Shown here piece by piece: positions 1 to 64,000 of a stretch of 64,000 bases of DNA. The stretch's first letter is position 1, and each line of letters starts with the position of its first letter. Under the pieces are notes generated by a model. The model was not told the origin of the DNA and did not search any database. It was given only the letters and a program-made list of their open reading frames with translations. The stretch is from Streptomyces sp. CA-278952 (GTDB taxonomy: Bacteria > Actinomycetota > Actinomycetes > Streptomycetales > Streptomycetaceae): assembly GCF_028747205.1 (NCBI RefSeq), contig NZ_CP112880.1, positions 806,001-870,000 on the forward strand. The letters run 5' to 3'. The position numbers were made by a program, and so were the translations under genes.

Positions 1-1016
1 TCCTCACCGGCGTCCTTCGTCCACTCGCCCGGTTCCGCCCAGGCGTGCGGGGCCAGATTGAAGGTGCCCCAGTGGATCGGCAGCAGTACGCCGTGCGGGC
101 GACCGCCCTGGAGGTCCAGGTGGGCGCGCATGCCTTCGGCGGGGGTCATGTGGATGTCCGGCCAGTACTCCGAGTACGCGCCGATCTGGATCATGGTGGC
201 GTCGAAGGGCCCGTGTCCGGCCCCGATGTCCCGGAAGCCGGGGAAATAGCCGGTGTCCCCACTGTGGTAGATCCGGTGCTCCGGACCCGCGACGGCCCAC
301 GACGCCCAGAGGGCGTGCTGCTGGTTGCGCAGCCCGCGGCCGCAGAAGTGGCGTGCCGGGGTGGCGGTGAGGCTGATTCCGGCGACGGTCGCGGTCTCGT
401 TCCAGTCGAGCTCGCGCATCCGGCTCGTGGGGACGCCCCAGCGCTCCAGATGGGCTCCGACACCGAGAGGCACGGCGAAGACCGTGCCGGTGCCGGCCAG
501 TGCGTGGATCGTCGGCAGGTCGAGGTGGTCGTAGTGGTCGTGGGAGATGACGACCACGTCGACGGGTCCGAGCGCGGCCAGCGACAGCGGAGTGGGGTGC
601 AGGCGCTTGGGCCCGGCGAAGGGGAACGGGGAACAGCGCTCGCCCCAGACCGGGTCGAACAGGACCCGCCGCCCGTCGATCTCCGCCAGCACGCTGGAAT
701 GGCCCATCCAGGTCAGCCGGAGCCCGGTGGCGGGGGGTACGGCCAGATCGGCGAGGGTCGTGGCGTGGACGGGCACGTTGCCCATCGGCGTCCTGCGGGC
801 CCGCTGCTCCTTGTGGAAGTAGATCTTGGCGAACTCGACGGTGGACCCGGAGGGCCTGGTCCGCGCCCCCACCGGGTTCTGGAACACTCCGTCGACGAAA
901 TGGGGCGAGCGGCGGATGCGCTCCATCCGCGCTCCGGCCGGATCGGCTCCGAAGGACTCGGTGCGCATCGCGCGCAGTCTCGTGCGGAACGGAAGCAAGT
1001 AGTCAGCGCCGGTCAC
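1..1016 (-). CDS. MBL-fold metallohydrolase (UlaG / NAPE-PLD-like), 3' end outside window
   Basis: The protein belongs to the metallo-beta-lactamase superfamily, in the branch of UlaG and N-acylphosphatidylethanolamine phospholipase D-like hydrolases. The zinc-binding motif HDHYDHLD is clear in the middle of the protein, preceded by WMGHSSVL and FDPVWGERCSPF. Near the window edge is WGTFNLAPHAWAEP, the usual C-terminal block of this branch. The GTG start at 1016 has a CAGGAG ribosome site five bases upstream. An ATG four bases earlier runs into a stop after two codons, so it is not the start. The reading frame is still open at base 1, so the last residues are missing. The natural substrate cannot be told from sequence. 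Confidence 0.9.
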   Translation of the reverse strand, partial: MTGADYLLPFRTRLRAMRTESFGADPAGARMERIRRSPHFVDGVFQNPVGARTRPSGSTVEFAKIYFHKEQRARRTPMGNVPVHATTLADLAVPPATGLRLTWMGHSSVLAEIDGRRVLFDPVWGERCSPFPFAGPKRLHPTPLSLAALGPVDVVVISHDHYDHLDLPTIHALAGTGTVFAVPLGVGAHLERWGVPTSRMRELDWNETATVAGISLTATPARHFCGRGLRNQQHALWASWAVAGPEHRIYHSGDTGYFPGFRDIGAGHGPFDATMIQIGAYSEYWPDIHMTPAEGMRAHLDLQGGRPHGVLLPIHWGTFNLAPHAWAEPGEWTKDAGE

Positions 1017-1120
1017 AACATCTCCTGAGGGAGTCGGTGTCGTCTCATTATGGTCGGCCTGTACGACAGGGCGAGCCCAGAAGATGCTGAACGGGGCAAC
1101 CGGCCCGGCCGGCGGCGACA

Positions 1121-2146
<1,026 letters not shown>

Positions 2147-2155
<9 letters not shown>

Positions 2156-3148
2156 GCGCACCGGTGCGTAGGCCGCTCCGTCCAGTCCGAACGTCCAGGC
2201 CACCCCCTCCTTCGCGGTCCGGGTGGCGGGCGGCACGCGCAGCCAGTAGGTGCGGTACGTACCGTCCGGCTCGGGGGTGGAGTTGACCACCTCGACCATC
2301 ACCACGTCCTCGTCGCCCGCGAGGGAGATGCGCCAGAGGATGCCCGTCTCGTCGCGGTGGACCGGTTCGGCGCCCGACTCGGTGAGATACCGGTCGTAGC
2401 CGTAGTACTCCAGCATCACGCGGCGCAGCTCCGCGTTCTCCTCGGCGCGGATCCGCTCGGGGGTGAGGGAGGACAGCTCGGCCAGGAACGCGGCGGGAAC
2501 GGGCATGCCGCGCCAGGCGTGGAGGGCGAAGCCGTCCCCGTAGGCGAGGGCCGGTCCCTCGCCGTGGTCGAGCCGGCCCGCCTCGTCGCGGTGGAGGACG
2601 TCGGGCCGCTCGCTGATGACCGCGGCGTGCTCGTAGGGCCACCACCAGCCGGCGTTGCGGGCCACCTCCGCGAGGCCCGTCAGCCGGTCGCCCCGCCCGT
2701 CGAAGGCGGCGAGCCAGGCGGCGTCGTGCTGGCCGAGCACGGCGTCCAGGAGCACCAGCCGCACGGCGCCCTCGTCCGCGGGTCGCGGCGCCAGGTCCGC
2801 GACGACACCGGTCCGTATCCGCTCGGCGAGTGCGCCCGTGGTCTCCCACAGCTGGGCTCCGGTGGCGGACCAGAGCGCCGACCAGCCCGCCGGGCCCAGC
2901 TCGTCGTACATCCGGCGGCGCTCCTCGGCCCATGGGCGGGTGCGGACCTCCTCGCGCACCGACCGTCCGGCGTCGGCCAGCTTCTCCACCGTCTCGACGG
3001 CGGCCCGCGGCGATGCGGCCCAGATGATCCGGTCCGGCTCGGCCAGGCCCGCGGTGCGATAGGCGCGCCGCACACCGGCCTCGGCCGCCGCCCGGTCCGC
3101 CCGGCCGGTCGCCGCCGCCACGCTCCGCCAGGAATTCACGTTCTGCAT
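2147..3148 (-). CDS. DUF6745 domain-containing protein
   Basis: A 333-residue protein matching, by memory of its conserved blocks, the actinobacterial DUF6745 family. Characteristic segments are a Trp-rich stretch ARNAGWWWPYEHAAVISERP, the motif ALHAWRGMPVPAAFL, and a C-terminal block GTYRTYWLRVPP. There is no signal peptide or membrane segment, so it should be cytoplasmic. No catalytic motif is recognisable and no function is assigned to the family. The ATG at 3148 lies after a GGGGAC purine stretch. It follows the 108-residue gene at 3541 in the same direction, 66 bases apart, and the pair is divergent from the STM4015-STM4011 operon, with which it may act. Confidence 0.8.
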
Positions 3149-3214
3149 CGGTTGTCCCCGTCCCCTGCTGTGCTCGTTCTGGAAAGCTGTGCTTGCTCCG
3201 GCGTGGCGGAACGG

Positions 3215-3541
3215 TCAGTCCGCCACGATCCGGATCGCGCCGGGTGCGTACTCCCGCTGCCGCACGACGCGGAACCAGCCCCTGGGGAGCGGGATCACCG
3301 CGTGCTCCTCGTGCACCACCCGCCCGCCCTCGGGGAGATGGAGCAGCATCGGGCCGAACTGACCCGCTTCCCGGATCAGCCGGCCGGGGCCCTGCACGGC
3401 GTGCGCGTGTCCGGTGACCTCTCCCAGCGCGAGCACCAGCCGCCCCCGCCCGTCGCGCAGTTCGCCCGGGGCCTCCAGGAAGGGGGCGGGCACCGCCGAC
3501 TCCTCCAACTCCATGATCAGTACATCGCCCTGCCGGTACAC
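3215..3541 (-). CDS. Small uncharacterised protein with QGDV...GEVTGHAH motifs
   Basis: A 108-residue protein beginning MYRQGDVLIMELEE, with a central ALGEVTGHAHAV block and an ending with HEEHAVIPLPRGWFRVVRQREYAPGA. Short proteins with this QGDV / GEVTGHAH / REYAP pattern are scattered in bacterial and phage genomes, but I know of no function. The conserved His residues (GHAH, HEEH) could bind metal in a small beta-rich fold; that is inference. It is the first gene of a two-gene leftward unit with the DUF6745 gene, and its start lies 176 bases from the first STM4015 gene on the other strand. Confidence 0.75.
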   Translation of the reverse strand: MYRQGDVLIMELEESAVPAPFLEAPGELRDGRGRLVLALGEVTGHAHAVQGPGRLIREAGQFGPMLLHLPEGGRVVHEEHAVIPLPRGWFRVVRQREYAPGAIRIVAD

Positions 3542-3605
3542 AGACGTCTCCCCTCGGTCGCGGCACCCGCTGTGCCGACCATGGGAAAAACGCTACGGGC
3601 AGGGT

Positions 3606-3660
3606 CTGACAACGGACCGCCGCGGCGGCCGTGGACGGGTCCCGGTCGCGGCGTTGTCAG
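3606..3660. promoter_or_regulatory. Spaced inverted repeat in the divergent DUF6745 / STM4015 promoter region
   Basis: CTGACAACG at 3606-3614 is matched by its reverse complement CGTTGTCAG at 3652-3660, 37 bases away, in the only intergenic space between the two divergent units. It could hold half-sites of an operator shared by both. There is no direct evidence of function. Confidence 0.35.
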
Positions 3661-3717
3661 TGCGGCTTGATAAACCTTGCGGACATCCGCAGTCCCCAGG
3701 AGCAGGAGTTCAGGGCC

Positions 3718-4671
3718 ATGTACGGTGCGCAGCATCTGCACGAGTTCGGCGGCCTTCCGGTCGTCGACTTCCAGCACACGTCCGACGAGGGCTCCCGGCC
3801 CGCCGCGGACGCCGTGGCCTGGCGTGTCTCCGTCGACCCGTACGACGACGACGACCGGCCCTGGGAGGAGGAGTTCGCCGACTTCCTGGACAAGGTCGAC
3901 CCGGCCGGCGTCCGAGCCCTGCTCATCGGCCAGTGGGGCGAGGCGTACGAGGAGACCTCCTCCGCGGCGATCGGCCGGGTGATCGCCGCCGCCGACCGGC
4001 TGACCTCGCTGGAGGCGGTGTTCGTCGGGGATCTGGAGGCGGAGGAGGCCGAGATCACCTGGATCCAGCAGTCGGACGTGACCGTGCTGCTGGCCGCCTT
4101 CCCCGGGCTGACGGAGTTCGGCGTGCGCGGCGGCTCCGGGCTGGTGTTCCCGCCGGCGAAACACGCTGCGCTGCGGTCGCTGACCGTCCAGGCGGGCGGT
4201 CTCCCCGCCGAGGTGGTCCGGGGTGTGCTGGACAGCGAACTGCCCGCGCTGGAGCGGCTGGACCTCTGGCTCGGTGTGTCCGCCTACGAGGGCGATACCG
4301 ACCTCGCCGACCTCGCTCCGCTGCTGGCCGGCACCCGTTTTCCCCGGCTGAACCACCTGGGCGTGCGCAACAGCGAGATCCAGAACGAGATCACGTCGGC
4401 CGTCGCCTCGGCTCCGGTAGTCGCCCAGCTGCGGGTCCTCGACCTGTCGAACGGGACGCTGGGCGACGAAGGGGCGGCCGCCCTCCTCGAAGGGCAGCCG
4501 CTGACCCATCTGGAACTCCTCGATCTCCACCACCACTTCCTCACCGACGCGATGGCCGAGCGGGTCCGTTCCGCCCTGGAGCCGCACGGCGTGCGGGTCG
4601 ACCTCTCCGAGAAGTGCGAGCCCTGGGGCGACCGGGGTGCCGAGGGCCGCTACACCGCCGTCTCGGAGTAG
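3718..4671 (+). CDS. STM4015-family leucine-rich-repeat protein (first copy)
   Basis: A 317-residue protein of the family named after Salmonella STM4015. The N-terminal part carries LHEFGGLPVVDF and a conserved segment ending in WIQQSDVTVLLAAFPGLTEF. The C-terminal half is built of leucine-rich repeats (LERLDLWLG, FPRLNHLGVRNSEI, LRVLDLSNGTL, LELLDLHHHFL). The ATG at 3718 has a CAGGAG site nine bases upstream and aligns with the start of the second copy; an open frame reaching back to 3631 is not needed. The protein ends in GRYTAVSE, nearly identical to the end of the next gene. Only six bases separate it from that gene. No function is known; the repeats suggest a scaffold, recognition module or modified substrate. 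Confidence 0.88.
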   Translation: MYGAQHLHEFGGLPVVDFQHTSDEGSRPAADAVAWRVSVDPYDDDDRPWEEEFADFLDKVDPAGVRALLIGQWGEAYEETSSAAIGRVIAAADRLTSLEAVFVGDLEAEEAEITWIQQSDVTVLLAAFPGLTEFGVRGGSGLVFPPAKHAALRSLTVQAGGLPAEVVRGVLDSELPALERLDLWLGVSAYEGDTDLADLAPLLAGTRFPRLNHLGVRNSEIQNEITSAVASAPVVAQLRVLDLSNGTLGDEGAAALLEGQPLTHLELLDLHHHFLTDAMAERVRSALEPHGVRVDLSEKCEPWGDRGAEGRYTAVSE

Positions 4672-4677
4672 GGCGCC

Positions 4678-5637
4678 ATGACATACATCGGCCTCGAGCA
4701 CCTTGACCGCTTCCACGGGCTGCCGGTCCACACCCCGGCGCCGTCGTCCGGATTCCTGCCCGCCGCCGAGACCGTGGCCTGGCGGCTGGAGGGCGACTAC
4801 GGCGAGGACAGGGACTTCGCCGGCTGGTGGCAGGAGTTCCTGGACACGGTGGACACGGCCCGGGTCCAGGCGCTCGTCGTCGGCCCCTGGTGGCATGACG
4901 GCCACACGCCGTTCGCCCCGGTGATGGAGCTGATCGTCGCCCACGCGGACCGCTTCCCCGGGCTGCGCGGGCTCTTCCTCGCCGATGTCGTGGATGAGGA
5001 GTGCCATGTGTCCTGGTTGCAGATGTGCGACATCACCCCGGTGCTCGAAGCGCTGCCGCTGCTGGAGGAGTTCGCCGTGCGTGGCTGTGGCCGGGAGGGG
5101 CTGGGGCTGCGCCCGCTGCGCCATGCGTCGCTGAAGTCGCTGCGCTTCGAGTCCGGCGGCCTGCCCGGCGAGGTGGTGCGGGCGGTCTCCGCGAGCCAAC
5201 TGCCCGCGTTGGAGCGGCTGGACCTGTGGTTCGGCAGATCGTGGTACGGCGGCGACGCCACCGTCGACGACATCCGGCCGGTCCTGTCGGGGGGCGTGTT
5301 CCCCCGGCTGCGCCACCTGGGGCTGCAGAACAGCGAGATACAGGACGAGATCGCCGCCGCGGTCGGTTCCGCGCCCGTCGTCGCCCAGTTGGAGACCCTG
5401 GCGCTGTCGATGGGCACCCTGAGCGACACGGGCGGCGAGGCCCTGCTCAACGGGCAGCCCCTGAACCACCTGGCCACGCTCGACCTGCGCCACCACTACC
5501 TCACCGAGCCGGTGCTGGACCGCGTCAGGACCGCGTGTGCCCCGGCCGTCGTCGAGGCGGGCGAGGCCGAGAAGGACTACGGGGACCCGGACGACGAGGA
5601 CTACGAACCGGAACGCTATGTCGCGGTCAGCGAGTAG
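4678..5637 (+). CDS. STM4015-family leucine-rich-repeat protein (second copy)
   Basis: A 319-residue paralogue of the preceding gene with the same layout: LDRFHGLPVHTP at the start, WLQMCDITPVLEALPLLEEFAV, then leucine-rich repeats (LERLDLWFG, FPRLRHLGLQNSEI, LETLALSMGTL, LATLDLRHHYL). An acidic spacer (about residues 300-312, rich in Asp and Glu) leads to the C-terminal RYVAVSE, matching the RYTAVSE tail of the first copy although the residues just before it differ. The two proteins are clearly diverged, so this is an old duplication. Its 3' end overlaps the STM4014 gene by 20 bases, which points to translational coupling. The exact role is unknown. Confidence 0.88.
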   Translation: MTYIGLEHLDRFHGLPVHTPAPSSGFLPAAETVAWRLEGDYGEDRDFAGWWQEFLDTVDTARVQALVVGPWWHDGHTPFAPVMELIVAHADRFPGLRGLFLADVVDEECHVSWLQMCDITPVLEALPLLEEFAVRGCGREGLGLRPLRHASLKSLRFESGGLPGEVVRAVSASQLPALERLDLWFGRSWYGGDATVDDIRPVLSGGVFPRLRHLGLQNSEIQDEIAAAVGSAPVVAQLETLALSMGTLSDTGGEALLNGQPLNHLATLDLRHHYLTEPVLDRVRTACAPAVVEAGEAEKDYGDPDDEDYEPERYVAVSE

Positions 5638-6775
5638 CGGCGGGGACGGCCCGGTGCCGCGCTTCGCGGTCGTCGGCAATCCGGACAACCGCCGGGTCGC
5701 CTTCTTCGAGGAGGCCGTGCGCTCGGCCGGGCTGCCGCCGGCCCGGGTGGTGCCCTGGCTCCGGGTGCTGCGCGGCGAGGCGGCGTTCGCGGCGGGCGAG
5801 AGCGTACGGATCGATTCGCCCGGTGAGGACGACGAAGTGGAGCGGCTGCTCCGCGGGGTCGACGACCCGACCCGGGTGGAGGGTTCGGCCCGGTGGTACG
5901 AGCGCTTCACCGCGGCGGTGGGCGCGGTGGCGGGCGCCGCCTCGGCCGCCGGCGCCGAGGTGCTGGGCTCCCCCGGTGACATCGCCGTGCTCTTCGACAA
6001 GCGGCTGTGCCACGGGCTCCTCGACCGTGCGGGGGTCCCCGTGCCCGCCTCCCCGACGTCCGGCCCCGGGGCGGCCCCGGTGCGCGGCTGGTCCGACGTA
6101 CGGGAGTTGCTGCGCGAGCATCGGATGCCCCGGGCGTTCGTGAAGCTCGCGCACGGCTCCTCCGCCTCCGGGGTGCTGGCGGTGGAGACGGCGGGACCCG
6201 GCCGGGTCCGGGCGAGCACCTCCGTGGAGCGGGACGCGTCGGGCCGGCTGTTCAACTCGCTGCGGGTGCGGCGCTACAGCTCGGAGGCGGAGGTCGGCGC
6301 GGTCGTGGACGCGCTGGCCCCGGACGGGCTGCACATCGAGCGCTGGCTGCCGAAGGCGTCCCAGCGGGGACGGGCCGCGGATCTGCGGATCGTGGTGGTC
6401 GGCGGCCGGGCGACGCACGCCGTGGTGCGGACGAGCACGAGCCCCATGACCAATCTGCATCTGGGCGGAGCGCGCGGCGACCTCGACGAGGTCCGGGCCG
6501 CCGTGGCGGCCGCCGGCGGCTGCTGGCGTGAGGCGCTGGCGATGTGCGAGCGGGCGGCGGCCTGCTTCCCCGGGACGCCCTGTGTGGGCGTCGACCTCCT
6601 GCCCACGGCCGGCTGGCGGCGCTTCGCCGTCGGCGAGGTCAACGCTTTCGGCGACCTGCTGCCCGGACTGACCGGTCTGCCGGGCAGCGGCGCCGAGGGT
6701 CTGAACACCTATGCGGCGCAGGTCGCCGCCGTACTGGACCGAGCAAGGAACCACCGTGCCGTCACCCCTTCCTGA
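5618..6775 (+). CDS. STM4014-family ATP-grasp protein
   Basis: A 385-residue protein with ATP-grasp features. An N-terminal pre-grasp domain (FAVVGNPDNRRVAFFEEAV) is followed by SPGDIAVLFDKRLCHGLLD and GVPVPAS, the nucleotide-binding loop segment FVKLAHGSSASGV, and the C-terminal metal-binding motif VGEVNAFGDLLPG, whose Glu and Asn would hold magnesium. ATP-grasp enzymes join a carboxylate to an amine or thiol through an acyl phosphate, so a peptide- or amino-acid-ligating step is likely in this operon; the substrate is not known. The start is ATG 5618 inside the preceding gene; a GTG about 30 bases downstream is the main alternative. The 3' end overlaps the next start by 20 bases. Confidence 0.87.
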   Translation: MSRSASSGGDGPVPRFAVVGNPDNRRVAFFEEAVRSAGLPPARVVPWLRVLRGEAAFAAGESVRIDSPGEDDEVERLLRGVDDPTRVEGSARWYERFTAAVGAVAGAASAAGAEVLGSPGDIAVLFDKRLCHGLLDRAGVPVPASPTSGPGAAPVRGWSDVRELLREHRMPRAFVKLAHGSSASGVLAVETAGPGRVRASTSVERDASGRLFNSLRVRRYSSEAEVGAVVDALAPDGLHIERWLPKASQRGRAADLRIVVVGGRATHAVVRTSTSPMTNLHLGGARGDLDEVRAAVAAAGGCWREALAMCERAAACFPGTPCVGVDLLPTAGWRRFAVGEVNAFGDLLPGLTGLPGSGAEGLNTYAAQVAAVLDRARNHRAVTPS

Positions 6776-7649
6776 CCCCGACACGTCCCCGCTGCCCGGC
6801 GGCTGCGGCCGGCCCGACATGGGCGAGGTCGTGGGAAGCCACGATCTGCTGCTGGTCACCCTGGACACCCTGCGGCACGATGTCGCCGTCGAGCTGGCAG
6901 ATGCCGGGCGGCTCCCCAACCTCGCCCGGCATCTGCCCGGGGGCGGCTGGGAGGAGCGGCATGCTCCGGGCAGCTTCACCTACGCCTCGCACCAGGCGAT
7001 GTTCGCCGGGTTCCTGCCGACGCCCGCCTCCCCCGGCCCGCATCCCCGGTTGTTCGCGGCGCGGTTCGCGGGCAGTGAGACGACGGCGGACGGCACGTTC
7101 GTGTTCGACACGCCGGATCTGGTGTCGGGGCTGGCCGCCGAGGGTTACCGCACGGTGTGCGTCGGCGGGGTCGGCTTCTTCAACCGTCAGGGGCCGCTCG
7201 GATCGGTGCTGCCCGGGATGTTCCAGGAGAGCCACTGGGAACCCGGCTTCGGCGTCGCCTCCCCCACCTCGTTCGAGGAGCAGGTGGCCAGGGCGGAGCA
7301 GGTCGTCGCGGCGCTCCCCCGGGAGCAGCGGCTGTTCCTCTTCGTCAACGTGTCCGCCCTGCACCAGCCGAACTGGTTCCATCTGCCCGGGGCGACCCAT
7401 GAGGCGGGCGACTCCCGGGCCACGCACGCGGCGGCCCTGGAGTACGTGGACCGGCACATCGGCCGGCTCTTCGCCGCGGCGAGCAGCCGTCGCCGGTGCT
7501 TCGCCATCGTCTGCTCGGACCACGGCACCGCCTACGGCGACGACGGCTACACCGGTCACCGGCTCGGCCACCCGGCCGTCTGGACCGTCCCGTACGCCCA
7601 CTTCTTCCTCGAACCATCCGCGTCGCTCGCCCCGGGGGCCGCCCGATGA
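6756..7649 (+). CDS. STM4013/SEN3800-family alkaline-phosphatase/sulfatase-fold hydrolase
   Basis: A 297-residue protein of the alkaline phosphatase superfamily. Metal-binding signatures are visible at both ends: DLLLVTLDTLRHDVA near the N-terminus, and CSDHGTAYGDDGYTGHRLGH near the C-terminus, with the DH and H...H ligands. The nucleophile is expected in the SFTYASHQAMF segment, where Thr or Ser can serve. There is no signal peptide, so it acts in the cytoplasm, unlike most sulfatases. GTG 6756 is chosen because AAGGAA lies just upstream; an ATG further upstream lacks a ribosome site. It overlaps STM4014 at its start, and its TGA stop overlaps the ATG of the radical SAM gene. The reaction is unknown; phosphoester or phosphonate hydrolysis are options. 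Confidence 0.87.
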   Translation: MPSPLPDPDTSPLPGGCGRPDMGEVVGSHDLLLVTLDTLRHDVAVELADAGRLPNLARHLPGGGWEERHAPGSFTYASHQAMFAGFLPTPASPGPHPRLFAARFAGSETTADGTFVFDTPDLVSGLAAEGYRTVCVGGVGFFNRQGPLGSVLPGMFQESHWEPGFGVASPTSFEEQVARAEQVVAALPREQRLFLFVNVSALHQPNWFHLPGATHEAGDSRATHAAALEYVDRHIGRLFAAASSRRRCFAIVCSDHGTAYGDDGYTGHRLGHPAVWTVPYAHFFLEPSASLAPGAAR

Positions 7650-9028
7650 CCACCACCGTCGCCGCGGGAGCGGCCACCGCCGTCCGGCCGTACGAGAGTT
7701 ACGTCTACGCCTATCCGCACAAGACGGCCTACCGGCCGCTTCGGGACCGTCCGGCGCTGCGGTCGCTGTGGGCGGCGGAGCCCAAGGACGCGCTCTCCCT
7801 CTACCTCCACATACCGTTCTGCGAGGTCCGCTGCGGTTTCTGCAACCTCTTCACCCGGATCGGCGCGCCCGAGGAGCTGACAACGCGCTATCTGGACGCG
7901 TTGGAGCGGCAGGCCGTCGCCGTGCGGGACGCGCTGGGCGACGAGGAGCCGGTGCGGTTCGCCGCGGCGGCGTTCGGGGGCGGCACGCCGACGTTCCTGA
8001 CCGCGAGTGAGCTGGAGCGGCTCTGCGACATAGCGGAGAAGCGGATGGGCGCCGACCTGCGCTCGGTGCCGCTGTCGGTGGAGACCTCCCCGTCCACGGC
8101 GACGGCGGACCGACTGGCGGTGCTGGCCGACCGGGGCACGACGCGGATCAGCATCGGTGTGCAGAGTTTCGTGGACGAGGAGGCGCGGGCCGCCGTCCGT
8201 CCGCAGCGTCGCGCCGATGTGGAGGCGGCGCTCGGCCGGATCCGCGAGGCCCGGATCCCGGTGCTGAACATCGACCTGATCTACGGCATCGACGGGCAGA
8301 CCGAGCGCAGCTGGCTCTCCTCGCTGGACGCGGCGCTGGCCTGGCGGCCGGAGGAGCTGTATCTCTATCCGCTGTACGTCCGCCCGCTCACCGGTCTGCA
8401 CCGCCGGGGCGCGGCGGCCGGCGCCGAGGCGGAGGCCCTGGAGCAGGCCGCCTGGGACGAGCAGCGGCTGCGGCTGTACGCGGTGGGGCGGGACCATCTG
8501 CTGGCGCACGGCTACGAACAGGTGTCGATGCGGATGTTCCGGCGGTCCGACGGACCGCGGGAACAGAAGGGTCCCGAGGACTACGCCTGCCAGACCGACG
8601 GCATGATCGGCCTCGGCTGCGGTGCCCGTTCGTACACGGCGGCCCTGCACTACTCCTTCGACTACGCGGTGGACATGCGGGAGATCCGGTCGATCATCGA
8701 CGGGTTCACCGCCGTCGAGGACTTCTCCCGGGCCGAGGTCGGCCGGTACGTCGACGCGGACGAGGCGCGACGGAGGCATCTGCTGCAGTCGCTGCTCCAG
8801 GCGGCGGGGCTGCCGGTGGCGGACTACCGGGCCCGGTTCGGTACGGATCCGGGCGCGGATTTCCCGGCCGAGCTGGCGGGGTTCGCGGCCCGTGGCTGGC
8901 TGGACGCGTCGGCGCCGGACGGTCTGCTGAGGCTGTCCCCGTCGGGCCTCGCCCACTCCGACGCGCTGGGTCCCGCGCTGTTCTCCCCCGGGGTGCGGGC
9001 CGCGATGGCCGCGTACGAGCGGAGGTGA
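7646..9028 (+). CDS. STM4012-family radical SAM protein (HemN-like)
   Basis: A 460-residue radical SAM enzyme. The [4Fe-4S] ligands are Cys59, Cys63 and Cys66 in the HIPFCEVRCGFCNLF motif, followed by a GGGTP SAM-binding segment (AAFGGGTPTF) and ISIGVQSF, as in HemN. It has the HemN-like C-terminal extension (ADYRARFGTDPGADF then winged-helix-like residues). The context has nothing to do with haem, so oxygen-independent coproporphyrinogen oxidase, the usual automatic label, is unlikely. The ATG at 7646 overlaps the preceding TGA (ATGA), and the next gene starts seven bases after the stop. It probably performs a radical modification on a substrate supplied by this operon. Confidence 0.9.
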   Translation: MTTTVAAGAATAVRPYESYVYAYPHKTAYRPLRDRPALRSLWAAEPKDALSLYLHIPFCEVRCGFCNLFTRIGAPEELTTRYLDALERQAVAVRDALGDEEPVRFAAAAFGGGTPTFLTASELERLCDIAEKRMGADLRSVPLSVETSPSTATADRLAVLADRGTTRISIGVQSFVDEEARAAVRPQRRADVEAALGRIREARIPVLNIDLIYGIDGQTERSWLSSLDAALAWRPEELYLYPLYVRPLTGLHRRGAAAGAEAEALEQAAWDEQRLRLYAVGRDHLLAHGYEQVSMRMFRRSDGPREQKGPEDYACQTDGMIGLGCGARSYTAALHYSFDYAVDMREIRSIIDGFTAVEDFSRAEVGRYVDADEARRRHLLQSLLQAAGLPVADYRARFGTDPGADFPAELAGFAARGWLDASAPDGLLRLSPSGLAHSDALGPALFSPGVRAAMAAYERR

Positions 9029-9035
9029 CGGGGCC

Positions 9036-9959
9036 ATGGACCTGACGATTCTCTACCGGGGCCCGCTCGCCTCCTGCGACTACGACTGTCCGTACTGCCC
9101 GTTCGCCAAGCGGCGGGACAGCCGCGCGCAGCTCACGGCGGACCGGGAGGCGCTGGAGCGGTTCACCGGCTGGGCCGCGGAGCGGACCGGTGACCGGCTG
9201 TCCGTGCTGTTCACCCCGTGGGGCGAGGGCCTGGTGCGCTCCTGGTACCGGCGGGCGCTGACCGATCTCTCACGGCTGCCGCACATCGGGCGGGTGGCGA
9301 TCCAGACGAACCTGAGCGGCCGCACCGACTGGCTGGCCGACGCCGATCCGGAGCGGGTCGCGCTCTGGTGCACGTACCACCCGGGGCAGACACCGTACGA
9401 GCGGTTCCTGGGCAAGTGCCGGGAGCTGTCCGCGAGGGGAATCCGCTACAGCGTCGGCGTGGTGGGCTTCGACGCCCATCTGGAGGAGGCGCGGCGGTTG
9501 CGGGCGGCGCTGCCGCAGGAGGTCTATCTCTGGGTGAACGCCGCCGAGGGCCACACCTACACCGACGCGGAGGCGGCGCGGTGGACGGAGCTGGATCCGC
9601 TGTTCCCCTACAGCCGTGATCCGCACCGTTCGGCGGGGCTGCCCTGCCGGACGGGCGAGTCGGTGATCTCGGTGGACGGCGACGGCACGGTGCGGCGCTG
9701 TCACTTCGTCAAGGCGGAGCTGGGGAATCTCTACGACGGCAGCTACCGCCGGGCGCTCGGCCCGCGGTCCTGTCCGCTCGCCGTGTGCGACTGCCACATC
9801 GGTTATGTGCATCTGGAGTCGCTGCCGCTGTACGACGTGTTCGCGGGCGGTGTCCTGGAGCGGATACCGGCAGGAAACCCCCCGGCCGGGGGCACGCCGC
9901 CGGTCGGGCTCGTGGTGCCGGGCCCGACCCGGCGTGCGCTTCCCCTGCTGGAGCCCTGA
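9036..9959 (+). CDS. STM4011-family radical SAM protein with C-terminal Cys-rich domain
   Basis: A 307-residue radical SAM protein. The cluster motif is near the very N-terminus: Cys14, Cys18 and Cys21 in SCDYDCPYCPFAK. The C-terminal part has a further set of cysteines (PCRTG, then RRCHF after 17 residues, then SCPLAVCDCHIGY) that could hold an auxiliary iron-sulfur cluster like a twitch/SPASM domain, as found in many peptide-modifying radical SAM enzymes. The segment ISVDGDGTVRRCHF is typical of SPASM-type proteins. It is the last gene of the operon, seven bases after STM4012. The presence of two radical SAM enzymes, an ATP-grasp enzyme and repeat proteins with a common tail suggests protein or peptide modification; this is inference. 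Confidence 0.9.
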   Translation: MDLTILYRGPLASCDYDCPYCPFAKRRDSRAQLTADREALERFTGWAAERTGDRLSVLFTPWGEGLVRSWYRRALTDLSRLPHIGRVAIQTNLSGRTDWLADADPERVALWCTYHPGQTPYERFLGKCRELSARGIRYSVGVVGFDAHLEEARRLRAALPQEVYLWVNAAEGHTYTDAEAARWTELDPLFPYSRDPHRSAGLPCRTGESVISVDGDGTVRRCHFVKAELGNLYDGSYRRALGPRSCPLAVCDCHIGYVHLESLPLYDVFAGGVLERIPAGNPPAGGTPPVGLVVPGPTRRALPLLEP

Positions 9960-9971
9960 CCGGCTCGACGG

Positions 9972-10799
9972 CTACAGCGGCAGGAGGTCCGGGCGCTTCG
10001 CCTCGACATGGTCGCCGGAGGACTCGCCGCGCAGCCGTCGGCCGATCCAGGGCACGAGGTATTCGCGGGCCCACTGGATGTTGTCGCGCCGTGCGTCGAA
10101 GGGGCGGCGCTGAGCCTGCGGCGGCCAGGGCTGGTCGGGGTCGGCGGGCACGTCGTGGCCGAGGACCTGGGCCGCGCGCAGCGCCACGCGGGTGTGGCCC
10201 TCGGGCGACAGGTGCAGCCGGTCGTTGTCCCACGCGCGCCGGTCCTGCACCGAACGCAGCGACCACAGGTCCAGCACGGGGCAGTGGTAGCGGTCGGCGA
10301 TGGCCCGCAGGTGGACGTTGTACGTGGCGATCTTGCCGCGCATGTGGCGCAGCACCGGAACGCCCCGGGTGTCGAAGCCGGTGGTGACCATGACCGTGCC
10401 GACGGCGTTGCTCAGGTCCGCGACCGCCCGCTCGAAGCGCTCGGCGAGGTCGTCGGGGTCGGTGCCGGGGCGGATGATGTCGTTGCCGCCCGCGCAGAAG
10501 CTGACCAGGTCGGGGGCCAGTTCCTTGGCGCGCGGGACCTGCTCCTCGACGATCTGGTCGAGGAGACGTCCTCGTACGGCGAGATTGGCGTAGCGGAAGT
10601 CCCCGTGCGGGAAGTCCTCGGGGCCGGCCGCCCCACCGGGGGCCGGGAGCCGGTCGGCGAGGAGCACCGCGAAGCGGTCCGCCCAGCCGAGATATGTCCC
10701 GCCGGGGCCGGGGTCCCCGACGCCCTCGGTGAAACTGTCGCCAATCGCCGCGTACGACCCGATGGTGTGCTGCTGGTTGTTTCTCGAATCGTCTGCCAC
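9972..10799 (-). CDS. SGNH/GDSL-type esterase
   Basis: A 275-residue SGNH hydrolase. Block I is AAIGDSFTEGVGD (nucleophilic Ser), block III is FCAGGNDII (Gly/Asn oxyanion hole), and block V is DRLHLSPEGH with the catalytic Asp and His. There is no signal peptide, so the enzyme is probably cytoplasmic. GTG 10799 is preferred over GTG 10805 because AGGA lies nine bases upstream of it. It is convergent with the radical SAM operon, with only 12 bases between the stops. The substrate is an ester or acetyl group that cannot be specified from sequence. Confidence 0.9.
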   Translation of the reverse strand: MADDSRNNQQHTIGSYAAIGDSFTEGVGDPGPGGTYLGWADRFAVLLADRLPAPGGAAGPEDFPHGDFRYANLAVRGRLLDQIVEEQVPRAKELAPDLVSFCAGGNDIIRPGTDPDDLAERFERAVADLSNAVGTVMVTTGFDTRGVPVLRHMRGKIATYNVHLRAIADRYHCPVLDLWSLRSVQDRRAWDNDRLHLSPEGHTRVALRAAQVLGHDVPADPDQPWPPQAQRRPFDARRDNIQWAREYLVPWIGRRLRGESSGDHVEAKRPDLLPL

Positions 10800-10906
10800 A
10801 AGCACATATCCTGCATCGTGCGATGTGACCTACGCGACCGTAATACGGGGTTGACGGGTGGTGAGATAGACCACCCGGTCAGTTTTTGGTAAAGCCGGAA
10901 TAAGTG

Positions 10907-10938
10907 GAGGGGCGGTGCGCCGTCGCGCACCGCCCCTC
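10907..10938 (-). terminator. Terminator hairpin downstream of the M23 peptidase gene
   Basis: A perfect 13-base stem, GAGGGGCGGTGCG at 10907-10919 pairing with 10926-10938, has a six-base loop. It lies after the leftward M23 peptidase gene and before the SGNH esterase start. There is no U-tract, as is usual in Streptomyces. Confidence 0.7.
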
Positions 10939-10963
10939 GATCACCTCTCGCCGCGTCCGGTCG

Positions 10964-11014
10964 GACGGAGACGTCAGACGGAGACGTCAGACGGAGACGT
11001 CAGACGGAGACGCC
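10964..11014. repeat. 13-bp tandem repeat (3.8 copies) spanning the M23 peptidase stop codon
   Basis: GACGGAGACGTCA is repeated at 10964, 10977 and 10990, with a partial copy from 11003. On the minus strand the last coding residues and stop (GVSV, TGA at 11002-11000) lie inside the array, so each downstream unit carries another copy of the stop. The unit length of 13 means unit gain or loss leaves the protein end intact. Confidence 0.85.
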
Positions 11015-11956
11015 GTGCTGACGCAGGTACGCGATCGGGTCGATGTCCGAGCCGTAGCTCGGGCCGGTGCGGACCTCGAAGTGCAGGTGCGGACCGGTGG
11101 AGTTGCCGGTGGAGCCGGAGAGGCCGATCTGCTGGCCGCCGGTCACGGTCTGGCCGACGGAGACGTTGAGCGAGGACTGGTGGGCGTACTGGGAGTACAT
11201 GCCGTCCTCGTGCTGGATGACGACCTCGTTGCCGTAGGAGCCGCTGTTGCCGGCCGAGACCACGGTGCCCGGGCCGATGGCGAGGACGGGGGTGCCGGAG
11301 GCGGCCTGGAAGTCCGAGCCGGTGTGGTAGCCGCTGGACCAGCTGGCGCCGGAAGCGCGGTACTGGGTGGTGACGTTGGCGCTGGCCAGCGGGGCGGACC
11401 AGCCGGAGCCGGTGGCCTCGGAGGAGCCGGTCCGCGACGGGCTGTCGGAGCCCTCGGAGTCGTCGGCGGAGACGGTGTCCGCCTTCGGCGCCTCCTTCGG
11501 CGCGGCCTTCGGCGCCGGAGCGGCCTTCTTCGGGGCGGCCTCGGGAGCCGCGGACTTCTCGGCCGGGGCGGAGCCCTTGGCGCCGAGGGTCAGCTTCATG
11601 CCCGGGTGGATCAGGCCGGGGTTCTCGCCGACGGTGGAGCGGTTGTCCTGGTACAGCTTCTCCCAACCGCCCTTGAGCTGGTGCTCGGCCGCGATCTTCG
11701 CCAGGTAGTCGCCGGAGACGACGGCGTACGTCTTCGGGGCGGCCTTCGACGCGGCGGGGGCTGCGGCCGGGGCGGTGTGCGCGGCGGCGACCGAGGCGGC
11801 GGCGGGCTTCGCGGCCGGAGCGGCCTGGTCCGCCGCGTTCGCGACGGTGGCGCCGATGAGCGGGAGGGCGAGTGCGGCGCCGCCGGTCCCTGCGACGAGG
11901 ACGCCGCGGGAGATCGGGCCGGACTTCGGACGGCGGTGCTTACCCGTTGCGGGCAT
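11000..11956 (-). CDS. Secreted LysM/M23 peptidoglycan endopeptidase
   Basis: A 318-residue exported cell-wall hydrolase. Residues 1-41 form a signal peptide with a basic start (KHRRPKSGPISR) and a cleavage site near ANA-AD. A LysM domain spans about 75-124 (TYAVVSGDYLAKIAAEHQL ... GMKLTL). A low-complexity Ala/Pro/Lys linker follows, and the M23 domain occupies about 195-315 with zinc ligands His211 and Asp215 (HTGSD) and the HLHFEV motif (His290, His292). Such enzymes cut peptide cross-links and serve growth, spore germination or wall remodelling. The transcript begins with a ydaO-type c-di-AMP riboswitch, so expression should respond to that nucleotide. The start has a GGAGAGGA ribosome site. 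Confidence 0.93.
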   Translation of the reverse strand: MPATGKHRRPKSGPISRGVLVAGTGGAALALPLIGATVANAADQAAPAAKPAAASVAAAHTAPAAAPAASKAAPKTYAVVSGDYLAKIAAEHQLKGGWEKLYQDNRSTVGENPGLIHPGMKLTLGAKGSAPAEKSAAPEAAPKKAAPAPKAAPKEAPKADTVSADDSEGSDSPSRTGSSEATGSGWSAPLASANVTTQYRASGASWSSGYHTGSDFQAASGTPVLAIGPGTVVSAGNSGSYGNEVVIQHEDGMYSQYAHQSSLNVSVGQTVTGGQQIGLSGSTGNSTGPHLHFEVRTGPSYGSDIDPIAYLRQHGVSV

Positions 11957-11974
11957 GGGAAGTTCCTCTCCGGC

Positions 11975-12140
11975 GCCTGCGAGGTGAGCTGTCGGGTTCG
12001 GGCTGGAGATGCCCGGTCGCGTTGCGGCGACTTCACCCCGAGCCGGTCCGGATCGCTCCGGATCGGCGGCTTACCTGGTTCCCCCGCTCCTGCCACGCGT
12101 GAGTGGGTGGGTGCGAATTCCGGGCGGCGGCAGGATTAGG
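11975..12140 (-). promoter_or_regulatory. ydaO/yuaA c-di-AMP riboswitch
   Basis: The leader, read on the minus strand, contains the conserved blocks of this class in order: GGCAGGAGCGGGGGAACCAG, then GGGGTGAAGTCGCC, then GACCGGGCATCTCC, AGCCCGAACCCGACAGCT and CACCTCGCAGG. It ends about 18 bases before the M23 peptidase start. In Streptomyces, riboswitches of this class sit ahead of cell-wall hydrolase and resuscitation-promoting-factor genes and turn expression off when c-di-AMP is high. The ends given are approximate. Confidence 0.9.
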
Positions 12141-12561
12141 CGGTCCGTCCGGATTGCGGCGACCGTAAACGAGCGAGGACGAGCAGAACAAGCCATCGGT
12201 TGCGCACCGGAATCATCGATTCGATTTCTCCCCGGATTTCCCGTCACCCTCCGTGGATTACGGATCTTGGATTTCCGTGCGGGCAACGGGAATACTCCGG
12301 GGCGAGCTCACCACGGACCGTCACGGATATGATCCCGCTCACCTCCGAAATCCCATCTCCCCCATTAGCGGGGCATGTTCTGCGAAATGCACCAATACGG
12401 ACATGCGGTCGGCCTCGCTGCTGACGCCGGGTCAGATTGGCGGCCTCGGCACTCCGCACCGGGGCGCGACCGTGATGATTTTCCGTCGAATCGATGTCGT
12501 ATCGTCACGGGAGCGCCCTCGTCGGCGAGCCGCGCCGACGCCAGAGATCCCAGGAGCCACC
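12141..12561. other. Intergenic region between the riboswitch and the phosphatase gene
   Basis: I see no convincing gene in these 420 bases. They should hold the divergent promoters for the riboswitch transcript and for the phosphatase. The base composition is noticeably less GC-rich around 12185-12400 than in the neighbouring genes, as expected for promoter DNA. Confidence 0.5.
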
Positions 12562-13374
12562 GTGACGCAACAGGTGCCGCAGGTCCCGCCGACAGAGACC
12601 GTGCTGACCGGAGTCCGCAACTTCCGCGACGTGGGCGGGCTCCCCACCGCGGACGGTCGGCGCACCGCCTTCGGGCGGCTCTACCGGAGCGGCCACCTGG
12701 CGCACGCCACGGCCGAGGACGCGGTCTTCCTCGGCGGGCTCGGGCTGCACACGATCTTCGACTTCCGCCACTCCGCCGACCACCGGCTCGACGGATACGA
12801 CATCGAGCTGGCCGGTGTCCGCAATGTCAGCATTCCGCTCTCGGACCCGGCCGACGGCGCGGAGTTCTGGCGGCTGGTGAGCGACGGGAACATCGAGCAG
12901 CTGCGCTCCGTCCTCGCGGACGGCAAGGGCGTCGACCGCATGATCCGGATGTACCGCGCGACGATTCTGGACCGCACCGCCGAGCACAGCCGGGTGCTGC
13001 ACTCCCTGGCCGAGGACAGCGTCCCCGCCCTGATGCACTGCGCGGCGGGCAAGGACCGGGCCGGTCTCTCGATCGCGGTCGCCCTGCTGGCGGTCGGCGT
13101 CGAGCCGGAGGCGATCGAGGAGGACTACCTCAAGTCGAACGACCTCCACCGCCGCTACGCCGTGAAGCGCTCCGACGCGTCCGGCACCGGCATGTCTCCC
13201 GAGGTGCTGGAGCTGCTGGACCCGCTCTTCGGGGCGCGGCCCGCCTACCTCGCGGCGGCCTTCACGGCCATCGAGGAGAACTGGGGAACGACGGACCGCT
13301 ACCTGTCGGAGGGGCTGAGCGTCTCCCCGGAGACCCGGGAGCGGCTGCGCGAGCGCCTGCTCGACCTGGGCTGA
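12562..13374 (+). CDS. Tyrosine/serine protein phosphatase (DSP/PtpB-like)
   Basis: A 270-residue phosphatase of the Y_phosphatase3 / PtpB type. The N-terminal VRNFRDVGGLPT and RLYRSGHL blocks and the catalytic loop HCAAGKDRAG (Cys160, Arg166 of the CX5R signature) are all present, with DFRHSADHRLDGYD in between. Members remove phosphate from tyrosine, serine or phosphoinositides. There is no signal peptide. The GTG start at 12562 follows CAGGAG with good spacing; the long upstream reading frame is not supported. It stands alone, rightward, opposite the riboswitch-controlled gene. Confidence 0.9.
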   Translation: MTQQVPQVPPTETVLTGVRNFRDVGGLPTADGRRTAFGRLYRSGHLAHATAEDAVFLGGLGLHTIFDFRHSADHRLDGYDIELAGVRNVSIPLSDPADGAEFWRLVSDGNIEQLRSVLADGKGVDRMIRMYRATILDRTAEHSRVLHSLAEDSVPALMHCAAGKDRAGLSIAVALLAVGVEPEAIEEDYLKSNDLHRRYAVKRSDASGTGMSPEVLELLDPLFGARPAYLAAAFTAIEENWGTTDRYLSEGLSVSPETRERLRERLLDLG

Positions 13375-13402
13375 CCCGGACGGGGGGGGCGATCCGTCCG
13401 GG
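13375..13402 (+). terminator. Hairpin after the phosphatase gene
   Basis: CCCGGACGG at 13375-13383 pairs with CCGTCCGGG at 13394-13402 around a G-rich loop, starting right after the stop codon. It probably serves both convergent genes here. Confidence 0.55.
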
Positions 13403-13424
13403 GCGGGCGGTCGTCCGAACGCCG

Positions 13425-13598
13425 TCACTTGCTCCCGGCCACCTCGAAGAGCAGGTAGAGGAAGCCCGCGACGACGTGGCCCGCCACCAAGTAGGCGAAG
13501 AGCCGGATGACGACACCGCGCGGCATCCGCTTCTCCTGCGGGTCCTCGTTCGGGCGGCGGCCGGGGCCCAGCGGGTCGTAGTGCTCGGAATCGGACAT
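13425..13598 (-). CDS. DUF6126-type small membrane protein
   Basis: A 57-residue protein with a hydrophilic N-terminus (SDSEHYDPLGPGRRP, then basic residues) and a single hydrophobic helix near the C-terminus (VIRLFAYLVAGHVVAGFLYLLFEV). It fits the small actinobacterial DUF6126 family, which I recall sitting next to XRE-cupin regulators as here. The ATG at 13598 has a GAGAGGA ribosome site. It lies 65 bases downstream of the regulator gene in the same direction and is probably co-transcribed. The function is unknown; it should sit in the cytoplasmic membrane. Confidence 0.82.
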   Translation of the reverse strand: MSDSEHYDPLGPGRRPNEDPQEKRMPRGVVIRLFAYLVAGHVVAGFLYLLFEVAGSK

Positions 13599-13663
13599 GA
13601 CGGTCCTCTCTGTCGGCCTCGCGGCCGGTGGAGCGAAGGCTGGAGCCGGCCGGGACAGCCGGT

Positions 13664-14281
13664 TCAGCGCGCGTGGAGGGCGCTGCCGAGGCACAGCTCG
13701 GCGGCGGGGCTCTGGAGCAGGGAGTGGACGAAGAGCAGCTCCGCGCCGCAGCGGTCGACGGCCGCGATCCGGTGCGGGGTGAGCGAGTCGAAGTGGGCGC
13801 TGTCGCCGGGTTCGAGGTCGTGCACGGTGTCGCCGAGCCCGATCCGCAGCCGCCCCTCCAGGACGTACAGCCACTCCTCGCCGGGATGGACCCGGACCAG
13901 GTCGCCCTGGGCCCCGTACGGAACGCGCACCCGCAGCGCCTGCATCGCGCGGCCGGACCCGCCGGCCTGCCGGTACATCCAGCCGTCGGCCTCCGCCCCC
14001 TCGAACCCGCCGCCGCGGACGATCGCGTCCCGTTCGGGCGGCTGCTCGCCGAGCAGCTCGGAGACCGTCGTACCGTAGATACGGGCGAGTCCGAGCAGCA
14101 TCGGCAGCGAGGGCTGCCTGCGGCCGGTCTCCAGCCGGGAGAGATGGGCCGGGGAGAGTCCGGCCCGGCCGGCGGCGGTCTCCAGGGTGAGGCCGCGATC
14201 GCGGCGCAGGTCGCGCAGTCGGGGTGCGACGCCGGGGAGCTCGTCCGGCACCCCGGCGTCCGAAGTGTTCATGCCTCCCAT
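13664..14281 (-). CDS. XRE-family regulator with C-terminal cupin domain
   Basis: About 205 residues. An N-terminal helix-turn-helix (LRDLRRDRGLTLETAAGRAGLSPAHLSRLETG) is joined to a C-terminal cupin (VHPGEEWLYVLEGRLRIGLGD, then LEPGDSAHFDSLTPHRI). Regulators of this type sense a small ligand through the cupin barrel and often repress their own operon. The start is ambiguous: ATG 14281 or ATG 14272; a TTG at 14308 is unlikely because it lies within the palindromic operator. A strong palindrome just upstream suggests autoregulation. The DUF6126 membrane protein is its downstream partner. Confidence 0.9.
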   Translation of the reverse strand: MGGMNTSDAGVPDELPGVAPRLRDLRRDRGLTLETAAGRAGLSPAHLSRLETGRRQPSLPMLLGLARIYGTTVSELLGEQPPERDAIVRGGGFEGAEADGWMYRQAGGSGRAMQALRVRVPYGAQGDLVRVHPGEEWLYVLEGRLRIGLGDTVHDLEPGDSAHFDSLTPHRIAAVDRCGAELLFVHSLLQSPAAELCLGSALHAR

Positions 14282-14296
14282 TGGGCCAGGATCTTT

Positions 14297-14328
14297 CCTC
14301 TGAGGCAAATAACTTGCCTCAGAGGCAA
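14297..14328. promoter_or_regulatory. Palindromic operator upstream of the XRE-cupin gene
   Basis: CCTCTGAGGCAA (14297-14308) and TTGCCTCAGAGG (14314-14325) form a perfect 12-base inverted repeat with a five-base AT-rich spacer. The right arm extends to TTGCCTCAGAGGCAA (14314-14328), itself a palindrome. Position and symmetry fit the binding site of the XRE regulator that starts just downstream. The low GC of the spacer may also be part of the promoter. Confidence 0.7.
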
Positions 14329-14333
14329 TTCCC

Positions 14334-14397
14334 GTGTGCCAGGCCGTCAGCGGTTGGCCACTCCTGTGTGCGGGCCGGTCAGCGGTTGGCCACGGCC
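14334..14397. repeat. 32-bp tandem duplication spanning the hpnO stop codon
   Basis: Two adjacent 32-base units (14334-14365 and 14366-14397) share GTGTGC and an exact 16-base block GTCAGCGGTTGGCCAC. The second unit contains the last codons and stop of hpnO (TGA at 14381-14379), so the gene end has been copied downstream and has since diverged slightly. Confidence 0.75.
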
Positions 14398-15776
14398 TGC
14401 TTGACCAGCGTCCGGCCGAAGTCCCACATCAGTCCGCCGCCGCTGTGCGCGTCGTCCATGACGGCCGTGAAGGCCGCCACGAAGCGGTCCACCTCCGCGT
14501 CCCCGATGACCAGCGGCGGGATCAGCTTGATCACTTCCAGGTGGTCGCCGGAGACCTGGGTGAGGATCCGGTGCTTCTGGAGCAGCGGCACCACGACCAT
14601 CTGCGCGAAAAGGCCCTTGCGGGCCGCCTGGAGCATGGTCCAGCGGCTGCGGAGCTTGAGCGAGCCGGGCCGGCCGAACTCGATGCCGATCATCAGCCCG
14701 CGCCCGCGGACCTCGTGCAGCAGCTCGTAGCGGTCCACCAGGGCCGCCAGCCGCTCGCGCAGCAGGTCGCCGGTGCGCCGGGCGTTGGCGACGGTCTCCT
14801 CGTCCTCCATCACCGTCAGGACGGCGAGCCCGGCCGCCATCGCCTGGGCGTTGGAGCCGAAGCTCGCGGAGTGGACGAGGACCCGGTCCATGGAGGAGTA
14901 GACCTTGCGGAAGATCCAGTCCTTGCCGAGGGTCGCGCCGACGGGCACATAGCCGCCGGAGAGCGCCTTGGCGACGCACACCAGATCGGGCTCCACTCCC
15001 TCCTCGTGCTGGTAGGCGTAGAAGTCCCCGGTCCGGCCGAGCCCCGTCTGCACCTCGTCGACGATCAGGAGCGCCTTGTGCCGGTGCAGCAGCTCCTGGG
15101 CCCCGCGCAGATAGCCGGGCGGCGCGGCGTGCACGCCCTTCCCCTGGACGGGCTCCACGACGAGGGCCGCGACGTCGCCCCGCTTCAGCTCACGCCGCAG
15201 CGCCTCCAGGTCGCCCAGCGGGACGGCCGTGTCCGGCAGCAGGGGGGCGAAGCCGTCGCGGAAGCCGCTCTCCCCGTTGACCGAGAGGGAGCCGGTGGTG
15301 AGCCCGTGGAAGGCGTGGTCGCAGTAGAGGACCCTGGGCTTCCCGGTGGCGTAGCGGGCGAATTTCAGCGCCGTCTCGACCGCCTCCGTGCCGCTGTTCC
15401 CGAAGAAGACGCGGTCCAGGTGCGGGCTGTGGGCGAGGAGCTTCTCGGCGAGCAGTCCGGGCAGCGGCTGGCAGTCGAATCGGGTGAGGTCGGCGAGCTG
15501 GGCGTCCAGGACGTCGTGCAACGCCTGACGGACGACGGGGTGGTGGCGGCCCAGGCCCATGACGCCGAATCCGGCGAGCATGTCGAGGTAGTCGTTGCCC
15601 TCCGCGTCCCAGAAGTACGCGCCCTCGGCCCGCTCGTAGACCTTGTCGAAGCCGATGGTGTGCAGCATGCGCGGCAGCTGGTGGTTGAGGTGGCGCGCAT
15701 GCAGGTCGTATCGTTCCGCCCCGCGCTCGGCGAGGAGCCGAGCCAGGTCGAAGCCCTGGGATCCGCCGTCCGTCAT
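14379..15776 (-). CDS. hpnO: Class III aminotransferase of hopanoid side-chain synthesis (HpnO-like)
   Basis: A 465-residue PLP-dependent class III aminotransferase. The cofactor signature is LIVDEVQTGLGRTG (Asp240 contacts the pyridine nitrogen) followed by VCVAKALSGG with the Schiff-base Lys270. Its place as the last gene of the hopanoid operon fits the enzyme that introduces the C-35 amino group to make aminobacteriohopanetriol. The ATG at 15776 has GGGAAGAG upstream; the frame stays open well beyond, into the hpnH gene, but that part is a shadow. It lies 89 bases after hpnH with an imperfect hairpin (about 15811-15845) in the gap. The 3' end is duplicated (see the tandem repeat). Confidence 0.9.
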   Translation of the reverse strand: MTDGGSQGFDLARLLAERGAERYDLHARHLNHQLPRMLHTIGFDKVYERAEGAYFWDAEGNDYLDMLAGFGVMGLGRHHPVVRQALHDVLDAQLADLTRFDCQPLPGLLAEKLLAHSPHLDRVFFGNSGTEAVETALKFARYATGKPRVLYCDHAFHGLTTGSLSVNGESGFRDGFAPLLPDTAVPLGDLEALRRELKRGDVAALVVEPVQGKGVHAAPPGYLRGAQELLHRHKALLIVDEVQTGLGRTGDFYAYQHEEGVEPDLVCVAKALSGGYVPVGATLGKDWIFRKVYSSMDRVLVHSASFGSNAQAMAAGLAVLTVMEDEETVANARRTGDLLRERLAALVDRYELLHEVRGRGLMIGIEFGRPGSLKLRSRWTMLQAARKGLFAQMVVVPLLQKHRILTQVSGDHLEVIKLIPPLVIGDAEVDRFVAAFTAVMDDAHSGGGLMWDFGRTLVKQAVANR

Positions 15777-15865
15777 CGCCCGCTCTTCCCTTCGGGTGTG
15801 CTGCGCCATGGGCCGGCCACCCCGGGAGACCCGTGGCGGCCGGCCGTACCTCGTCGGGCACCGCC

Positions 15866-16885
15866 TCAGCGGTTGCTGCTGATGGTCTCCCGCGCCGCGC
15901 GCAGGGATTCCTTCAGGGACCCCATCGTGGCGAGCACCGCCGTGGGCTCGTAACCGCAGTGCGCCATGCAGTTGGCGCAGCGAGGGTCCTTGCCCCGGCC
16001 GTACTTCTCCCAGTCGGTCTCCTCGATGAGCTGACGGTACGTCGGTACGTAGCCGTCGTTCATCAGGTAGCAGGGGCGCTGCCAGCCGAAGAGCGAGTAG
16101 TTGGGGATCGCCCACGCGGTGCACGGGAAGTCCGCCTTGCCCTCCAGGAAGTCCAGGAAGAGCGGTGAGTGGTTGAGCCGCCAGCGGGCCCGGTTGCCGC
16201 CGGCGAAGGCCTTCTTGAACAGCTCGCGGGTCTGCTCGACGCCGAGGAAGTGCTCCTGGTCGGGGGCCTTCTCGTAGGCGTAGGCGGGCGAGATCATCAT
16301 CTCGTCGACGTGCAGGTCGTCGTTGAGGTAGTTGAGGACCTCGATGATGGTCTGCGGGGTGTCGGTGTTGAAGAAGGTGGAGTTGGTGGTGACACGGAAA
16401 CCGCGCCGCTTCGCCTCCTTCATCGCGGCGACGGCCTCGTCGAAGACGCCTTCCTTGGCGACCGACTCGTCGTGCCGTTCTCGCAGTCCGTCGATGTGCA
16501 CGGCGAAGGCGAAGTACGGGGACGGGGTGAACTTGTCGAGCTTCTTCCGCATCAGCATCGCGTTGGTGCAGAGGAAGACGTACTTCTTCCTGGCGACGAG
16601 CTGGCGCACGATCTCGTCGATCTGGGGGTGCATCAACGGTTCACCACCGGCGATGGACACCATGGGAGCGCCGGATTCGAGCACCGCGCCCACCGCCTGG
16701 GCGACCGGCATGCGCTGCTTCAGGACACCGGCCGGGTGCTGGATCTTCCCGCACCCCTCGCAGGCGAGGTTGCAGGCGAACAACGGCTCCAGCTCGACGA
16801 TCAGCGGGAACTTCTCACGCTTGCGGAGCTTCTGTTCGAAGAGATACGTCGCGACCTTGATGGACTGACGGAGCGGCATGGCCAT
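15866..16885 (-). CDS. hpnH: Adenosylhopane synthase (radical SAM HpnH)
   Basis: A 339-residue radical SAM enzyme that couples the 5'-deoxyadenosyl radical to diploptene to give adenosylhopane, the first step of extended hopanoid synthesis. The [4Fe-4S] ligands Cys38, Cys42 and Cys45 are in FACNLACEGCGKIQ. SIAGGEPL binds SAM. A C-terminal Cys group (DPRCANCMAHCGYEP) is typical of HpnH. ATG 16885 is chosen over the more upstream in-frame ATG at 16924 because AGGAGGTGAG precedes it perfectly. That ribosome site is made of the last codons and stop of hpnG, so the two genes are translationally coupled. Confidence 0.95.
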   Translation of the reverse strand: MAMPLRQSIKVATYLFEQKLRKREKFPLIVELEPLFACNLACEGCGKIQHPAGVLKQRMPVAQAVGAVLESGAPMVSIAGGEPLMHPQIDEIVRQLVARKKYVFLCTNAMLMRKKLDKFTPSPYFAFAVHIDGLRERHDESVAKEGVFDEAVAAMKEAKRRGFRVTTNSTFFNTDTPQTIIEVLNYLNDDLHVDEMMISPAYAYEKAPDQEHFLGVEQTRELFKKAFAGGNRARWRLNHSPLFLDFLEGKADFPCTAWAIPNYSLFGWQRPCYLMNDGYVPTYRQLIEETDWEKYGRGKDPRCANCMAHCGYEPTAVLATMGSLKESLRAARETISSNR

Positions 16886-16890
16886 CTGGC

Positions 16891-17538
16891 TCACCTCCTG
16901 GGGAGCGTTAAGGATCGGTGCCATTCGTAGAAAGCCGGAAGGACGGCACGGAGAACGCGGAACGCCGATATTCCACCGCGTACCGTGCCGATACGGACGA
17001 GCTCATGCTCGGGAGCGTCCACGACCACCCGGACGGCCGCAACCGGGCGGGGCCCGTGGCACAGGGCGGTACGCAGTGTCGCGGCGGACTCCATGTCCAC
17101 CGCGATGGCACCGCCCGCCCGCAGCGCGGCCCGCTCGGAGCCCCGTACGACGTGGTCGGAGCCGGTGAGCGGGCCGGTGTGGATCCTGCGGCCCGGAACG
17201 GCCCTGGCGAGCGCGGCGACCAGGACGCCGGTGCCCGTGCAGGGGGTGATGCCGTCCGCGTCCCGGGTCTCCTCGGCGACGACGAGGTCCCCCGGGTGCA
17301 TCCCCGGGGCGAGGCCGGCGCAGAAGCCGGAGGCGATCACTGCGGCGTCGGAAATCCCCCCGGGGCCCAGGAGCCGCGCCACGGCCGCCTCCGCCGCCCG
17401 GGGCCCCATGCCGGTGCGCAGGACCCGGACCGGGCCCGGGGTGCCCCTGCCGCTGCGCAGAGCCACCTGCTCGATGCCGAGGGCGCAGGCGACCAGCAGG
17501 GGCGTCGCGGGACTCCCCTGCCGTCTCGGATCGCCCAT
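16891..17538 (-). CDS. hpnG: Hopanoid-associated nucleoside phosphorylase HpnG
   Basis: A 215-residue protein of the purine-nucleoside-phosphorylase fold that removes adenine from adenosylhopane. Conserved features are VLRTGMGPRAAEAA, ASGFCAGLAPGMHPGDLVVAEE and AVDMESAA (the family's DMESA motif), then AVRVVVDAP. The ATG overlaps the shc stop (TGATG). Residue 210 is encoded by TTA (16911-16909), the rare leucine codon read only by the bldA tRNA in Streptomyces. It is the only TTA I found in any gene called in this window. Efficient translation of hpnG, and coupled hpnH, may thus depend on bldA. Confidence 0.92.
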   Translation of the reverse strand: MGDPRRQGSPATPLLVACALGIEQVALRSGRGTPGPVRVLRTGMGPRAAEAAVARLLGPGGISDAAVIASGFCAGLAPGMHPGDLVVAEETRDADGITPCTGTGVLVAALARAVPGRRIHTGPLTGSDHVVRGSERAALRAGGAIAVDMESAATLRTALCHGPRPVAAVRVVVDAPEHELVRIGTVRGGISAFRVLRAVLPAFYEWHRSLTLPRR

Positions 17539-19535
17539 CAGGCCCCCTCGGCGGCGGTCGCGCGGTCGGCGAACGGGTCGCCGTACACATAGCGCCCGAG
17601 TGCGGTGAGAGGGAAGACCTGCCGGTAGAGGTGGTAGTTGATGGAGAAGTCCCAGGGGAAGCCGGTCCCGGTGAAATACGGCTCGTCCCAGGAGCCGTCG
17701 GCCTGCTGCGTCTCGGTCAGCCAGATGACGCCGCGGGCGACCGGGCGGGTGTTGCGCCGGCCGGCGGCGAGGAGCGCCAACAGCGCCCAGGCGGTCTGGG
17801 AGGCCGTGGACTCACCGTGTCCGATCCACTTCTCCTCCTGGTAGGAGCGCAGGTCCTCGCCCCAGCCGCCGTCGTCGTTCTGGACGGACTCCAGCCAGGC
17901 GACGGCCCGGCGGATCGCGGGATGCCCGGCGGGCAGTCCGGCCGTGATCAGGGCGGGCACCACGGACCCGGTGCCGTATACGTAGTTGACGCCCCAGCGG
18001 CCGAACCAGGCCCCGCACGGCTCCTGTTCGGCGAGCAGCCACTCGATGCCCTCGCGGGTACGGGGGTGGCTCGCGAGCCCTTCGACGGCGAGCATCTCCA
18101 CGACATGGCCGGTGACGTCGGCCGACGGCGGGTCGATGACCTCGCCGAAGTCGCAGAAGGGCAGACGGTTGGGGAAGGGGCTGGTGTTGTCGGCGTCGAA
18201 CGCGCCCCAGGCACCGTTGCGGGACTGCATCCCGAGGCTCCAGCGGACCCCGCGGTCGATGGCCGCCTGCATACGGGCGGGGTCGGGGTGGCGCACCCGG
18301 CGCAGCGCCAGGACGACTTCCGCGGTGTCGTCGATGTCCGGGTAGTTGTCGTTGTGGAACTCGAACGCCCAGCCTCCTGGGGCGAGTCCGGGCTTCCGCA
18401 CCGACCAGTCGCCGGGTCTGGTGATCTCCTCGGCCAGCATCCAGTCGGCGGCCTTCACCAGGGCGGGGTGGTCGGGTCTCAGCCCGGCGTCGGCCAGGGC
18501 GATGGTGGCGAGGCAGGTGTCCCAGACGGGCGACTGGCAGGCCTCGACCATGCGGGCGCCGTCCTCGCGCCGGACGGCGAACCGGTCGAGCGAGGCCAGG
18601 CCCGCCTTCATCACCGGGTGGTCGAGGTCGTAACCCAGCAGGTGCAGGGCGATGACGGAGTAGACGGCGGGCGGCTGGATCCCGCCCCAGCAACCGTCGT
18701 TCTCCTGGCGCTCGATGATCCAGCGGGCGGCCAGGTTCATCGCGATGCGGCGCAGTGGGCGCGGGGCGACCTTGTGGTAGAGGTGCAGCCCTCTGTCGAG
18801 GCGCTGGAAGATTCCGTCCCAACTGGCGGGCGGGGCAAGCTTCCTGGGCGGGTTGGGGTGGCCCCGATCGGTGTGCAGTTCGTCCAGGGCGAAGGGAGCC
18901 GGGCGCACCGGGCGTTTGGCGGAGACGATGGTGAGCGGCACGATGGTCTGCCGGGCCCAGCAGCCGAAGTCGTAGATGTTGAGCGGGACCCACTTGGGGA
19001 AGAACATCAGCTCGGGCGGCAGCTCGGGGAGGTCGTCCCACTTCCACCAGCCGAACAGCGCCAGCCAGATGCGGGTGAAGACGCGGGCGGCCGCGATGCC
19101 GCCCTGTTCCCTGATCCAGCCGGAGGCGCGGGCCATGTGCGGCTCGTCGGGGCGGTCCCCGGCCAGCCGCAGCGCGACGTACGCCTCGATCGTGGCGGAG
19201 AGGTCGCCCGGTCCGCCGTAGAAGGTGTTCCAGGTGCCGTCGCCGAGCTGTTCGCCACGGATGAAGAGGGCGGCCGCCCGGGTGGTCTCCGGGTCCTGGA
19301 TGGAGAGGAACTGACGCAGGAGCAGGTCCTCGGCGTCCATCGTGACGTTGGTGGCGAGGTCGCCCTTCCACCAGCCCTGCTCGTCCTGTCTGCCGAGGAG
19401 GTGCTCCACCGAGCGTTCCGCGGCCCGACGCGCGGCGACGGTCACGTCGTCCGCGGCGGCTGTCGTGTCGGTCGGATCGTGGGCCGGGGCCTCGGGGTTC
19501 GCGGTCCCGGTCGATCCGTCGGTCGTCGCTGTCAT
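17538..19535 (-). CDS. shc: Squalene-hopene cyclase
   Basis: A 665-residue class II triterpene cyclase that folds squalene into hopene and hopanol at the membrane. The protonating motif DIDDTA is at residues 400-405 (Asp400, Asp402, Asp403). Several QW repeats are visible (for example GRQDEQGWWKGDL near residue 50, GMQSRNGAWGAFD, VQNDDGGWGEDL, TQQADGSWDEPYF). The length is normal for bacterial enzymes. The stop overlaps the hpnG start; the upstream gene ends 107 bases before the ATG, so a secondary promoter in the gap is possible. Confidence 0.97.
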   Translation of the reverse strand: MTATTDGSTGTANPEAPAHDPTDTTAAADDVTVAARRAAERSVEHLLGRQDEQGWWKGDLATNVTMDAEDLLLRQFLSIQDPETTRAAALFIRGEQLGDGTWNTFYGGPGDLSATIEAYVALRLAGDRPDEPHMARASGWIREQGGIAAARVFTRIWLALFGWWKWDDLPELPPELMFFPKWVPLNIYDFGCWARQTIVPLTIVSAKRPVRPAPFALDELHTDRGHPNPPRKLAPPASWDGIFQRLDRGLHLYHKVAPRPLRRIAMNLAARWIIERQENDGCWGGIQPPAVYSVIALHLLGYDLDHPVMKAGLASLDRFAVRREDGARMVEACQSPVWDTCLATIALADAGLRPDHPALVKAADWMLAEEITRPGDWSVRKPGLAPGGWAFEFHNDNYPDIDDTAEVVLALRRVRHPDPARMQAAIDRGVRWSLGMQSRNGAWGAFDADNTSPFPNRLPFCDFGEVIDPPSADVTGHVVEMLAVEGLASHPRTREGIEWLLAEQEPCGAWFGRWGVNYVYGTGSVVPALITAGLPAGHPAIRRAVAWLESVQNDDGGWGEDLRSYQEEKWIGHGESTASQTAWALLALLAAGRRNTRPVARGVIWLTETQQADGSWDEPYFTGTGFPWDFSINYHLYRQVFPLTALGRYVYGDPFADRATAAEGA

Positions 19536-19642
19536 GAGCTTCCCCTTACGTGCAGTCGGTTCTCTGCTGTGCTGGGGTCACCGTCGGCCGGCGCCCGGTG
19601 AGGGGCGCCGGCCGGCGACTGCGAGTCATATGCGAAGCGTTG

Positions 19643-20746
19643 TCATCTCTTTCGTACCACCACGAAGTCGGCAAGCTCGGTGAGCTGTTCCCTCACCCGG
19701 TGGGGCATGTCGACGGCGTGCAGCGCCTCGATGGCGATTCCGTGCTGACGACGAGCTTCCTGAGCGGTCCACTCGCGGCCGCCCGCCTCCTCGATGAGGG
19801 CCGCGCGGGCGGCGAACTCCTCTTCGGAGAAGCTGTCGAAGTCGTTGCTCTTGGCGTCGGCGGCGAGCAGTTCGCCCAGCCGGTCGGAGGCCTCGCCGCC
19901 CGCGGCGAGCGCCGCGACGACGGGCAGGGACTTCTTGCGCTGGCGCAGGTCGCTCCAGGTCTGCTTGCCGGTGGCCTCCGGGTCGCCCCAGATGCCGAGG
20001 AGGTCGTCGACGGCCTGGAAGGCGAGGCCGAGGTGGTAGCCGTACGCCTCCAGGGTGTCGGCGGTGCGGTCGTCGGCGCCGCCGAGCACCGCGCCGATGG
20101 AGACGGCGCAGGCCAGCAGGGCGCCGGTCTTGTTGCCCTCCATCTCCAGGCACTCCTCGACGGTGACCCGCTCGCGGTGCTCGTAGGAGATGTCCTGGGC
20201 CTGCCCGTCGATGAGCTTGCGGGTGGCGGTGGTCAGCCGGCGGGCCGCGCGGCCCGCCTCGACGGTGCCGAGCTCCAGCAGCAGGTCGTAGGCGAGCGCG
20301 AAGAGCGCGTCGCCGACCAGGATCGCCTGGGCGGGGCCGTGGACCTTCCAGACGGTGTCGCGGTGGCGGCGCTGCTCGTCGCCGTCCATCAGGTCGTCGT
20401 GCAGCAGCGAGAAGTTGTGCACGAGTTCGACGGCCACGGCGCCGGGGATGCCGGCCTCGGCGGGGGCCCCCGCCGCCTCGGCGGACAGCAGGGCGAGCGC
20501 GGGGCGCACGGCCTTGCCGCCGTCGCCGTCCGAGGGCTGCCCCTCGGCGTCGATCCAGCCGAAGTGGTAGGCGGCGACGGTGTCCATGGGCGGCGCGAGC
20601 CGGCCGACGGCAGCCCGCAGGACCGGCGCTGACAGGGCTCGTCCGCGCTCCAGAAGCGCGGTGACGTCCGCGGTGTCCGCCACGGTGTCGAAAGCCGGAT
20701 TCGCCGGGGTCACAGACTCTCCTCTTGTTCCGGTGGTACTGCTCAT
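19643..20746 (-). CDS. Polyprenyl (farnesyl) diphosphate synthase
   Basis: A 367-residue trans-isoprenyl diphosphate synthase. The first Asp-rich motif is HDDLMD (Asp117, Asp118, Asp121) with the following Arg residues (QRRHRD), and the second is QAVDDLLGIWGD (Asp247, Asp248). KAVRP and the GNKTG region also fit the family. Placed between hpnE and shc, it most likely supplies farnesyl diphosphate for squalene. The ATG at 20746 has AGGAGGCGGC just upstream and overlaps the hpnE stop (ATGA), so the genes are coupled. The N-terminal 20 residues are Ser/Thr-rich; a GTG 33 bases downstream is an alternative start. Confidence 0.93.
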   Translation of the reverse strand: MSSTTGTRGESVTPANPAFDTVADTADVTALLERGRALSAPVLRAAVGRLAPPMDTVAAYHFGWIDAEGQPSDGDGGKAVRPALALLSAEAAGAPAEAGIPGAVAVELVHNFSLLHDDLMDGDEQRRHRDTVWKVHGPAQAILVGDALFALAYDLLLELGTVEAGRAARRLTTATRKLIDGQAQDISYEHRERVTVEECLEMEGNKTGALLACAVSIGAVLGGADDRTADTLEAYGYHLGLAFQAVDDLLGIWGDPEATGKQTWSDLRQRKKSLPVVAALAAGGEASDRLGELLAADAKSNDFDSFSEEEFAARAALIEEAGGREWTAQEARRQHGIAIEALHAVDMPHRVREQLTELADFVVVRKR

Positions 20747-22128
20747 GCCGCCTCCTGCAGCGGATGTCCTGGGGGACGGCCGAGGTCGTGGAGCGCCGCG
20801 TCGGCGGCGCCGGCGCCGCTGCGCACGGCGCCCTCCATCGTCGCGGGCCAGCCGGTGTCGGTCCAGGCCCCCGCCAGCTGAAGACCGGACAGCCGGGTGC
20901 GGGGGCCGGGGCGCAGCCGCCCGACGCCCGGGGCGGGCGCGAAGGTGGCGGTGCGCTCCCGGGTGACGAAGAAGTCGCGGATGCCCGCGCCGCGGGCGGC
21001 GGGGAGCAGCCGTTCCAGCTCGGGCAGGTAGCGGGAGCGCAGTTCGGCGACGGGCAGGTCGATCTCGTCCTGGGCGGCCGACTGCGAGACCGCCAGATAC
21101 TGCCCGGGGCCCGTCAGCCCGGAGGAGTGGGTGCGGTCGAAGACCCACTGGACCGGGGAGCCGATCGCGGCGAAGAACGGCCTGCGCAGCACCTTGCGGT
21201 CGTAGATCACGTGCACGTTCAGGATGGGCGCGCATGCGATGTCGAGCAGCAGGTCCGGTTCGTCCAGCGCGCCCGCGGGCAGCAGGTCGTGGGTCTCGGT
21301 CTGCGGCACGGCCAGGACGACGGTGTCGGCGGTGATCCGCTCCCCCGCCGTCTCGACGTTCCAGCGGCCGTCCTCGGTGCGGGTGAGGGAGCCGGCCTTG
21401 GCGCGCAGTTCGGTGCGGACGCCCGCGGTGTCCAGGGCCTTGCGGGCGAGGGTGTCGTGCAGCTCGCCGAGCGGCACGGTGGCCCAGCCGATGTCGGCGG
21501 CGCCGGGCTCGGAGAGCAGGCCGGTCTTGAAGACCTTCGCCGCGAGCGCCATGGAGGCGTTGGGGGCGGTGGCGTTGAGCGTGGCGACGCCGACAAGGTC
21601 CCAGAGGGCCTCGATGGCGCGCTCCGACTGGCCGTGCCGTCGCAGCCAGGTCGCGAAGTCGACGCGGTCCAGCTCGGGGTCGGCGGGGTCCAGGCGGCCG
21701 AGCGCGAGGGCGGCGCGGCCCACGCCCGCCTTCTCGGCGAGCGAGAGGTGGGGATAGGCGGCGAGTCCGCCGGCGAGGTGCAGCGGTACGGGCAGACCGG
21801 TGCGCCGCAGCCGTCCCAGGCGCGGTCCCGCGGCCCGGCCGACATCCAGCACGGGCACGTCGAGGCGGTCCTGGACCGGTGCCAGGTGGGCGGCGTCGAT
21901 CCGGTCGAGGAACCAGCGGTAGCCGGTGCAGCAGCGCAGGTAGACGTGCTGGCCGTTGTCGACGGTGAGGTCGCCGCGCTGGAAGGAGAAGGCGAGGCCG
22001 CCGAGGCGGGGCCGCCCTTCCAGGAGGGTCACCTCGAGTCCGGCGTCGGCGAGGCGGAGTGCCGCCGTGACGCCGGCGAGTCCGCCGCCGACGACGACGG
22101 CGACGGGGCGTGGGCTGTCGTCGTTCAT
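20743..22128 (-). CDS. hpnE: Hydroxysqualene dehydroxylase (squalene-associated FAD-dependent desaturase) HpnE
   Basis: A 461-residue FAD protein of the amine oxidase/phytoene desaturase fold. The dinucleotide-binding motif VVVGGGLAGVTAALRLADAG is near the N-terminus, and the C-terminal FAD block is LAGAWTDTGWPATMEGAVRSG. HpnE reduces hydroxysqualene, made by HpnC and HpnD, to squalene. ATG 22128 is preferred; the frame is open further upstream but that part lacks homology-like content. It lies 118 bases after hpnD and overlaps the prenyl synthase start by four bases. Confidence 0.95.
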   Translation of the reverse strand: MNDDSPRPVAVVVGGGLAGVTAALRLADAGLEVTLLEGRPRLGGLAFSFQRGDLTVDNGQHVYLRCCTGYRWFLDRIDAAHLAPVQDRLDVPVLDVGRAAGPRLGRLRRTGLPVPLHLAGGLAAYPHLSLAEKAGVGRAALALGRLDPADPELDRVDFATWLRRHGQSERAIEALWDLVGVATLNATAPNASMALAAKVFKTGLLSEPGAADIGWATVPLGELHDTLARKALDTAGVRTELRAKAGSLTRTEDGRWNVETAGERITADTVVLAVPQTETHDLLPAGALDEPDLLLDIACAPILNVHVIYDRKVLRRPFFAAIGSPVQWVFDRTHSSGLTGPGQYLAVSQSAAQDEIDLPVAELRSRYLPELERLLPAARGAGIRDFFVTRERTATFAPAPGVGRLRPGPRTRLSGLQLAGAWTDTGWPATMEGAVRSGAGAADAALHDLGRPPGHPLQEAA

Positions 22129-22246
22129 GCGTGCCCCTCCCGCCGGGCCGGTGCGCATCGCCGGGTCCTCACCCTGGAGATCGTCGCAGTCAGTGACGCG
22201 TCGGGCCACTGGAGGGTTGCCCGGGAGCCGGAGCCGCGAAGACGCA

Positions 22247-23200
22247 TCAGGCTCGCCCCCTGGCGGTGAGCTTCGAGATGTGGCGGGCGTCGAGTCCCGA
22301 CAGGCCGCGCACCGCGACGTAGGCCTTCTCGTGGCCGGGCAGCGAGACCCGTCCGCGCAGCACGGCCTCGGGGTCGCGCTCGATCCGGTCGAGGAGGCGG
22401 CGGTAGATTCCGGCCATCGCCGCGACGCAGGCGCCGCTGCGGCGGTCGAGCATCGGCAGCAGCCGGTAGCCCTCGGCGAACAGGGCGCGGGCGCGGCGGA
22501 CCTCGAAGTGGATGAGGCCCGCGAAGTCGGATCCGGGGGGCGGGGTGGTCCGGTGGAAGCCGGCGGAGCAGCCGAATTTGGCCAGGTCGTCGGCGGGCAG
22601 GTAGGTGCGCCCGTTGCCGGCGTCCTCGCGGACGTCGCGGAGGATGTTGGTGAGCTGGAGGGCGAGGCCGAGGGTGTCGGCGTACTCCGCGGCGCGCTCG
22701 GCCCCGCGGGCGCCGGGTGCGGTGCCGAAGACGCCGAGGCTGAGGCGTCCGATGGCTCCGGCGACGCACCGGCAGTAGGCCTTCAGGTCGTCCCAGGTCT
22801 CGTAGGTCGCGCCCCGGACGTCCATCAGGACGCCGTCGATGAGCTCGTCGAGCCCGCCGAGCGGCAGCGGGAACCGCTGGGCGGCGTCGGCGAGCGCGAC
22901 GGCCACCGGGTCGGTGTCGTCCTCGTCGACCGCGTCCTTGCGGATCCGCTCCAGCAGTTCGCGGGTGCTCTCCAGCCGGGTCCGCTTGGTCTCCGGGTCC
23001 AGCTCCCCGTCGCCGATGTCGTCGACACGACGGGAGAAGGCGTACAGCGCCGACATGGCCTGCCGCTTCTCGTACGGCAGCAGCCTGATGCCGTAGGCGA
23101 AGTTCCGGGCCTGCTGTCCGGTGACGGCCTCGCAGTAACTGTATGCGGCCTGCACCGGCGGCGACATGTACGTCGTCTGTCCCTCCACGGTCCGGCTCAC
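22247..23200 (-). CDS. hpnD: Presqualene diphosphate synthase HpnD
   Basis: A 317-residue head-to-head prenyl transferase of the squalene/phytoene synthase fold. The two Asp-rich regions are YAFSRRVDDIGD (Asp60, Asp61, Asp64) and NILRDVREDAGNGRTYLP. HpnD joins two farnesyl diphosphates into presqualene diphosphate. The GTG start overlaps the hpnC stop (GTGA). The two paralogous synthases hpnC and hpnD are adjacent, as in other three-gene bacterial squalene pathways. Confidence 0.95.
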   Translation of the reverse strand: MSRTVEGQTTYMSPPVQAAYSYCEAVTGQQARNFAYGIRLLPYEKRQAMSALYAFSRRVDDIGDGELDPETKRTRLESTRELLERIRKDAVDEDDTDPVAVALADAAQRFPLPLGGLDELIDGVLMDVRGATYETWDDLKAYCRCVAGAIGRLSLGVFGTAPGARGAERAAEYADTLGLALQLTNILRDVREDAGNGRTYLPADDLAKFGCSAGFHRTTPPPGSDFAGLIHFEVRRARALFAEGYRLLPMLDRRSGACVAAMAGIYRRLLDRIERDPEAVLRGRVSLPGHEKAYVAVRGLSGLDARHISKLTARGRA

Positions 23201-24108
23201 CTCTCTCCACGCGCTCTTCGCAAGACGATTCCCACTTCGCGCAGCAGGCTGGGCTTGGTGGGCTTGGGCGGTCCGGGCAGTACGTCGAACCCGGCGGCCG
23301 AGATCGCCGTGAGCGCGCTGCGTCCGCCCCCGACGAATCCGGCGAGGAGCAGCTTGAGTCTGCCGTTGACGCTGCCCACCAGCGGGGGGCCTTCGTCCAG
23401 CAGCTCGCGCGCGCGCTCGGCCTCGTACGCGATCAGGGCGCGCACCGAGGCTCCGGCGGAGGGTGCGGCCAGGTCGGATTCGGTGACCCGGAAGCGTTCC
23501 ATGTCCTCGGCGGGCAGATAGATCCGGTCGCGTTCCAGGTCCTCGGCCACGTCCTGCAGATGCTCGACGATCTGGAGCGCGGTGCAGACCGCGTCGGAGC
23601 GGCGGACGCGTTCCGGGCTCGCGGTGCCGGTGAGGGCGAGGACCAGGCGGCCGACCGGGTTGGCCGAGAGCTCGCAGTAGGCGGCGAGATCGGCGTAGGT
23701 GCCGTAGCGGCGGATCTTCTGGTCCTGGCGGTTGGCCTCGATGAGGCCGAGGAAGGGCTCGGGGGTGAGCGCCCGGCGCCGCACGGTGGGGCGCAGGTTG
23801 CGCAGCAGCGGGTGGTGCGGCTCCTCGCCGGTGGTGGCGAAGACCCGGTGGAGGTCGGTCTCGAAGGCGTCCAGCATGGCGAGGCGGTCATCGCTCTGCT
23901 CCGGCTCCAGGCCGAGCCGGCGGGCGTCGGCGCCGCCGGGGGCCAGGTCGCCGTCGCCGATGTCGTCGACGAGCCGGGCGAAGCCGTAGACCGCCATCAG
24001 GTCGTCGCGCCAGGCGCGGGGCAGGAAGAACGGCGCCACGGGGAAGTTCTCGTCCGCGGCCTTTCTGAGGGTGGCGTCACCGATGCGCGGCGCGGGGGTC
24101 GAGGTCAC
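23197..24108 (-). CDS. hpnC: Hydroxysqualene synthase HpnC
   Basis: A 303-residue squalene/phytoene-synthase-fold enzyme that turns presqualene diphosphate into hydroxysqualene. Its first motif is YGFARLVDDIGDGD and its second is EDLERDRIYLPAEDM. It is the first enzyme gene of the hopanoid operon. The GTG start at 24108 has no good ribosome site of its own, but its GTGA overlaps the stop codon of a 20-codon upstream reading frame, so it is probably translated by coupling. The C-terminus overlaps hpnD by four bases. Confidence 0.95.
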   Translation of the reverse strand: MTSTPAPRIGDATLRKAADENFPVAPFFLPRAWRDDLMAVYGFARLVDDIGDGDLAPGGADARRLGLEPEQSDDRLAMLDAFETDLHRVFATTGEEPHHPLLRNLRPTVRRRALTPEPFLGLIEANRQDQKIRRYGTYADLAAYCELSANPVGRLVLALTGTASPERVRRSDAVCTALQIVEHLQDVAEDLERDRIYLPAEDMERFRVTESDLAAPSAGASVRALIAYEAERARELLDEGPPLVGSVNGRLKLLLAGFVGGGRSALTAISAAGFDVLPGPPKPTKPSLLREVGIVLRRARGER

Positions 24109-24167
24109 TGCGGACCGCCCGGCGCGGGGACGGCGAGACCACGCCGGAGCTGGAGATCTTCCGTCAT
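24105..24167 (-). CDS. Possible 20-residue leader ORF coupled to hpnC
   Basis: A short open frame, MTEDLQLRRGLAVPAPGGPQ, starts at ATG 24167 with GGGAG eleven bases upstream and stops at a TGA that overlaps the hpnC GTG. Since hpnC lacks a ribosome site, this ORF may deliver ribosomes to it. The peptide has no recognisable family. It is short enough to be chance. Confidence 0.4.
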   Translation of the reverse strand: MTEDLQLRRGLAVPAPGGPQ

Positions 24168-24303
24168 TGCCGTCACATCTCCCGTTCTACACTGCTGACC
24201 CAAAACAACCCTTTTCGGACACGCCGCTCGGCCTTCCGAGTGCACTGCGGCAGAGTGGCCGGTGCCGGGGCGTATCGCCCTACTTGCCATGAATCAGCAC
24301 CGC

Positions 24304-24324
24304 TACAGCTTACGTTGTACAGCT
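24304..24324 (-). promoter_or_regulatory. TACAGCT direct repeat in the hopanoid operon promoter region
   Basis: TACAGCT occurs at 24304-24310 and 24318-24324, 14 bases apart and so on roughly the same helix face separation as activator half-sites. It lies about 140 bases upstream of the first hopanoid reading frame in otherwise GC-rich DNA. Its role is unproven. Confidence 0.25.
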
Positions 24325-24433
24325 CACAGGGGGTCGGCGGGGTGGAGGGCCCACCGCCGCTTCCCGGCCGTTCCTGTCAACCTTCCCCGCGCGTGGCGGA
24401 ATTGACGTCATCCGCCGGGAGGAGATCGCCCCC

Positions 24434-24490
24434 GGGCCCTACTGCGGAGGGTCCGCACGCCCCTGGGCCCTACCGCGGAGGGTCCGCACG
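24434..24490. repeat. 26-bp direct repeat with a 31-bp period
   Basis: The block starting GGGCCCTAC and ending GGTCCGCACG occurs at 24434-24459 and again at 24465-24490 with one mismatch. It is in the gap between the ABC ATPase stop and the hopanoid operon start. No coding potential is apparent. Confidence 0.75.
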
Positions 24491-24503
24491 GCGCCGGGCA
24501 CCA

Positions 24504-24539
24504 CGCGGCCCCCGCCGGACCGGTCCGGCGGGGGCCGCG
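24504..24539 (-). terminator. Long perfect palindrome, terminator of the ABC exporter operon
   Basis: Bases 24504-24539 are a perfect 36-base palindrome centred on ACCGGT, 13 bases after the stop of the ABC ATPase gene. It would form a very stable GC-rich hairpin and is the natural end of the seven-gene operon to its right. Confidence 0.8.
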
Positions 24540-24552
24540 GCGAACGTTCGGG

Positions 24553-25338
24553 CTACTTGCCCGTTTCGCGCTCGTACGCCTTGAGGACTTCCTCGGTGGG
24601 GCCGTCCATCAGGAGTTCGCCCTTCTCCAGCCACAGCGCGCGGTCGCAGGTGTCCCTGATCGACTTGTTGTTGTGGCTGACCAGGAAGACGGTGCCCGCT
24701 TCCTTGCGCAGCTCGCGGATCCGCTCCTCGGAGCGGACGCGGAACTTGCGGTCACCGGTGGCCAGCGCCTCGTCGATCATGAGGACGTCGTGGTTCTTGG
24801 CGGCGGCGATCGAGAAGCGCAGCCGCGCCGCCATGCCGGAGGAGTACGTCCGCATCGGCAGGGTGATGAAGTCACCCTTCTCGTTGATGCCGGAGAACTC
24901 CACGATGTCCTCGTAGCGCTGACGGATCTCCTCCTGGCTCATGCCCATCGCCAGGCCGCCGAGCACGACGTTGCGCTCACCGGTCAGATCGCTCATCAGC
25001 GCGGCGTTCACCCCGAGCAGCGAGGGCTGACCGTCCGTGTACACCTGGCCGGATTCGGTCGGCAGCAGGCCGGCGATGGCGCGCAGCAGCGTCGACTTGC
25101 CGGAGCCGTTGGTGCCGATGAGGCCGATGGCCTCGCCGCGGTAGGCGGTGAAGGAGACACCGCGCACGGCGTGCACCTTCCGGACGCCGCGCGGCTCGCT
25201 CTTGCCCCGCCGCATCATGCGGCTCAGCGCGGCGGTGGCGCTGCCCCGTCCGCCGCCCGTGCCGTTGACCCGGTACACGATGTGCACGTCGTCGGCGATC
25301 ACCGTGGGGATGCGCCCCTGTGCGTTGTCCTCAGCCAC
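24553..25338 (-). CDS. ABC transporter ATP-binding protein (TagH/polysaccharide export type)
   Basis: A 261-residue ATPase. Walker A is GTNGSGKST (75-83), the signature is YSSGMAARLRFSIA, and Walker B is VLMIDEALATGD, with the switch His in FLVSHNNK. The IDEALATGD form is typical of teichoic-acid and O-antigen exporters (TagH, Wzt, RfbB). It lacks the C-terminal carbohydrate-binding domain of some Wzt proteins. The GTG start overlaps the permease stop by eight bases, so the two form one exporter. It is the last gene of the operon. Confidence 0.93.
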   Translation of the reverse strand: MAEDNAQGRIPTVIADDVHIVYRVNGTGGGRGSATAALSRMMRRGKSEPRGVRKVHAVRGVSFTAYRGEAIGLIGTNGSGKSTLLRAIAGLLPTESGQVYTDGQPSLLGVNAALMSDLTGERNVVLGGLAMGMSQEEIRQRYEDIVEFSGINEKGDFITLPMRTYSSGMAARLRFSIAAAKNHDVLMIDEALATGDRKFRVRSEERIRELRKEAGTVFLVSHNNKSIRDTCDRALWLEKGELLMDGPTEEVLKAYERETGK

Positions 25339-26260
25339 GGCCGTACCGTTCCTCTGCCTTCCAGAAGTACACGAATCCCACGACGCCCAGCAGCACGGCC
25401 CAGCCGACGCCGACGGCCCAGACGTGGTCCGGCAGGTTCTCGGAGCCGTATCCGTCGATCAGCGCGAAGCGGACCAGGTCCATGTAGATCGCCGCCGGGT
25501 TGTACTGCAGCACGTCCGCGATCCAGGCCGGCTTGTCCTTGAGCATCACCGGGATGGAGAACATGACGCCCGAGGCGTACATCCAGGTCCGCATGACGAA
25601 CGGCATCAACTGCGCGAGGTCGGGGGTCTTGGAGCCGAGCCGCGCCATGACGAGGGCCAGGCCCGTGTTGAAGAAGAACTGGAGAATCAGGGCGGGGATC
25701 ACCAGCAGCCACGACAGCGAGGGGTAGCTGCCGAAGATGACGGCGACCGCGATCAGCACGATCATCGAGAACAGCAGCTGCTGGAGCTGCTGGAGCGAGA
25801 AGGAGATGGGCAGTGAGGCTCTGGGGAAGTGGAGGGCCCGGACCAGTCCGAGGTTGCCGGAGATCGAGCGGACGCCCGCCATCACCGAGCTCTGGGTGAA
25901 GGTGAAGACGAAGACGCCGGTGACCAGGAACGGTACGAAGACGTCGTGGGAGATTCCCTCCCTGGTCCCCAGGATCAGCCCGAAGATCAGGTAATAGACC
26001 GCGGCGTTCAGCAGGGGTGTGACCACTTGCCACAGCTGGCCCAGTTTGGCCTGGCTGTACTGCGCGGTCAGTTTCGCCCGGGAGAAGGCCAGGATGAAGT
26101 GGCGTCGTCCCCAGAGCTGTCGCATGTACGCGATCAGCCCCGGCCTGGCGCCGCTCACGGTCAGGCCGTACTTGGCGGCCAGCTGGGCCGCGTCGAGGCC
26201 CTCGTCGGCGGACGGCGGGGTCCCGAGGGCTACCCCACCGTCGTGGGTCGTGTCACTCAC
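25331..26260 (-). CDS. ABC-2 type permease (TagG/polysaccharide export type)
   Basis: A 309-residue membrane protein with about six transmembrane segments after a roughly 60-residue cytoplasmic start. The region FSRAKLTAQYSQAKLGQLWQ is the conserved amphipathic entry of ABC-2 polysaccharide exporters. It would carry a lipid-linked glycan or polyol-phosphate polymer across the membrane together with the adjoining ATPase. The start is GTG 26260. It lies 102 bases downstream of the glycosyltransferase gene, the widest gap in this operon. Confidence 0.92.
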   Translation of the reverse strand: MSDTTHDGGVALGTPPSADEGLDAAQLAAKYGLTVSGARPGLIAYMRQLWGRRHFILAFSRAKLTAQYSQAKLGQLWQVVTPLLNAAVYYLIFGLILGTREGISHDVFVPFLVTGVFVFTFTQSSVMAGVRSISGNLGLVRALHFPRASLPISFSLQQLQQLLFSMIVLIAVAVIFGSYPSLSWLLVIPALILQFFFNTGLALVMARLGSKTPDLAQLMPFVMRTWMYASGVMFSIPVMLKDKPAWIADVLQYNPAAIYMDLVRFALIDGYGSENLPDHVWAVGVGWAVLLGVVGFVYFWKAEERYGRG

Positions 26261-26362
26261 AAGTTTGAAACTCTCGTCTTCACGCGCAGCCAGTCGCGGG
26301 CGCGGCTCAGGCGGACAGGTTCCGGAAAGAAAATACGCCTCATGCTCTCAGAGGAAAGCCTC

Positions 26363-27247
26363 TCAGATGACCGGAGGTCGGCCCAGCCTCGTCAGCCGCC
26401 ACACCGTACGCCACTTCATCGGCCGCCGGGGCCCGCAGGGGGTCCTCCAGCCCTCCCCGAATCCGCCGAACCACGCCTTCAGCGCGGGCGCCGAGGGACG
26501 TCTGACCAGGGTCAGCAGCAGCCAGACCCCCAGGTAGAGGGGGACCAGGGGGGCGGGCAGGTTCCGGCGGGCGAGCCAGACCCGGTTGCGGGCGACCATG
26601 CGGTGGTAGACCGCGTGCCGGGACGGGGCGGTGGTGGGGTGGTGCAGCACCATGTCCGCGCGGTAGTCGATCATCCACCCCGCGTCCAGCGCCCGCCAGG
26701 CGAGGTCCGTCTCCTCGTGGGCGTAGAAGAAGTCCTCCGGCAGTGGACCGACCTCGGCGATGACCCGGGTGCGTACGGCGTTGGCGCCGCCCAGGAACGT
26801 GGTCACGCGCGAGGAGCGCATCGGGTCGGCGGCCCGCAGCCGGGGCACGTGCCGCCGCTGGGTGGCGCCCGTGTCCGGGTCGGTGATCCGGAAGGTGACG
26901 ATCCCGAGCTTCGGGTCCGCCGCGAATGCCTGTCGGCACAGCTCGGCGGTGTCGCGGTTCGGAAGCAGCCCGTCGTCGTCCAGGAAGAGCAGCGCGTCCA
27001 CGTCCGCCCCGCGGGGGCCGAACGCCTCGATGCCGACGTTGCGGCCGCCGGGGATGCCCAGGTTCTCGGGCAGTTCCACCGTGCGTACCCCGGCGGGTAC
27101 GTCGGGGACCGGGGCTCCGTTGCCGACCACCACGACCTCGATCCGGTCACCGTGCTGGGCGGTGACCGAATCGAGGAGGGCGCGGAGCTCGTCCGGGCGG
27201 TTGCCCATGGTGATGACCACCGCGCCCAGTTTCATGGGAAAGGTCAC
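26363..27247 (-). CDS. Glycosyltransferase family 2
   Basis: A 294-residue GT-A-fold glycosyltransferase. VVITMGNRPDELRALLDSV opens the fold. ALLFLDDDGLLP holds the DXD-type nucleotide-sugar site, and FLGGANAVRTRV and FYAHEETDLAWR (the ED/EE catalytic region) follow. The C-terminus has one hydrophobic stretch (LVPLYLGVWLLLTLV) that may touch the membrane. The donor sugar cannot be predicted. GTG 27247 overlaps the stop of the CDP-alcohol phosphotransferase gene; ATG 27235 is the alternative start. Confidence 0.93.
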   Translation of the reverse strand: MTFPMKLGAVVITMGNRPDELRALLDSVTAQHGDRIEVVVVGNGAPVPDVPAGVRTVELPENLGIPGGRNVGIEAFGPRGADVDALLFLDDDGLLPNRDTAELCRQAFAADPKLGIVTFRITDPDTGATQRRHVPRLRAADPMRSSRVTTFLGGANAVRTRVIAEVGPLPEDFFYAHEETDLAWRALDAGWMIDYRADMVLHHPTTAPSRHAVYHRMVARNRVWLARRNLPAPLVPLYLGVWLLLTLVRRPSAPALKAWFGGFGEGWRTPCGPRRPMKWRTVWRLTRLGRPPVI

Positions 27248-28023
27248 TTCAGCCTGCTGGACGCCAGGACGGACACCAGGTGCAGCAGGGTCTGCAGCAG
27301 TGCGATGCCGGCCATCACCGCGACGGTCAGACGGGTGTAGAAGAGGTCGCCCCCGATCGCGTCGACCACGGCCACCACGAGGATCACCAGCGAGGCCTCG
27401 ATCCCGAGGATCAGCCGGTGGAACTTGAGCGCCCCGGCCGCCCGGCGCGCCAGCGCCATGCCGGAGGAGCGCGGCTCGGACGCCGCCTCCTTGACCGGTG
27501 GCAGCCCGCCCTGGTGGCGGGCCACGCCGACCAGGTCCGTCTCGGCCTTGATGAGGATCGCGCCGAGTGCGGCGAGGGTTCCGAGGAAGGCCCAGAGCCA
27601 GTCGATCCGGCCCTCGCCCCAGATGTCGGCGGCCCGCAGGCCGAGGCCGACGAGTACCGCCGCGTCGCAGAGATAGGCGGCGACCCTGTCCAGGTAGACC
27701 CCGCTGAGCGAGTACTGCTTCTTCCAGCGGGCCAGCTCGCCGTCCACGCAGTCGAACAGCAGGTAGAGCTGGACCATCACCACGCCGAGCACCGCGCCCC
27801 AGATGCCGGGCACCAGCAGCGCCGGGGCGGCCAGGGCGCCGGCCAGCGTCATCACGTACGTGACCTGGTTCGGCGAGACGCGGGTGTTGACCAGGTAGCG
27901 GTCCACGCGCAGCGAGACCTCGCGCATGTACATGCGCCCGGCCCAGTGCTCGCCGCTGCGCCGGTCCTTCACCCCCGGGGGGTGAACGACCGGACGGAGT
28001 TCAGCTACTGATGGTCGTCGCAT
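27244..28023 (-). CDS. CDP-alcohol phosphotransferase family protein lacking the last motif Asp
   Basis: A 259-residue membrane protein of the CDP-alcohol phosphatidyltransferase family, which transfers a phosphoalcohol from CDP to an acceptor alcohol. The motif starts well: Asp91, Asp94-Gly95, Ala98-Arg99 (DCVDGELAR), Gly108 and Asp112 (GVYLD). The fourth Asp, usually four residues later and taken to be the general base, is Ala116 here (DRVAA). This may mean altered chemistry, a shifted base or a non-catalytic role. About five to six membrane helices are visible. It overlaps the dehydrogenase gene upstream by 23 bases and the GT2 gene downstream by four. Confidence 0.88.
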   Translation of the reverse strand: MRRPSVAELRPVVHPPGVKDRRSGEHWAGRMYMREVSLRVDRYLVNTRVSPNQVTYVMTLAGALAAPALLVPGIWGAVLGVVMVQLYLLFDCVDGELARWKKQYSLSGVYLDRVAAYLCDAAVLVGLGLRAADIWGEGRIDWLWAFLGTLAALGAILIKAETDLVGVARHQGGLPPVKEAASEPRSSGMALARRAAGALKFHRLILGIEASLVILVVAVVDAIGGDLFYTRLTVAVMAGIALLQTLLHLVSVLASSRLK

Positions 28024-29062
28024 AGTCGGCGTACGCGTCCCTGATCTGGTCGGTGGACAGGTTGAGGTGCTCCAGGATGGTGAAGCGTCCCGGACGCGTC
28101 TGCGGCGCGTAGTCGACGGCCTTCACGAACTCGTCGACGCTGAACCCGATCTCCTCCGGCAGGACCGGCAGACCGTGGCGGCGCAGTATCGATGCCATCA
28201 GGAGCGACTCCTGGCGGGCACCGCGCAGATGCATGGCGAAGCAGGCGCCGAGGCCGACCTGCTCGCCGTGGCTGGCCGCGCGCTGGGGGTAGAGCAGGTC
28301 GAAGGCGTGGTTGATCTCGTGGCAGGCGCCGGACGCCGGACGCGAGTCGCCCGCGACCGACATCGAGATGCCGGTGAGCACGAGCCCCTCGGCCAGCACC
28401 TTGAGGAAGGCGTCGTCGCCGACCCCGCCGGGGTGGCGCAGTACGGCCTCGCCCGCCTGGCGGGCCATCGCGGCCGCCAGGCCGTCGATCTCCTCGTCGT
28501 TGACCTCGTGGGCCAGCTCCCAGTCGGCGACGCAGGAGATGTTCGAGATCGCGTCGCCGATGCCGGAACGGACGTAGCGGGCGGGCGCCTCACGGATCAC
28601 GTCGAGGTCGATGACCACGGCGATCGGGGTGGGGACCCCGTAGGAGCCGCGCCCGTTGTCGTTGTCGAGCGTCGCGACCGGCGAGCAGAGTCCGTCGTGC
28701 GAGAGGTTCGTCGCGACGGCGACCATGGGCAGCCCGACCCGCGCCGCGGCGTACTTCGCCACGTCGATGATCTTGCCGCCGCCGAGGCCGACGACGGCGT
28801 CGTACCGGTTGCCCTTGATGCCGTCGGCGAGCTTCACCGCCGAGTCGATCGTTCCGTCGGACACCGGATACCAGTCGGCTCCCGGCAGGACCGGGGCGAG
28901 CCTCTCCCGCAGGGCGCGCCCGGAGCCGTCGCTGATCGCGATGGCGAGCTTGCCCGAGGAGGAGATGCGCTGATCGGCCAGGAGACCCGCCAGATCGTCC
29001 ATGGCGCCGCGCCGGATGTCGACGACGACCGGGGACGGAATGAGCCGGGTCAGTACTGGCAC
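28001..29062 (-). CDS. Iron-containing alcohol dehydrogenase, sn-glycerol-1-phosphate dehydrogenase-like
   Basis: A 353-residue protein of the G1PDH/AraM branch of the iron-containing alcohol dehydrogenases. VVGLGGGKIIDVAKYAA binds NAD(P), and VATNLSHDGLCSP is a branch signature. The metal ligands are in GIGDAISN (Asp), ACHEINHAFD (His) and ASHGEQVGLG (His). Such enzymes reduce dihydroxyacetone phosphate to glycerol-1-phosphate, the archaeal stereoisomer. Together with a nucleotidyltransferase and two CDP-alcohol transferases it suggests a polyol phosphate that is activated with CTP. The GTG start overlaps the upstream gene by 13 bases. The exact substrate is inferred. Confidence 0.9.
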   Translation of the reverse strand: MPVLTRLIPSPVVVDIRRGAMDDLAGLLADQRISSSGKLAIAISDGSGRALRERLAPVLPGADWYPVSDGTIDSAVKLADGIKGNRYDAVVGLGGGKIIDVAKYAAARVGLPMVAVATNLSHDGLCSPVATLDNDNGRGSYGVPTPIAVVIDLDVIREAPARYVRSGIGDAISNISCVADWELAHEVNDEEIDGLAAAMARQAGEAVLRHPGGVGDDAFLKVLAEGLVLTGISMSVAGDSRPASGACHEINHAFDLLYPQRAASHGEQVGLGACFAMHLRGARQESLLMASILRRHGLPVLPEEIGFSVDEFVKAVDYAPQTRPGRFTILEHLNLSTDQIRDAYADYATTISS

Positions 29063-29787
29063 GCGATCTCACGGCCCTTCTCGAGGTCGTCGTGGTTGTC
29101 GATCTCGACCCAGGTCACGGTGCCGATGGGGGCCACGTCGACGGTGAAGCCGCGGTTGACCAGCTCCTGGTAGCCGTCCTCGTAGTAGAGGTCGGGGTCG
29201 CGCTCGAAGGTGGTCTTCAGCGCGTCCGCCAGCTCCTCGGCGGCCTCGGCCTCGATGAGGGTGACGCCGATGTACTCGCCGGTCGCGGTGGCCGGGTCCA
29301 TCAGCTTCGTGATGCGCTGGACGCCCTTGCCCTCCTCCGTGATGACCTTCATCTCCTCGTCGGCGAGGACCTTCTCGGTGTCCAGGGCGAGGATGATCTT
29401 CCGGCCCTTGCCGCGGGCGTCCAGGAGGGTCTTCTCGACGGAGACCGGGTGCACGGTGTCGCCGTTGGCGAGGATCACGCCGCGCTTGAGGACGTCACGG
29501 GCGCACCAGAGGGAGTAGGCGTTGTTCCACTCCTCGGCCTTGTCGTTGTCGATGAGCGTGAGGGTGACGCCGTACGTCGCCTCCAGCTCGGCCTTGCGGG
29601 CGTAGACGGCCTCCTTGCGGTAGCCGACGACGATCGCGACCTCGGTGAGCCCGACCGCCGCGAAGTTGGCGAGCGTGAGGTCGAGGACCGTCTTGTCGCC
29701 GTCGACAGGGACGAGCGCCTTGGGAAGCGTGTCCGTGTAGGGGCGCAGACGTCGTCCTGCACCGGCTGCCAGTACGAGGCCGATCAT
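29050..29787 (-). CDS. Sugar/choline-phosphate-type nucleotidyltransferase
   Basis: A 245-residue nucleotidyltransferase. The N-terminal signature LVLAAGAGRRLRPYTDTLPK and the loop ILANGDTV are typical of the NTP_transferase fold. EEWNNAYSLWCARDVL resembles the LicC phosphocholine cytidylyltransferase group. It probably makes a CDP-activated polyol, choline or sugar for the neighbouring CDP-alcohol transferases. The start ATG 29787 has GAAGGAG upstream and overlaps the preceding gene's stop (ATGA). Confidence 0.92.
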   Translation of the reverse strand: MIGLVLAAGAGRRLRPYTDTLPKALVPVDGDKTVLDLTLANFAAVGLTEVAIVVGYRKEAVYARKAELEATYGVTLTLIDNDKAEEWNNAYSLWCARDVLKRGVILANGDTVHPVSVEKTLLDARGKGRKIILALDTEKVLADEEMKVITEEGKGVQRITKLMDPATATGEYIGVTLIEAEAAEELADALKTTFERDPDLYYEDGYQELVNRGFTVDVAPIGTVTWVEIDNHDDLEKGREIACQY

Positions 29788-31616
29788 GCGAGTTCTCCTT
29801 CGTCGTGTACGGCGGGGGCCGAGGAGGACACCCAGAAGCGGATGGACTCCACGAGCACCACCAGAGCCACGGCGACCGCGAGCGCGGTCAGGGCCGTGGT
29901 GAAACCTGAGGTGTGGGTGAGTAGGGCGGCGAGGACGGCCACCAGCGCGGTGCGGCCCTCGTGTCCACCGACCGTCCGCACCAGCCACTGGGGCGGCGCG
30001 CCGGTGCCTCCGCGAATGCGGTACACCGTGTCGTAGTGATGGTAGGCGACGGCCGAGACGAGCCCGAAGGCCGCAGGAACGGCGTGGGGGGCGTCGCTGC
30101 GGGCCGCCAGCACCAGGATCGTGACGTACTCCGCGGCCCGGAAGAACGGCGGCGCGAGCCAGTCCAGCGCGCCCTTGAGCGGGCGGGCGACGGCGAGGCC
30201 GGAGAGGACCACGTACACCGCCGCCGCGGCGACGGTGAGCCAGCTGCCGTACGGGAGGAGGAGGGCGCCGCCGATCATGACGAGTGTGCCGAGCAGGGCG
30301 ACGGCCGGGGCCGTGAACGCTCCCCGGAGGCCCGGCGCGACCCTCGCGACGCCCTGGGCGAGGGGCCCCGAGTCGGCGAGGTCCGCGAGTGCCCGCGCGG
30401 CGCGGTCGGTGCGGCCGGCCCTGCGGGTCAGCGAGCGCAGCAGCCGGCCGGCCGTGGTGTAGCAGGCGGCCAGGGAGCAGCCGACGAGCAGAGCATAGAA
30501 GACGATGCGCGGGGTCGTGAGCGCGGTGAGCACGGCGATCATGGCCCAGCGCTCGCCGATCGGCAGCACGATCATCCGCCGCACCCAGACCGTCCAGCCG
30601 ACGCTGTCGAGCTTGTCGGAGAGGGCTGCGGTGGGGCTGGTGTTGGCGACCGCGTCGTGGTTGGCCTCGTTGAACGAGAAGTCCACGACATGGCGGCAGG
30701 CCTGGAGGACCATCGCGCCGAGCGCCAGGACCCACACGTCGTCGCCGCCGCGTACGGCGCCGATGGCGAGCCCGGCGTAGTAGGCGTACTCCTTGGCCCG
30801 GTCGAAGGTGGCGTCCAGCCAGGCGCCCATCGTCGAGTACCGCAGCGAGTAGCGGGCGAGCTGCCCGTCCGTGCAGTCCAGGACGAAGGAGACCAGGAGC
30901 AGGATCCCGGCGGCGACGTAGCCGCCCCGGGTGCCGGTGGCCGCCGCGCCCGCCGCGATGAGCGCGGTGATCAGCGAGGCGGTGGTGACCTGGTTCGGGG
31001 TGAGGTTGCGGCGGGCGCACCAGCGGGCGATGTAGCGGGAGTAGGGGCTGATGCAGTACGTGGTGAAGAACCCGTCGTGGGCCTTCACCGCGTTGCGCAG
31101 CCGTACCGCCTCGTCGTCGACCGCGGCGAGGCCCGCCTCGGCGGCGGCCCGCTGCTCCGGGTCCGTGGGGACGGCCGCGACGAGCGAGCCCAGGGCGGGG
31201 CGCTGTACGGGGGTGCCCTCGGCCTCCAGCGCGACGGCGATCCGGCCGGGGACGGTGCGGTCCTCGGGCGCGGGGTCGGCCGTCGGCTCGACGACCGGGG
31301 CGCCCGCGCCGACCGCGGCGGCGGTGCGGTCCAGGGCGCGCAGCAGGGCTCCACGCGCCTGGGGCTGGGCGGTGAGCGCGCCGGGGACGGTGGCGGCGGG
31401 GAAGCGCGGGTCGGTCAGCCCGAGCCGCAGCGCGTGGACGTGCCCCACGAAGCGCGGGTCGACGAGGGCGACCCGGCGGCCTGCCGGGACGGCGGCGAGG
31501 AGGGCCGCGGCGTCAGCGGCGTCGGCGGCGGTCTGCACGTCGAAGCCCAGGGACCGCAGATCGTCCGCGAGCGACGACCCGGGTACCGGCGTACCGGTGA
31601 GAATGGCGGTCGACAG
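29784..31616 (-). CDS. CDP-alcohol phosphotransferase with DUF5941-type C-terminus; probable CTG start
   Basis: About 610 residues in three parts. An N-terminal region of about 170 residues contains VALVDPRFVGHVHALRLGL. A CDP-alcohol phosphotransferase domain carries the complete motif DCTDGQLAR...GAWLDATFD. A C-terminal multi-helix region matches DUF5941 from memory. The frame extends upstream of GTG 31538 through well-formed sequence (STAILTGTPVPGSSLADDL) to a CTG codon at 31616 that has AGGAG nine bases upstream. No ATG, GTG or TTG is available there before a stop. GTG 31538 has no ribosome site, so I favour the CTG start. It is the first gene of the seven-gene operon. Confidence 0.87.
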   Translation of the reverse strand: MSTAILTGTPVPGSSLADDLRSLGFDVQTAADAADAAALLAAVPAGRRVALVDPRFVGHVHALRLGLTDPRFPAATVPGALTAQPQARGALLRALDRTAAAVGAGAPVVEPTADPAPEDRTVPGRIAVALEAEGTPVQRPALGSLVAAVPTDPEQRAAAEAGLAAVDDEAVRLRNAVKAHDGFFTTYCISPYSRYIARWCARRNLTPNQVTTASLITALIAAGAAATGTRGGYVAAGILLLVSFVLDCTDGQLARYSLRYSTMGAWLDATFDRAKEYAYYAGLAIGAVRGGDDVWVLALGAMVLQACRHVVDFSFNEANHDAVANTSPTAALSDKLDSVGWTVWVRRMIVLPIGERWAMIAVLTALTTPRIVFYALLVGCSLAACYTTAGRLLRSLTRRAGRTDRAARALADLADSGPLAQGVARVAPGLRGAFTAPAVALLGTLVMIGGALLLPYGSWLTVAAAAVYVVLSGLAVARPLKGALDWLAPPFFRAAEYVTILVLAARSDAPHAVPAAFGLVSAVAYHHYDTVYRIRGGTGAPPQWLVRTVGGHEGRTALVAVLAALLTHTSGFTTALTALAVAVALVVLVESIRFWVSSSAPAVHDEGELA

Positions 31617-31854
31617 ACGAACTCACTCCTTGGCACTGACGTGGACGACACACGGCGGCACGGCCACGAGGCGGGCCGGCGGCGTGTCGGCTGAGGCTAT
31701 CGGATGAACGGAAGACCGAGTTCACCGCCCGTTTGCGCGCTGTACGGGTGGACCCGCGGGCCGGGGCGGCGTTGGCGATCATCATCATCGATCGGGGGCC
31801 CGGCCCACAAACCGCCGGTCGGCCCGCGCGGGCGGGCGGCTTAGGCTGGCGCTC
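31617..31854. other. Divergent promoter region between the CDP-alcohol operon and galE
   Basis: These 238 bases separate two divergent transcription units. They should contain both promoters, but I see no clear consensus -35/-10 pair or strong operator palindrome. Confidence 0.4.
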
Positions 31855-32832
31855 ATGACATGGCTGATCACAGGCGGGGCGGGATACATCGGGGCACACG
31901 TGGCGCGGGCCATGGTCGCGGCGGGAGAGCGGGTCGTGGTGCTCGACGACCGCTCCAGCGGCATCGTGGACCGGCTGCCGGACGCCGTCACGCTGGTGGA
32001 GGGCTCGGCCTCCGACCGGGCCCTGCTGGACCGGGTGCTGGCCGGCCACGCGGTGAGCGGTGTGGTGCATCTCGCGGCGAAGAAGCAGGTCGGCGAGTCC
32101 GTGGAGAAGCCGCTGCTGTACTACCGGGAGAACGTGGCCGGACTGGCCGTGCTGCTGGAGGCCGTGGTCGCGGCGGGGGTGCCGCGCTTCCTCTTCTCGT
32201 CCTCGGCGGCCGTCTACGGCGTACCGGACGTGGACCTCATCACGGAGGAGACGCCCTGTCTCCCGATCAACCCGTACGGCGAGACCAAGCTCACCGGTGA
32301 GTGGCTGGTGCGGGCCACCGGGAAGGCCCACGGGCTCTCGACCGCCTGTCTGCGGTACTTCAACGTGGCGGGCGCCGCCGCACCGGAACTCGCGGACACC
32401 GGGGTCTTCAACATCGTGCCGATGATGTTCGAGCGGCTGACGCGCGGCGAGGCCCCGCGGATCTTCGGTGACGACTACCCGACGCCGGACGGCACCTGTG
32501 TCCGTGACTACATCCATGTGGCCGATCTGGCGGAGGCGCATCTCGCCGTCGCCCGGCGGCTGGACGGGGCGGGCGCCGGTGAGCTGACGCTCAACGTCGG
32601 CCGGGGCGAGGGCGTCTCGGTCCGGGAGCTGGCCGGGGTGATCGGCGAGGTGACGGGCCACGGCCTGAAGCCGGTGGTCGAGCCGCGCCGGGCCGGTGAC
32701 GCGCCGACGGCGGTGGCGTCGTCCGCGCGGATCACCGAGGAGCTGGGCTGGACGGCGCGGCGGAGCGTCCGCGAGATGGTGGAGTCGGCCTGGGAGGGCT
32801 GGTGCCTGCGCCACCCCGAGGCGCGTTCGTAG
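31855..32832 (+). CDS. galE: UDP-glucose 4-epimerase
   Basis: A 325-residue extended short-chain dehydrogenase. GGAGYIGAH binds NAD at residues 7-15. The catalytic pair is Tyr141 and Lys145 (YGETK) with the Ser-rich FSSSAAVYG just before. FNVAGAA and the C-terminal DYPTPDGTCVRDYIHVADLAEAH are diagnostic of GalE. It interconverts UDP-glucose and UDP-galactose and can feed UDP-galactose to the GT2-containing operon beside it, though the two are transcribed divergently. Confidence 0.93.
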   Translation: MTWLITGGAGYIGAHVARAMVAAGERVVVLDDRSSGIVDRLPDAVTLVEGSASDRALLDRVLAGHAVSGVVHLAAKKQVGESVEKPLLYYRENVAGLAVLLEAVVAAGVPRFLFSSSAAVYGVPDVDLITEETPCLPINPYGETKLTGEWLVRATGKAHGLSTACLRYFNVAGAAAPELADTGVFNIVPMMFERLTRGEAPRIFGDDYPTPDGTCVRDYIHVADLAEAHLAVARRLDGAGAGELTLNVGRGEGVSVRELAGVIGEVTGHGLKPVVEPRRAGDAPTAVASSARITEELGWTARRSVREMVESAWEGWCLRHPEARS

Positions 32833-32866
32833 TCGGTCACGGGTGGCGCCGGCGATCGTGTCAACA

Positions 32867-32899
32867 CTCTGACCTGCGGAACGTTTCCGCAGGTCAGAG
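32867..32899 (+). terminator. Terminator hairpin after galE
   Basis: A perfect 15-base stem, CTCTGACCTGCGGAA at 32867-32881 with its complement at 32885-32899, is closed by a three-base loop, 34 bases after the galE stop. Confidence 0.8.
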
Positions 32900-33012
32900 C
32901 AGATGACAACGGTGTTCAGTGCCGTGTTGCCCGATACCCCCCACCCGTAGTTCACTGGCCCCGTCGGGGCGGTTTCGCCCCGGCGCGTCGCAGGGACCTG
33001 GAGGCGTTTCGC

Positions 33013-33954
33013 ATGGGGGCTGGACACGATCACGGGCATACACACGGCGGACCGCCCCCGACGGGCACGGCGGCCGCCGCGTACCGGGGCAGGCTCCGGG
33101 TGGCCCTGGGGATCACGCTGAGCGTGATGGTCATGGAGATCGTCGGCGGGGTGCTCTCCGACTCGCTGGCCCTGATCGCGGACGCCGCCCACATGGCCAC
33201 CGACGCCCTGGGGCTCGGGATGGCGCTGCTCGCCATCCACTTCGCCAACCGTCCGGCCGGGCCGAACCGCACCTTCGGCTTCGCCCGCGCGGAGATCCTG
33301 GCGGCGCTCGCGAACTGTCTGCTGCTGCTGGGGGTCGGCGGCTATCTGGTCTTCGAGGCGGTCGAGCGGTTCATCACCCCGGCCGAGACGAAGGGCGGCC
33401 TGGCCATCGCGTTCGCCGCCGTCGGCCTGGTGGCCAACCTCGTCTCCCTCTCCCTGCTGATGCGCGGGCAGCAGGAGAGCCTGAACGTGCGGGGCGCCTA
33501 TCTGGAGGTGATGGCCGACACCCTGGGCTCGGTCGCCGTGATCATCTCGGCGGGCGTCATCATGGCGACCGGCTGGCAGCCCGCCGACCCGATCGCCTCC
33601 CTGGTGATCGGCCTGATGATCGTTCCCCGGACCGTGAAGCTGCTGCGGGAGACCCTGAACGTGCTCCTGGAGGCGGCGCCCAAGGGTGTGGACATGGCGG
33701 AGGTGCGGGCCCACATCACGGAGCTGCCCGGGGTCCTGGACGTCCACGACCTGCACGCCTGGACGATCACCTCGGGGATGCCGGTGCTCTCCGCCCATGT
33801 GGTGGTGCGCCAGGAGATGCTCGACTCGATAGGGCACGAGAAGGTCCTGCACGAGCTGCAGGGCTGCCTCGGGGACCACTTCGACGTGGAGCACTGCACC
33901 TTCCAGCTGGAGCCGAGCGGTCACGCGGAGCACGAGGCGCGGCTCTGCCACTGA
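33013..33954 (+). CDS. Cation diffusion facilitator (zinc/cobalt/cadmium efflux)
   Basis: A 313-residue CDF transporter with a His-rich start (GHDHGHTHGG) and six predicted membrane helices. The metal site in helix 2 is visible in LIADAAHMATDALGL (Asp, His, Asp) and in helix 5 in YLEVMADTLGSV (the His/Asp pair here is Glu/Asp). The C-terminal cytoplasmic domain (VHDLHAWTI, HVVV, HCTFQLE) is the usual regulatory fold. It exports divalent metals in exchange for protons. It is monocistronic, between two hairpins. Confidence 0.92.
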   Translation: MGAGHDHGHTHGGPPPTGTAAAAYRGRLRVALGITLSVMVMEIVGGVLSDSLALIADAAHMATDALGLGMALLAIHFANRPAGPNRTFGFARAEILAALANCLLLLGVGGYLVFEAVERFITPAETKGGLAIAFAAVGLVANLVSLSLLMRGQQESLNVRGAYLEVMADTLGSVAVIISAGVIMATGWQPADPIASLVIGLMIVPRTVKLLRETLNVLLEAAPKGVDMAEVRAHITELPGVLDVHDLHAWTITSGMPVLSAHVVVRQEMLDSIGHEKVLHELQGCLGDHFDVEHCTFQLEPSGHAEHEARLCH

Positions 33955-33980
33955 GGCGCCCCGGGTGCGGGCCGAGCTGG

Positions 33981-34068
33981 TGCTAGGCTGGCTTCGCTGA
34001 GACGTTCGAGTCTCGCGGTGGAGCGGAACCCGGTGACACCGGGACCCTTTTTGAGAGGAGCTGAGGTT
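33981..34068 (+). promoter_or_regulatory. Structured attenuator-like leader with U-tract
   Basis: A small hairpin (GAGAC 33999-34003 with GTCTC 34010-34014) is followed by CCCGGTG/CACCGGG (34029-34035 with 34037-34043) and a run of five T (34048-34052). This looks like an intrinsic terminator placed before a short leader ORF and the methyltransferase-acetyltransferase gene. Intrinsic terminators with a U-tract are unusual in Streptomyces, which favours a regulatory role. I do not recognise it as a known riboswitch. Confidence 0.45.
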
Positions 34069-34069
34069 G

Positions 34070-34138
34070 ATGACGGTCGCGACGACGCCTTCCCGGCGCG
34101 GCAATCGGTCCTTCCTCATCTCCCGGGTTTCCGGCTAG
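34070..34138 (+). CDS. Putative 22-residue leader peptide
   Basis: An ATG at 34070 with GAGAGGAGCTGAGG upstream opens a frame coding MTVATTPSRRGNRSFLISRV followed by SG and TAG. It has one of the best ribosome sites in the neighbourhood, lies between the U-tract hairpin and the next gene, and ends 53 bases before that gene's start. It has no cysteine, tryptophan or amino-acid run that would identify an attenuator type. Confidence 0.45.
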   Translation: MTVATTPSRRGNRSFLISRVSG

Positions 34139-34191
34139 GTCCACTTTCTTCCCGGATCGGGTCGGAGCCCACACACCCAAGGGTTCCCACG

Positions 34192-35460
34192 TTGACCGAC
34201 CACACTGACGACGCCTCGCGCACCGAGGCGTTCTTCACCCTGCACCACCGTCTTCCCCGGCAGAGCCCCGGCTCCGACGCGACCACGCGTCGGCTGCTCG
34301 CTCTCGCCGGCCCGCTGCCCGACCGCCCGCGCGTTCTCGACCTGGGCTGCGGCCCCGGCCGGGCCGCTCTGCTGCTCGCCGCCGAGGCGGGCGCCGAGGT
34401 GACCGCGGTCGACCTGCACCAGCCGTTCCTGGACGAGCTGCGCGAGGCGGCCGTGGCCCGTGGCCTCGGCGATCGCGTCCGTACCGTCCGGGCGGACATG
34501 GGCGACCTCGCCGGGCCTGGGTTCCCCGCGGGGTCCTTCGACCTGATCTGGGCCGAGGGCTCCGCGTACTGCATCGGATTCGACACCGCCGTCCGCGACT
34601 GGCAGCGACTGCTGGCCCCGGGCGGCGCGATGATGATCTCCGAGTGCGTCTGGACCACGGACGCGCCGTCCGCCGGGGCGCGCGACTTCTGGGCGCGCAA
34701 CGGCTCCCTGCGCACCCTGCCGGAGACCACCGCGGCGGCCGTCGCCGCCGGCTGCACGGTCGACGCCGTGCTGCTCCAGCCCGAGAGCGACTGGGACGAG
34801 TACTACGTACCGCTCGCCGAACGGGTCGGGAGCACCGCCCCCGGCGCTCCCGGTATGGAGTGGGCGCTCGCGGCCACCCGTGAGGAACTGGCTGTGCGGC
34901 GGGACCACGGCACGGAGTACGGCTATGCCGCGTATGTGCTGCGCCCCGCCGATCCGCGGTGGAGGACCCGCCCGGAGACGCCGGAGGACCGTGCGGCCGT
35001 GCACGCGGTCAACACGGCCGCGTTCCCCACCCGGGGCGAGGCGGACCTCGTGGACGCCCTACGGGCCGACACCGGGGCCTGGCTGCCGGAGCTCGGCCGT
35101 ATCGCCGAGGCCCCGGACGGTTCCCCGGCGGCGTACGCGCTGCTCACCCGCTGCCGGGTCGGCGACGCCCCGGCGCTCGCCCTGGCTCCGGTGGCCACCT
35201 CTCCCGTGTACCAGCGGCAGGGTGCGGGGCAGGCCGTGGTGCGGGCGGTGCTGGATGGAGCCCGGGTGCGCGGTGAGGCGCTGGTGCTGGTGCTCGGTCA
35301 TCCCGAGTACTACCCGCGCTTCGGTTTCGTGCCGGCCTCGCGCTATGGGATCCGGCCGGGTTTCGAGGTGCCTGACGGGGCGATGATGGCCCTGGTGCTG
35401 GACGATTCCGTCCCTGTTCCGGCGGGCGTGATCCGTTATCCGGCGGCCTTCGGGGTCTGA
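34192..35460 (+). CDS. Bifunctional class I SAM methyltransferase / GNAT acetyltransferase
   Basis: A 422-residue fusion. The N-terminal half has the SAM-binding motif VLDLGCGPGRAALLLAAEAG and the acidic strand end VTAVDLH, then FDLIWAEGSAYCIGF. The C-terminal half is a GNAT acetyltransferase (RPETPEDRAAVHAVNTAAFP, then the acetyl-CoA site TSPVYQRQGAGQAVVRAVL and YYPRFGFVPAS). The join is around residue 255. The TTG start at 34192 follows AAGGG. An in-frame GTG at 34018 would add 58 residues of leader sequence and is less likely. Substrates of both domains are unknown. Confidence 0.88.
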   Translation: MTDHTDDASRTEAFFTLHHRLPRQSPGSDATTRRLLALAGPLPDRPRVLDLGCGPGRAALLLAAEAGAEVTAVDLHQPFLDELREAAVARGLGDRVRTVRADMGDLAGPGFPAGSFDLIWAEGSAYCIGFDTAVRDWQRLLAPGGAMMISECVWTTDAPSAGARDFWARNGSLRTLPETTAAAVAAGCTVDAVLLQPESDWDEYYVPLAERVGSTAPGAPGMEWALAATREELAVRRDHGTEYGYAAYVLRPADPRWRTRPETPEDRAAVHAVNTAAFPTRGEADLVDALRADTGAWLPELGRIAEAPDGSPAAYALLTRCRVGDAPALALAPVATSPVYQRQGAGQAVVRAVLDGARVRGEALVLVLGHPEYYPRFGFVPASRYGIRPGFEVPDGAMMALVLDDSVPVPAGVIRYPAAFGV

Positions 35461-35466
35461 CGCTCC

Positions 35467-35505
35467 GTCCGCCCCGCCGCGCTCCCGGGGCGCGGCGGGG
35501 CGGAC
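35467..35505 (+). terminator. Terminator hairpin after the methyltransferase-acetyltransferase gene
   Basis: A 16-base perfect stem, GTCCGCCCCGCCGCGC at 35467-35482 with its complement at 35490-35505, starts six bases after the stop codon. Confidence 0.8.
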
Positions 35506-35607
35506 ATGCCCGGACCCGCAGTGCGGACAAGCGGCTTTTGTACGGCAGACTTGACCGGACTCCAGGGGCCCGGCGCACGAGGCCGGGGACCAAAGCGAAG
35601 GATGGGT

Positions 35608-36201
35608 ATGCCGACCACACCAGCCACCGCGACGCACAGCTCGTCGAACGGCACCGCAGAAGCGATCATGCTCGAACTGGTCGACGAGAACGGCACCACG
35701 ATCGGCACCGCGGAGAAGCTGGCGGCCCACCAGGCCCCCGGGCAGCTGCACCGCGCGTTCTCCGTGTTCCTCTTCGACGAGCAGGGGCGGCTCCTGCTCC
35801 AGCGCCGGGCACTCGGCAAGTACCACTCCCCCGGTGTCTGGTCGAACACCTGCTGCGGGCACCCCTATCCGGGTGAGGCCCCGTTCGCGGCCGCCGCCCG
35901 GCGTACGCACGAGGAGCTGGGGCTCTCCCCCTCGCTGCTGGCGGAGGCCGGAACGGTCCGCTACAACCACCCGGACCCCGTGTCGGGGCTGGTGGAGCAG
36001 GAGTTCAACCACCTGTTCGTGGGGATGGCGCAGACGACGGCGGAGCCGGACCCCGAGGAGGTCGGGGAGACGGCCTTCGTGACGGCGGCGGAGCTGGCGG
36101 AGCGCCACGCGCGGGCGCCGTTCTCGGCGTGGTTCATGACGGTGCTGGACGCGGCACGGCCGGCGATCCGTGAGCTGACGGGCCCGTCCGCGGGCTGGTG
36201 A
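35608..36201 (+). CDS. idi: Isopentenyl-diphosphate delta-isomerase, type I
   Basis: A 197-residue Nudix-fold isomerase that interconverts isopentenyl and dimethylallyl diphosphate, the starter units of all prenyl chains including squalene. Catalytic and metal-binding features are GVWSNTCCGHPYPGE (catalytic Cys83, His85), AAARRTHEELGL (Nudix-like helix) and QEFNHLFVG (catalytic Glu region). ATG 35608 has AAGGA five bases upstream. It sits about 11 kb from the hopanoid operon and may support it, though it has its own promoter. Confidence 0.93.
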   Translation: MPTTPATATHSSSNGTAEAIMLELVDENGTTIGTAEKLAAHQAPGQLHRAFSVFLFDEQGRLLLQRRALGKYHSPGVWSNTCCGHPYPGEAPFAAAARRTHEELGLSPSLLAEAGTVRYNHPDPVSGLVEQEFNHLFVGMAQTTAEPDPEEVGETAFVTAAELAERHARAPFSAWFMTVLDAARPAIRELTGPSAGW

Positions 36202-36228
36202 ACCCTGGCCCGTGTCCGTACGGGGCGG

Positions 36229-36684
36229 TCAGAGCTGCGTCTTCAACGGCAGCGCCGCCCAGATGATCTTGCCGCCGCTCGCGGTGTGCTCGACGTCGCA
36301 GGTGCCGCCCGCCTCCGCGGTGATCACCTTGACCAGCAGCAGGCCCCGGCCGCCGGTCTGCGCGTAGTCCGTCTCCAGCGCGGTGGGGCGGTAGGGGTGG
36401 TTGTCCTCGACCGAGACCCTGACCCAGTCGGCGGCGATGGCCACCTCGACGGCCAGCTCGGGCGAGAGGAGCGCCGCGTGCTTGACGGCGTTGGTGACCA
36501 GCTCCGAGACGATCAGCAGGAGCCCCTGGAGAATGTCGTCCTCGATCGGCACGCCCTGCCGGTCCAGGAGGTCACGTACGGCGTGCCGGGCGCTCGGCAC
36601 GGACGCGTCCACGGCCAAGGCGGTGAAGCGCCACACCCCCTCGTACGACACGGGGTCGGCAGGGGCACTCCCGAGGCTCTCCAT
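36229..36684 (-). CDS. HATPase-domain anti-sigma-type regulatory protein
   Basis: A 151-residue single-domain ATP-binding protein of the SpoIIAB/RsbW type, very numerous in Streptomyces. The N-box is IVSELVTNAVKHA, the G1 region is VRVSVEDNHPYRP, and the G2 region is QTGGRGLLLVKVIT. Such proteins bind and hold sigma factors or phosphorylate anti-anti-sigma factors. There is no partner gene nearby, so the target is unknown. The ATG at 36684 matches the usual length; the open frame upstream looks non-coding. Confidence 0.88.
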   Translation of the reverse strand: MESLGSAPADPVSYEGVWRFTALAVDASVPSARHAVRDLLDRQGVPIEDDILQGLLLIVSELVTNAVKHAALLSPELAVEVAIAADWVRVSVEDNHPYRPTALETDYAQTGGRGLLLVKVITAEAGGTCDVEHTASGGKIIWAALPLKTQL

Positions 36685-36830
36685 CGTCCGGCACCAGCTC
36701 TCACTCGCACTGCACTGACCGTCGAGTAAAGAGTGTTGGGAATGGCCTGGTCCGGACCGTGCCACTGACCGGAAGTAGCCAGGTATCGGCGCTATTTGAC
36801 CAAACATGCGTGACCTTGGCGGGCCAGGGA

Positions 36831-37454
36831 CTACTTCCGCTCGTCTTCTGGTGACGTGATCGGCTCGTCCGGGGTCGGAGCAGTTTCATCGAGCCGTTCC
36901 GAGACCATGCTGACGATGCGCCGGCCGCCGACACCGATGGCGATCAGGCCGAGCCCGTCGAACAGCAGGGCCAGCGAGAAGAAGCAGCCGAGGACGTAGA
37001 GGCTGCTGTGCGGCCAGTCGAACAGCACCAGCAGGCCCAGCAGCAGGCCGAAGGCGCCCTGCAGCAGCGTCCAGCCCATCTGCGGGCCGCGTACGACGAC
37101 GCTGCCGACCAGCCGGAAGACGCCGCCGGTCAGGAAGAGCAGGGCGGCGAACATGGTCAGCGCCTCGGCCGTGCCCTCGGGGTGCTTGATGACGACGACG
37201 CCCGCGGCGATGTTGAGGGCCGCGACCACCACGCCCAGCCAGAAGTAGTTCGTACCGCGTGACTCGATCGCGTGCAGCAGCCCGACCAGGCCGCCGACGA
37301 GCAGCAGCCAGCCGAAGAGCAGCATCGAGGTGAGCGTGGCGACGCCGGTGTGGACGAGACCGATGACGCCCGCGATCACCAGCAGCGTGCCGAGCAGCGC
37401 GAGCCGGCCGAAACTGCGGCTGAGCTTCCGGCCCTCGGCGGTGGATTCGTTCAT
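36831..37454 (-). CDS. HdeD-family integral membrane protein
   Basis: A 207-residue membrane protein with six hydrophobic helices in three pairs, typical of HdeD/DUF308 (for example LALLGTLLVIAGVIGLVHTG, SMLLFGWLLLVGGLVGLLHA, AALNIAAGVVVIKHPEG). The HdeD name comes from acid resistance in E. coli; a role here is not established. The C-terminal tail is acidic and cytoplasmic. The ATG at 37454 has GAGGAG upstream. It is divergent from the enoyl-CoA hydratase gene, 79 bases away. Confidence 0.87.
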   Translation of the reverse strand: MNESTAEGRKLSRSFGRLALLGTLLVIAGVIGLVHTGVATLTSMLLFGWLLLVGGLVGLLHAIESRGTNYFWLGVVVAALNIAAGVVVIKHPEGTAEALTMFAALLFLTGGVFRLVGSVVVRGPQMGWTLLQGAFGLLLGLLVLFDWPHSSLYVLGCFFSLALLFDGLGLIAIGVGGRRIVSMVSERLDETAPTPDEPITSPEDERK

Positions 37455-37533
37455 CGACGACTCCTCACGGGCGTGCCCGCCCGGCGACCCCTTCTTGATC
37501 ATAGGTTCGAACCCTCCGGATAGCATCCGGCGC

Positions 37534-38298
37534 ATGGACCCCACGGAACCCCGCCTGATCTCGTCCGTCGAGCGCGGCGTCGCCACGGTCGTGATCGCGA
37601 ACCCCGCCAAGCGCAACGCGATGACCACCGCGATGTGGCGGAGTCTGCCGGAGCTGCTGGAGCGGCTCGCGGCCGATCCGGCGGTCCGGGCGCTGGTGCT
37701 GACCGGAGCCGGGGACACCTTCTGCGCCGGCGCCGACATCTCCACGCTGCGGGAGGGCGCGGACACCGCCCAGGACCTGGCGGTGGCGGCCGAGGACGCG
37801 CTCGCCGCGTTCCCCCTGCCGACGCTGGCCGTGGTGCGCGGCTACTGCGTGGGGGGCGGCGGCCAGCTCGCCGCCGCCTGCGATCTGCGGTTCGCGGAGG
37901 AGGGGGCCTCCTTCGGGGTCACCCCGGCCAAGCTCGGCATCGTCTACCCCGCCTCCTCGACCCGGCGGCTGGTCGCCCTCGTCGGTCCGGCCACGGCCAA
38001 GCACCTGCTGTTCTCCGGCGAGCTGATCGGCACGGAACGGGCGCTGCGCACCGGCCTGGTCGACGAGGTGCTGCCCGCGGGCGGCCTGGCCGGGCGGGTC
38101 GAGGAGTACGTACGGGTCCTGGCGTCCCGGTCCCTGCTCACCCAGGCCGCCGCCAAGGAGTTCGCCGGGGGCCGGACGGACCGGGACGCCCACTGGGCCG
38201 CTGAGGCGCGGGGCAGCGGTGACACGGCGGAGGGCGTCGCCGCCTTCCTGGAGCGGCGCGCGCCCCGGTTCACCTGGACCGCGGGCCCTACCGGGTGA
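37534..38298 (+). CDS. Enoyl-CoA hydratase/isomerase family protein
   Basis: A 254-residue crotonase-fold enzyme. VANPAKRNAMTTAMW opens the fold, FCAGADISTL holds the CoA oxyanion segment, and GYCVGGGGQLAAACDLRFA provides the second oxyanion glycine. The catalytic Glu positions (usually in the ...E... after GA and in LPE.K.G) are partly replaced (TPAKLGIVYPAS), so whether it hydrates enoyl-CoA or does another crotonase reaction is open. It overlaps the 3' end of the convergent DJ-1 gene by 11 bases. Confidence 0.88.
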   Translation: MDPTEPRLISSVERGVATVVIANPAKRNAMTTAMWRSLPELLERLAADPAVRALVLTGAGDTFCAGADISTLREGADTAQDLAVAAEDALAAFPLPTLAVVRGYCVGGGGQLAAACDLRFAEEGASFGVTPAKLGIVYPASSTRRLVALVGPATAKHLLFSGELIGTERALRTGLVDEVLPAGGLAGRVEEYVRVLASRSLLTQAAAKEFAGGRTDRDAHWAAEARGSGDTAEGVAAFLERRAPRFTWTAGPTG

Positions 38299-38923
38299 TG
38301 TGGCGGCTCTTGGCCCGCCACTCCTCGACGAGGGCCGCAGGGGCCTTCTCCGGCGACCCGCAGTCGTAGGGCGGCTGCGGGTCGTACTCCGTGAGCAGCT
38401 GCACCGAGCGCGCCACGTCGTCGCCCGCGATCCGGCCGAGCAGGGTCAGCCCCATGTCGATGCCGGAGGAGACCCCGGCGGCGGTGACGTACTTGCCGTC
38501 GAGGACGACGCGCTCCCCGGTGGGCTCGACGCCGAACCGCTCCAGCGCCTCCAGCGCCAGCCAGTGCGAGGTGGCCCGCCTGCCCTTCAGGAGCCCGGCG
38601 GCGGCCAGCAGCAGCGAACCGGTGCAGACGGAGGTCGTCCAGGTGCTGGTGGCGTCGGCCGAGCGCAGCCAGCCGAGCAGGGCCTCGTTCTCCATCTGGT
38701 CGCTCTGGCCGGGGCCGCCCGGAACGATCACCAGGTCCGGGGAGGGCACCTCGGCGAGGGTCTTCTCCGCGACGAGCGCGAGGCTCCCGCTGTCATTGCG
38801 GACGGGGCCGGTCCGTGTCGCGACGAAGACGGGCTCGGCGCCGGGCGCACGGCTGAGGATCTCGTACGGGCCCACCGCGTCCAGGGCGGTGAAACGGTCG
38901 AAGAGCAGGATGGCGATCTGCAC
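38288..38923 (-). CDS. DJ-1/PfpI-family protein
   Basis: A 211-residue glutamine-amidotransferase-like protein of the DJ-1/PfpI superfamily. The nucleophile elbow is TSVCTGSLLLAAAGLL, with LVIVPGGPGQ before it and GVSSGIDMGL after it. Such stand-alone domains act as isonitrile hydratase-like enzymes, glyoxalases or chaperones. The GTG start at 38923 follows GAGAGGCAG. It lies 47 bases downstream of the GlxA-type regulator, whose N-terminal domain is a paralogue, so the two form an operon. Confidence 0.9.
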   Translation of the reverse strand: MQIAILLFDRFTALDAVGPYEILSRAPGAEPVFVATRTGPVRNDSGSLALVAEKTLAEVPSPDLVIVPGGPGQSDQMENEALLGWLRSADATSTWTTSVCTGSLLLAAAGLLKGRRATSHWLALEALERFGVEPTGERVVLDGKYVTAAGVSSGIDMGLTLLGRIAGDDVARSVQLLTEYDPQPPYDCGSPEKAPAALVEEWRAKSRHITR

Positions 38924-38970
38924 GGGAGCTGCCTCTCGGTTCGGACGGTCACTCGGTCGGACGGTGCGGT

Positions 38971-39942
38971 TCAGCTGCTGGACGCGGGGGTGCGGAAGCG
39001 GCGGCGGTATTCGGCCGGCGCCGTCGCGAGGGTCTTCACGAAGGCACGGCGCATGGCTTCCGGGGTGCCGTAGCCACTGGCGCGGGCGACCCGCTCGACG
39101 CCGTCGGCGGTGTCCTCCAGGAGCCGGCGGGCGTGCTCCAGGCGGACGCGCTCGACGTACCGCCCCGGGGTCGTTCCGGTCTCCGCCCGGAAGGCACGGG
39201 CGAAGTGCCGGGGCGAGAGCCGGGCGCGGGCCGCGAGGGCGTCGACCCCGAGGTCGGCGCCGGGGTGCTGGGTGATCCAGTGCTGGACCTCGCGCAGCGG
39301 TTCGCGCCGGGCGGTCTGGGCGCTGAGCTGGGCACTGAACTGCGCCTGGTTCCCCGGGCGGCGCAGGAACACCACGAGGTGCCGGGCGATGTCCAGGGCG
39401 AGGTCCCGCCCGTGGTCCTCCTCGACGAGCGCGAGGGCGAGGTCGATGCCAGCGGTGACGCCCGCCGAGGTGGCCAGCCGCCCGTCCCGTACGAAGATCG
39501 GTTTGGGATCGACGTGGACGGCCGGGTAGTCGCGGGCCAGCTGCTCGCAGTGGTTCCAGTGGGTGGTGACCCGGTGTCCGTCCAGCAGGCCCGCCTCGGC
39601 CAGCAGCAGCGCGCCCGTGCACACGGAGACGAGCCGCTCCGCCCGCGGCGCGTGCTCGCGGAGCCAGCCGGTCAGCTCCGGGTGGGAGCCCCGGGTGCCG
39701 TGCCCGCCGGGCACCAGCAGGGTGTGCGGTGCGGGTGCGTCGGCCAGGCTGCTGTCGGGCATCAGGGTCAGGCCGCTGGTGGAGCGTACGGGGCCGCCGT
39801 CGAGCGAGGCGGTCCGCAGGTCGTAGGAGACGCCCGGAGCCCGGGAGGCTCCGGCGAAGACCTCCATCGGGCCGGTGGCGTCGAGACTCTGGATGCCGTC
39901 GAAGAGGACGACGAGCACGGTTCGCTGCTTCACACCCGCCAT
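38971..39942 (-). CDS. GlxA-family regulator (DJ-1-like domain plus AraC helix-turn-helix)
   Basis: A 323-residue regulator. The N-terminal DJ-1/PfpI-like domain (VLFDGIQSLDATGPMEVF, LLVPGGHGT, SVCTGALLLAEAGLL, AGVTAGIDLAL) still has the Cys in the elbow. The C-terminal AraC domain has two helix-turn-helix segments (LGVDALAARARLSPRHFARA and GVERVARASGYGTPEAMRRAF, ending FRTPA). It is the upstream member of a two-gene operon with a DJ-1 enzyme and probably controls it. Confidence 0.93.
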   Translation of the reverse strand: MAGVKQRTVLVVLFDGIQSLDATGPMEVFAGASRAPGVSYDLRTASLDGGPVRSTSGLTLMPDSSLADAPAPHTLLVPGGHGTRGSHPELTGWLREHAPRAERLVSVCTGALLLAEAGLLDGHRVTTHWNHCEQLARDYPAVHVDPKPIFVRDGRLATSAGVTAGIDLALALVEEDHGRDLALDIARHLVVFLRRPGNQAQFSAQLSAQTARREPLREVQHWITQHPGADLGVDALAARARLSPRHFARAFRAETGTTPGRYVERVRLEHARRLLEDTADGVERVARASGYGTPEAMRRAFVKTLATAPAEYRRRFRTPASSS

Positions 39943-40035
39943 CCTGGGCGGTGGACGTCGATGGCCACAATGACGAATACCCCACCTTTCCTGCCATCGC
40001 CCCGGCTCGACCCGCGCCTGACCTGCCTTGGACCT

Positions 40036-40107
40036 GTCGTGGGCTGCCCCGGGCCTGTCGTGGGGCCGTCGTGGGCTGTTGTGGGCCGTCGTGGGCTGTT
40101 GCGGTCC
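40036..40107. repeat. 20-bp imperfect tandem repeat upstream of the SCO6745-family gene
   Basis: Units beginning GTCGTGGGCTG start at 40036, 40068 and 40088, with a 12-base partial unit at 40056-40067. The units read close to GTCGTGGGCTGTTGTGGGCC. They lie in the gap between the GlxA regulator start and the gene at 40176, ending about 70 bases before the latter. Confidence 0.7.
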
Positions 40108-40175
40108 TCTGTCCGGTGGAGCGTTCCGCTCCCCCGGGGTTCCGCTCCGTACCGACCAGTCGGTAACGTTCCGGT

Positions 40176-41045
40176 ATGAGTATTCTTCCGGCCCGCGCGG
40201 AGCGCCGCTGCCACAACGCCGTCAACCCCCTGCACTCCAGCCTCTTCTTCTCCCCCGACCTGGGCGCGGAGATGGCGAAGATCGGCATCGAGGACCAGAG
40301 CGCCGCCTACTTCGCGACCCGGGCCGCCGCACTCGGCGCGGTCGGGGCGGGGACCGTCAGCGCCACCTTCTACAACTTCAACCCCGAGCTGGTGGCCCGC
40401 CATGTGCCCGCCGTCTGGGAGACCGCCTCCCCCGACGTGGTCCTCGGCGCCCGGCTGCGGGCGGCGGACACGACGCTGCGCCGGCTGCTCGGCGAGGAGC
40501 TCATAGCCTCCGACGCGATGGCGGAGGCGGCCCGGCTCGCGCTGCGCGCCACCGAGGCCTGCACCCCGCACGCCCGCCCGCTGTACGCCGCGCACGCGGA
40601 TCTGCCGGTGCCCGAAGAGCCGCACCTGGCGTTCTGGCACGCCGCGACCCTGCTGCGCGAGCACCGGGGCGACGCGCACCTCGCCGTCCTCCTCGCGGCC
40701 GGCCTGGACCCGCTGGAGTCGCTCGTCAGCCACACGGCCACCGGCAAGGGCATGGCGATCCGCTGGATCCTGTCCTCCCGGGGCTGGCGGCGCACCGACT
40801 GGGAGGCGGCGTGCGGCCGGCTGCGGGAGCGCGGGCTGCTGGCCGACGGCGAGGAGTTGGCGCTGACCGAGGCGGGCACGGCGCTGCGCAAGGAGGTCGA
40901 GGAGGCGACGGACCGCATGGACACCGCCCCGTACGAGCACCTGGGCGCGGAAGGCGTGGAGCGGCTCACCGAACTGGGACGCGGCTTCCTCTTCACGGCC
41001 GCCGCCGCAGGGGCGTTCCCGGCCTCGGCGACCGGTCAGGGCTGA
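40176..41045 (+). CDS. SCO6745-family protein of unknown function
   Basis: A 289-residue actinobacterial protein that I recognise as the family named for S. coelicolor SCO6745. It begins RCHNAVNPLHSSLFFSPDLG and has a long helical middle with ASFYNFNPELVARHVPAVW-like residues (here SATFYNFNPELVARHVPAVW). The C-terminal half (LVSHTATGKGMAIRWILSSRGW, then RLRERGLL, LTEAGTALR) reads like a winged-helix domain. There is no signal peptide. The N-terminal helical part with a possible MarR-like tail is all that can be said; the function is unknown. Confidence 0.85.
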   Translation: MSILPARAERRCHNAVNPLHSSLFFSPDLGAEMAKIGIEDQSAAYFATRAAALGAVGAGTVSATFYNFNPELVARHVPAVWETASPDVVLGARLRAADTTLRRLLGEELIASDAMAEAARLALRATEACTPHARPLYAAHADLPVPEEPHLAFWHAATLLREHRGDAHLAVLLAAGLDPLESLVSHTATGKGMAIRWILSSRGWRRTDWEAACGRLRERGLLADGEELALTEAGTALRKEVEEATDRMDTAPYEHLGAEGVERLTELGRGFLFTAAAAGAFPASATGQG

Positions 41046-41053
41046 CCCCGCAC

Positions 41054-41092
41054 CGCCCGGAGCCCCCGCACGCGCCGCGGGGGCTCCGGGCG
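41054..41092 (+). terminator. Terminator hairpin after the SCO6745-family gene
   Basis: A 16-base perfect stem, CGCCCGGAGCCCCCGC at 41054-41069 with its complement at 41077-41092, has a seven-base loop and follows the stop by eight bases. Confidence 0.8.
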
Positions 41093-41235
41093 TGTTCGTC
41101 GAGGTCACGCGACACGGCCCCCGGCCACCCGGCACAATGCAGGCCAGGGGGGACACCCCCGGCAAGCAAGAACGTGCTCATCGCGACACGAGCACGGCCA
41201 GCACAGCCAGTACGAGAAGGCGAGTCGGGAAAACC

Positions 41236-43683
41236 GTGACGACGTCCATCGAAGGCAGGATCGCCGAGGAGCTCGGCGTACGTGAGCGACAGGTCAGGGC
41301 GGCCGTCGAGCTGCTCGACGGCGGATCGACCGTGCCGTTCATCGCGCGCTACCGCAAGGAGGCGACCGAATCCCTCGACGATGCGCAGTTGCGCACGCTG
41401 GAGGAGCGGCTGCGCTATCTGCGGGAGCTGGAGGAGCGGCGTACGTCGATCCTCGAATCCGTGCGCGAGCAGGGCAAGCTCGACGCCGCGCTGGAGGCGA
41501 GCATCCGGGCCGCCGAGACCAAGGCGCGCCTGGAGGACATCTACCTGCCGTTCAAGCCGAAGCGGCGGACGAAGGCGCAGATCGCCCGGGAAGCGGGGCT
41601 CGAACCGCTGGCGGACGGCCTGCTCGGTGACCCGTCGGTCGATCCGCTCGCGGCGGCCGCCGCGTTCGTGGACGACGGAAAGGGCGTCGCGGACGTGGCG
41701 GCCGCCCTGGACGGCGCCCGGTCGATCCTCACCGAGCGGTTCTCCGAGGACGCCGACCTGACCGGCGAGCTGCGCGAGCGCATGTGGACGCGTGGCCGGC
41801 TGGCGGCGAAGGTGCGCGAGGGCCAGGAGGAGGCGGGCGCCAAGTTCGCCGACTACTTCGCCTTCACGGAGCCGTTCACCGCGCTGCCCTCGCACCGGGT
41901 GCTCGCCATGCTGCGCGGCGAGAAGGAGAACGTCCTCGACCTGGTCCTGGAACCGGAGGAGCCGGAGGCCGCCGAGCGGCCGGGCCCGTCCGCGTACGAG
42001 AACATGATCGCCCGCCGCTTCGAGATCGGCGACCGGGGCCGCCCGGGCGACAAGTGGCTCGGCGACACCGTGCGTTGGGCGTGGCGGACCCGGATCCAGG
42101 TGCACCTGGGCATCGACCTGCGGGCCCGGCTGCGCACGGCGGCGGAGGACGAGGCGGTGCGGGTCTTCGCCTCGAACCTGCGCGATCTGCTGCTCGCCGC
42201 CCCGGCCGGCACCCGGGCCACGCTGGGCCTGGACCCCGGATTCCGTACGGGGGTGAAGGTCGCGGTCGTCGACGCCACCGGCAAGGTGGTGGCCACCGAT
42301 GTGATCCACCCGCACGTGCCCGCGAACAAGTGGGACCAGGCGCTGGCGAAGCTCGCGCACCTCGCGAAGGAGCACGCGGTCGACCTGGTCGCCATCGGCA
42401 ACGGCACGGCGTCCCGTGAGACGGACAAGCTCGCCGGTGAACTGATCGACAAGCACCCGGAGTTGAAGCTCACGAAGGTGATGGTCTCGGAGGCGGGCGC
42501 CTCGGTGTACTCCGCCTCCGCGTTCGCCTCGCAGGAACTGCCCGACATGGACGTGTCGTTGCGCGGCGCCGTCTCCATCGCACGGCGGCTCCAGGACCCG
42601 CTGGCCGAGCTGGTGAAGATCGACCCGAAGTCGATCGGCGTCGGCCAGTACCAGCACGACCTGTCCGAGGTGAAGCTGTCGCGTTCGCTGGACGCGGTCG
42701 TCGAGGACTGTGTCAACGGGGTCGGTGTGGACGTCAACACCGCGTCCGCGCCCCTGCTTTCACGGGTGTCGGGGATCAGCTCGGGGCTCGCCGAGAACAT
42801 CGTCGCCCACCGGGACTCCAACGGGCCCTTCCGGTCGCGCAAGGCCCTCAAGGACGTCGCGCGGCTCGGCCCGAAGGCGTACGAGCAGTGCGCGGGCTTC
42901 CTGCGGATCCGGGACGGCGACGACCGGCTCGACGGCTCCAGCGTGCACCCCGAGGCCTACCCGGTGGTGCGCCGGATGGGGAGGACGGCGGGCGGCGAGG
43001 TGGCCTCGCTGATCGGTAACGCGGAGGCCCTGCGGTCGCTGCGCGCGGCGGACTTCGTGGACGACATGTTCGGGCTGCCGACGGTGACGGACATCCTCAA
43101 GGAGCTGGAGAAGCCGGGGCGCGACCCGCGTCCGGCGTTCCGGACGGCGACCTTCAAGGAGGGCGTCGAGAAGCTCGGCGACCTGGAGCCCGGCATGCTG
43201 CTGGAGGGCGTCGTGACCAACGTGGCCGCGTTCGGCGCGTTCGTCGACGTCGGCGTCCACCAGGACGGTCTGGTGCACGTCTCGGCGCTGTCGAAGACGT
43301 TCGTGAAGGACCCGCGCGACGTCGTGAAGCCCGGGGACATCGTGAAGGTCAAGGTCATGGACGTCGACGTGCCCCGAAAGCGGATCTCGCTGACGCTGCG
43401 GCTGGACGACGAGCCCGGTGCGGGCGGCGGTTCCGGCGGCGGGCAGCAGGGCCGGGGCGAGCGCGGCGGCCGTCCCCCGAAGCAGCGCCAGGGGCAGGGC
43501 CAGGGGCAGCCGTCCGGGGGCGGCCAGGGCCGGCAGGGCAGCGGCGGCCGGGACCGACGCGGTGGTGGCGGTGCGTCCCGGCAGGGCCAGGGGGCCCCGG
43601 CTCCGGCGAACAGCGCCATGGCGGACGCGCTGCGGCGGGCCGGGCTGACCGACCCGAAGCAGGGCGGCGGCCGGGGGCGCTGA
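41236..43683 (+). CDS. tex: Tex-family RNA-binding transcriptional accessory protein
   Basis: An 815-residue Tex protein. An N-terminal helical domain (FIARYRKEATESLDDAQLRTLEERL) is followed by an RNase-H-like YqgF domain (LGLDPGFRTGVKVAVVDATGK), tandem helix-hairpin-helix segments (VDVNTASAPLLSRVSGISSGLAENIV), and an S1 RNA-binding domain (GMLLEGVVTNVAAFGAFVDVGVHQDGLVHVS). The last 95 or so residues are a Gly/Gln/Arg-rich low-complexity tail, common in actinobacterial Tex. GTG 41236 has only a weak GGGA ribosome site. Tex relates to Spt6 and affects transcription elongation and RNA turnover. Confidence 0.93.
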   Translation: MTTSIEGRIAEELGVRERQVRAAVELLDGGSTVPFIARYRKEATESLDDAQLRTLEERLRYLRELEERRTSILESVREQGKLDAALEASIRAAETKARLEDIYLPFKPKRRTKAQIAREAGLEPLADGLLGDPSVDPLAAAAAFVDDGKGVADVAAALDGARSILTERFSEDADLTGELRERMWTRGRLAAKVREGQEEAGAKFADYFAFTEPFTALPSHRVLAMLRGEKENVLDLVLEPEEPEAAERPGPSAYENMIARRFEIGDRGRPGDKWLGDTVRWAWRTRIQVHLGIDLRARLRTAAEDEAVRVFASNLRDLLLAAPAGTRATLGLDPGFRTGVKVAVVDATGKVVATDVIHPHVPANKWDQALAKLAHLAKEHAVDLVAIGNGTASRETDKLAGELIDKHPELKLTKVMVSEAGASVYSASAFASQELPDMDVSLRGAVSIARRLQDPLAELVKIDPKSIGVGQYQHDLSEVKLSRSLDAVVEDCVNGVGVDVNTASAPLLSRVSGISSGLAENIVAHRDSNGPFRSRKALKDVARLGPKAYEQCAGFLRIRDGDDRLDGSSVHPEAYPVVRRMGRTAGGEVASLIGNAEALRSLRAADFVDDMFGLPTVTDILKELEKPGRDPRPAFRTATFKEGVEKLGDLEPGMLLEGVVTNVAAFGAFVDVGVHQDGLVHVSALSKTFVKDPRDVVKPGDIVKVKVMDVDVPRKRISLTLRLDDEPGAGGGSGGGQQGRGERGGRPPKQRQGQGQGQPSGGGQGRQGSGGRDRRGGGGASRQGQGAPAPANSAMADALRRAGLTDPKQGGGRGR

Positions 43684-43696
43684 GACGGACAGAGGC

Positions 43697-43727
43697 GGGG
43701 GCGGGCCGCCGTGTGCGGCCCGCCCCC
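43697..43727. terminator. Bidirectional terminator between tex and the ABC-F gene
   Basis: GGGGGCGGGCCGC at 43697-43709 pairs perfectly with 43715-43727 around a five-base loop. It is between two convergent stops only 60 bases apart, so it can serve both. Confidence 0.8.
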
Positions 43728-43744
43728 CGCCCCCGTGACTCCGC

Positions 43745-45382
43745 TCAGACTTCCTTGACCTGGCCGTCGGCCACCTCGATGCGGCGGGTCGTGCGGACCG
43801 CCTCCAGCATCCGCCGGTCGTGGGTGACCAGCAGCAGGGTGCCCGTGTACGTCTCCAGGGCCGCCTCCAGCTGCTCGATGGCGGGCAGGTCCAGGTGGTT
43901 CGTCGGCTCGTCGAGCACCAGGAGGTTGACGCCCCGGCCCTGGAGCAGGGCGAGGGCGGCGCGGGTGCGCTCGCCGGGGGACAGACTGGTCGCGGGGCGC
44001 ATCACGTGGTCGGCGCGGAGGCCGAACTTGGCGAGCAGGGTGCGGACTTCGGCCGGTTCCGTGTCGGGCACGGCGGCGCAGAACGCGTCCAGCAGCGACT
44101 GCGCGCCGAGGAACAGCTTCCGGGCCTGGTCCACCTCTCCGACGACGACGCCCGAACCGAGCGTGGCGTTCCCGGAGTCCAGCGGCAGTCGCTCCAACAG
44201 GGCGGCCAGCAGGGTGGACTTGCCGGCGCCGTTGGCCCCGGTGATGGCGACCCGGTCCGCCCAGTCGATCTGGAGCGATGCGGGGCCGAAGGAGAAGTCG
44301 CCGCGCACCACGCGGGCGTCGCGCAGGGTCGCGACGACGGATCCGGAGCGCGGGGCGGAGGCGATCTCCATCCGCAGCTCCCACTCCTTGCGCGGCTCCT
44401 CGACGGTGTCGAGGCGTTCGATCATGCGCTGGGTCTGCCGGGCCTTCGCGGCCTGCTTCTCGCTGGCCTCGCTGCGGGCGTTGCGGCCGAGCTTGTCGCC
44501 GTCGGTCGCCTTGCGGCGGGCGTTCTTGACACCCTTGTCCATCCAGGAGCGCTGCATATGGCCGCGCGCTTCGAGGGACGCCTTCTTGTCGGCGTACTCC
44601 TCGAAGCCCTCGCGGGCATGCCGGCGTGCGGTCTCCCGCTCCTCCAGGTAGGCCGCGTAGCCACCGCCGTACAGGTTGATCTGCTGCTGGGCGAGGTCCA
44701 GCTCCAGCACCTTGGTGACCGTGCGCATCAGGAACTCGCGGTCGTGGCTGATGACGACGGTGCCCGCGCGCAGGCCGGACACGAAGCGCTCCAGGCGCTC
44801 CAGGCCGTCGAGGTCGAGGTCGTTGGTGGGCTCGTCTAGCAGGAAGACGTCGTAGCGGGAGAGGAGCAGCGAGGCGAGTCCGGCGCGGGCGGCCTGTCCG
44901 CCGGAGAGCGCGGTCATGGGCCGGTCGAGGCCGACGGTCAGGCCCAGCTCGGCGGCGACCTGCTCGGCCCGCTCCTCCAGGTCCGCGCCGCCGAGGGCGA
45001 GCCAGCGCTCCAGGGACTCGGAGTACGCGTCGTCCGCGCCCGGGGCGCCCGCGACCAGGGCCTCGGTCGCCTCGTCCATCGTGCGCTGGGCGTCGGCGAC
45101 GCCGGTGCGGCGGGCCAGGAACGCGGACACCGTCTCGCCGTCGCGGCGCTCGGGCTCCTGCGGGAGGTGGCCGACGGTGGCGGTGGGCGGGGAGAGCCGC
45201 AGCTCGCCCTCCTCCGGGCGGTCGAGCCCGGCGAGCAGCCGGAGCAGGGAGGATTTACCGGCTCCGTTGACTCCGACGAGACCGATCACGTCCCCCGGGG
45301 CGACGACGAGGTCGAGCCCGGCGAAGAGCGTGCGGTCGCCGTGTCCGGCGGCGAGGTCCTTGGCGACGAGAGTGGCAGTCAT
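43745..45382 (-). CDS. ABC-F family ATPase (ribosome-associated / translation factor type)
   Basis: A 545-residue protein with two ABC ATPase domains and no membrane part. The first Walker A is GVNGAGKSS, its signature is LSGGQAARAGLASLLLS and Walker B is VFLLDEPTNDLD. The second Walker A is GANGAGKST, the signature is LSPGERTRAALALLQ and Walker B is LLVLDEPTNHLD. The long charged linker (about residues 230-320) is the P-site tRNA interaction motif region. ABC-F proteins either protect ribosomes from antibiotics or tune translation; which applies here is not clear. The ATG at 45382 is the family start. Confidence 0.93.
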   Translation of the reverse strand: MTATLVAKDLAAGHGDRTLFAGLDLVVAPGDVIGLVGVNGAGKSSLLRLLAGLDRPEEGELRLSPPTATVGHLPQEPERRDGETVSAFLARRTGVADAQRTMDEATEALVAGAPGADDAYSESLERWLALGGADLEERAEQVAAELGLTVGLDRPMTALSGGQAARAGLASLLLSRYDVFLLDEPTNDLDLDGLERLERFVSGLRAGTVVISHDREFLMRTVTKVLELDLAQQQINLYGGGYAAYLEERETARRHAREGFEEYADKKASLEARGHMQRSWMDKGVKNARRKATDGDKLGRNARSEASEKQAAKARQTQRMIERLDTVEEPRKEWELRMEIASAPRSGSVVATLRDARVVRGDFSFGPASLQIDWADRVAITGANGAGKSTLLAALLERLPLDSGNATLGSGVVVGEVDQARKLFLGAQSLLDAFCAAVPDTEPAEVRTLLAKFGLRADHVMRPATSLSPGERTRAALALLQGRGVNLLVLDEPTNHLDLPAIEQLEAALETYTGTLLLVTHDRRMLEAVRTTRRIEVADGQVKEV

Positions 45383-45512
45383 CAGGGTGCCGATCCTAGT
45401 CTCCGGCACTCCATGCCCGTCGCCCTGTGCCCCTGGCCTCCGGATTCGGGCTTCCGTTAGCGTCCACGCAGCGACCGGGTGCACCGGTGGCACTGTGACA
45501 GGAGTGACCGTG

Positions 45513-46436
45513 ATGGCGGATGTGATCGTGGTGGGCGGCGGGGTCGTCGGTCTGACCACCGCCGTGACGCTGGCGGAGCGCGGGCTGCGGGTGCGGGTCT
45601 GGTCGCGCGATCCGGCCGGGGCGACGACGTCGGCGGTGGCGGGGGCCCTGTGGTGGCCGTACCGGATCGAGCCGGCGGAGCGGGTGGGCGACTGGTCGCT
45701 GGCGACGCTGGCGGTCTACGAGGAGCTGTCGGGCGCCCCGGAGGAGACCGGCGTACGGCGGGTGGCGGGGCTGCACGGCGGGGAGCGGCTCGGCGCGCTG
45801 GGCGACTGGTCGGCCGGGCTGAAGGACGCCGTGGAGCTGCCCGAAGGGCTGCGGGTGACCTTGCCGCTGCTGGACATGCCCGTCCATCTGGCGTGGCTGG
45901 AGCGGCGGCTCGCGGCCGCGGGCGGCACGGTGGAGCGGCGGGCGGTGACGGGGTTCGGCGAGGCGGCGGAGCGGAGCCCGGTGGTGGTGAACTGCACGGG
46001 GCTCGGGGCGCGCGCGCTGGTGCCCGACGCCGGGGTGCGGCCGGTGCGCGGGCAGTTGGTCGCGGTGGAGAACCCGGGGATCGAGGAGTGGTACACCGAG
46101 GCGGATCCGGCGTCGGCCGCGACGACGTACTTCTTCCCGCAGCCGGGCCGGCTGGTGCTGGGCGGTACGGCCGAGGTGGACGATCCGCGCACGGAGCCCG
46201 ACCCGGGGACGGCGCGGGAGATCGTGGCGCGGTGTGCGCGGATCCGGCCGGAGATCGCCGGCGCCCGGGTGCTCGGGCACCGGGTGGGGCTGCGCCCGGC
46301 GCGGGAGGCCGGGGTACGGATCGAGGCGGAGGCGCTGCCGGGCGGCGGTCTGCTGGTGCACAACTACGGGCACGGCGGCGCGGGCGTGACCGTGGCCTGG
46401 GGGTGCGCGCGGGCGGCGGCGGCGCTGGTGGGCTGA
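45513..46436 (+). CDS. FAD-dependent oxidoreductase, D-amino-acid-oxidase-like
   Basis: A 307-residue flavoprotein of the DAO family. The FAD-binding motif VIVVGGGVVGLTTAVTLAERG is at the start, and AVAGALWWPYRIEP and VVVNCTGLGARALVPD fit D-amino-acid oxidase. The substrate-pocket regions HRVGLRPAR and VHNYGHGGAGVTVAWG are the conserved C-terminal block of this family, including the Arg that holds the substrate carboxylate. ATG 45513 follows AGGAG with eight-base spacing; GTG codons just upstream are alternatives. It is divergent from the ABC-F gene. Confidence 0.9.
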   Translation: MADVIVVGGGVVGLTTAVTLAERGLRVRVWSRDPAGATTSAVAGALWWPYRIEPAERVGDWSLATLAVYEELSGAPEETGVRRVAGLHGGERLGALGDWSAGLKDAVELPEGLRVTLPLLDMPVHLAWLERRLAAAGGTVERRAVTGFGEAAERSPVVVNCTGLGARALVPDAGVRPVRGQLVAVENPGIEEWYTEADPASAATTYFFPQPGRLVLGGTAEVDDPRTEPDPGTAREIVARCARIRPEIAGARVLGHRVGLRPAREAGVRIEAEALPGGGLLVHNYGHGGAGVTVAWGCARAAAALVG

Positions 46437-46601
46437 CCGGGGCCCGCCGGACACGGGTCCGCAGGGTGGTGCGCGCGGGCCGGCCGGGAGTGGGGCCGTG
46501 CGGGGGCACGAGCATGACCTGCCGGGTGCGGGCCCGCCCGGTGGTGCGTGGACCACGACGTACCGGAGCCCGGAGCCCGCACGGTGGCGCGGGGGACACG
46601 A

Positions 46602-46646
46602 CGTACCGGAGCCCGCGGCCTGTAGGCAGTCGCGGGCTCCGGTACG
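46602..46646. terminator. Inverted repeat between the DAO-like and BCCT genes
   Basis: CGTACCGGAGCCCGCG at 46602-46617 pairs with its exact complement at 46631-46646 around a 13-base loop. The left arm also repeats, in part, an upstream GACGTACCGGAGCCCG at about 46557-46572. Both genes point toward it, so it is likely a shared terminator. Confidence 0.7.
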
Positions 46647-46666
46647 GATACGGATACGGATACGGA
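46643..46666. repeat. Four tandem TACGGA hexamers
   Basis: TACGGA is repeated four times without interruption at 46643-46666, overlapping the end of the right arm of the preceding hairpin and ending 14 bases before the BCCT gene stop. Confidence 0.85.
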
Positions 46667-46680
46667 CGGGCGGTGCCCGC

Positions 46681-48447
46681 TCAGTCGGAGGGCCGCTTCT
46701 CCGTGGCCGTGGAGCCCGATCCGGTGGTGTCGGGCCTGTGGCGCTCGTCCACGATGGTCGTGGTCCCGGGGCCGATGCGGATCTCGAAGTCGCCGTCGTA
46801 CTTGGCGTGCCCCTCGATCACCGCGGACTCGACCGCCTCCACGCCGAACTCCTGGCGGACGATCTGCGGGTCCTTGCGCAGGTCCCGCATCAGGGCCACG
46901 CACATGCCGATCATGACGAGGGCGAAGGGGGCGGCCACCAGGATGGTGAGGTTCTGCAGCCCTTGGAGCGCGTTCTCCTTGCCGTCGCCGATGAGCAGCA
47001 TGATCGCGGCCACGGCCCCGGTCACGACACCCCAGAAGATCACGACCAGCTTGCTCGGTTCGAGGACGCCCTTCTGGGAGAGGGTGCCCATGACGATGGA
47101 GGCGGCGTCGGCTCCGGAGACGAAGAAGATGCCGACCAGGACCATCACCAGAATGCTCGTGAGCGTGGCGATCGGGAACTCCTGGAGGACGCCGAACAGC
47201 TGCGCCTCCGGGGTGTCGGCGCCACCGAGCTTCCCGGCCTCGTCCAGCTTCATGGCCGAGCCGCCGAAGACGGCGAACCAGATCAGGCTGACGGTGCTGG
47301 GCACCAGGATGACGCCGCCGACGAACTGACGGATCGTGCGGCCGCGGCTGATCCTGGCGATGAACATGCCGACGAAGGGCGTCCAGGAGATCCACCAGGC
47401 CCAGTAGAAGACGGTCCAGCTGCCGAGCCAGTCGGCCACGTCACCGCCGCCGGTCGCCTCGGTGCGTCCGGCGAGCTGCCCCAGGTCGGTGACGTACGCG
47501 CCGAGGGAGGTGGGCACCAGATCGAGCACGAAGATCGTGGGACCGGCGATGAAGACGAACACGATGAGCAGGAGGGCCAGCACCATGTTGATGTTGGACA
47601 GCCACTGGATGCCCTTCTCGACCCCGGAGACCGCGGAGGCGACGAAGGCGACGGTCAGCACGGCGATGACGGTGACGAGAAGTCCGGTGCCCGCCTTCTC
47701 CAGCCAGTCCAGTTCCTGGATGCCGCTGCCGATCTGGAGCGCGCCGAGGCCCAGGGAGGCCGCGGAGCCGAACAGGGTGGCGAAGATGGCCAGGATGTCG
47801 ATGACGCGGCCGACGCCACCGTAGGCATGACGCTTGCCGATCAGCGGTTCGAAGACCGCGCTGATCGTCTGCCGCCTGCGCATCCGGTAGGCGCTGTAGG
47901 CGATGGCGAGCCCGACCACGGCGTAGATGGCCCAGGGGTGCAACGTCCAGTGGAAGAGCGTGGTGGCCATCGCCGTCTGCATGGCCTCGGCCGAGTCGGC
48001 GGGGTCGGTGCCCGGGGGCGGGGTCCGGAAGTGTGCGAGGGGCTCGGCGACGCCCCAGAACATCAGCCCGATGCCCATACCGGCGCTGAACATCATCGCG
48101 ATCCAGGAGATGGTCCGGAACTCCGGCTTCTCACCCTCCTGGCCGAGGCAGATCTTCCCGTACCGGCTGACGGCCAGCCACAGGGCGAAGATGACGAAGG
48201 CGGACGCGGCCAGTATGAAGGCCCAGCCACCGTTGTGGATCAGCCCGGTGAGCAGCTTGCCGGAAACGGTCTCCAGGGAGTCGGTGGCGATCGCGCCCCA
48301 GACGACAAAGGCGAGGGTGAGAACCGCCGTGACTCCGAACACCACCCGGTCGGTGGTCGGGGCCCTGGTACTGAGCGGTTCGGGGGGAAGGTCCGCCGTG
48401 ACCGACAGCCCTTCCCGCCCGTCCGTTGTCTGGTCGTCCTGGGACAC
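46681..48447 (-). CDS. BCCT-family transporter (betaine/choline/carnitine)
   Basis: A 588-residue secondary transporter with about twelve membrane helices. The BCCT fingerprint is in WTVFYWAWWISWTPFVGMFIARISRGRTIRQF, whose Trp residues form the quaternary-amine cage. GMGIGLMFWGVAEPL marks helix 3. An acidic C-terminal tail follows. It imports glycine betaine, choline or a relative for osmoprotection. GTG 48447 is preferred because AAAGG sits eight bases upstream; GTG 48456 is also possible. No betaine biosynthetic gene is adjacent. Confidence 0.93.
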   Translation of the reverse strand: MSQDDQTTDGREGLSVTADLPPEPLSTRAPTTDRVVFGVTAVLTLAFVVWGAIATDSLETVSGKLLTGLIHNGGWAFILAASAFVIFALWLAVSRYGKICLGQEGEKPEFRTISWIAMMFSAGMGIGLMFWGVAEPLAHFRTPPPGTDPADSAEAMQTAMATTLFHWTLHPWAIYAVVGLAIAYSAYRMRRRQTISAVFEPLIGKRHAYGGVGRVIDILAIFATLFGSAASLGLGALQIGSGIQELDWLEKAGTGLLVTVIAVLTVAFVASAVSGVEKGIQWLSNINMVLALLLIVFVFIAGPTIFVLDLVPTSLGAYVTDLGQLAGRTEATGGGDVADWLGSWTVFYWAWWISWTPFVGMFIARISRGRTIRQFVGGVILVPSTVSLIWFAVFGGSAMKLDEAGKLGGADTPEAQLFGVLQEFPIATLTSILVMVLVGIFFVSGADAASIVMGTLSQKGVLEPSKLVVIFWGVVTGAVAAIMLLIGDGKENALQGLQNLTILVAAPFALVMIGMCVALMRDLRKDPQIVRQEFGVEAVESAVIEGHAKYDGDFEIRIGPGTTTIVDERHRPDTTGSGSTATEKRPSD

Positions 48448-48520
48448 TGATGGCACCTTTCACCGAGTCTGAAAAACGCTCTCCGTAGGCAGTACCACAC
48501 CTGCCCAGAATCTCAAGGGA

Positions 48521-49909
48521 TCAACAAGCGGTTCTGGCTTGACCGTCTGTGAGGTGATATGTCGCCCGCTGATCGAGAAGCAGCGGAATCAGGTGTCGAG
48601 CCGACTGGCGCAAGGGCACGAACGCGCCACCCTCCTCCGGTCGGGCCGTGATGCCGTGCAGGGCCAGCTCGTCCTTCACCGCCGCGTACTGGGCCGCGTC
48701 CAGCCGGTAGCCGCACGGCGGGTCGGCGAGGACCTCCGCCGGCTCGGCCGGGTCGTTGTCGGCGCCGCCGAGGTACACGGGTCCCCGGTCGGCGAGGCCG
48801 GTCAGGCGGGCGAGGGCGGTGGCCGTGCGCAGCCGGGCGCGCTGCTCGTCGGTGAAGGCGAAGAGACCGCCGAGCGCCGTCTGCTGGGAGTGGACCCGGC
48901 GCCGGTGGTTGAGCGCCTGATCGGCCTTCTCCGCGTCGCTCAGCGCGTCGAGGCGGGACTCGATGAGCAGGCCGACGGCGTGCTTGAGACCGGAGGCGTT
49001 GCGCAGGATGCGTTCCTGGCCGTCGCCGGCGACCTGTTTGACGGGCTCCCCGGTGGCCGGGTCGGTCCAGATGCCGTAGTGGCCGCTGCTGTAGCCGCCC
49101 GCCGTCGCGGCGGGGCGGACGTACCGCTCGGAGAGGGTGCGCGAGACGTCGTGGATCCGGTCGTCGACGTTGAGATTCCGCGGCCACAGCGCGAACAGGT
49201 CCTTGTCGTAGTACGGCGGGGTCGCACCGTACTCGTGCAAGTCGTAGATCACCTGGGGCCGTTCGTCGCGTACGACGGTGGCGACGGCCCGCGCCTCGGC
49301 GGTCTCCAGGGCGATGTGGTCGCGGTTGACGTCGACCCCGTCGGCGTTGCCGCGGGTGTCGGCGGCGCGTCCGTCGGGGTTGGCCGTGGGCAGCACCAGC
49401 AGGGTCGTACGGGCCAGGAAGGCGCGGGTCGCCCGGTCCTCGGCGAACGCCAGGTCACGGATGGTGGTCAGACAGGCCTCGCGCCCGGCGGGCTCGTCCC
49501 CGTGCTGGCTGCAGATCAGGAGCACCTTGGTGGCGGCCCCGGGGCGTTCCTGGCCGACGCGCACGAGCCGCAGGGGGCGGCCCTGACCGGTCGTTCCGAC
49601 GCGGTCCACGGAGACCCGGTCGCTCCCCCGGTCCACCGCGGCGAGGAAGGCCCGCTCCTCCGCCTCGCCGGTCCAGCGGGCGCCCTCGCTCGTCTCGAAC
49701 CCGGTGCGCGGCGGGCGGTGCGCGGCCTCGGCGGGCGCGATGGCGAACGGGAGGGCCAGCCCGGCGAGTGTCGCCGCGACGGCCGTCCGGCGCATCGCTC
49801 TCGCCCTGCGGCGCGCGGGCGCCGACTGCGGCCGGGCGGGACCGGCGACCGGCGCGAGCCACGGGTGCGGGCTGAGCATGCGGAGCGCACGAGCGATGCG
49901 AGGGGACAT
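48521..49909 (-). CDS. Secreted M14-family zinc carboxypeptidase
   Basis: A 462-residue metallopeptidase. There is a long basic N-terminus and a hydrophobic signal segment ([20 protein letters not shown]), so export is expected. Zinc ligands His and Glu are in [35 protein letters not shown] and YDLHEYGA (third zinc ligand His) are family blocks. The catalytic Glu, normally near the C-terminus, is not obvious to me. ATG 49909 follows GGAGG; starting at an internal ATG (MRRTAVAA) would give a more standard signal peptide. It probably trims peptides outside the cell or in the wall. Confidence 0.87.
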
Positions 49910-50017
49910 CAGCGGCCTCCGGAACATGGGGGCGGGCGCCGTGACGCCCGTCCGGCTGTCGGCAATGTGCGGACGTTACCCCGGTCAACTCCTGGGCGAC
50001 AGGGGTTGATCACTGCT

Positions 50018-50053
50018 GTCGTACGTGTCGCACGTGTCGTAAGTGTCGTCCGT
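50018..50053. repeat. Four tandem 9-bp repeats upstream of the M14 gene
   Basis: GTCGTACGT, GTCGCACGT, GTCGTAAGT and GTCGTCCGT follow each other without gaps. The unit GTCGNNNGT is kept while the middle varies. They lie about 110-145 bases upstream of the M14 peptidase start and could be protein-binding half-sites or simple slippage. Confidence 0.65.
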
Positions 50054-50080
50054 GACGACGGAACGGCGATCGTGTGAGAG

Positions 50081-50100
50081 AGGCGCCCGGCAGGGCGCCT
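50081..50100 (-). terminator. Hairpin downstream of the MpaB-type gene
   Basis: AGGCGCCC at 50081-50088 pairs with GGGCGCCT at 50093-50100 around a four-base loop, about 115 bases beyond the stop of the leftward MpaB-type gene. Confidence 0.45.
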
Positions 50101-50216
50101 CCTGCTCCGCCCCGTGCAGAGCCTCATGACGACCGGTCGGAAGATGGGGCCGGCCGGGAGCACGCGGGTCACGACCACCGCTGACCCGTGCCCCGGGGCG
50201 TCAGAGCGGCGGGCGT

Positions 50217-51116
50217 TCAGCCGTTCCGACGCGCCCCGGCGGCGCGGGCGTCCCGTCCCGCCGTACGCGACGCGGCGCGGGCCGCTCGCGCCCGGGGCAG
50301 ATAGCGCAGCCGCTCCGGCAGGACGGGGACGACGACCCGCAGCACCGCGCACATCCGGCGCAGCCGCTTCTCCTGGTCCCGGGTCCACGGCAGGCCGATG
50401 GCCGTGCGGGCGTCGGGCGGCATGAGCCCGATGGTGACGAAGCGGCGGAAGCGGGCCAGCGGCGGAAGCAGCACCGGCCACAGCGCCCGCAGTAGCAGCC
50501 GGAGCGGCCAGGGCCCCCGGTCCGGCGGGGGGACGGACTGGTCGGCGGCGACGAGTTCCCGGACGACGGGGGTCGCCTCGATCTCCCCCGCGAGCATCTT
50601 CTCCCAGTACGGCCAGAAGTCCTCGATGGTCTGGGGCATGTCCCGGTCGTGGATGCCCAGGATCCGGCCGACCTGGAGCCACTCCGCGTACAGGGCGCGC
50701 TCCTGGGCGGGACTCATCGGGCGGATCAGATACCGTGCCGCGTGCTGGTACACGGGGAAGCCGGTGGCGTGCACCCAGGCGTAGTTGGCGGGCGTCAGGG
50801 CGTGGTAGGGACGGCCGCGGGTGTCGGTCCCCTGGATGGTGCGGTGCAGCACCCGCAGCCTGCGGCCCTCCTCCGCAGCCTCCGCGCCGCCGTAGACCCA
50901 GAGCTGGAGCGAGCGCAGCGAGCGTTCACCGCGTCCCCAGGGGTCCGTACGGAAGACGGAGTGCTCGTCGACGCCGGCGCCGACGGCCGGATGGGCGACC
51001 TGGAGGGTGAGGGCGGCGGGCAGCATCAGCAGGGCGCGGATGTCCCCGGACAGGCTCCAGAGCACCCCTCCGGGCGGGGGCGGCTCGGGGTTCCGCGCGT
51101 CGGTGGCGCTGCTCAT
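50217..51116 (-). CDS. MpaB-type oxygenase (DUF2236 family)
   Basis: A 299-residue protein of the DUF2236/MpaB family, whose best-known members are the latex-clearing (rubber oxygenase) proteins and MpaB. Conserved blocks here are LTLQVAHPAVGAGVDEHS (a His that can bind haem), RGRPYHALTPANYAWVHATG, and FWPYWEKML. There is no signal peptide, unlike secreted rubber oxygenases. The ATG at 51116 follows GGAG. The C-terminal tail is rich in Arg and Ala. The natural substrate is unknown. Confidence 0.87.
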   Translation of the reverse strand: MSSATDARNPEPPPPGGVLWSLSGDIRALLMLPAALTLQVAHPAVGAGVDEHSVFRTDPWGRGERSLRSLQLWVYGGAEAAEEGRRLRVLHRTIQGTDTRGRPYHALTPANYAWVHATGFPVYQHAARYLIRPMSPAQERALYAEWLQVGRILGIHDRDMPQTIEDFWPYWEKMLAGEIEATPVVRELVAADQSVPPPDRGPWPLRLLLRALWPVLLPPLARFRRFVTIGLMPPDARTAIGLPWTRDQEKRLRRMCAVLRVVVPVLPERLRYLPRARAARAASRTAGRDARAAGARRNG

Positions 51117-51242
51117 CCGTGCTCCCGCGGTCCCGGCGGGCCTGCCGTGCGCTGCCCGTGCCCTGTTCCTCTCCTCCATGATCCCTCGCCCCCGGGGAAC
51201 CCCGAACCCCTGGGGCGGGGTCGGGAGCCGCCGACGGGCCGG

Positions 51243-51719
51243 TCAGTCGTGGTCGTACACCGTCACCGGTATGCCTGCGGATATCAGGCGTCGCTCGATC
51301 AGCGGCTCGATCCTGGCCCACGTGCCGCCCGCGAGCCCGCAGCCGATCCGGGGCATATGGGCCGAGGCCCCCAGCTCGCCCGCCTTGGCGGCCACCGCGC
51401 CGAGCGCCGCGTCGATCGCCTCGTACCGCACGGGCACCCCCTTGCTGCCGGTGCGCATGCCCCGCTGGCCGACCATGTTGGCCACCCAGAGGTAGGACCC
51501 CACCCGCACGAACTGCGCCGCGCCCAGGGCGAAGTCGTTGCCCGCGCGCTCCCGGTGCCAGCGCCGGTAGGCGGCCTCGGGCTCCGGCCAGCGGCGGGAG
51601 AGGGCCAGGACGAAGCCCTTGCCCCAGCCGCCGAGGTCGTTGCAGACGTGGACGATCAGCTTGACGCCCTTGCCCTGCGGCGCGGTGGCGTCCCCCCGTA
51701 CGTAAGTGATCTCCGACAT
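51243..51719 (-). CDS. Macro-domain protein
   Basis: A 158-residue single macro domain of the ALC1/Poa1p-like type. YVRGDATAP begins the fold, LIVHVCNDLGGWGKGFVLAL forms the ADP-ribose loop, and MPRIGCGLAGGTWARIEPLI is the second loop. Such proteins remove phosphate from ADP-ribose-1''-phosphate or cut ADP-ribose from proteins and nucleic acids. It stands alone next to a MerR regulator on the other strand. No ADP-ribosyltransferase gene is adjacent. Confidence 0.92.
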   Translation of the reverse strand: MSEITYVRGDATAPQGKGVKLIVHVCNDLGGWGKGFVLALSRRWPEPEAAYRRWHRERAGNDFALGAAQFVRVGSYLWVANMVGQRGMRTGSKGVPVRYEAIDAALGAVAAKAGELGASAHMPRIGCGLAGGTWARIEPLIERRLISAGIPVTVYDHD

Positions 51720-51850
51720 ACCCTCACCGTACGGGCCACCACTGACAACGGGCCCGGGGTGGACGGCGGGGCGATGGTGCAGGAGACTTTCACAGTAATG
51801 GTGAGACAGCGGCACTGTCCGACATGAGGGTTCGACGGCGGGGAGCAGAG

Positions 51851-52582
51851 ATGGCGACGGGGACCGACGAGCCGACGCTCACCGTGGACGAGCTGGCGGC
51901 GCGCGCCGGGGTCACCGTGCGCACCGTGCGGTTCTACAGCACCCGGGGCCTGCTGCCGCCCCCGGTCATCGGGGCCCGCCGGGTCGGACACTACGGGCTG
52001 GACCATCTCTCGCGGCTCGCGCTGATCGAGGAGCTCCAGCAGCAGGGCATGACGCTGGCGGCGATCGAGCGCTATCTGGAACAGCTGCCGCCCGACCTGA
52101 GCGCCCACGATCTGGCGATCCACCGGGCGCTGGTCGCGTCCTGGGCGCCGGACCGGGCCGAGGACTTCTCCCGGGCCGAGCTGGAGCGGCGGGCCGGGCG
52201 GGCGCTGTCGGAGGCGGATGTGGAGCGGCTGGCGGCGATGGGGGTGCTGGTCCGGCCGCAGGAGGACGGCGGGGCGTACCGGGTGGATCCGGGGCTGCTG
52301 CGGCTCGGGGTGGAGCTGCTGGACGTGCCGATCGCGCACCAGACGATCCTGGCGGCGCGGACCGTTCTGCTGGAGCACACCCGCTCGGCCGCCCAGGAGA
52401 TGACCCGGCTGTTCCGGGACGAGGTGTGGAGCCCCTACCGGGAGCGTGAGGGCGACCCGGAGCACGTGGCGGCGATGAAGTCACTGTCCGCCGATATGCA
52501 ACCGATCGTGGTGCAGGCGCTGGTGACGGCGTTTCAGCGATCGTTGAAGGAGGAGCTGCGGGCCGCGTTCACCGCCGAGTGA
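51851..52582 (+). CDS. MerR-family regulator
   Basis: A 243-residue regulator. The winged helix is LTVDELAARAGVTVRTVRFYSTRGLLPPP, followed by VGHYGLDHLSRLALIEELQQQGMTLAAIERYLE. The C-terminal part has no cysteine metal-binding loop, so a metal sensor is unlikely; the helical domain may bind an organic ligand. ATG 51851 follows GGGGAGCAG. It is convergent with the acyl-CoA operon, 24 bases between stops. Its target may be the divergent macro-domain gene or itself. Confidence 0.92.
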   Translation: MATGTDEPTLTVDELAARAGVTVRTVRFYSTRGLLPPPVIGARRVGHYGLDHLSRLALIEELQQQGMTLAAIERYLEQLPPDLSAHDLAIHRALVASWAPDRAEDFSRAELERRAGRALSEADVERLAAMGVLVRPQEDGGAYRVDPGLLRLGVELLDVPIAHQTILAARTVLLEHTRSAAQEMTRLFRDEVWSPYREREGDPEHVAAMKSLSADMQPIVVQALVTAFQRSLKEELRAAFTAE

Positions 52583-52606
52583 CGGTGAACGCGGTGCACG
52601 GGCGCC

Positions 52607-54778
52607 TCAGTCGTGGAAGGTCTCGCCCTTCTGCGCCTTCTCCACCAGCAGCGCGGGCGGCAGGAAGCGGTCGCCGTAACGCTCGGCGAGTTCCCGGGCG
52701 CGGGCGATGAAGCCGGTCAGGCCGCCCTCGTACCCGTTGATGTACTGGAGGACGCCGCCGGTCCACGGCGGGAAGCCGATGCCCATGATGGAGCCGATGT
52801 TGGCGTCGGCGACGGAGATGAGGACGTTCTCCTCCAGGCAGCGGACACTGTCCAGGGCCTCGGAGAAGAGCATCCGCTCCTTCATGTCCTCGAAGGGCAC
52901 ATCGGCGTCGGGCTTGGCGAAGTGCTCGCGCAGTCCGGGCCAGAGGCCTGCCCGCCTGCCGGCCTCGTCGTAGTCGTAGAACCCCGCTCCGCCGCTGCGT
53001 CCGGGGCGGCCGAACTCGTCGACCATGCGGTCGATGACTTCGTCGGAGGGGTGGCCGGGCCAGGTGCCCCCGGCCTCCTCCACCGCGCGCTTGGTCTCGT
53101 TGCGGATCTTACGGGGCAGGGTCAGGGTCAGCTCGTCCATCAGGGAGAGCACCTTGGCCGGGTAGCCGGACTGGGCGGCGGCCTGCTCGATGGAGGCGGG
53201 CTCGACGCCCTCGCCGACCATGGCGACGCCCTCGTTGATGAACTGGCCGATGACGCGCGAGGTGAAGAAGCCGCGGGAGTCGTTGACGACGATCGGCGTC
53301 TTCTTGATCCGGCGGACCAGGTCGAAGGCGCGGGCGAGCGCCTCGTCGCCGGTGCGCTCGCCTTTGATGATCTCGACCAGGGGCATCTTGTCGACGGGCG
53401 AGAAGAAGTGCAGTCCGATGAAGTCGACGGGGCGCGAGACGCCTTCGGCGAGGACCGTGATCGGGAGGGTGGAGGTGTTGGAGCAGAGCAGCGCGTCCGG
53501 CTCGATGACGCCCTGGATCTCCTGGAACACCTTGTGCTTGAGCGCGGTGTCCTCGAAGACGGCCTCGATCACCGCGTCGCAGCCCGCGAGGTCGGCCGCG
53601 TCGCCGGTGGGGGTGATCCGGGCCAGCAGTTCGTCGCGCTTCGCCTCGGTCGTACGGCCCCGGGAGAGCGCCTTGGCGAGCAGCTTCTCGCTGTACGCCT
53701 TGCCCTTGGCGGCCGCCTCGGTGGAGACGTCCTTGAGGACGACCTCGATCCCGGCCTTGGCGCAGGAGTAGGCGATGCCCGCGCCCATCATCCCGGCGCC
53801 GAGGACGGCGACCTTGCGGACGGGTCGCTCGGGGATGCCGCCCGGTCGGTTGGCGCCGGAGTTGACGGCCTGGAGGTCGAAGAAGAACGCCTGGATCATG
53901 TTCTTGGAGACCTGGCCGGTGACCAGCTCGGTGAAGTACCGGGCCTCGATGGTCAGGGCGGTGTCGAAGTCGACCTGGGAGCCCTCGACGGCCGCCGCGA
54001 GGATGTTGCGCGGGGCGGGCATCGGCGCGCCCGCGAGCTGCTTCTTCAGGTTGGCAGGGAAGGCGGGCAGGTTGGCGGCGAAGCGCGGGTTGGACGGGGT
54101 GCCGCCGGGGATCTTGTAGCCCTTGACGTCCCAGGGCTGCTGGGACTCGGGGTGGGCGTCGATGAAGGCGCGGGCCTTCTCGGTCATCTCCTCGCGGGTG
54201 GCCGCGACTTCGTGGACGAGGCCGTTCTCCAGGGCGCGCCGCGGCGTGTACTGCGTGCCCTGGAGGAGCACCTTGAGCAGGGCGTCGGCGATGCCCATGA
54301 GGCGTACGGTCCGGGTGACGCCGCCGCCCGCCGGGAGCAGGCCGAGGGTGACCTCGGGCAGGCCGATGCGGGAGCCGGGGGCGTCGAGGGCGACGCGGTG
54401 GTGGCAGGCGAGCGCGATCTCGTAACCGCCCCCGAGGGCCGCCCCGTTGATGGCGGCGACGACGGGCTTGCCGAGGGTCTCGATGCGGCGGAGCGAGGCC
54501 TTGATGGCGTTGCCGGCGTCGAAGGCGTCCTGGGCGTTCTCCGGACCGACCTTGATCATGTCCTTGAGGTCGCCCCCGGCGAAGAAGGTCTTCTTGGCGG
54601 AGGTGTAGATGATGCCGCGGATGGAGTCCTTCTCGGCCTCGGCGCGGTCGGCGACGGCCGCGATGGAGTCCTTGAAGGCCTGGTTCATCGTGTTGGCCGA
54701 CTGGTTCGGGTCGTCGAGGACGAGGGTGACGACGCCGGTCTCGTCCTGCTCCCAGCGGATGGTCGTGCTCTCGGTCAT
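52607..54778 (-). CDS. fadB: FadB-type multifunctional enoyl-CoA hydratase / 3-hydroxyacyl-CoA dehydrogenase
   Basis: A 723-residue fusion for beta-oxidation. The N-terminal crotonase domain has FFAGGDLKDM and GAALGGGYEIALACHHRVA with the catalytic Glu in GLPEVTLGLLP. The NAD domain begins VAVLGAGMMGAGIAYSCAKAG near residue 325 and includes GLHFFSPVDKMPLVEII (catalytic His). The C-terminal helical domain follows (GFFTSRVIGQFINEG). It hydrates enoyl-CoA and oxidises the product to 3-ketoacyl-CoA. It lies 39 bases after the thiolase gene and ends the operon. Confidence 0.95.
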   Translation of the reverse strand: MTESTTIRWEQDETGVVTLVLDDPNQSANTMNQAFKDSIAAVADRAEAEKDSIRGIIYTSAKKTFFAGGDLKDMIKVGPENAQDAFDAGNAIKASLRRIETLGKPVVAAINGAALGGGYEIALACHHRVALDAPGSRIGLPEVTLGLLPAGGGVTRTVRLMGIADALLKVLLQGTQYTPRRALENGLVHEVAATREEMTEKARAFIDAHPESQQPWDVKGYKIPGGTPSNPRFAANLPAFPANLKKQLAGAPMPAPRNILAAAVEGSQVDFDTALTIEARYFTELVTGQVSKNMIQAFFFDLQAVNSGANRPGGIPERPVRKVAVLGAGMMGAGIAYSCAKAGIEVVLKDVSTEAAAKGKAYSEKLLAKALSRGRTTEAKRDELLARITPTGDAADLAGCDAVIEAVFEDTALKHKVFQEIQGVIEPDALLCSNTSTLPITVLAEGVSRPVDFIGLHFFSPVDKMPLVEIIKGERTGDEALARAFDLVRRIKKTPIVVNDSRGFFTSRVIGQFINEGVAMVGEGVEPASIEQAAAQSGYPAKVLSLMDELTLTLPRKIRNETKRAVEEAGGTWPGHPSDEVIDRMVDEFGRPGRSGGAGFYDYDEAGRRAGLWPGLREHFAKPDADVPFEDMKERMLFSEALDSVRCLEENVLISVADANIGSIMGIGFPPWTGGVLQYINGYEGGLTGFIARARELAERYGDRFLPPALLVEKAQKGETFHD

Positions 54779-54817
54779 GTCGGTGTCTTCTCCGTAGGCG
54801 GGTAGGGCCGGGGGCAG

Positions 54818-56032
54818 TCAGATGCGTTCGACGACGGTGGCGACGCCCATGCCGCCGCCGACGCAGAGGGTGACCAGGCCGAACCGCTGGTCGCGGCGCT
54901 CCAGTTCGTCGATGACGGTGCCGAGGATCATCGCGCCGGTCGCGCCGAGCGGGTGGCCCAGCGCGATCGCGCCGCCGTTGACGTTGACCTTGTCCAGGGA
55001 GAGGCCCATGTCCTTGACGAAGCGCAGGACGACTCCGGCGAAGGCTTCGTTGATCTCGACGAGGTCGATGTCGTCGATGGTCAGCCCGGCCTTGGCGAGC
55101 GCCTTGCGGGTGGCGGGGGCGGGGCCGGTGAGCATGATGGTGGGCTCGGAGCCGGAGACTGCGGCGGAGACGATACGGGCGCGCGGGGTCATGCCGTAGC
55201 GCTCGCCGACCTCCTTGGAGCCGATGGCGACGAGCGACGCGCCGTCCACGATGCCGGAGGAGTTGCCCGCGTGGTGGACGTGGTCGATCTTCTCGACCCA
55301 GTGGTACTTCTGGAGGGCCACCGCGTCGAAGCCGCCCATCTCGCCGATACCGGCGAAGGAGGGCTTGAGCGCGGCGAGGGAGTCGGCGGTGGTGCCGGGG
55401 CGCAGGTGTTCGTCGTGGTCGAGGACGAGGAGGCCGTTGCGGTCCTTGACGGGGACGACGGAGCGGGCGAAGCGGCCGTCCTTCCAGGCGGCGGCGGCGC
55501 GTTCCTGGGAGAGCGCGGCGTACTCGTCGACGTCGCGGCGACTGAAGCCCTCGATGGTGGCGATGAGGTCGGCGCCGATGCCCTGCGGGGCGAAGCCGGT
55601 CTCGAAGCTGGTCATCGGGTCCATGGCCCAGGCCCCGCCGTCGGAGCCCATCGGCACCCGGGACATCGACTCGACGCCACCGGCGAGGACGAGGTCCTCC
55701 CAGCCGGAGCGGACCTTGGCGGCGGCCAGGTTGACCGCTTCCAGGCCCGAGGCACAGAAGCGGTTCTCCTGCACCCCGGCGACGGAGTCGGGCAGACCGG
55801 CCGCGATGGCGGCGATACGGGCGATGTCGGAGCCCTGGTCGCCGAGCGGGCTGACCACGCCGAGGACGATGTCGTCGATGGCGGCCGGGTCGAGGTCCGG
55901 GAAGCGGCCCCGGATCTCGTGGATGAGGCCGACGACCAGGTCGATCGGCTTGGTCCCGTGCAGGGCGCCGTTGGCCTTGCCGCGGCCGCGCGGGGTGCGG
56001 ATCGCGTCGTAGACGAATGCTTCGGTACTCAA
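54818..56032 (-). CDS. fadA: Acetyl-CoA acetyltransferase (thiolase)
   Basis: A 404-residue thiolase. The acyl-accepting Cys93 is in [13 protein letters not shown]. The catalytic His is in [13 protein letters not shown], and the second Cys in [14 protein letters not shown]. The start is a TTG at 56032 with AAAGG nine bases upstream. Together with FadB just downstream it forms the usual alpha/beta pair of beta-oxidation, cleaving 3-ketoacyl-CoA to acetyl-CoA. Confidence 0.95.
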
Positions 56033-56077
56033 GACAGCTGCCTTTCGAGGGGTGGTTGAACGAGGGGCCGCGGGGGG

Positions 56078-57220
56078 TCAGGCAAGCAGCGAGCGGCCGA
56101 TGATCTCCTTCATGATCTCGGTCGTGCCGCCGTAGATGGTCTGGATACGGCCGTCGGTGAACGCCTTGGCGACCTTGTACTCGCTCATGTAGCCGTAACC
56201 ACCGTGGAGTTGCAGGCAGCGGTCGGCGACGCGCTTCTGCAGTTCGGTGGCCCACCACTTGGCCATGGAGGCGTGGACGGCGTCCAGCACACCGTCGGAG
56301 TGGTCGACGATGCACCGGTCGAGGAAGGCCCGGGTGACGGCGCACTCGGTGGCCATCTCGGCGATCTCGAAACGGATGTGCTGGAGCTTGGAGAGCGGGC
56401 GCCCGAAGGCCTCGCGCTCCTTGACGTACCGGGTGGTGATCTCCAACAGGTGTTCGGCGGCGGCGATCCCGGCCACCGCTATGCCCATGCGTTCCTGGGC
56501 CAGGTTGGTCATCAGGTGGATGAACGCGCCGTCGCGTGTCCCGAGGAGGTTCTCCTTGGGGACGCGGACGTCGTCGAAGAACAGTTCGGCGGTGTCCTGG
56601 GACTTCTGGCCGATCTTGTCGAGGTTGCGGCCCCGCTCGAAGCCCTCCGCCCCGCGTTCGACGACGATCAGCGAGAGGCCCTTGGCCCCGCCGTCGGGGG
56701 TGGTCTTCGCGACGACGACGACCAGGTCGGCGAGGATGCCGTTGGAGATGAAGGTCTTGGAGCCGTTGAGCAGCCAGTGGTCGCCCTTGTCCTCGGCGGT
56801 GGTGCGGATGCCCTGGAGGTCGGAGCCCGCGCCGGGCTCGGTCATCGCGATCGCGGTGATGGTCGCGCCGGAGCAGAAGCCGGGGAGCCAGCGCCGCTTC
56901 TGCTCCTCGGTGGCCAGGCCGGTGAGGTAAGGGCCGATGATGTCGTTGTGCAGCCCGATCGCGAGTCCGGGGGCCCCGGCCCGGGTGAACTCCTCGGCGA
57001 GGACGGCGCTGTAGCGGAAGTCGTCGCTGCCGCCGCCCCCGTACTCCTCGGGGACGGCGAGGCCCAGCAGTCCCGCGCGTCCGGCGGCGAGCCAGGCGTC
57101 GCGGGAGACGATGCCGTCCTGCTCCCACTGCTCGTAGTACGGGAGGACCTCCTTGGCCAGGAAGGCCCGGACGGTCTCGCGGAAGGCGTCGTGCTCCTCG
57201 GTGAAGATCTGCCGTTGCAC
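56078..57220 (-). CDS. Acyl-CoA dehydrogenase
   Basis: A 380-residue flavoprotein. AIAMTEPGAGSDLQGIRTTA is the first ACAD signature and QLHGGYGYMSEY...IQTIYGGTTEIMKEIIGRSLL is the second, with the catalytic Glu expected in the GTTE segment. GTG 57220 is preferred because AGGAG precedes it by six bases. It makes the first oxidation of an acyl-CoA in this operon; the chain specificity cannot be told. Confidence 0.94.
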   Translation of the reverse strand: MQRQIFTEEHDAFRETVRAFLAKEVLPYYEQWEQDGIVSRDAWLAAGRAGLLGLAVPEEYGGGGSDDFRYSAVLAEEFTRAGAPGLAIGLHNDIIGPYLTGLATEEQKRRWLPGFCSGATITAIAMTEPGAGSDLQGIRTTAEDKGDHWLLNGSKTFISNGILADLVVVVAKTTPDGGAKGLSLIVVERGAEGFERGRNLDKIGQKSQDTAELFFDDVRVPKENLLGTRDGAFIHLMTNLAQERMGIAVAGIAAAEHLLEITTRYVKEREAFGRPLSKLQHIRFEIAEMATECAVTRAFLDRCIVDHSDGVLDAVHASMAKWWATELQKRVADRCLQLHGGYGYMSEYKVAKAFTDGRIQTIYGGTTEIMKEIIGRSLLA

Positions 57221-57228
57221 GGGGGCTC

Positions 57229-58377
57229 CTAGTAGGTGTCGGGTGAGTCCGCGGGCCGCAGCGCGGGGACGTCCCAGTCGGCGGCGACGGCGGCCGTGTC
57301 GGCGCCGGGCAGGGCGGGCCCGCCGCGAACGGAGACGGGGGTGACCGAGAAGCGCGGGGCGGGGGCGGGCTGGGTGAGGCCGCTGTGCTCGACGAAGGTG
57401 GAGCGGGCGGCAAGGTGCGGGTGGTGCGGTGCTTCGGTGAGCGAGAGCACGGGGGCCACGCAGGCGTCGGTGCCGTCGAAGACCTCCGTCCACTCGGCGC
57501 GCGTGCGGGTCAGGAAGCGCCCGGTGACGGCGGCGCGCAGCTCGTCCCACCGGGCGAGGTCCCACCGGTCGGGGAAGGCGTCCGCGATGCCCAGGAGGCC
57601 GGCGAACTCCGCGTAGAACTTCTCCTCCAGCGGGCCGACCGCCATGTGGCCGCCGTCGGACGTGGCGTAGGTGCCGTAGAACGGGCAGCCGCCGTCGAGG
57701 AGGTTCGTGCCGCGCCGGTCCTGCCAGCTCCCGGCGGCCAGCATGCCGTGGATCATCGTGGCGAGGTGGGCGGCGCCGTCCACGATGGCGGCGTCGACGA
57801 CCTGCCCCTCACCGTGGGCGCGGGCGTGCTGGAGGGCGGCGAGGACGCCGACGACGAGGTAGAGCGAGCCGCCCGCGTAGTCGCCGAGCAGGTTGGCGGG
57901 GGCCACGGGCGGCTCGTCCGGCTTGCCGATCATGGACAGGGTGCCGGTGAGCGCGAGGTAGGCGATGTCGTGTCCGGCGCGCTCGGCGAGCGGCCCGTCC
58001 TGGCCCCAGCCGGTCATCCGGCCGTAGACGAGCTTCGGGTTCCGGGCGAGGCAGGCGTCGGGTCCGACGCCGAGGCGTTCGGCGACGCCGGGGCGGTAGC
58101 CCTCGACCAGAATGTCGGCGCGTTCGACGAGGTCCAGCACGCGGGCCGGCCCCTCGTCGCTCTTGAGGTCCAGGAGGACGGAGCGCTTGTTGCGGTTGGT
58201 GAGGTCGGAGGCGGGGTCGATGCCGAGCCCCGCGCCGCCGGGCCGGTCCACGCGTACGACGTCGGCCCCGAGGTCCGCCAGCAGCATCGCGGCGAACGGC
58301 CCGGGTCCGATGCCCGCCAGCTCGACGACGCGGACACCGGTCAGCGGACCGTGCCCGGGCCTTGGACCTTTGGCCAT
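57229..58377 (-). CDS. CaiB/BaiF CoA-transferase family protein
   Basis: A 382-residue class III CoA transferase, close to the alpha-methylacyl-CoA racemase/formyl-CoA transferase group. Conserved blocks are GVRVVELAGIGPGPFAAMLLADLGADVVRVDRP, NRNKRSVLLDLK, LVEGYRPGVAERLGVG and GRMTGWGQDGPLAERAGHDIAY. HMAVGPLEEKFYAEF points to a racemase-like member. It is the first gene of the four-gene operon and probably prepares branched or unusual acyl-CoA for the downstream dehydrogenase. ATG 58377 is the family start. Confidence 0.93.
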   Translation of the reverse strand: MAKGPRPGHGPLTGVRVVELAGIGPGPFAAMLLADLGADVVRVDRPGGAGLGIDPASDLTNRNKRSVLLDLKSDEGPARVLDLVERADILVEGYRPGVAERLGVGPDACLARNPKLVYGRMTGWGQDGPLAERAGHDIAYLALTGTLSMIGKPDEPPVAPANLLGDYAGGSLYLVVGVLAALQHARAHGEGQVVDAAIVDGAAHLATMIHGMLAAGSWQDRRGTNLLDGGCPFYGTYATSDGGHMAVGPLEEKFYAEFAGLLGIADAFPDRWDLARWDELRAAVTGRFLTRTRAEWTEVFDGTDACVAPVLSLTEAPHHPHLAARSTFVEHSGLTQPAPAPRFSVTPVSVRGGPALPGADTAAVAADWDVPALRPADSPDTY

Positions 58378-58413
58378 CTGTGAGCCCCCAGAGGTATGAC
58401 ACAACCGATGTAA

Positions 58414-58424
58414 CATCAGTGATG
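58414..58424. promoter_or_regulatory. Small palindrome in the divergent promoter of the acyl-CoA operon
   Basis: CATCAGTGATG is an 11-base palindrome, about 37 bases upstream of the CaiB start, in an AT-richer stretch (58396-58430) of a GC-rich window. It may be an operator, but it is short enough to be chance. Confidence 0.3.
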
Positions 58425-58584
58425 CTAAGAACGCGCCCCGCTCCGCACAACCCCTCGGGCCGAGCAAGCGCTTAGTTCTTTCTCTCGATCCTCTCGCATC
58501 CGGCCGCCCGGCCGGGCGCCGCCACGTCGCTCTCCGCTACCCTCTGCCCTGCCACGTCGGCACCGGCTCGCAGTGGAGGTACTC

Positions 58585-59775
58585 GTGAACAGGCAGAACG
58601 ACGCGACACGCCCCTTGGACGTCGTCCTCTTCGGTGCCACCGGCTTCGTGGGGACGCTCACGGCCGAGTATCTGGCGGCCCACGCCCCCGCCGGCCTGCG
58701 CTGGGCGCTGGCCGGCCGCAGCCGGGCCAAGCTGGAGGGGCTGCGGGAACGGCTCACCGCGATCGCACCCGGCTGCGCGGAGCTGCCGCTGCTGGAGACC
58801 GACGCGGACGACGCGGAGGCCCTGGCCGAACTGGCCGCCTCCACCCGGGTGGTGGCCACGACGGTGGGGCCGTACATCCGTCACGGCGAGAAGCTCGTCG
58901 CCGCCTGCGCGGAGGCCGGGACGGACTACGCGGACCTCACCGGCGAGGCGGAGTTCATCGACCGGACGTATCTGGAACACGACGCACGGGCCCGCGAGAC
59001 GGGGGCGCGCATCGTGCACGCCTGCGGCTTCGACTCCGTCCCCCACGACCTGGGGGCCTACTTCACCGTCAGGCAACTGCCGGAGGACGTCCCCCTCACC
59101 GTCGACGGCTTCGTCCGCACCGACGCGGTGTTCTCCGGCGGGACGTTCGCCTCGGCACTGACCGCGATGGGGCGGGGCCCGCAGCTGCTGGCCGCCGCCC
59201 GGGAACGCCGGCTGCACGAGCCGCGCCTGGTGGGCCGACGGGTCCGCACCCCGGCGGGCCCCCCGCACTTCAGCGGCTCCGTCGGCACGTGGGCGCTGCC
59301 GCTGCCGACGGTGGACCCGACGATCGTGGGCCGCTCGGCCCGGTCCCTGGAGCGGTACGGTCCCGACTTCCGCTACCGGCACTTCGCCTCGGTCAAGACC
59401 CTGCCGATGGCCCTCGGGGCCCCGGTGGCGATCGGCGCGCTGGTGGCCGCCGCGCAGGTGGAGGGCGCCCGGGAGTGGCTGATGGGGCGTTACGAGCCGG
59501 GGCAGGGGCCGGACGAGGAGCGCCGCGAGCGGAGCTGGTTCACCATCCGCTTCGTCGGCGAGGGCGGTGGACGGCGCGTCTTCACCGAGGTGTCGGGCGG
59601 CGATCCGGGTTACGGCGAAACGGCGAAGATCCTCGCCGAGTCGGCGGTGTGCCTGGCCCTGGACGAGCTGCCGGAGACCTCCGGGCAGGTGACCACGGCG
59701 GTGGCCATGGGCGACGCGCTCCTGGACCGGCTGACGGCGGCGGGACTGCGGTTCCGGGTAGCGGCGGTGCGGTAG
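58585..59775 (+). CDS. Saccharopine-dehydrogenase-like / trans-acting enoyl reductase family protein
   Basis: A 396-residue NAD(P)-binding protein. The Rossmann motif VVLFGATGFVGTLTAEYLA is at the start. The blocks RVVATTVGPYIRHGEKLVAACAEAGTDYADLTGE and HACGFDSVPHDLGAYF define the family that includes mycobacterial Rv2449c and the trans-acting enoyl reductase Rv2953. GTG 58585 has GGAGG just upstream. It is divergent from the acyl-CoA degradation operon and may act on the same lipid class. The substrate is unknown. Confidence 0.9.
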   Translation: MNRQNDATRPLDVVLFGATGFVGTLTAEYLAAHAPAGLRWALAGRSRAKLEGLRERLTAIAPGCAELPLLETDADDAEALAELAASTRVVATTVGPYIRHGEKLVAACAEAGTDYADLTGEAEFIDRTYLEHDARARETGARIVHACGFDSVPHDLGAYFTVRQLPEDVPLTVDGFVRTDAVFSGGTFASALTAMGRGPQLLAAARERRLHEPRLVGRRVRTPAGPPHFSGSVGTWALPLPTVDPTIVGRSARSLERYGPDFRYRHFASVKTLPMALGAPVAIGALVAAAQVEGAREWLMGRYEPGQGPDEERRERSWFTIRFVGEGGGRRVFTEVSGGDPGYGETAKILAESAVCLALDELPETSGQVTTAVAMGDALLDRLTAAGLRFRVAAVR

Positions 59776-59802
59776 CCGACGCCCGGGGGCGACCGGAGGC
59801 GT

Positions 59803-59946
59803 CTAAAAAATCCAGTCGGCCAGCGTGTAGAGCATCGCGCCCAGCCAGACGAGGCCTGCGGCGCTCCCGAGGAGCATGCCGAGGGCCATACGGCGCTGAG
59901 CGGGGTCGAAGGGCGCGGTGCGGACTGCTGCGCGAGAGGCGTTCAT
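59803..59946 (-). CDS. 47-residue single-pass membrane protein
   Basis: A short frame beginning MNASRAAVRTAPFDPAQRR and ending YTLADWIF, with a hydrophobic helix between (MALGMLLGSAAGLVWLGAML). The composition and codon usage are Streptomyces-like, and it fills the gap between two known genes without overlap. The function is unknown. There is no obvious strong ribosome site. Confidence 0.6.
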   Translation of the reverse strand: MNASRAAVRTAPFDPAQRRMALGMLLGSAAGLVWLGAMLYTLADWIF

Positions 59947-60027
59947 GCGTTCTAGCCTGCCCAGCTGTGCTGATCTACGCCATCCGTACGGGTACTCAGT
60001 TGCAGGACTGTTCCACGCCCGGGACCG

Positions 60028-60465
60028 TCACGCGGCAGGCGGCAGCTGTTCGCGTACCCACGACGGGTCCGGATTGGTGTGCGGCCTCTCCGCCACGAAG
60101 ACGGTCGGCACGGTCTCGTCGCCGCCGTTGGCCGCCCGCACCTCGGCCGCCCCCGCGGGATCACGCCAGATGTCGACCCAGTGCAGCCGGGAGGCGTCGC
60201 GGCCCAGCCGGAGGCGGAGCCGCAGACAGTACGTGCAGCCCGGGCGCCAGTAGACGACCGGGCGGCCGTCGGCCGCGCTGCGCCGCCGGGCCTCGGCGGC
60301 GGGGACCGGCCTCGGGAAGACCAGGGGCGAGGTCATCCCGGCGAGGAGCACGAACAGCACCAGGAGTACGACCGCCAGGACGGGGTCGCCGCCCCGGGCG
60401 AGCCCCGCCGCGACGGCGGCACCGCTGAGCAGCAACAGGACCGGCAGCATCCACACACGCGTCAT
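60028..60465 (-). CDS. Membrane-anchored glutaredoxin/mycoredoxin-like protein
   Basis: A 145-residue protein. Two hydrophobic segments at the N-terminus (WMLPVLLLLSGAAVAAGLA and LAVVLLVLFVLLAGM) anchor a C-terminal thioredoxin-fold domain. The active site is PGCTYCLRLR (CXXC) and the cis-Pro is in ETVPTVFV, as in mycoredoxins and glutaredoxins. It should reduce disulfides or mixed mycothiol disulfides at the membrane. The ATG at 60465 gives a proper membrane anchor. Confidence 0.88.
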   Translation of the reverse strand: MTRVWMLPVLLLLSGAAVAAGLARGGDPVLAVVLLVLFVLLAGMTSPLVFPRPVPAAEARRRSAADGRPVVYWRPGCTYCLRLRLRLGRDASRLHWVDIWRDPAGAAEVRAANGGDETVPTVFVAERPHTNPDPSWVREQLPPAA

Positions 60466-60540
60466 GAGGACGCACGCTATCCCCGCGCGCCCCCCGCCCA
60501 TGGAGGCGGGTCGCCCGCCCGGGGGCCCTGGAGCCCCGCC

Positions 60541-61233
60541 TCAGGCGGTCGCTTCCCGCAGGGTCTGCCGGCACAGGGCGTCCGCCCGGCGGGTGCTCTC
60601 CGGCTGGCGGTACCGGCCGGCGAGGCGGAGGGTGTGGGCGCAGGCGTTGTCGAGGCTGATGCGGTGGCCCACCGAGACGAACACCGGGTTGGTGTTCTCC
60701 TGGGTGCGCAGCGCCCGGCCGACCACCTCTTCGCCGTCCAGCAGCGGCGAGAAGTCGCCGCGCCGGGGGCCGGGGGCCTCGTACGTGAACGTGAACGGGT
60801 TCTTGCCGACGCCGATCACCGGCAGCCCGGTCAGCACGCCCAGGTGGCTGGCGAGCCCGAAGCGGCGCGGATGCGCCAGACCGTAGCCGTCGCAGATCAC
60901 GAGGCCCGGGTCGACGCTCAGCCCCTCCAGCGCCTCCAGCGCCGTCGGGATCTCCCGGAAGGCCAGCAGCCCGGGGACGTACGGGAAGGTGATCCGGCCG
61001 ACGGCGGTGGCCTCGTCGACCGTCTCCAAGGTCACGGCGTCCAGCACCACGGCCGCCGCGACGACGACATCCTTCACGTCGTCGTAGGCCACGTCCACCC
61101 CGGTGACCAGCCCGGTTCCGGGCTCCGGTCCCGCCTCGTCCAGGATCACCCGGCCGCGCAGCCGGTCCTGGATCTCCCGGCCCTCGGCTTCGTCGGCGGG
61201 GGTCTCGTGGGCGGGGGTGGGGGAGGTCGTCAT
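60541..61233 (-). CDS. nfi: Endonuclease V
   Basis: A 230-residue endonuclease that cuts DNA 3' of deoxyinosine. The first catalytic Asp is in VTGVDVAYDD (Asp47). YVPGLLAFREIP is the family's PYIPG.LSFRE block, and VICDGYGLAHPRRFGLASHLGVL is the diagnostic DGxGxAHPRxxGxAxHxG segment. NPVFVSVGHRISLDNA follows. The ATG at 61233 is the family start; the frame upstream is a shadow. It stands alone. Confidence 0.95.
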   Translation of the reverse strand: MTTSPTPAHETPADEAEGREIQDRLRGRVILDEAGPEPGTGLVTGVDVAYDDVKDVVVAAAVVLDAVTLETVDEATAVGRITFPYVPGLLAFREIPTALEALEGLSVDPGLVICDGYGLAHPRRFGLASHLGVLTGLPVIGVGKNPFTFTYEAPGPRRGDFSPLLDGEEVVGRALRTQENTNPVFVSVGHRISLDNACAHTLRLAGRYRQPESTRRADALCRQTLREATA

Positions 61234-61327
61234 GTCCGGAAGCTTATGCGGTGAGGGGGCGGCGCCCGTTACGCGGTGTGCGGTGGGGCCCCGGAACGGG
61301 CGGCCTGAATCCCGTAGCCTGATGATC

Positions 61328-61624
61328 ATGTTCGTACTCGAATTGACCTACACGGCTCCGGTCGAACGCGTCGACGCCCTGATGCGGGAGCACATCGCCT
61401 GGCTCGACGAGAGTTACGCGGCGGGCGTCTTCATCGCCTCGGGCCGCAAGAACCCGCGGGACGGCGGAGTGATCCTGGCCGTCGGGGAGGACCGGGCGGC
61501 GATCGAGGAGATCGCGGCGGCCGACCCGTTCGCCGAGCACGGTGTGTGCGCCTACCGGATCACCGAGTTCATCGCCACCAGGACGGCGCCCGGACTCGCT
61601 CCGTACCAGCAGCGGTTGCCGTAG
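61328..61624 (+). CDS. YciI-family protein
   Basis: A 98-residue protein of the YciI/DGPF family: FVLELTYTAPVERVDALMREHIAWLDESYAAGVFIASG, then RDGGVILAVG and ADPFAEHGVCAYRITEF. The His in REHIAWL and the Asp in DPF are the conserved putative active-site residues. The reaction is not known for most members. ATG 61328 or ATG 61322 could be used. It is divergent from endonuclease V. Confidence 0.9.
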   Translation: MFVLELTYTAPVERVDALMREHIAWLDESYAAGVFIASGRKNPRDGGVILAVGEDRAAIEEIAAADPFAEHGVCAYRITEFIATRTAPGLAPYQQRLP

Positions 61625-61637
61625 CGGGCGGTCGGGC

Positions 61638-61697
61638 CCGCCCGGTACGGGTCCGCCCGGTACGGGTCCGCCCGGTACGGGTCCGCCCGGTACGGGT
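61638..61697. repeat. Four exact tandem 15-bp repeats
   Basis: CCGCCCGGTACGGGT is repeated four times head to tail at 61638, 61653, 61668 and 61683. Each unit contains CCCG-GTA-CGGG, a small hairpin. The array starts 14 bases after the YciI stop and ends about 48 bases before the alpha/beta hydrolase. Being a multiple of three, it leaves frames open, but I do not believe it is coding. Confidence 0.9.
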
Positions 61698-61744
61698 CCG
61701 GACGCGACCGATGAGTTCTCGCGGCGGGGCCGGTCTGCACGGGT

Positions 61745-62614
61745 ATGGAAACGCACACACTCAAGACAGCCGGCGCCGACCTCGTCCACGACGTTCGCGG
61801 ACCCCTGCCGACCGCTGACGGCCGCCCGCCGTTGTTCATGATCGGGCAGCCGATGGACGCCACCGGATTCGTCGCGCTCGCGGCACGGTTCCCCGGGCGG
61901 ACCGTGGTGACCTACGACCCCCGGGGGCTCGGCCGCAGCATCCGCAAGGACGGGCGGACCGACCACACGCCCGAGACCCATGCCGACGACGTGCACGCCG
62001 TCATCGAGGCTCTCGGGACCGGGCCGGTCGAGATGTTCGCCAGCAGCGGCGGAGCCGTCACCGCTCTCGCCCTCGTGGCGCGCCACCCCGGCGATGTGAC
62101 CACCCTCGTCGCACACGAGCCCCCGCTCATCACCCTCACCCCGGACGGCCCGGCGGCCGTCCGGGCGCGGGCCGGGGTCCGGGACGCGTACGAGAGGCAG
62201 GGGTGGGGGGCCGGGATGGCCGCGTTCGTGGCGATGACCTCGTGGGAGGGCGAGTTCACCGACGCGTACTTCGCACAGCCCGCGCCCGATCCCGCCACGT
62301 TCGGCATGCCCACCGAGGACGACGGGACGCGCGACGACCCGCTGCTGTCCGACCGGTCGTGGGCGATCAGCGACTACCGGCCGGACGTCGACGCCATCGC
62401 CGCGGCCGCCACCCGCGTGGTGATCGCCGTGGGCGAGGAGTCCCGGAACGTGCAGACCGGGCGGACGTCCGCCGCGACCGCCGAACTGCTCGGGCAGCGG
62501 GTGACCGTCTTCCCCAGCCATCACGGCGGCTTCCTCGACGGGGAGTTCGGCTATCCGGGCAAGCCGGACGAGTTCGGGCAGCGGCTGCGGGAGGTGCTCG
62601 ACGGCGCCTCGTAG
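61745..62614 (+). CDS. Alpha/beta-fold hydrolase
   Basis: A 289-residue hydrolase. VVTYDPRGLGRSIRKDG is the post-strand-3 block. The nucleophile Ser is in MFASSGGAVTAL (SXSGG rather than GXSXG), and the His is in PSHHGGFLDGEFG. A hydrophobic cap region lies between. There is no signal peptide. Relatives are annotated broadly as hydrolases in Streptomyces. It probably hydrolyses an ester, amide or halide, but the substrate is unknown. The ATG at 61745 has no strong ribosome site. Confidence 0.88.
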   Translation: METHTLKTAGADLVHDVRGPLPTADGRPPLFMIGQPMDATGFVALAARFPGRTVVTYDPRGLGRSIRKDGRTDHTPETHADDVHAVIEALGTGPVEMFASSGGAVTALALVARHPGDVTTLVAHEPPLITLTPDGPAAVRARAGVRDAYERQGWGAGMAAFVAMTSWEGEFTDAYFAQPAPDPATFGMPTEDDGTRDDPLLSDRSWAISDYRPDVDAIAAAATRVVIAVGEESRNVQTGRTSAATAELLGQRVTVFPSHHGGFLDGEFGYPGKPDEFGQRLREVLDGAS

Positions 62615-62779
62615 GGCCGCGCCCGGCCCCCGGCCGGGCCCCGGCCGGGCCGGCTCCGCCCCTGCCACCGGCATCCCGGCGTGCGACGGCCGGGGTGCGC
62701 GACGACCTGCCGCCCGGCTCCGGCACCACGAAAGCGGCCAGACCCGAAACCTGGCCGGAGCCTCCTCGTTGCGCGGGGT

Positions 62780-63337
62780 ATGGCACGCAAACAAGCAGAC
62801 CCGACCGCCCGGCGGGCACGGGAGGCGGCCCGCCGGGCGGCAGCCGCGCAGCGCATCGGGCCCCAGCCGCTCAGAACACCGCGCCCGCGGCAGCCGAAGT
62901 TCCTGTTCGACCTCAAGCCGCCCGGGGCCTTCTACACCGACTGGGACTTCCCCGTCGGCACGGACACCGGGGTCATGGGCCGGGTCATCGACGACTTCGG
63001 GGCCGACTCCGTCGAGGCCGCCACCATGCGGATCCTGTTGCACTTCCGGCGGATCTACGGTCCGAACATCCCGCTGGGCGCGATCGGGCAGCTGGAACTC
63101 CTGCTGGACGAGACGGATCTGCTGACGCGGCTCTCCCCCGCGGAGGGCGTCACCGCCGACGATGCCCGTAAATCGGTGCATTCCCTGCACGCCCACGGCC
63201 TGATCCTCATCGCCGACGACGGTTCCCTGTGGAGGACGATCCCTCCGGGAACCCCGAACTCCGCGCCGGGCGGGCGGTGGTCGTTCGTGGAACAGCAGGT
63301 CCAGGCACCGGCGGAACGCACCGACGCGACCGTCTGA
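62780..63337 (+). CDS. Uncharacterised basic protein
   Basis: A 185-residue protein I do not recognise. The first 45 residues are very basic and Ala-rich (ARKQADPTARRAREAARRAAA), followed by a well-ordered part (FLFDLKPPGAFYTDWDFPVGTDTGVMGRVI, then helix-rich LLLDETDLLTRLSP and SVHSLHAHGLILIADDG). The last block looks like a winged-helix element, which with the basic start could mean DNA or RNA binding; this is inference. The start is ATG 62780 after GCGGGG. A hairpin follows the stop. Confidence 0.65.
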   Translation: MARKQADPTARRAREAARRAAAAQRIGPQPLRTPRPRQPKFLFDLKPPGAFYTDWDFPVGTDTGVMGRVIDDFGADSVEAATMRILLHFRRIYGPNIPLGAIGQLELLLDETDLLTRLSPAEGVTADDARKSVHSLHAHGLILIADDGSLWRTIPPGTPNSAPGGRWSFVEQQVQAPAERTDATV

Positions 63338-63361
63338 CCTCACGCCGTCCGGCCCCGGGGT

Positions 63362-63399
63362 CCGGGCGCGGCCGCGCGTGTGATCGTGGCCGCGCCCGG
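63362..63399 (+). terminator. Hairpin after the uncharacterised basic protein
   Basis: CCGGGCGCGGCC at 63362-63373 pairs with its exact complement at 63388-63399 around a 14-base loop, 24 bases after the stop. Confidence 0.65.
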
Positions 63400-63590
63400 C
63401 CCATTCGGCCCATCCGGGGTGCGTCGCCGCCGAACGGGCAGGAGAGCAGGGGTGCGCGAGGTGCGGGCGGGACGACCGCCGGGAGCCGGTGACGCAGCTC
63501 ACGCCGCGCGCCGGTGCACGAAACGAGGAGTTCCGTCGTCTACTCCAGTGCCGGGAACCGTTCATCCGGCCGCGCGAGAGGGAGCAGGTC

Positions 63591-64000
63591 TTGTCCAGCG
63601 TTATCGAGCAGTCCGTGCAGGCCCGCATGGTCGCGTCCGCACCGCGGATGGAGACCCTGCCCGCCACTCTTCAGTACGACCGCCAGTACCCCTTCGCCGT
63701 ACGCATGGCGTTCCCGGCCCCGGCGACCCTGGAAGGCACCGAGGTGTCCTGGGAGTTCTCCCGCGAGCTGCTGACCACCGGGGTGGACTCCCCCGCCGGG
63801 GAGGGCGACGTACGCGTACGGCCGTTCGGGTACGAGCGGACTGTGCTGGAGTTCCACGCCCCCGAGGGCATCGCCATGGTCCATGTGCGCACCGAGGAGC
63901 TGCGGCGTTTCCTCCAGCGGGCGCAGGAGCTCGTTCCGATGGGCGACGAGCACCGGTATCTGGACCTGGACCGGAGTCTGACCGATCTGCTCGGCGGTCC
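63591..64000 (+). CDS. ssgD: SsgA-like sporulation/cell-division regulator (SsgD-like), 3' end outside window
   Basis: A protein of the SsgA-like family, specific to sporulating actinomycetes. SALPs guide septum placement and wall growth with MreB and FtsZ partners. The visible part reads SSVIEQSVQARMVASAPRME, then LQYDRQYPFAVRMAFP, WEFSRELLTTGVDSP, GDVRVRPF, VLEFHAPEGIAMVHV and RRFLQRAQELVPMGDE. The order and wording are closest, as I recall, to SsgD. TTG 63591 is used because GGGAGCAGG lies upstream. The frame is open at the window end and only the last few residues should be missing. Confidence 0.88.
   Translation, partial: MSSVIEQSVQARMVASAPRMETLPATLQYDRQYPFAVRMAFPAPATLEGTEVSWEFSRELLTTGVDSPAGEGDVRVRPFGYERTVLEFHAPEGIAMVHVRTEELRRFLQRAQELVPMGDEHRYLDLDRSLTDLLGG

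Follow-up and report, generated by a model that had tools for sequence, protein, structure and literature searches.

Gene content of the locus

The window, that is the whole 64,000-nucleotide stretch of Streptomyces sp. CA-278952 DNA analyzed here (806001-870000 of the genome), carries a six-gene operon preceded by a divergently oriented gene pair (Table 1). All six operon proteins scored above the curated cut-off of their own family in the NCBIfam models, in agreement with the preliminary description of the locus as six genes from five STM401x families. The start and stop codons of the operon genes were checked against the sequence, and the genes are spaced by gaps of 6 and 7 bases, two overlaps of 20 bases each and one ATGA. 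The preliminary description gave the same spacing; the first overlap, the ATGA and the gaps stand, whereas the second 20-base overlap holds only if STM4013 starts at the GTG at 6756, because the in-frame ATG at 6819 would leave a gap instead. The GTG has a plausible ribosome site (AAGGA) upstream, and the ATG corresponds to a Met conserved in 81 of 86 STM4013 relatives.

In this lineage the conserved neighbourhood reaches past the operon and includes the divergent unit and the intervening promoter region. The preliminary description did not contain the GDV/DUF6745 unit, the HAD-phosphatase partner, the DNA-damage-type promoter sites or the solved relative 2ra8.

Table 1. Features of the operon and its upstream region (positions in the window)
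Feature	Position	Strand	Length (aa)	Family match (cut-off)
DUF6745 protein	2147..3148	-	333	PF20530, 385 bits (27)
GDV, 'GDVL...GEVTGHAH...HEEH...QREY...D' protein	3215..3541	-	108	PHROG 27831, 45 bits
RecA-NDp/PafBC-type site towards GDV, relaxed (AC for TG after TTGTCAG)	3590..3612	-		
RecA-NDp/PafBC-type site towards STM4015 (-10 ends in C instead of T)	3654..3676	+		
Six-gene operon	3718-9959	+		
STM4015 copy a, leucine-rich-repeat (LRR) protein, proposed carrier	3718..4671	+	317	NF038076, 384.5 bits (275)
Codons of copy a C-terminal tail GRYTAVSE, ending in the conserved Glu	4645..4668	+		
STM4015 copy b	4678..5637	+	319	NF038076, 365 bits (275)
Codons of copy b C-terminal tail ERYVAVSE	5611..5634	+		
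STM4014, RimK/LysX-like ATP-grasp protein	5618..6775	+	385	NF038074, 451 bits (175)
STM4013, alkaline-phosphatase-superfamily hydrolase	6756..7649	+		NF038075, 427.4 bits (250)
STM4012, HemN-like radical SAM protein	7646..9028	+		PRK08208, 641.8 bits (380)
STM4011, radical SAM protein, five further conserved Cys, twitch/SPASM-like	9036..9959	+		NF038073, 417.7 bits (200)

Conservation and distribution of the operon

An alignment of STM4011 was searched with tblastn against one genome per species, which gave at least 521 stretches with a relative, ranging in this species-level collection from Clostridia and Bacteroides to Deinococcus and planctomycetes. The best 80 of these were kept; with the window and seven loci from plasmids added, they formed a set of 88 loci that was searched with profiles of our own. 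The five families were adjacent, in order and on the same strand in 80 of the 88 loci (the window and 79 of the 87 others), a count that is conditional on STM4011, through which the loci were found. Among the eight exceptions one lies at a contig edge (L097), two are rearranged (L085, L089), four have lost or damaged genes (L033, L053, L087, L100) and one is out of frame (L117). Based on the record titles, a few of which are MAG titles without a phylum, the loci belong to six phyla: Bacillota, Bacteroidota, Pseudomonadota, Actinomycetota, Deinococcota and Planctomycetota. A cyanobacterial plasmid (Calothrix) carries STM4015, with STM4011 absent from the same plasmid. Two phage records labelled Salmonella also match STM4011.

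As the 88 loci had been picked via STM4011, 323 Streptomyces genomes were surveyed as well. STM4015 was over the cut-off in 149 and STM4011 in 147 of them, with both found in 144, STM4015 without STM4011 in five and STM4011 without STM4015 in three (Fisher p = 2e-81, a value that overstates independence because the genomes are related). An even draw of 198 Actinomycetota genomes gave STM4013 over the cut-off in Streptomyces only (the genome of the window and four others), so the operon is patchy in Actinomycetota beyond this genus. The ordered loci and the Streptomyces genomes with both genes give good support to one conserved system, as had been claimed.

Recurring neighbours in the 88 loci included ABC-transporter ATPases (21), helix-turn-helix regulators (10), response regulators (9) and MATE exporters (8), as named by eye from one example for each of the 25 most frequent neighbour clusters, many of which are spurious frames. 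The inserts between STM4013 and STM4012 found in three loci (L063, L082, L100) were, by eye, unlike one another.

STM4015 ends in a near-invariant glutamate

Each operon has one to four copies of STM4015, and the two copies in the window are 49% identical in an alignment. Of 100 complete STM4015 ORFs, which have 91 distinct 22-residue tails, 99 end in Glu; the remaining one, from a four-copy array in Catenulispora, ends in Ala. This set excludes L117, where several frames run together; its inclusion, as elsewhere in the analysis, gives 99 of 101. Eight further STM4015 ORFs, including the one from Calothrix, all end in Glu. The entropy at the last position was 0.16 bit for STM4015 as compared to 3.7, 3.2, 3.5 and 3.2 bits for STM4014, STM4013, STM4012 and STM4011, with the STM4011 value obtained from 39 of 88 ORFs and the rest, with a long extension, left out. 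The residues before the Glu are variable. An acidic stretch (mean charge -5.7) is followed in most tails by an aromatic or other residue and then [APV]-[MA]-[LVI]-[TSGA]-E, for example RYVAVSE, NAMLTE or YPMLTE. Position -2 is Thr or Ser in 74 of 100 tails; there is no conserved nucleophile at this position, because Gly, Ala or Asp is found there in the other 26.

The structure model of copy b has an LRR fold, with pLDDT mostly above 90 in the core blocks and 71-76 in the final twenty residues. A solved relative from Bacteroides fragilis, the uncharacterised 2ra8, was found with the family profile (E 6.5e-94). Its chain reads ...YSYPMITE followed by eight residues that are probably a tag, which would hide the terminal carboxylate. 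The one Bacteroides copy that was scanned carries a WGR domain. Among the STM4015 residues that at least 93% of 98 sequences share, there is no Cys.

STM4015 copies outside the operon were also compared. Of 18 such copies in operon-bearing Streptomyces 15 have the terminal Glu, compared with one of five in Streptomyces without intact STM4011 (p = 0.017); this count takes in L131 (261 bits, cut-off 275; scored as a loss) and L149 (on a 5.2 kb contig) and leaves out the partial L150 (91 bits) and the decayed copy L132 in G262. The lone Glu-keeping copy without intact STM4011 (G505) adjoins operon remnants. Four of the seven losses share another ending (CVGP or SVGP...Y), occur in genomes of both kinds and look like one paralogue group. 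With a rougher count (15 kept and 2 lost versus 1 and 2) p was 0.09, and operon-linked retention of the Glu is as a natural control suggestive only.

STM4014 resembles RimK, LysX and ArgX in its predicted fold

A PDB profile search with STM4014 gave matches to RimK and LysX. The STM4014 model (pLDDT 92.8) had as its best fold match among solved structures ArgX-LysW (3vpb), with RimK and LysX tying with ArgX in Z, and PsnB occupied Foldseek ranks 3-9. As a ligase, ArgX attaches amino acids to the carrier protein LysW at its C-terminal Glu. Residues K128, K176, D326 and N342 of STM4014 were found in 82 of 82 sequences and E340 in 81 of 82. STM4014 fell below the cut-off of the RimK family TIGR00768 (23.1 bits, cut-off 143.4) and of the LysX family TIGR02144 (cut-off 275.6). 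Ligation to a C-terminal peptide had been suggested for this protein, and the near-invariant Glu of STM4015 together with the ArgX/RimK/LysX-like fold of the model supports the suggestion, the activity itself being a prediction. These two features narrow a vague 'modification system' to one candidate residue.

The hydrolase, the radical SAM proteins and the HAD partner

STM4013 matched the Pfam Sulfatase family PF00884 with 34.2 bits (gathering score 25). Its residues T75, D255, H256, H268 and H272 were invariant in 86 of 86 sequences, with Thr75 in the context T-x-x-x-H, and Thr75 is the putative nucleophile, as in NPP enzymes. A formylglycine sulfatase was rejected on the conserved Thr75, which is not the Cys/Ser of CxPxR. 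Phosphoester hydrolysis, as put forward earlier, is the predicted activity and fits the invariant Thr and the Asp/His set.

In STM4012 the CX3CX2C motif (C59, C63, C66) was found in 84 of 84 sequences. It had been described as a HemN-like radical SAM protein; the radical SAM motif holds, but membership in HemN or HutW is rejected by score (TIGR00538, 127.3 bits with a cut-off of 324.95; TIGR04107, 145.4 bits with a cut-off of 400), and with it a role as a haem enzyme of these families. SPASM and twitch motifs consist of C-X9-15-G-X4-C and further Cys. STM4011 has its CX3CX2C motif (C14, C18, C21) in 87 of 87 sequences, and the extra C-terminal Cys noticed in the preliminary description are five residues, C204-X12-G217-X4-C222 and C246-X4-C251-X-C253, likewise invariant in 87 of 87; the Pfam SPASM score was 13.8 bits (cut-off 21.5).

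A C-terminal extension of more than 150 residues is present on 48 of 88 STM4011 ORFs, and the three of these 48 that were scanned with Pfam were all HAD Hydrolase_3. The HAD phosphatase is a neighbouring gene in Salmonella and Superficieibacter, and in Rhodopirellula a HAD-like ORF, recognised by eye, lies between STM4014 and STM4013.

The divergent unit and the shared promoter region

The 108-aa GDV protein had no match in Pfam or NCBIfam. The GDV/DUF6745 pair adjoins the operon in 11 of the 88 loci (Actinomycetota, Deinococcus, Methylobacterium and Rhodopirellula) and is found with it on two more Deinococcus plasmids. Strong DUF6745 matches (>360 bits) were present in 35 of 101 Streptomyces genomes and lay, as read off by hand, within about 3 kb of STM4015 in all 35; each of these genomes carries STM4011, which occurs in 43 of the 101. 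Outside these 35, five Streptomyces genomes have a weaker DUF6745 of a separate group (90-107 bits), three of them without STM4011, and distant GDV/DUF6745 relatives occur in two loci with no operon nearby (L159, L160). The pair is therefore regarded as an accessory module.

The RecA-NDp/PafBC promoter consensus is given as tTGTCRgtg-8 nt-TannnT (PMC5656591). Candidate sites of this type face both the operon and GDV in the window, the one towards STM4015 lacking the final T, and of 40 further Streptomyces upstream regions, which were picked by hand, 28 have TTGTCRGTG-8-TA on one strand or both. In many Streptomyces the operon and the divergent pair share a candidate promoter region of the DNA-damage type, and the motif suggests that DNA damage probably induces the operon in this genus. 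The ORFs after 21 promoter sites were also scanned; the first ten had been picked for their repair-gene look and the other eleven were without a clear repair gene. In 79 loci the region upstream of the operon showed no enrichment of consensus motifs for LexA, FNR, sigma-54 and similar regulators. NrdR-like control (5 sites versus 1.5 expected) and a loose LexA motif (5 versus 2.6 expected) were unconvincing in the same loci, and a riboswitch was rejected after an Rfam scan of 14 loci found only five tRNAs (L046) and one TwoAYGGAY element (L058). In Salmonella a sigma-54 site in the opposite direction is listed for STM4013.S (PMC3844500).

Proposed function and alternatives

We propose, with the case about evenly poised for and against, that STM4015 is a carrier whose terminal Glu is charged by STM4014 and that the radical SAM proteins and the phosphatases process the tethered molecule. 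STM4015 would be a folded LRR carrier, or modified protein, presenting an acidic tail that ends in Glu. STM4014 would activate the terminal carboxylate with ATP and join to it an amine-bearing small molecule or an amino acid, after which STM4012 and STM4011 would work on what is attached. STM4013, in many lineages with the HAD phosphatase, would strip phosphate from the substrate or the product. Such a scheme would have parallels in the LysW amino-group-carrier system and in pearlin biosynthesis, here with a large repeat protein as the carrier.

Among the recurring operon neighbours none was recognised as a release enzyme, which weakens the reading of STM4015 as a carrier of a released product. 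The same result agrees with a permanent maturation of STM4015 by STM4014 and the radical SAM enzymes, for example through C-terminal glutamylation or a tail-bound cofactor. The modified LRR protein would then itself be the functional end product and might serve in a response to stress or DNA damage. The multiple STM4015 copies of some operons, the tails kept by most extra-operon copies in operon-bearing genomes, the tie of RimK with ArgX, the WGR domain fused to the Bacteroides protein and the DNA-damage-type promoter sites point in this direction too. On the other hand, glutamylation would hardly call for as much equipment as two radical SAM enzymes with one or two phosphatases, and the phosphatases may indicate a phosphorylated small-molecule intermediate; on balance we find permanent maturation rather doubtful. 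It is unlikely that the Glu is a docking or stability element only, with the enzymes STM4014-4011 producing a small molecule or cofactor in free form and STM4015 bringing them together as a scaffold, even if LRR proteins commonly bind partners and 2ra8 is named merely an uncharacterised protein. A lone near-invariant residue at the end of a variable tail and an ATP-grasp partner with the ArgX/RimK fold specifically fit the modification of a carboxylate. The tail could also be the site of graspetide-like chemistry, in which STM4014 would link an acidic side chain to a nucleophile such as the Thr/Ser at -2, with further cross-links added by the radical SAM enzymes, as in RiPPs. The rank of PsnB among the fold matches, the prevalence of Thr/Ser at -2 and the many Asp/Glu of the tails are in line with this, but the terminal Glu is the only near-invariant tail residue, and we consider such chemistry very improbable.

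Returning to the carrier proposal, its fullest form is put forward tentatively: the operon may be a third kind of amine-tethering biosynthesis, present in at least six phyla, in which a LysX/RimK-type ligase loads the C-terminal Glu of a full-size LRR protein so that two radical SAM enzymes can assemble a novel cofactor or signalling metabolite on it, and which in Streptomyces was recruited together with GDV/DUF6745 into the LexA-independent DNA-damage response. If the Glu is modified as proposed, radical chemistry on carriers would be far commoner than expected from LysW and pearlins, and the actinobacterial DNA-damage response would have a metabolite or modified protein that can be traced.

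Comparison with known systems

The families had been described as being without known function, and in the literature searched, which covers few subscription journals, no functional paper on STM4011-STM4015 was found, the locus names turning up just in two passing mentions; no paper was found there for DUF6745, the family names, 2RA8 or the combined terms either. Anti-phage defence was rejected, as PADLOC gave just a weak STM4012 match (PDC-M51A, 23.4 bits).

The LysW/ArgW AmCP system with LysX/ArgX is like STM4015/STM4014 in having a separate acidic-tailed protein with a C-terminal Glu and an ATP-grasp ligase of the same fold. LysW is a zinc-binding protein of about 54 aa ending in EDWGE (PMC10433800), whereas STM4015 is an LRR protein of roughly 280-360 aa that has neither EDWGE nor a small Cys-conserved zinc-binding domain. 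No LysK-like peptidase was recognised, and the STM401x operon has two radical SAM enzymes instead. In comparison to RimK, the ribosomal protein S6 glutamate ligase, STM4014 has four conserved partner genes. The graspetide ligase PsnB, which acts on acidic residues of a peptide, is similar to STM4014 in fold, but its precursor is a short peptide and the STM4015 tail is without a conserved nucleophile at -2. In the biosynthesis of the pearlins 3-thiaglutamate and 3-thiahomoleucine the chemistry takes place at the C-terminus of a carrier, in one case with a radical SAM enzyme (PMC9303977). Unlike STM401x, these pathways use a small carrier peptide, a tRNA-dependent PEARL ligase and a protease, and none of the six operon genes matched families of these kinds in NCBIfam or Pfam.

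The operon proteins are members of the NCBIfam STM4011-STM4015 models, which themselves state no function. To these families our analysis adds the GDV/DUF6745 unit, the HAD partner and the promoter sites, together with the near-invariant Glu of STM4015, the ArgX-LysW-like fold of the STM4014 model and the DNA-damage-type promoter region that the operon shares with its divergent pair.

Variation among operon copies

On a plasmid of Bacteroides finegoldii (L033) the operon retained STM4015, STM4014 and STM4011-HAD, with STM4013 reduced to a remnant and STM4012 missing, whereas the copy of DSM 17565 (L074) had all five families. A Salmonella record labelled 'plasmid' (L034) carried the operon together with genes such as typA and glnA, and an STM4011 match was seen in two Salmonella-labelled records of the phage collection (H14 and H15). 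Distantly related to the divergently encoded 108-aa GDV protein (32% identity) was a protein of the cyanophage LMM01.

Five Streptomyces copies of STM4015 located away from the operon had a different tail, which was CVGP/SVGP...Y in four of them (L122, L123, L125, L139) and similar in L121. These copies outside the operon may have another role. In Catenulispora four STM4015 copies formed an array within one operon, and one of the four ended in Ala instead of Glu. The operon of a Roseburia MAG contained a TwoAYGGAY RNA (Rfam RF01731, 86.7 bits); Rfam scans of 13 other loci did not detect it.

Positions of features in the window and in other records
Feature	Record	Position	Strand	Context
Strict RecA-NDp/PafBC site	Window	51726-51748	-	Upstream of a 158-aa protein gene reaching ~51.2 kb
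TwoAYGGAY RNA	L058, Roseburia MAG	8378-8543		STM4013/STM4012 interval
Four-copy STM4015 array	L109, Catenulispora	1166-5030		Within one operon
Distant GDV relative	Microcystis phage LMM01	155190-155525		

PafBC-type promoter sites

The 158-aa protein encoded behind the strict site of the window gave a weak macro-domain match (14.8 bits against a cut-off of 22), and its gene is possibly a further DNA-damage gene in the window. In the Streptomyces genome 21 PafBC-type places were found (L161-L181), and several member genes of the putative regulon are uncharacterised. This Streptomyces seems to have a PafBC-type regulon, including recA, uvrB, ruvC and ung, although conservation of the motif in Streptomyces venezuelae was not seen in an initial published search for it.
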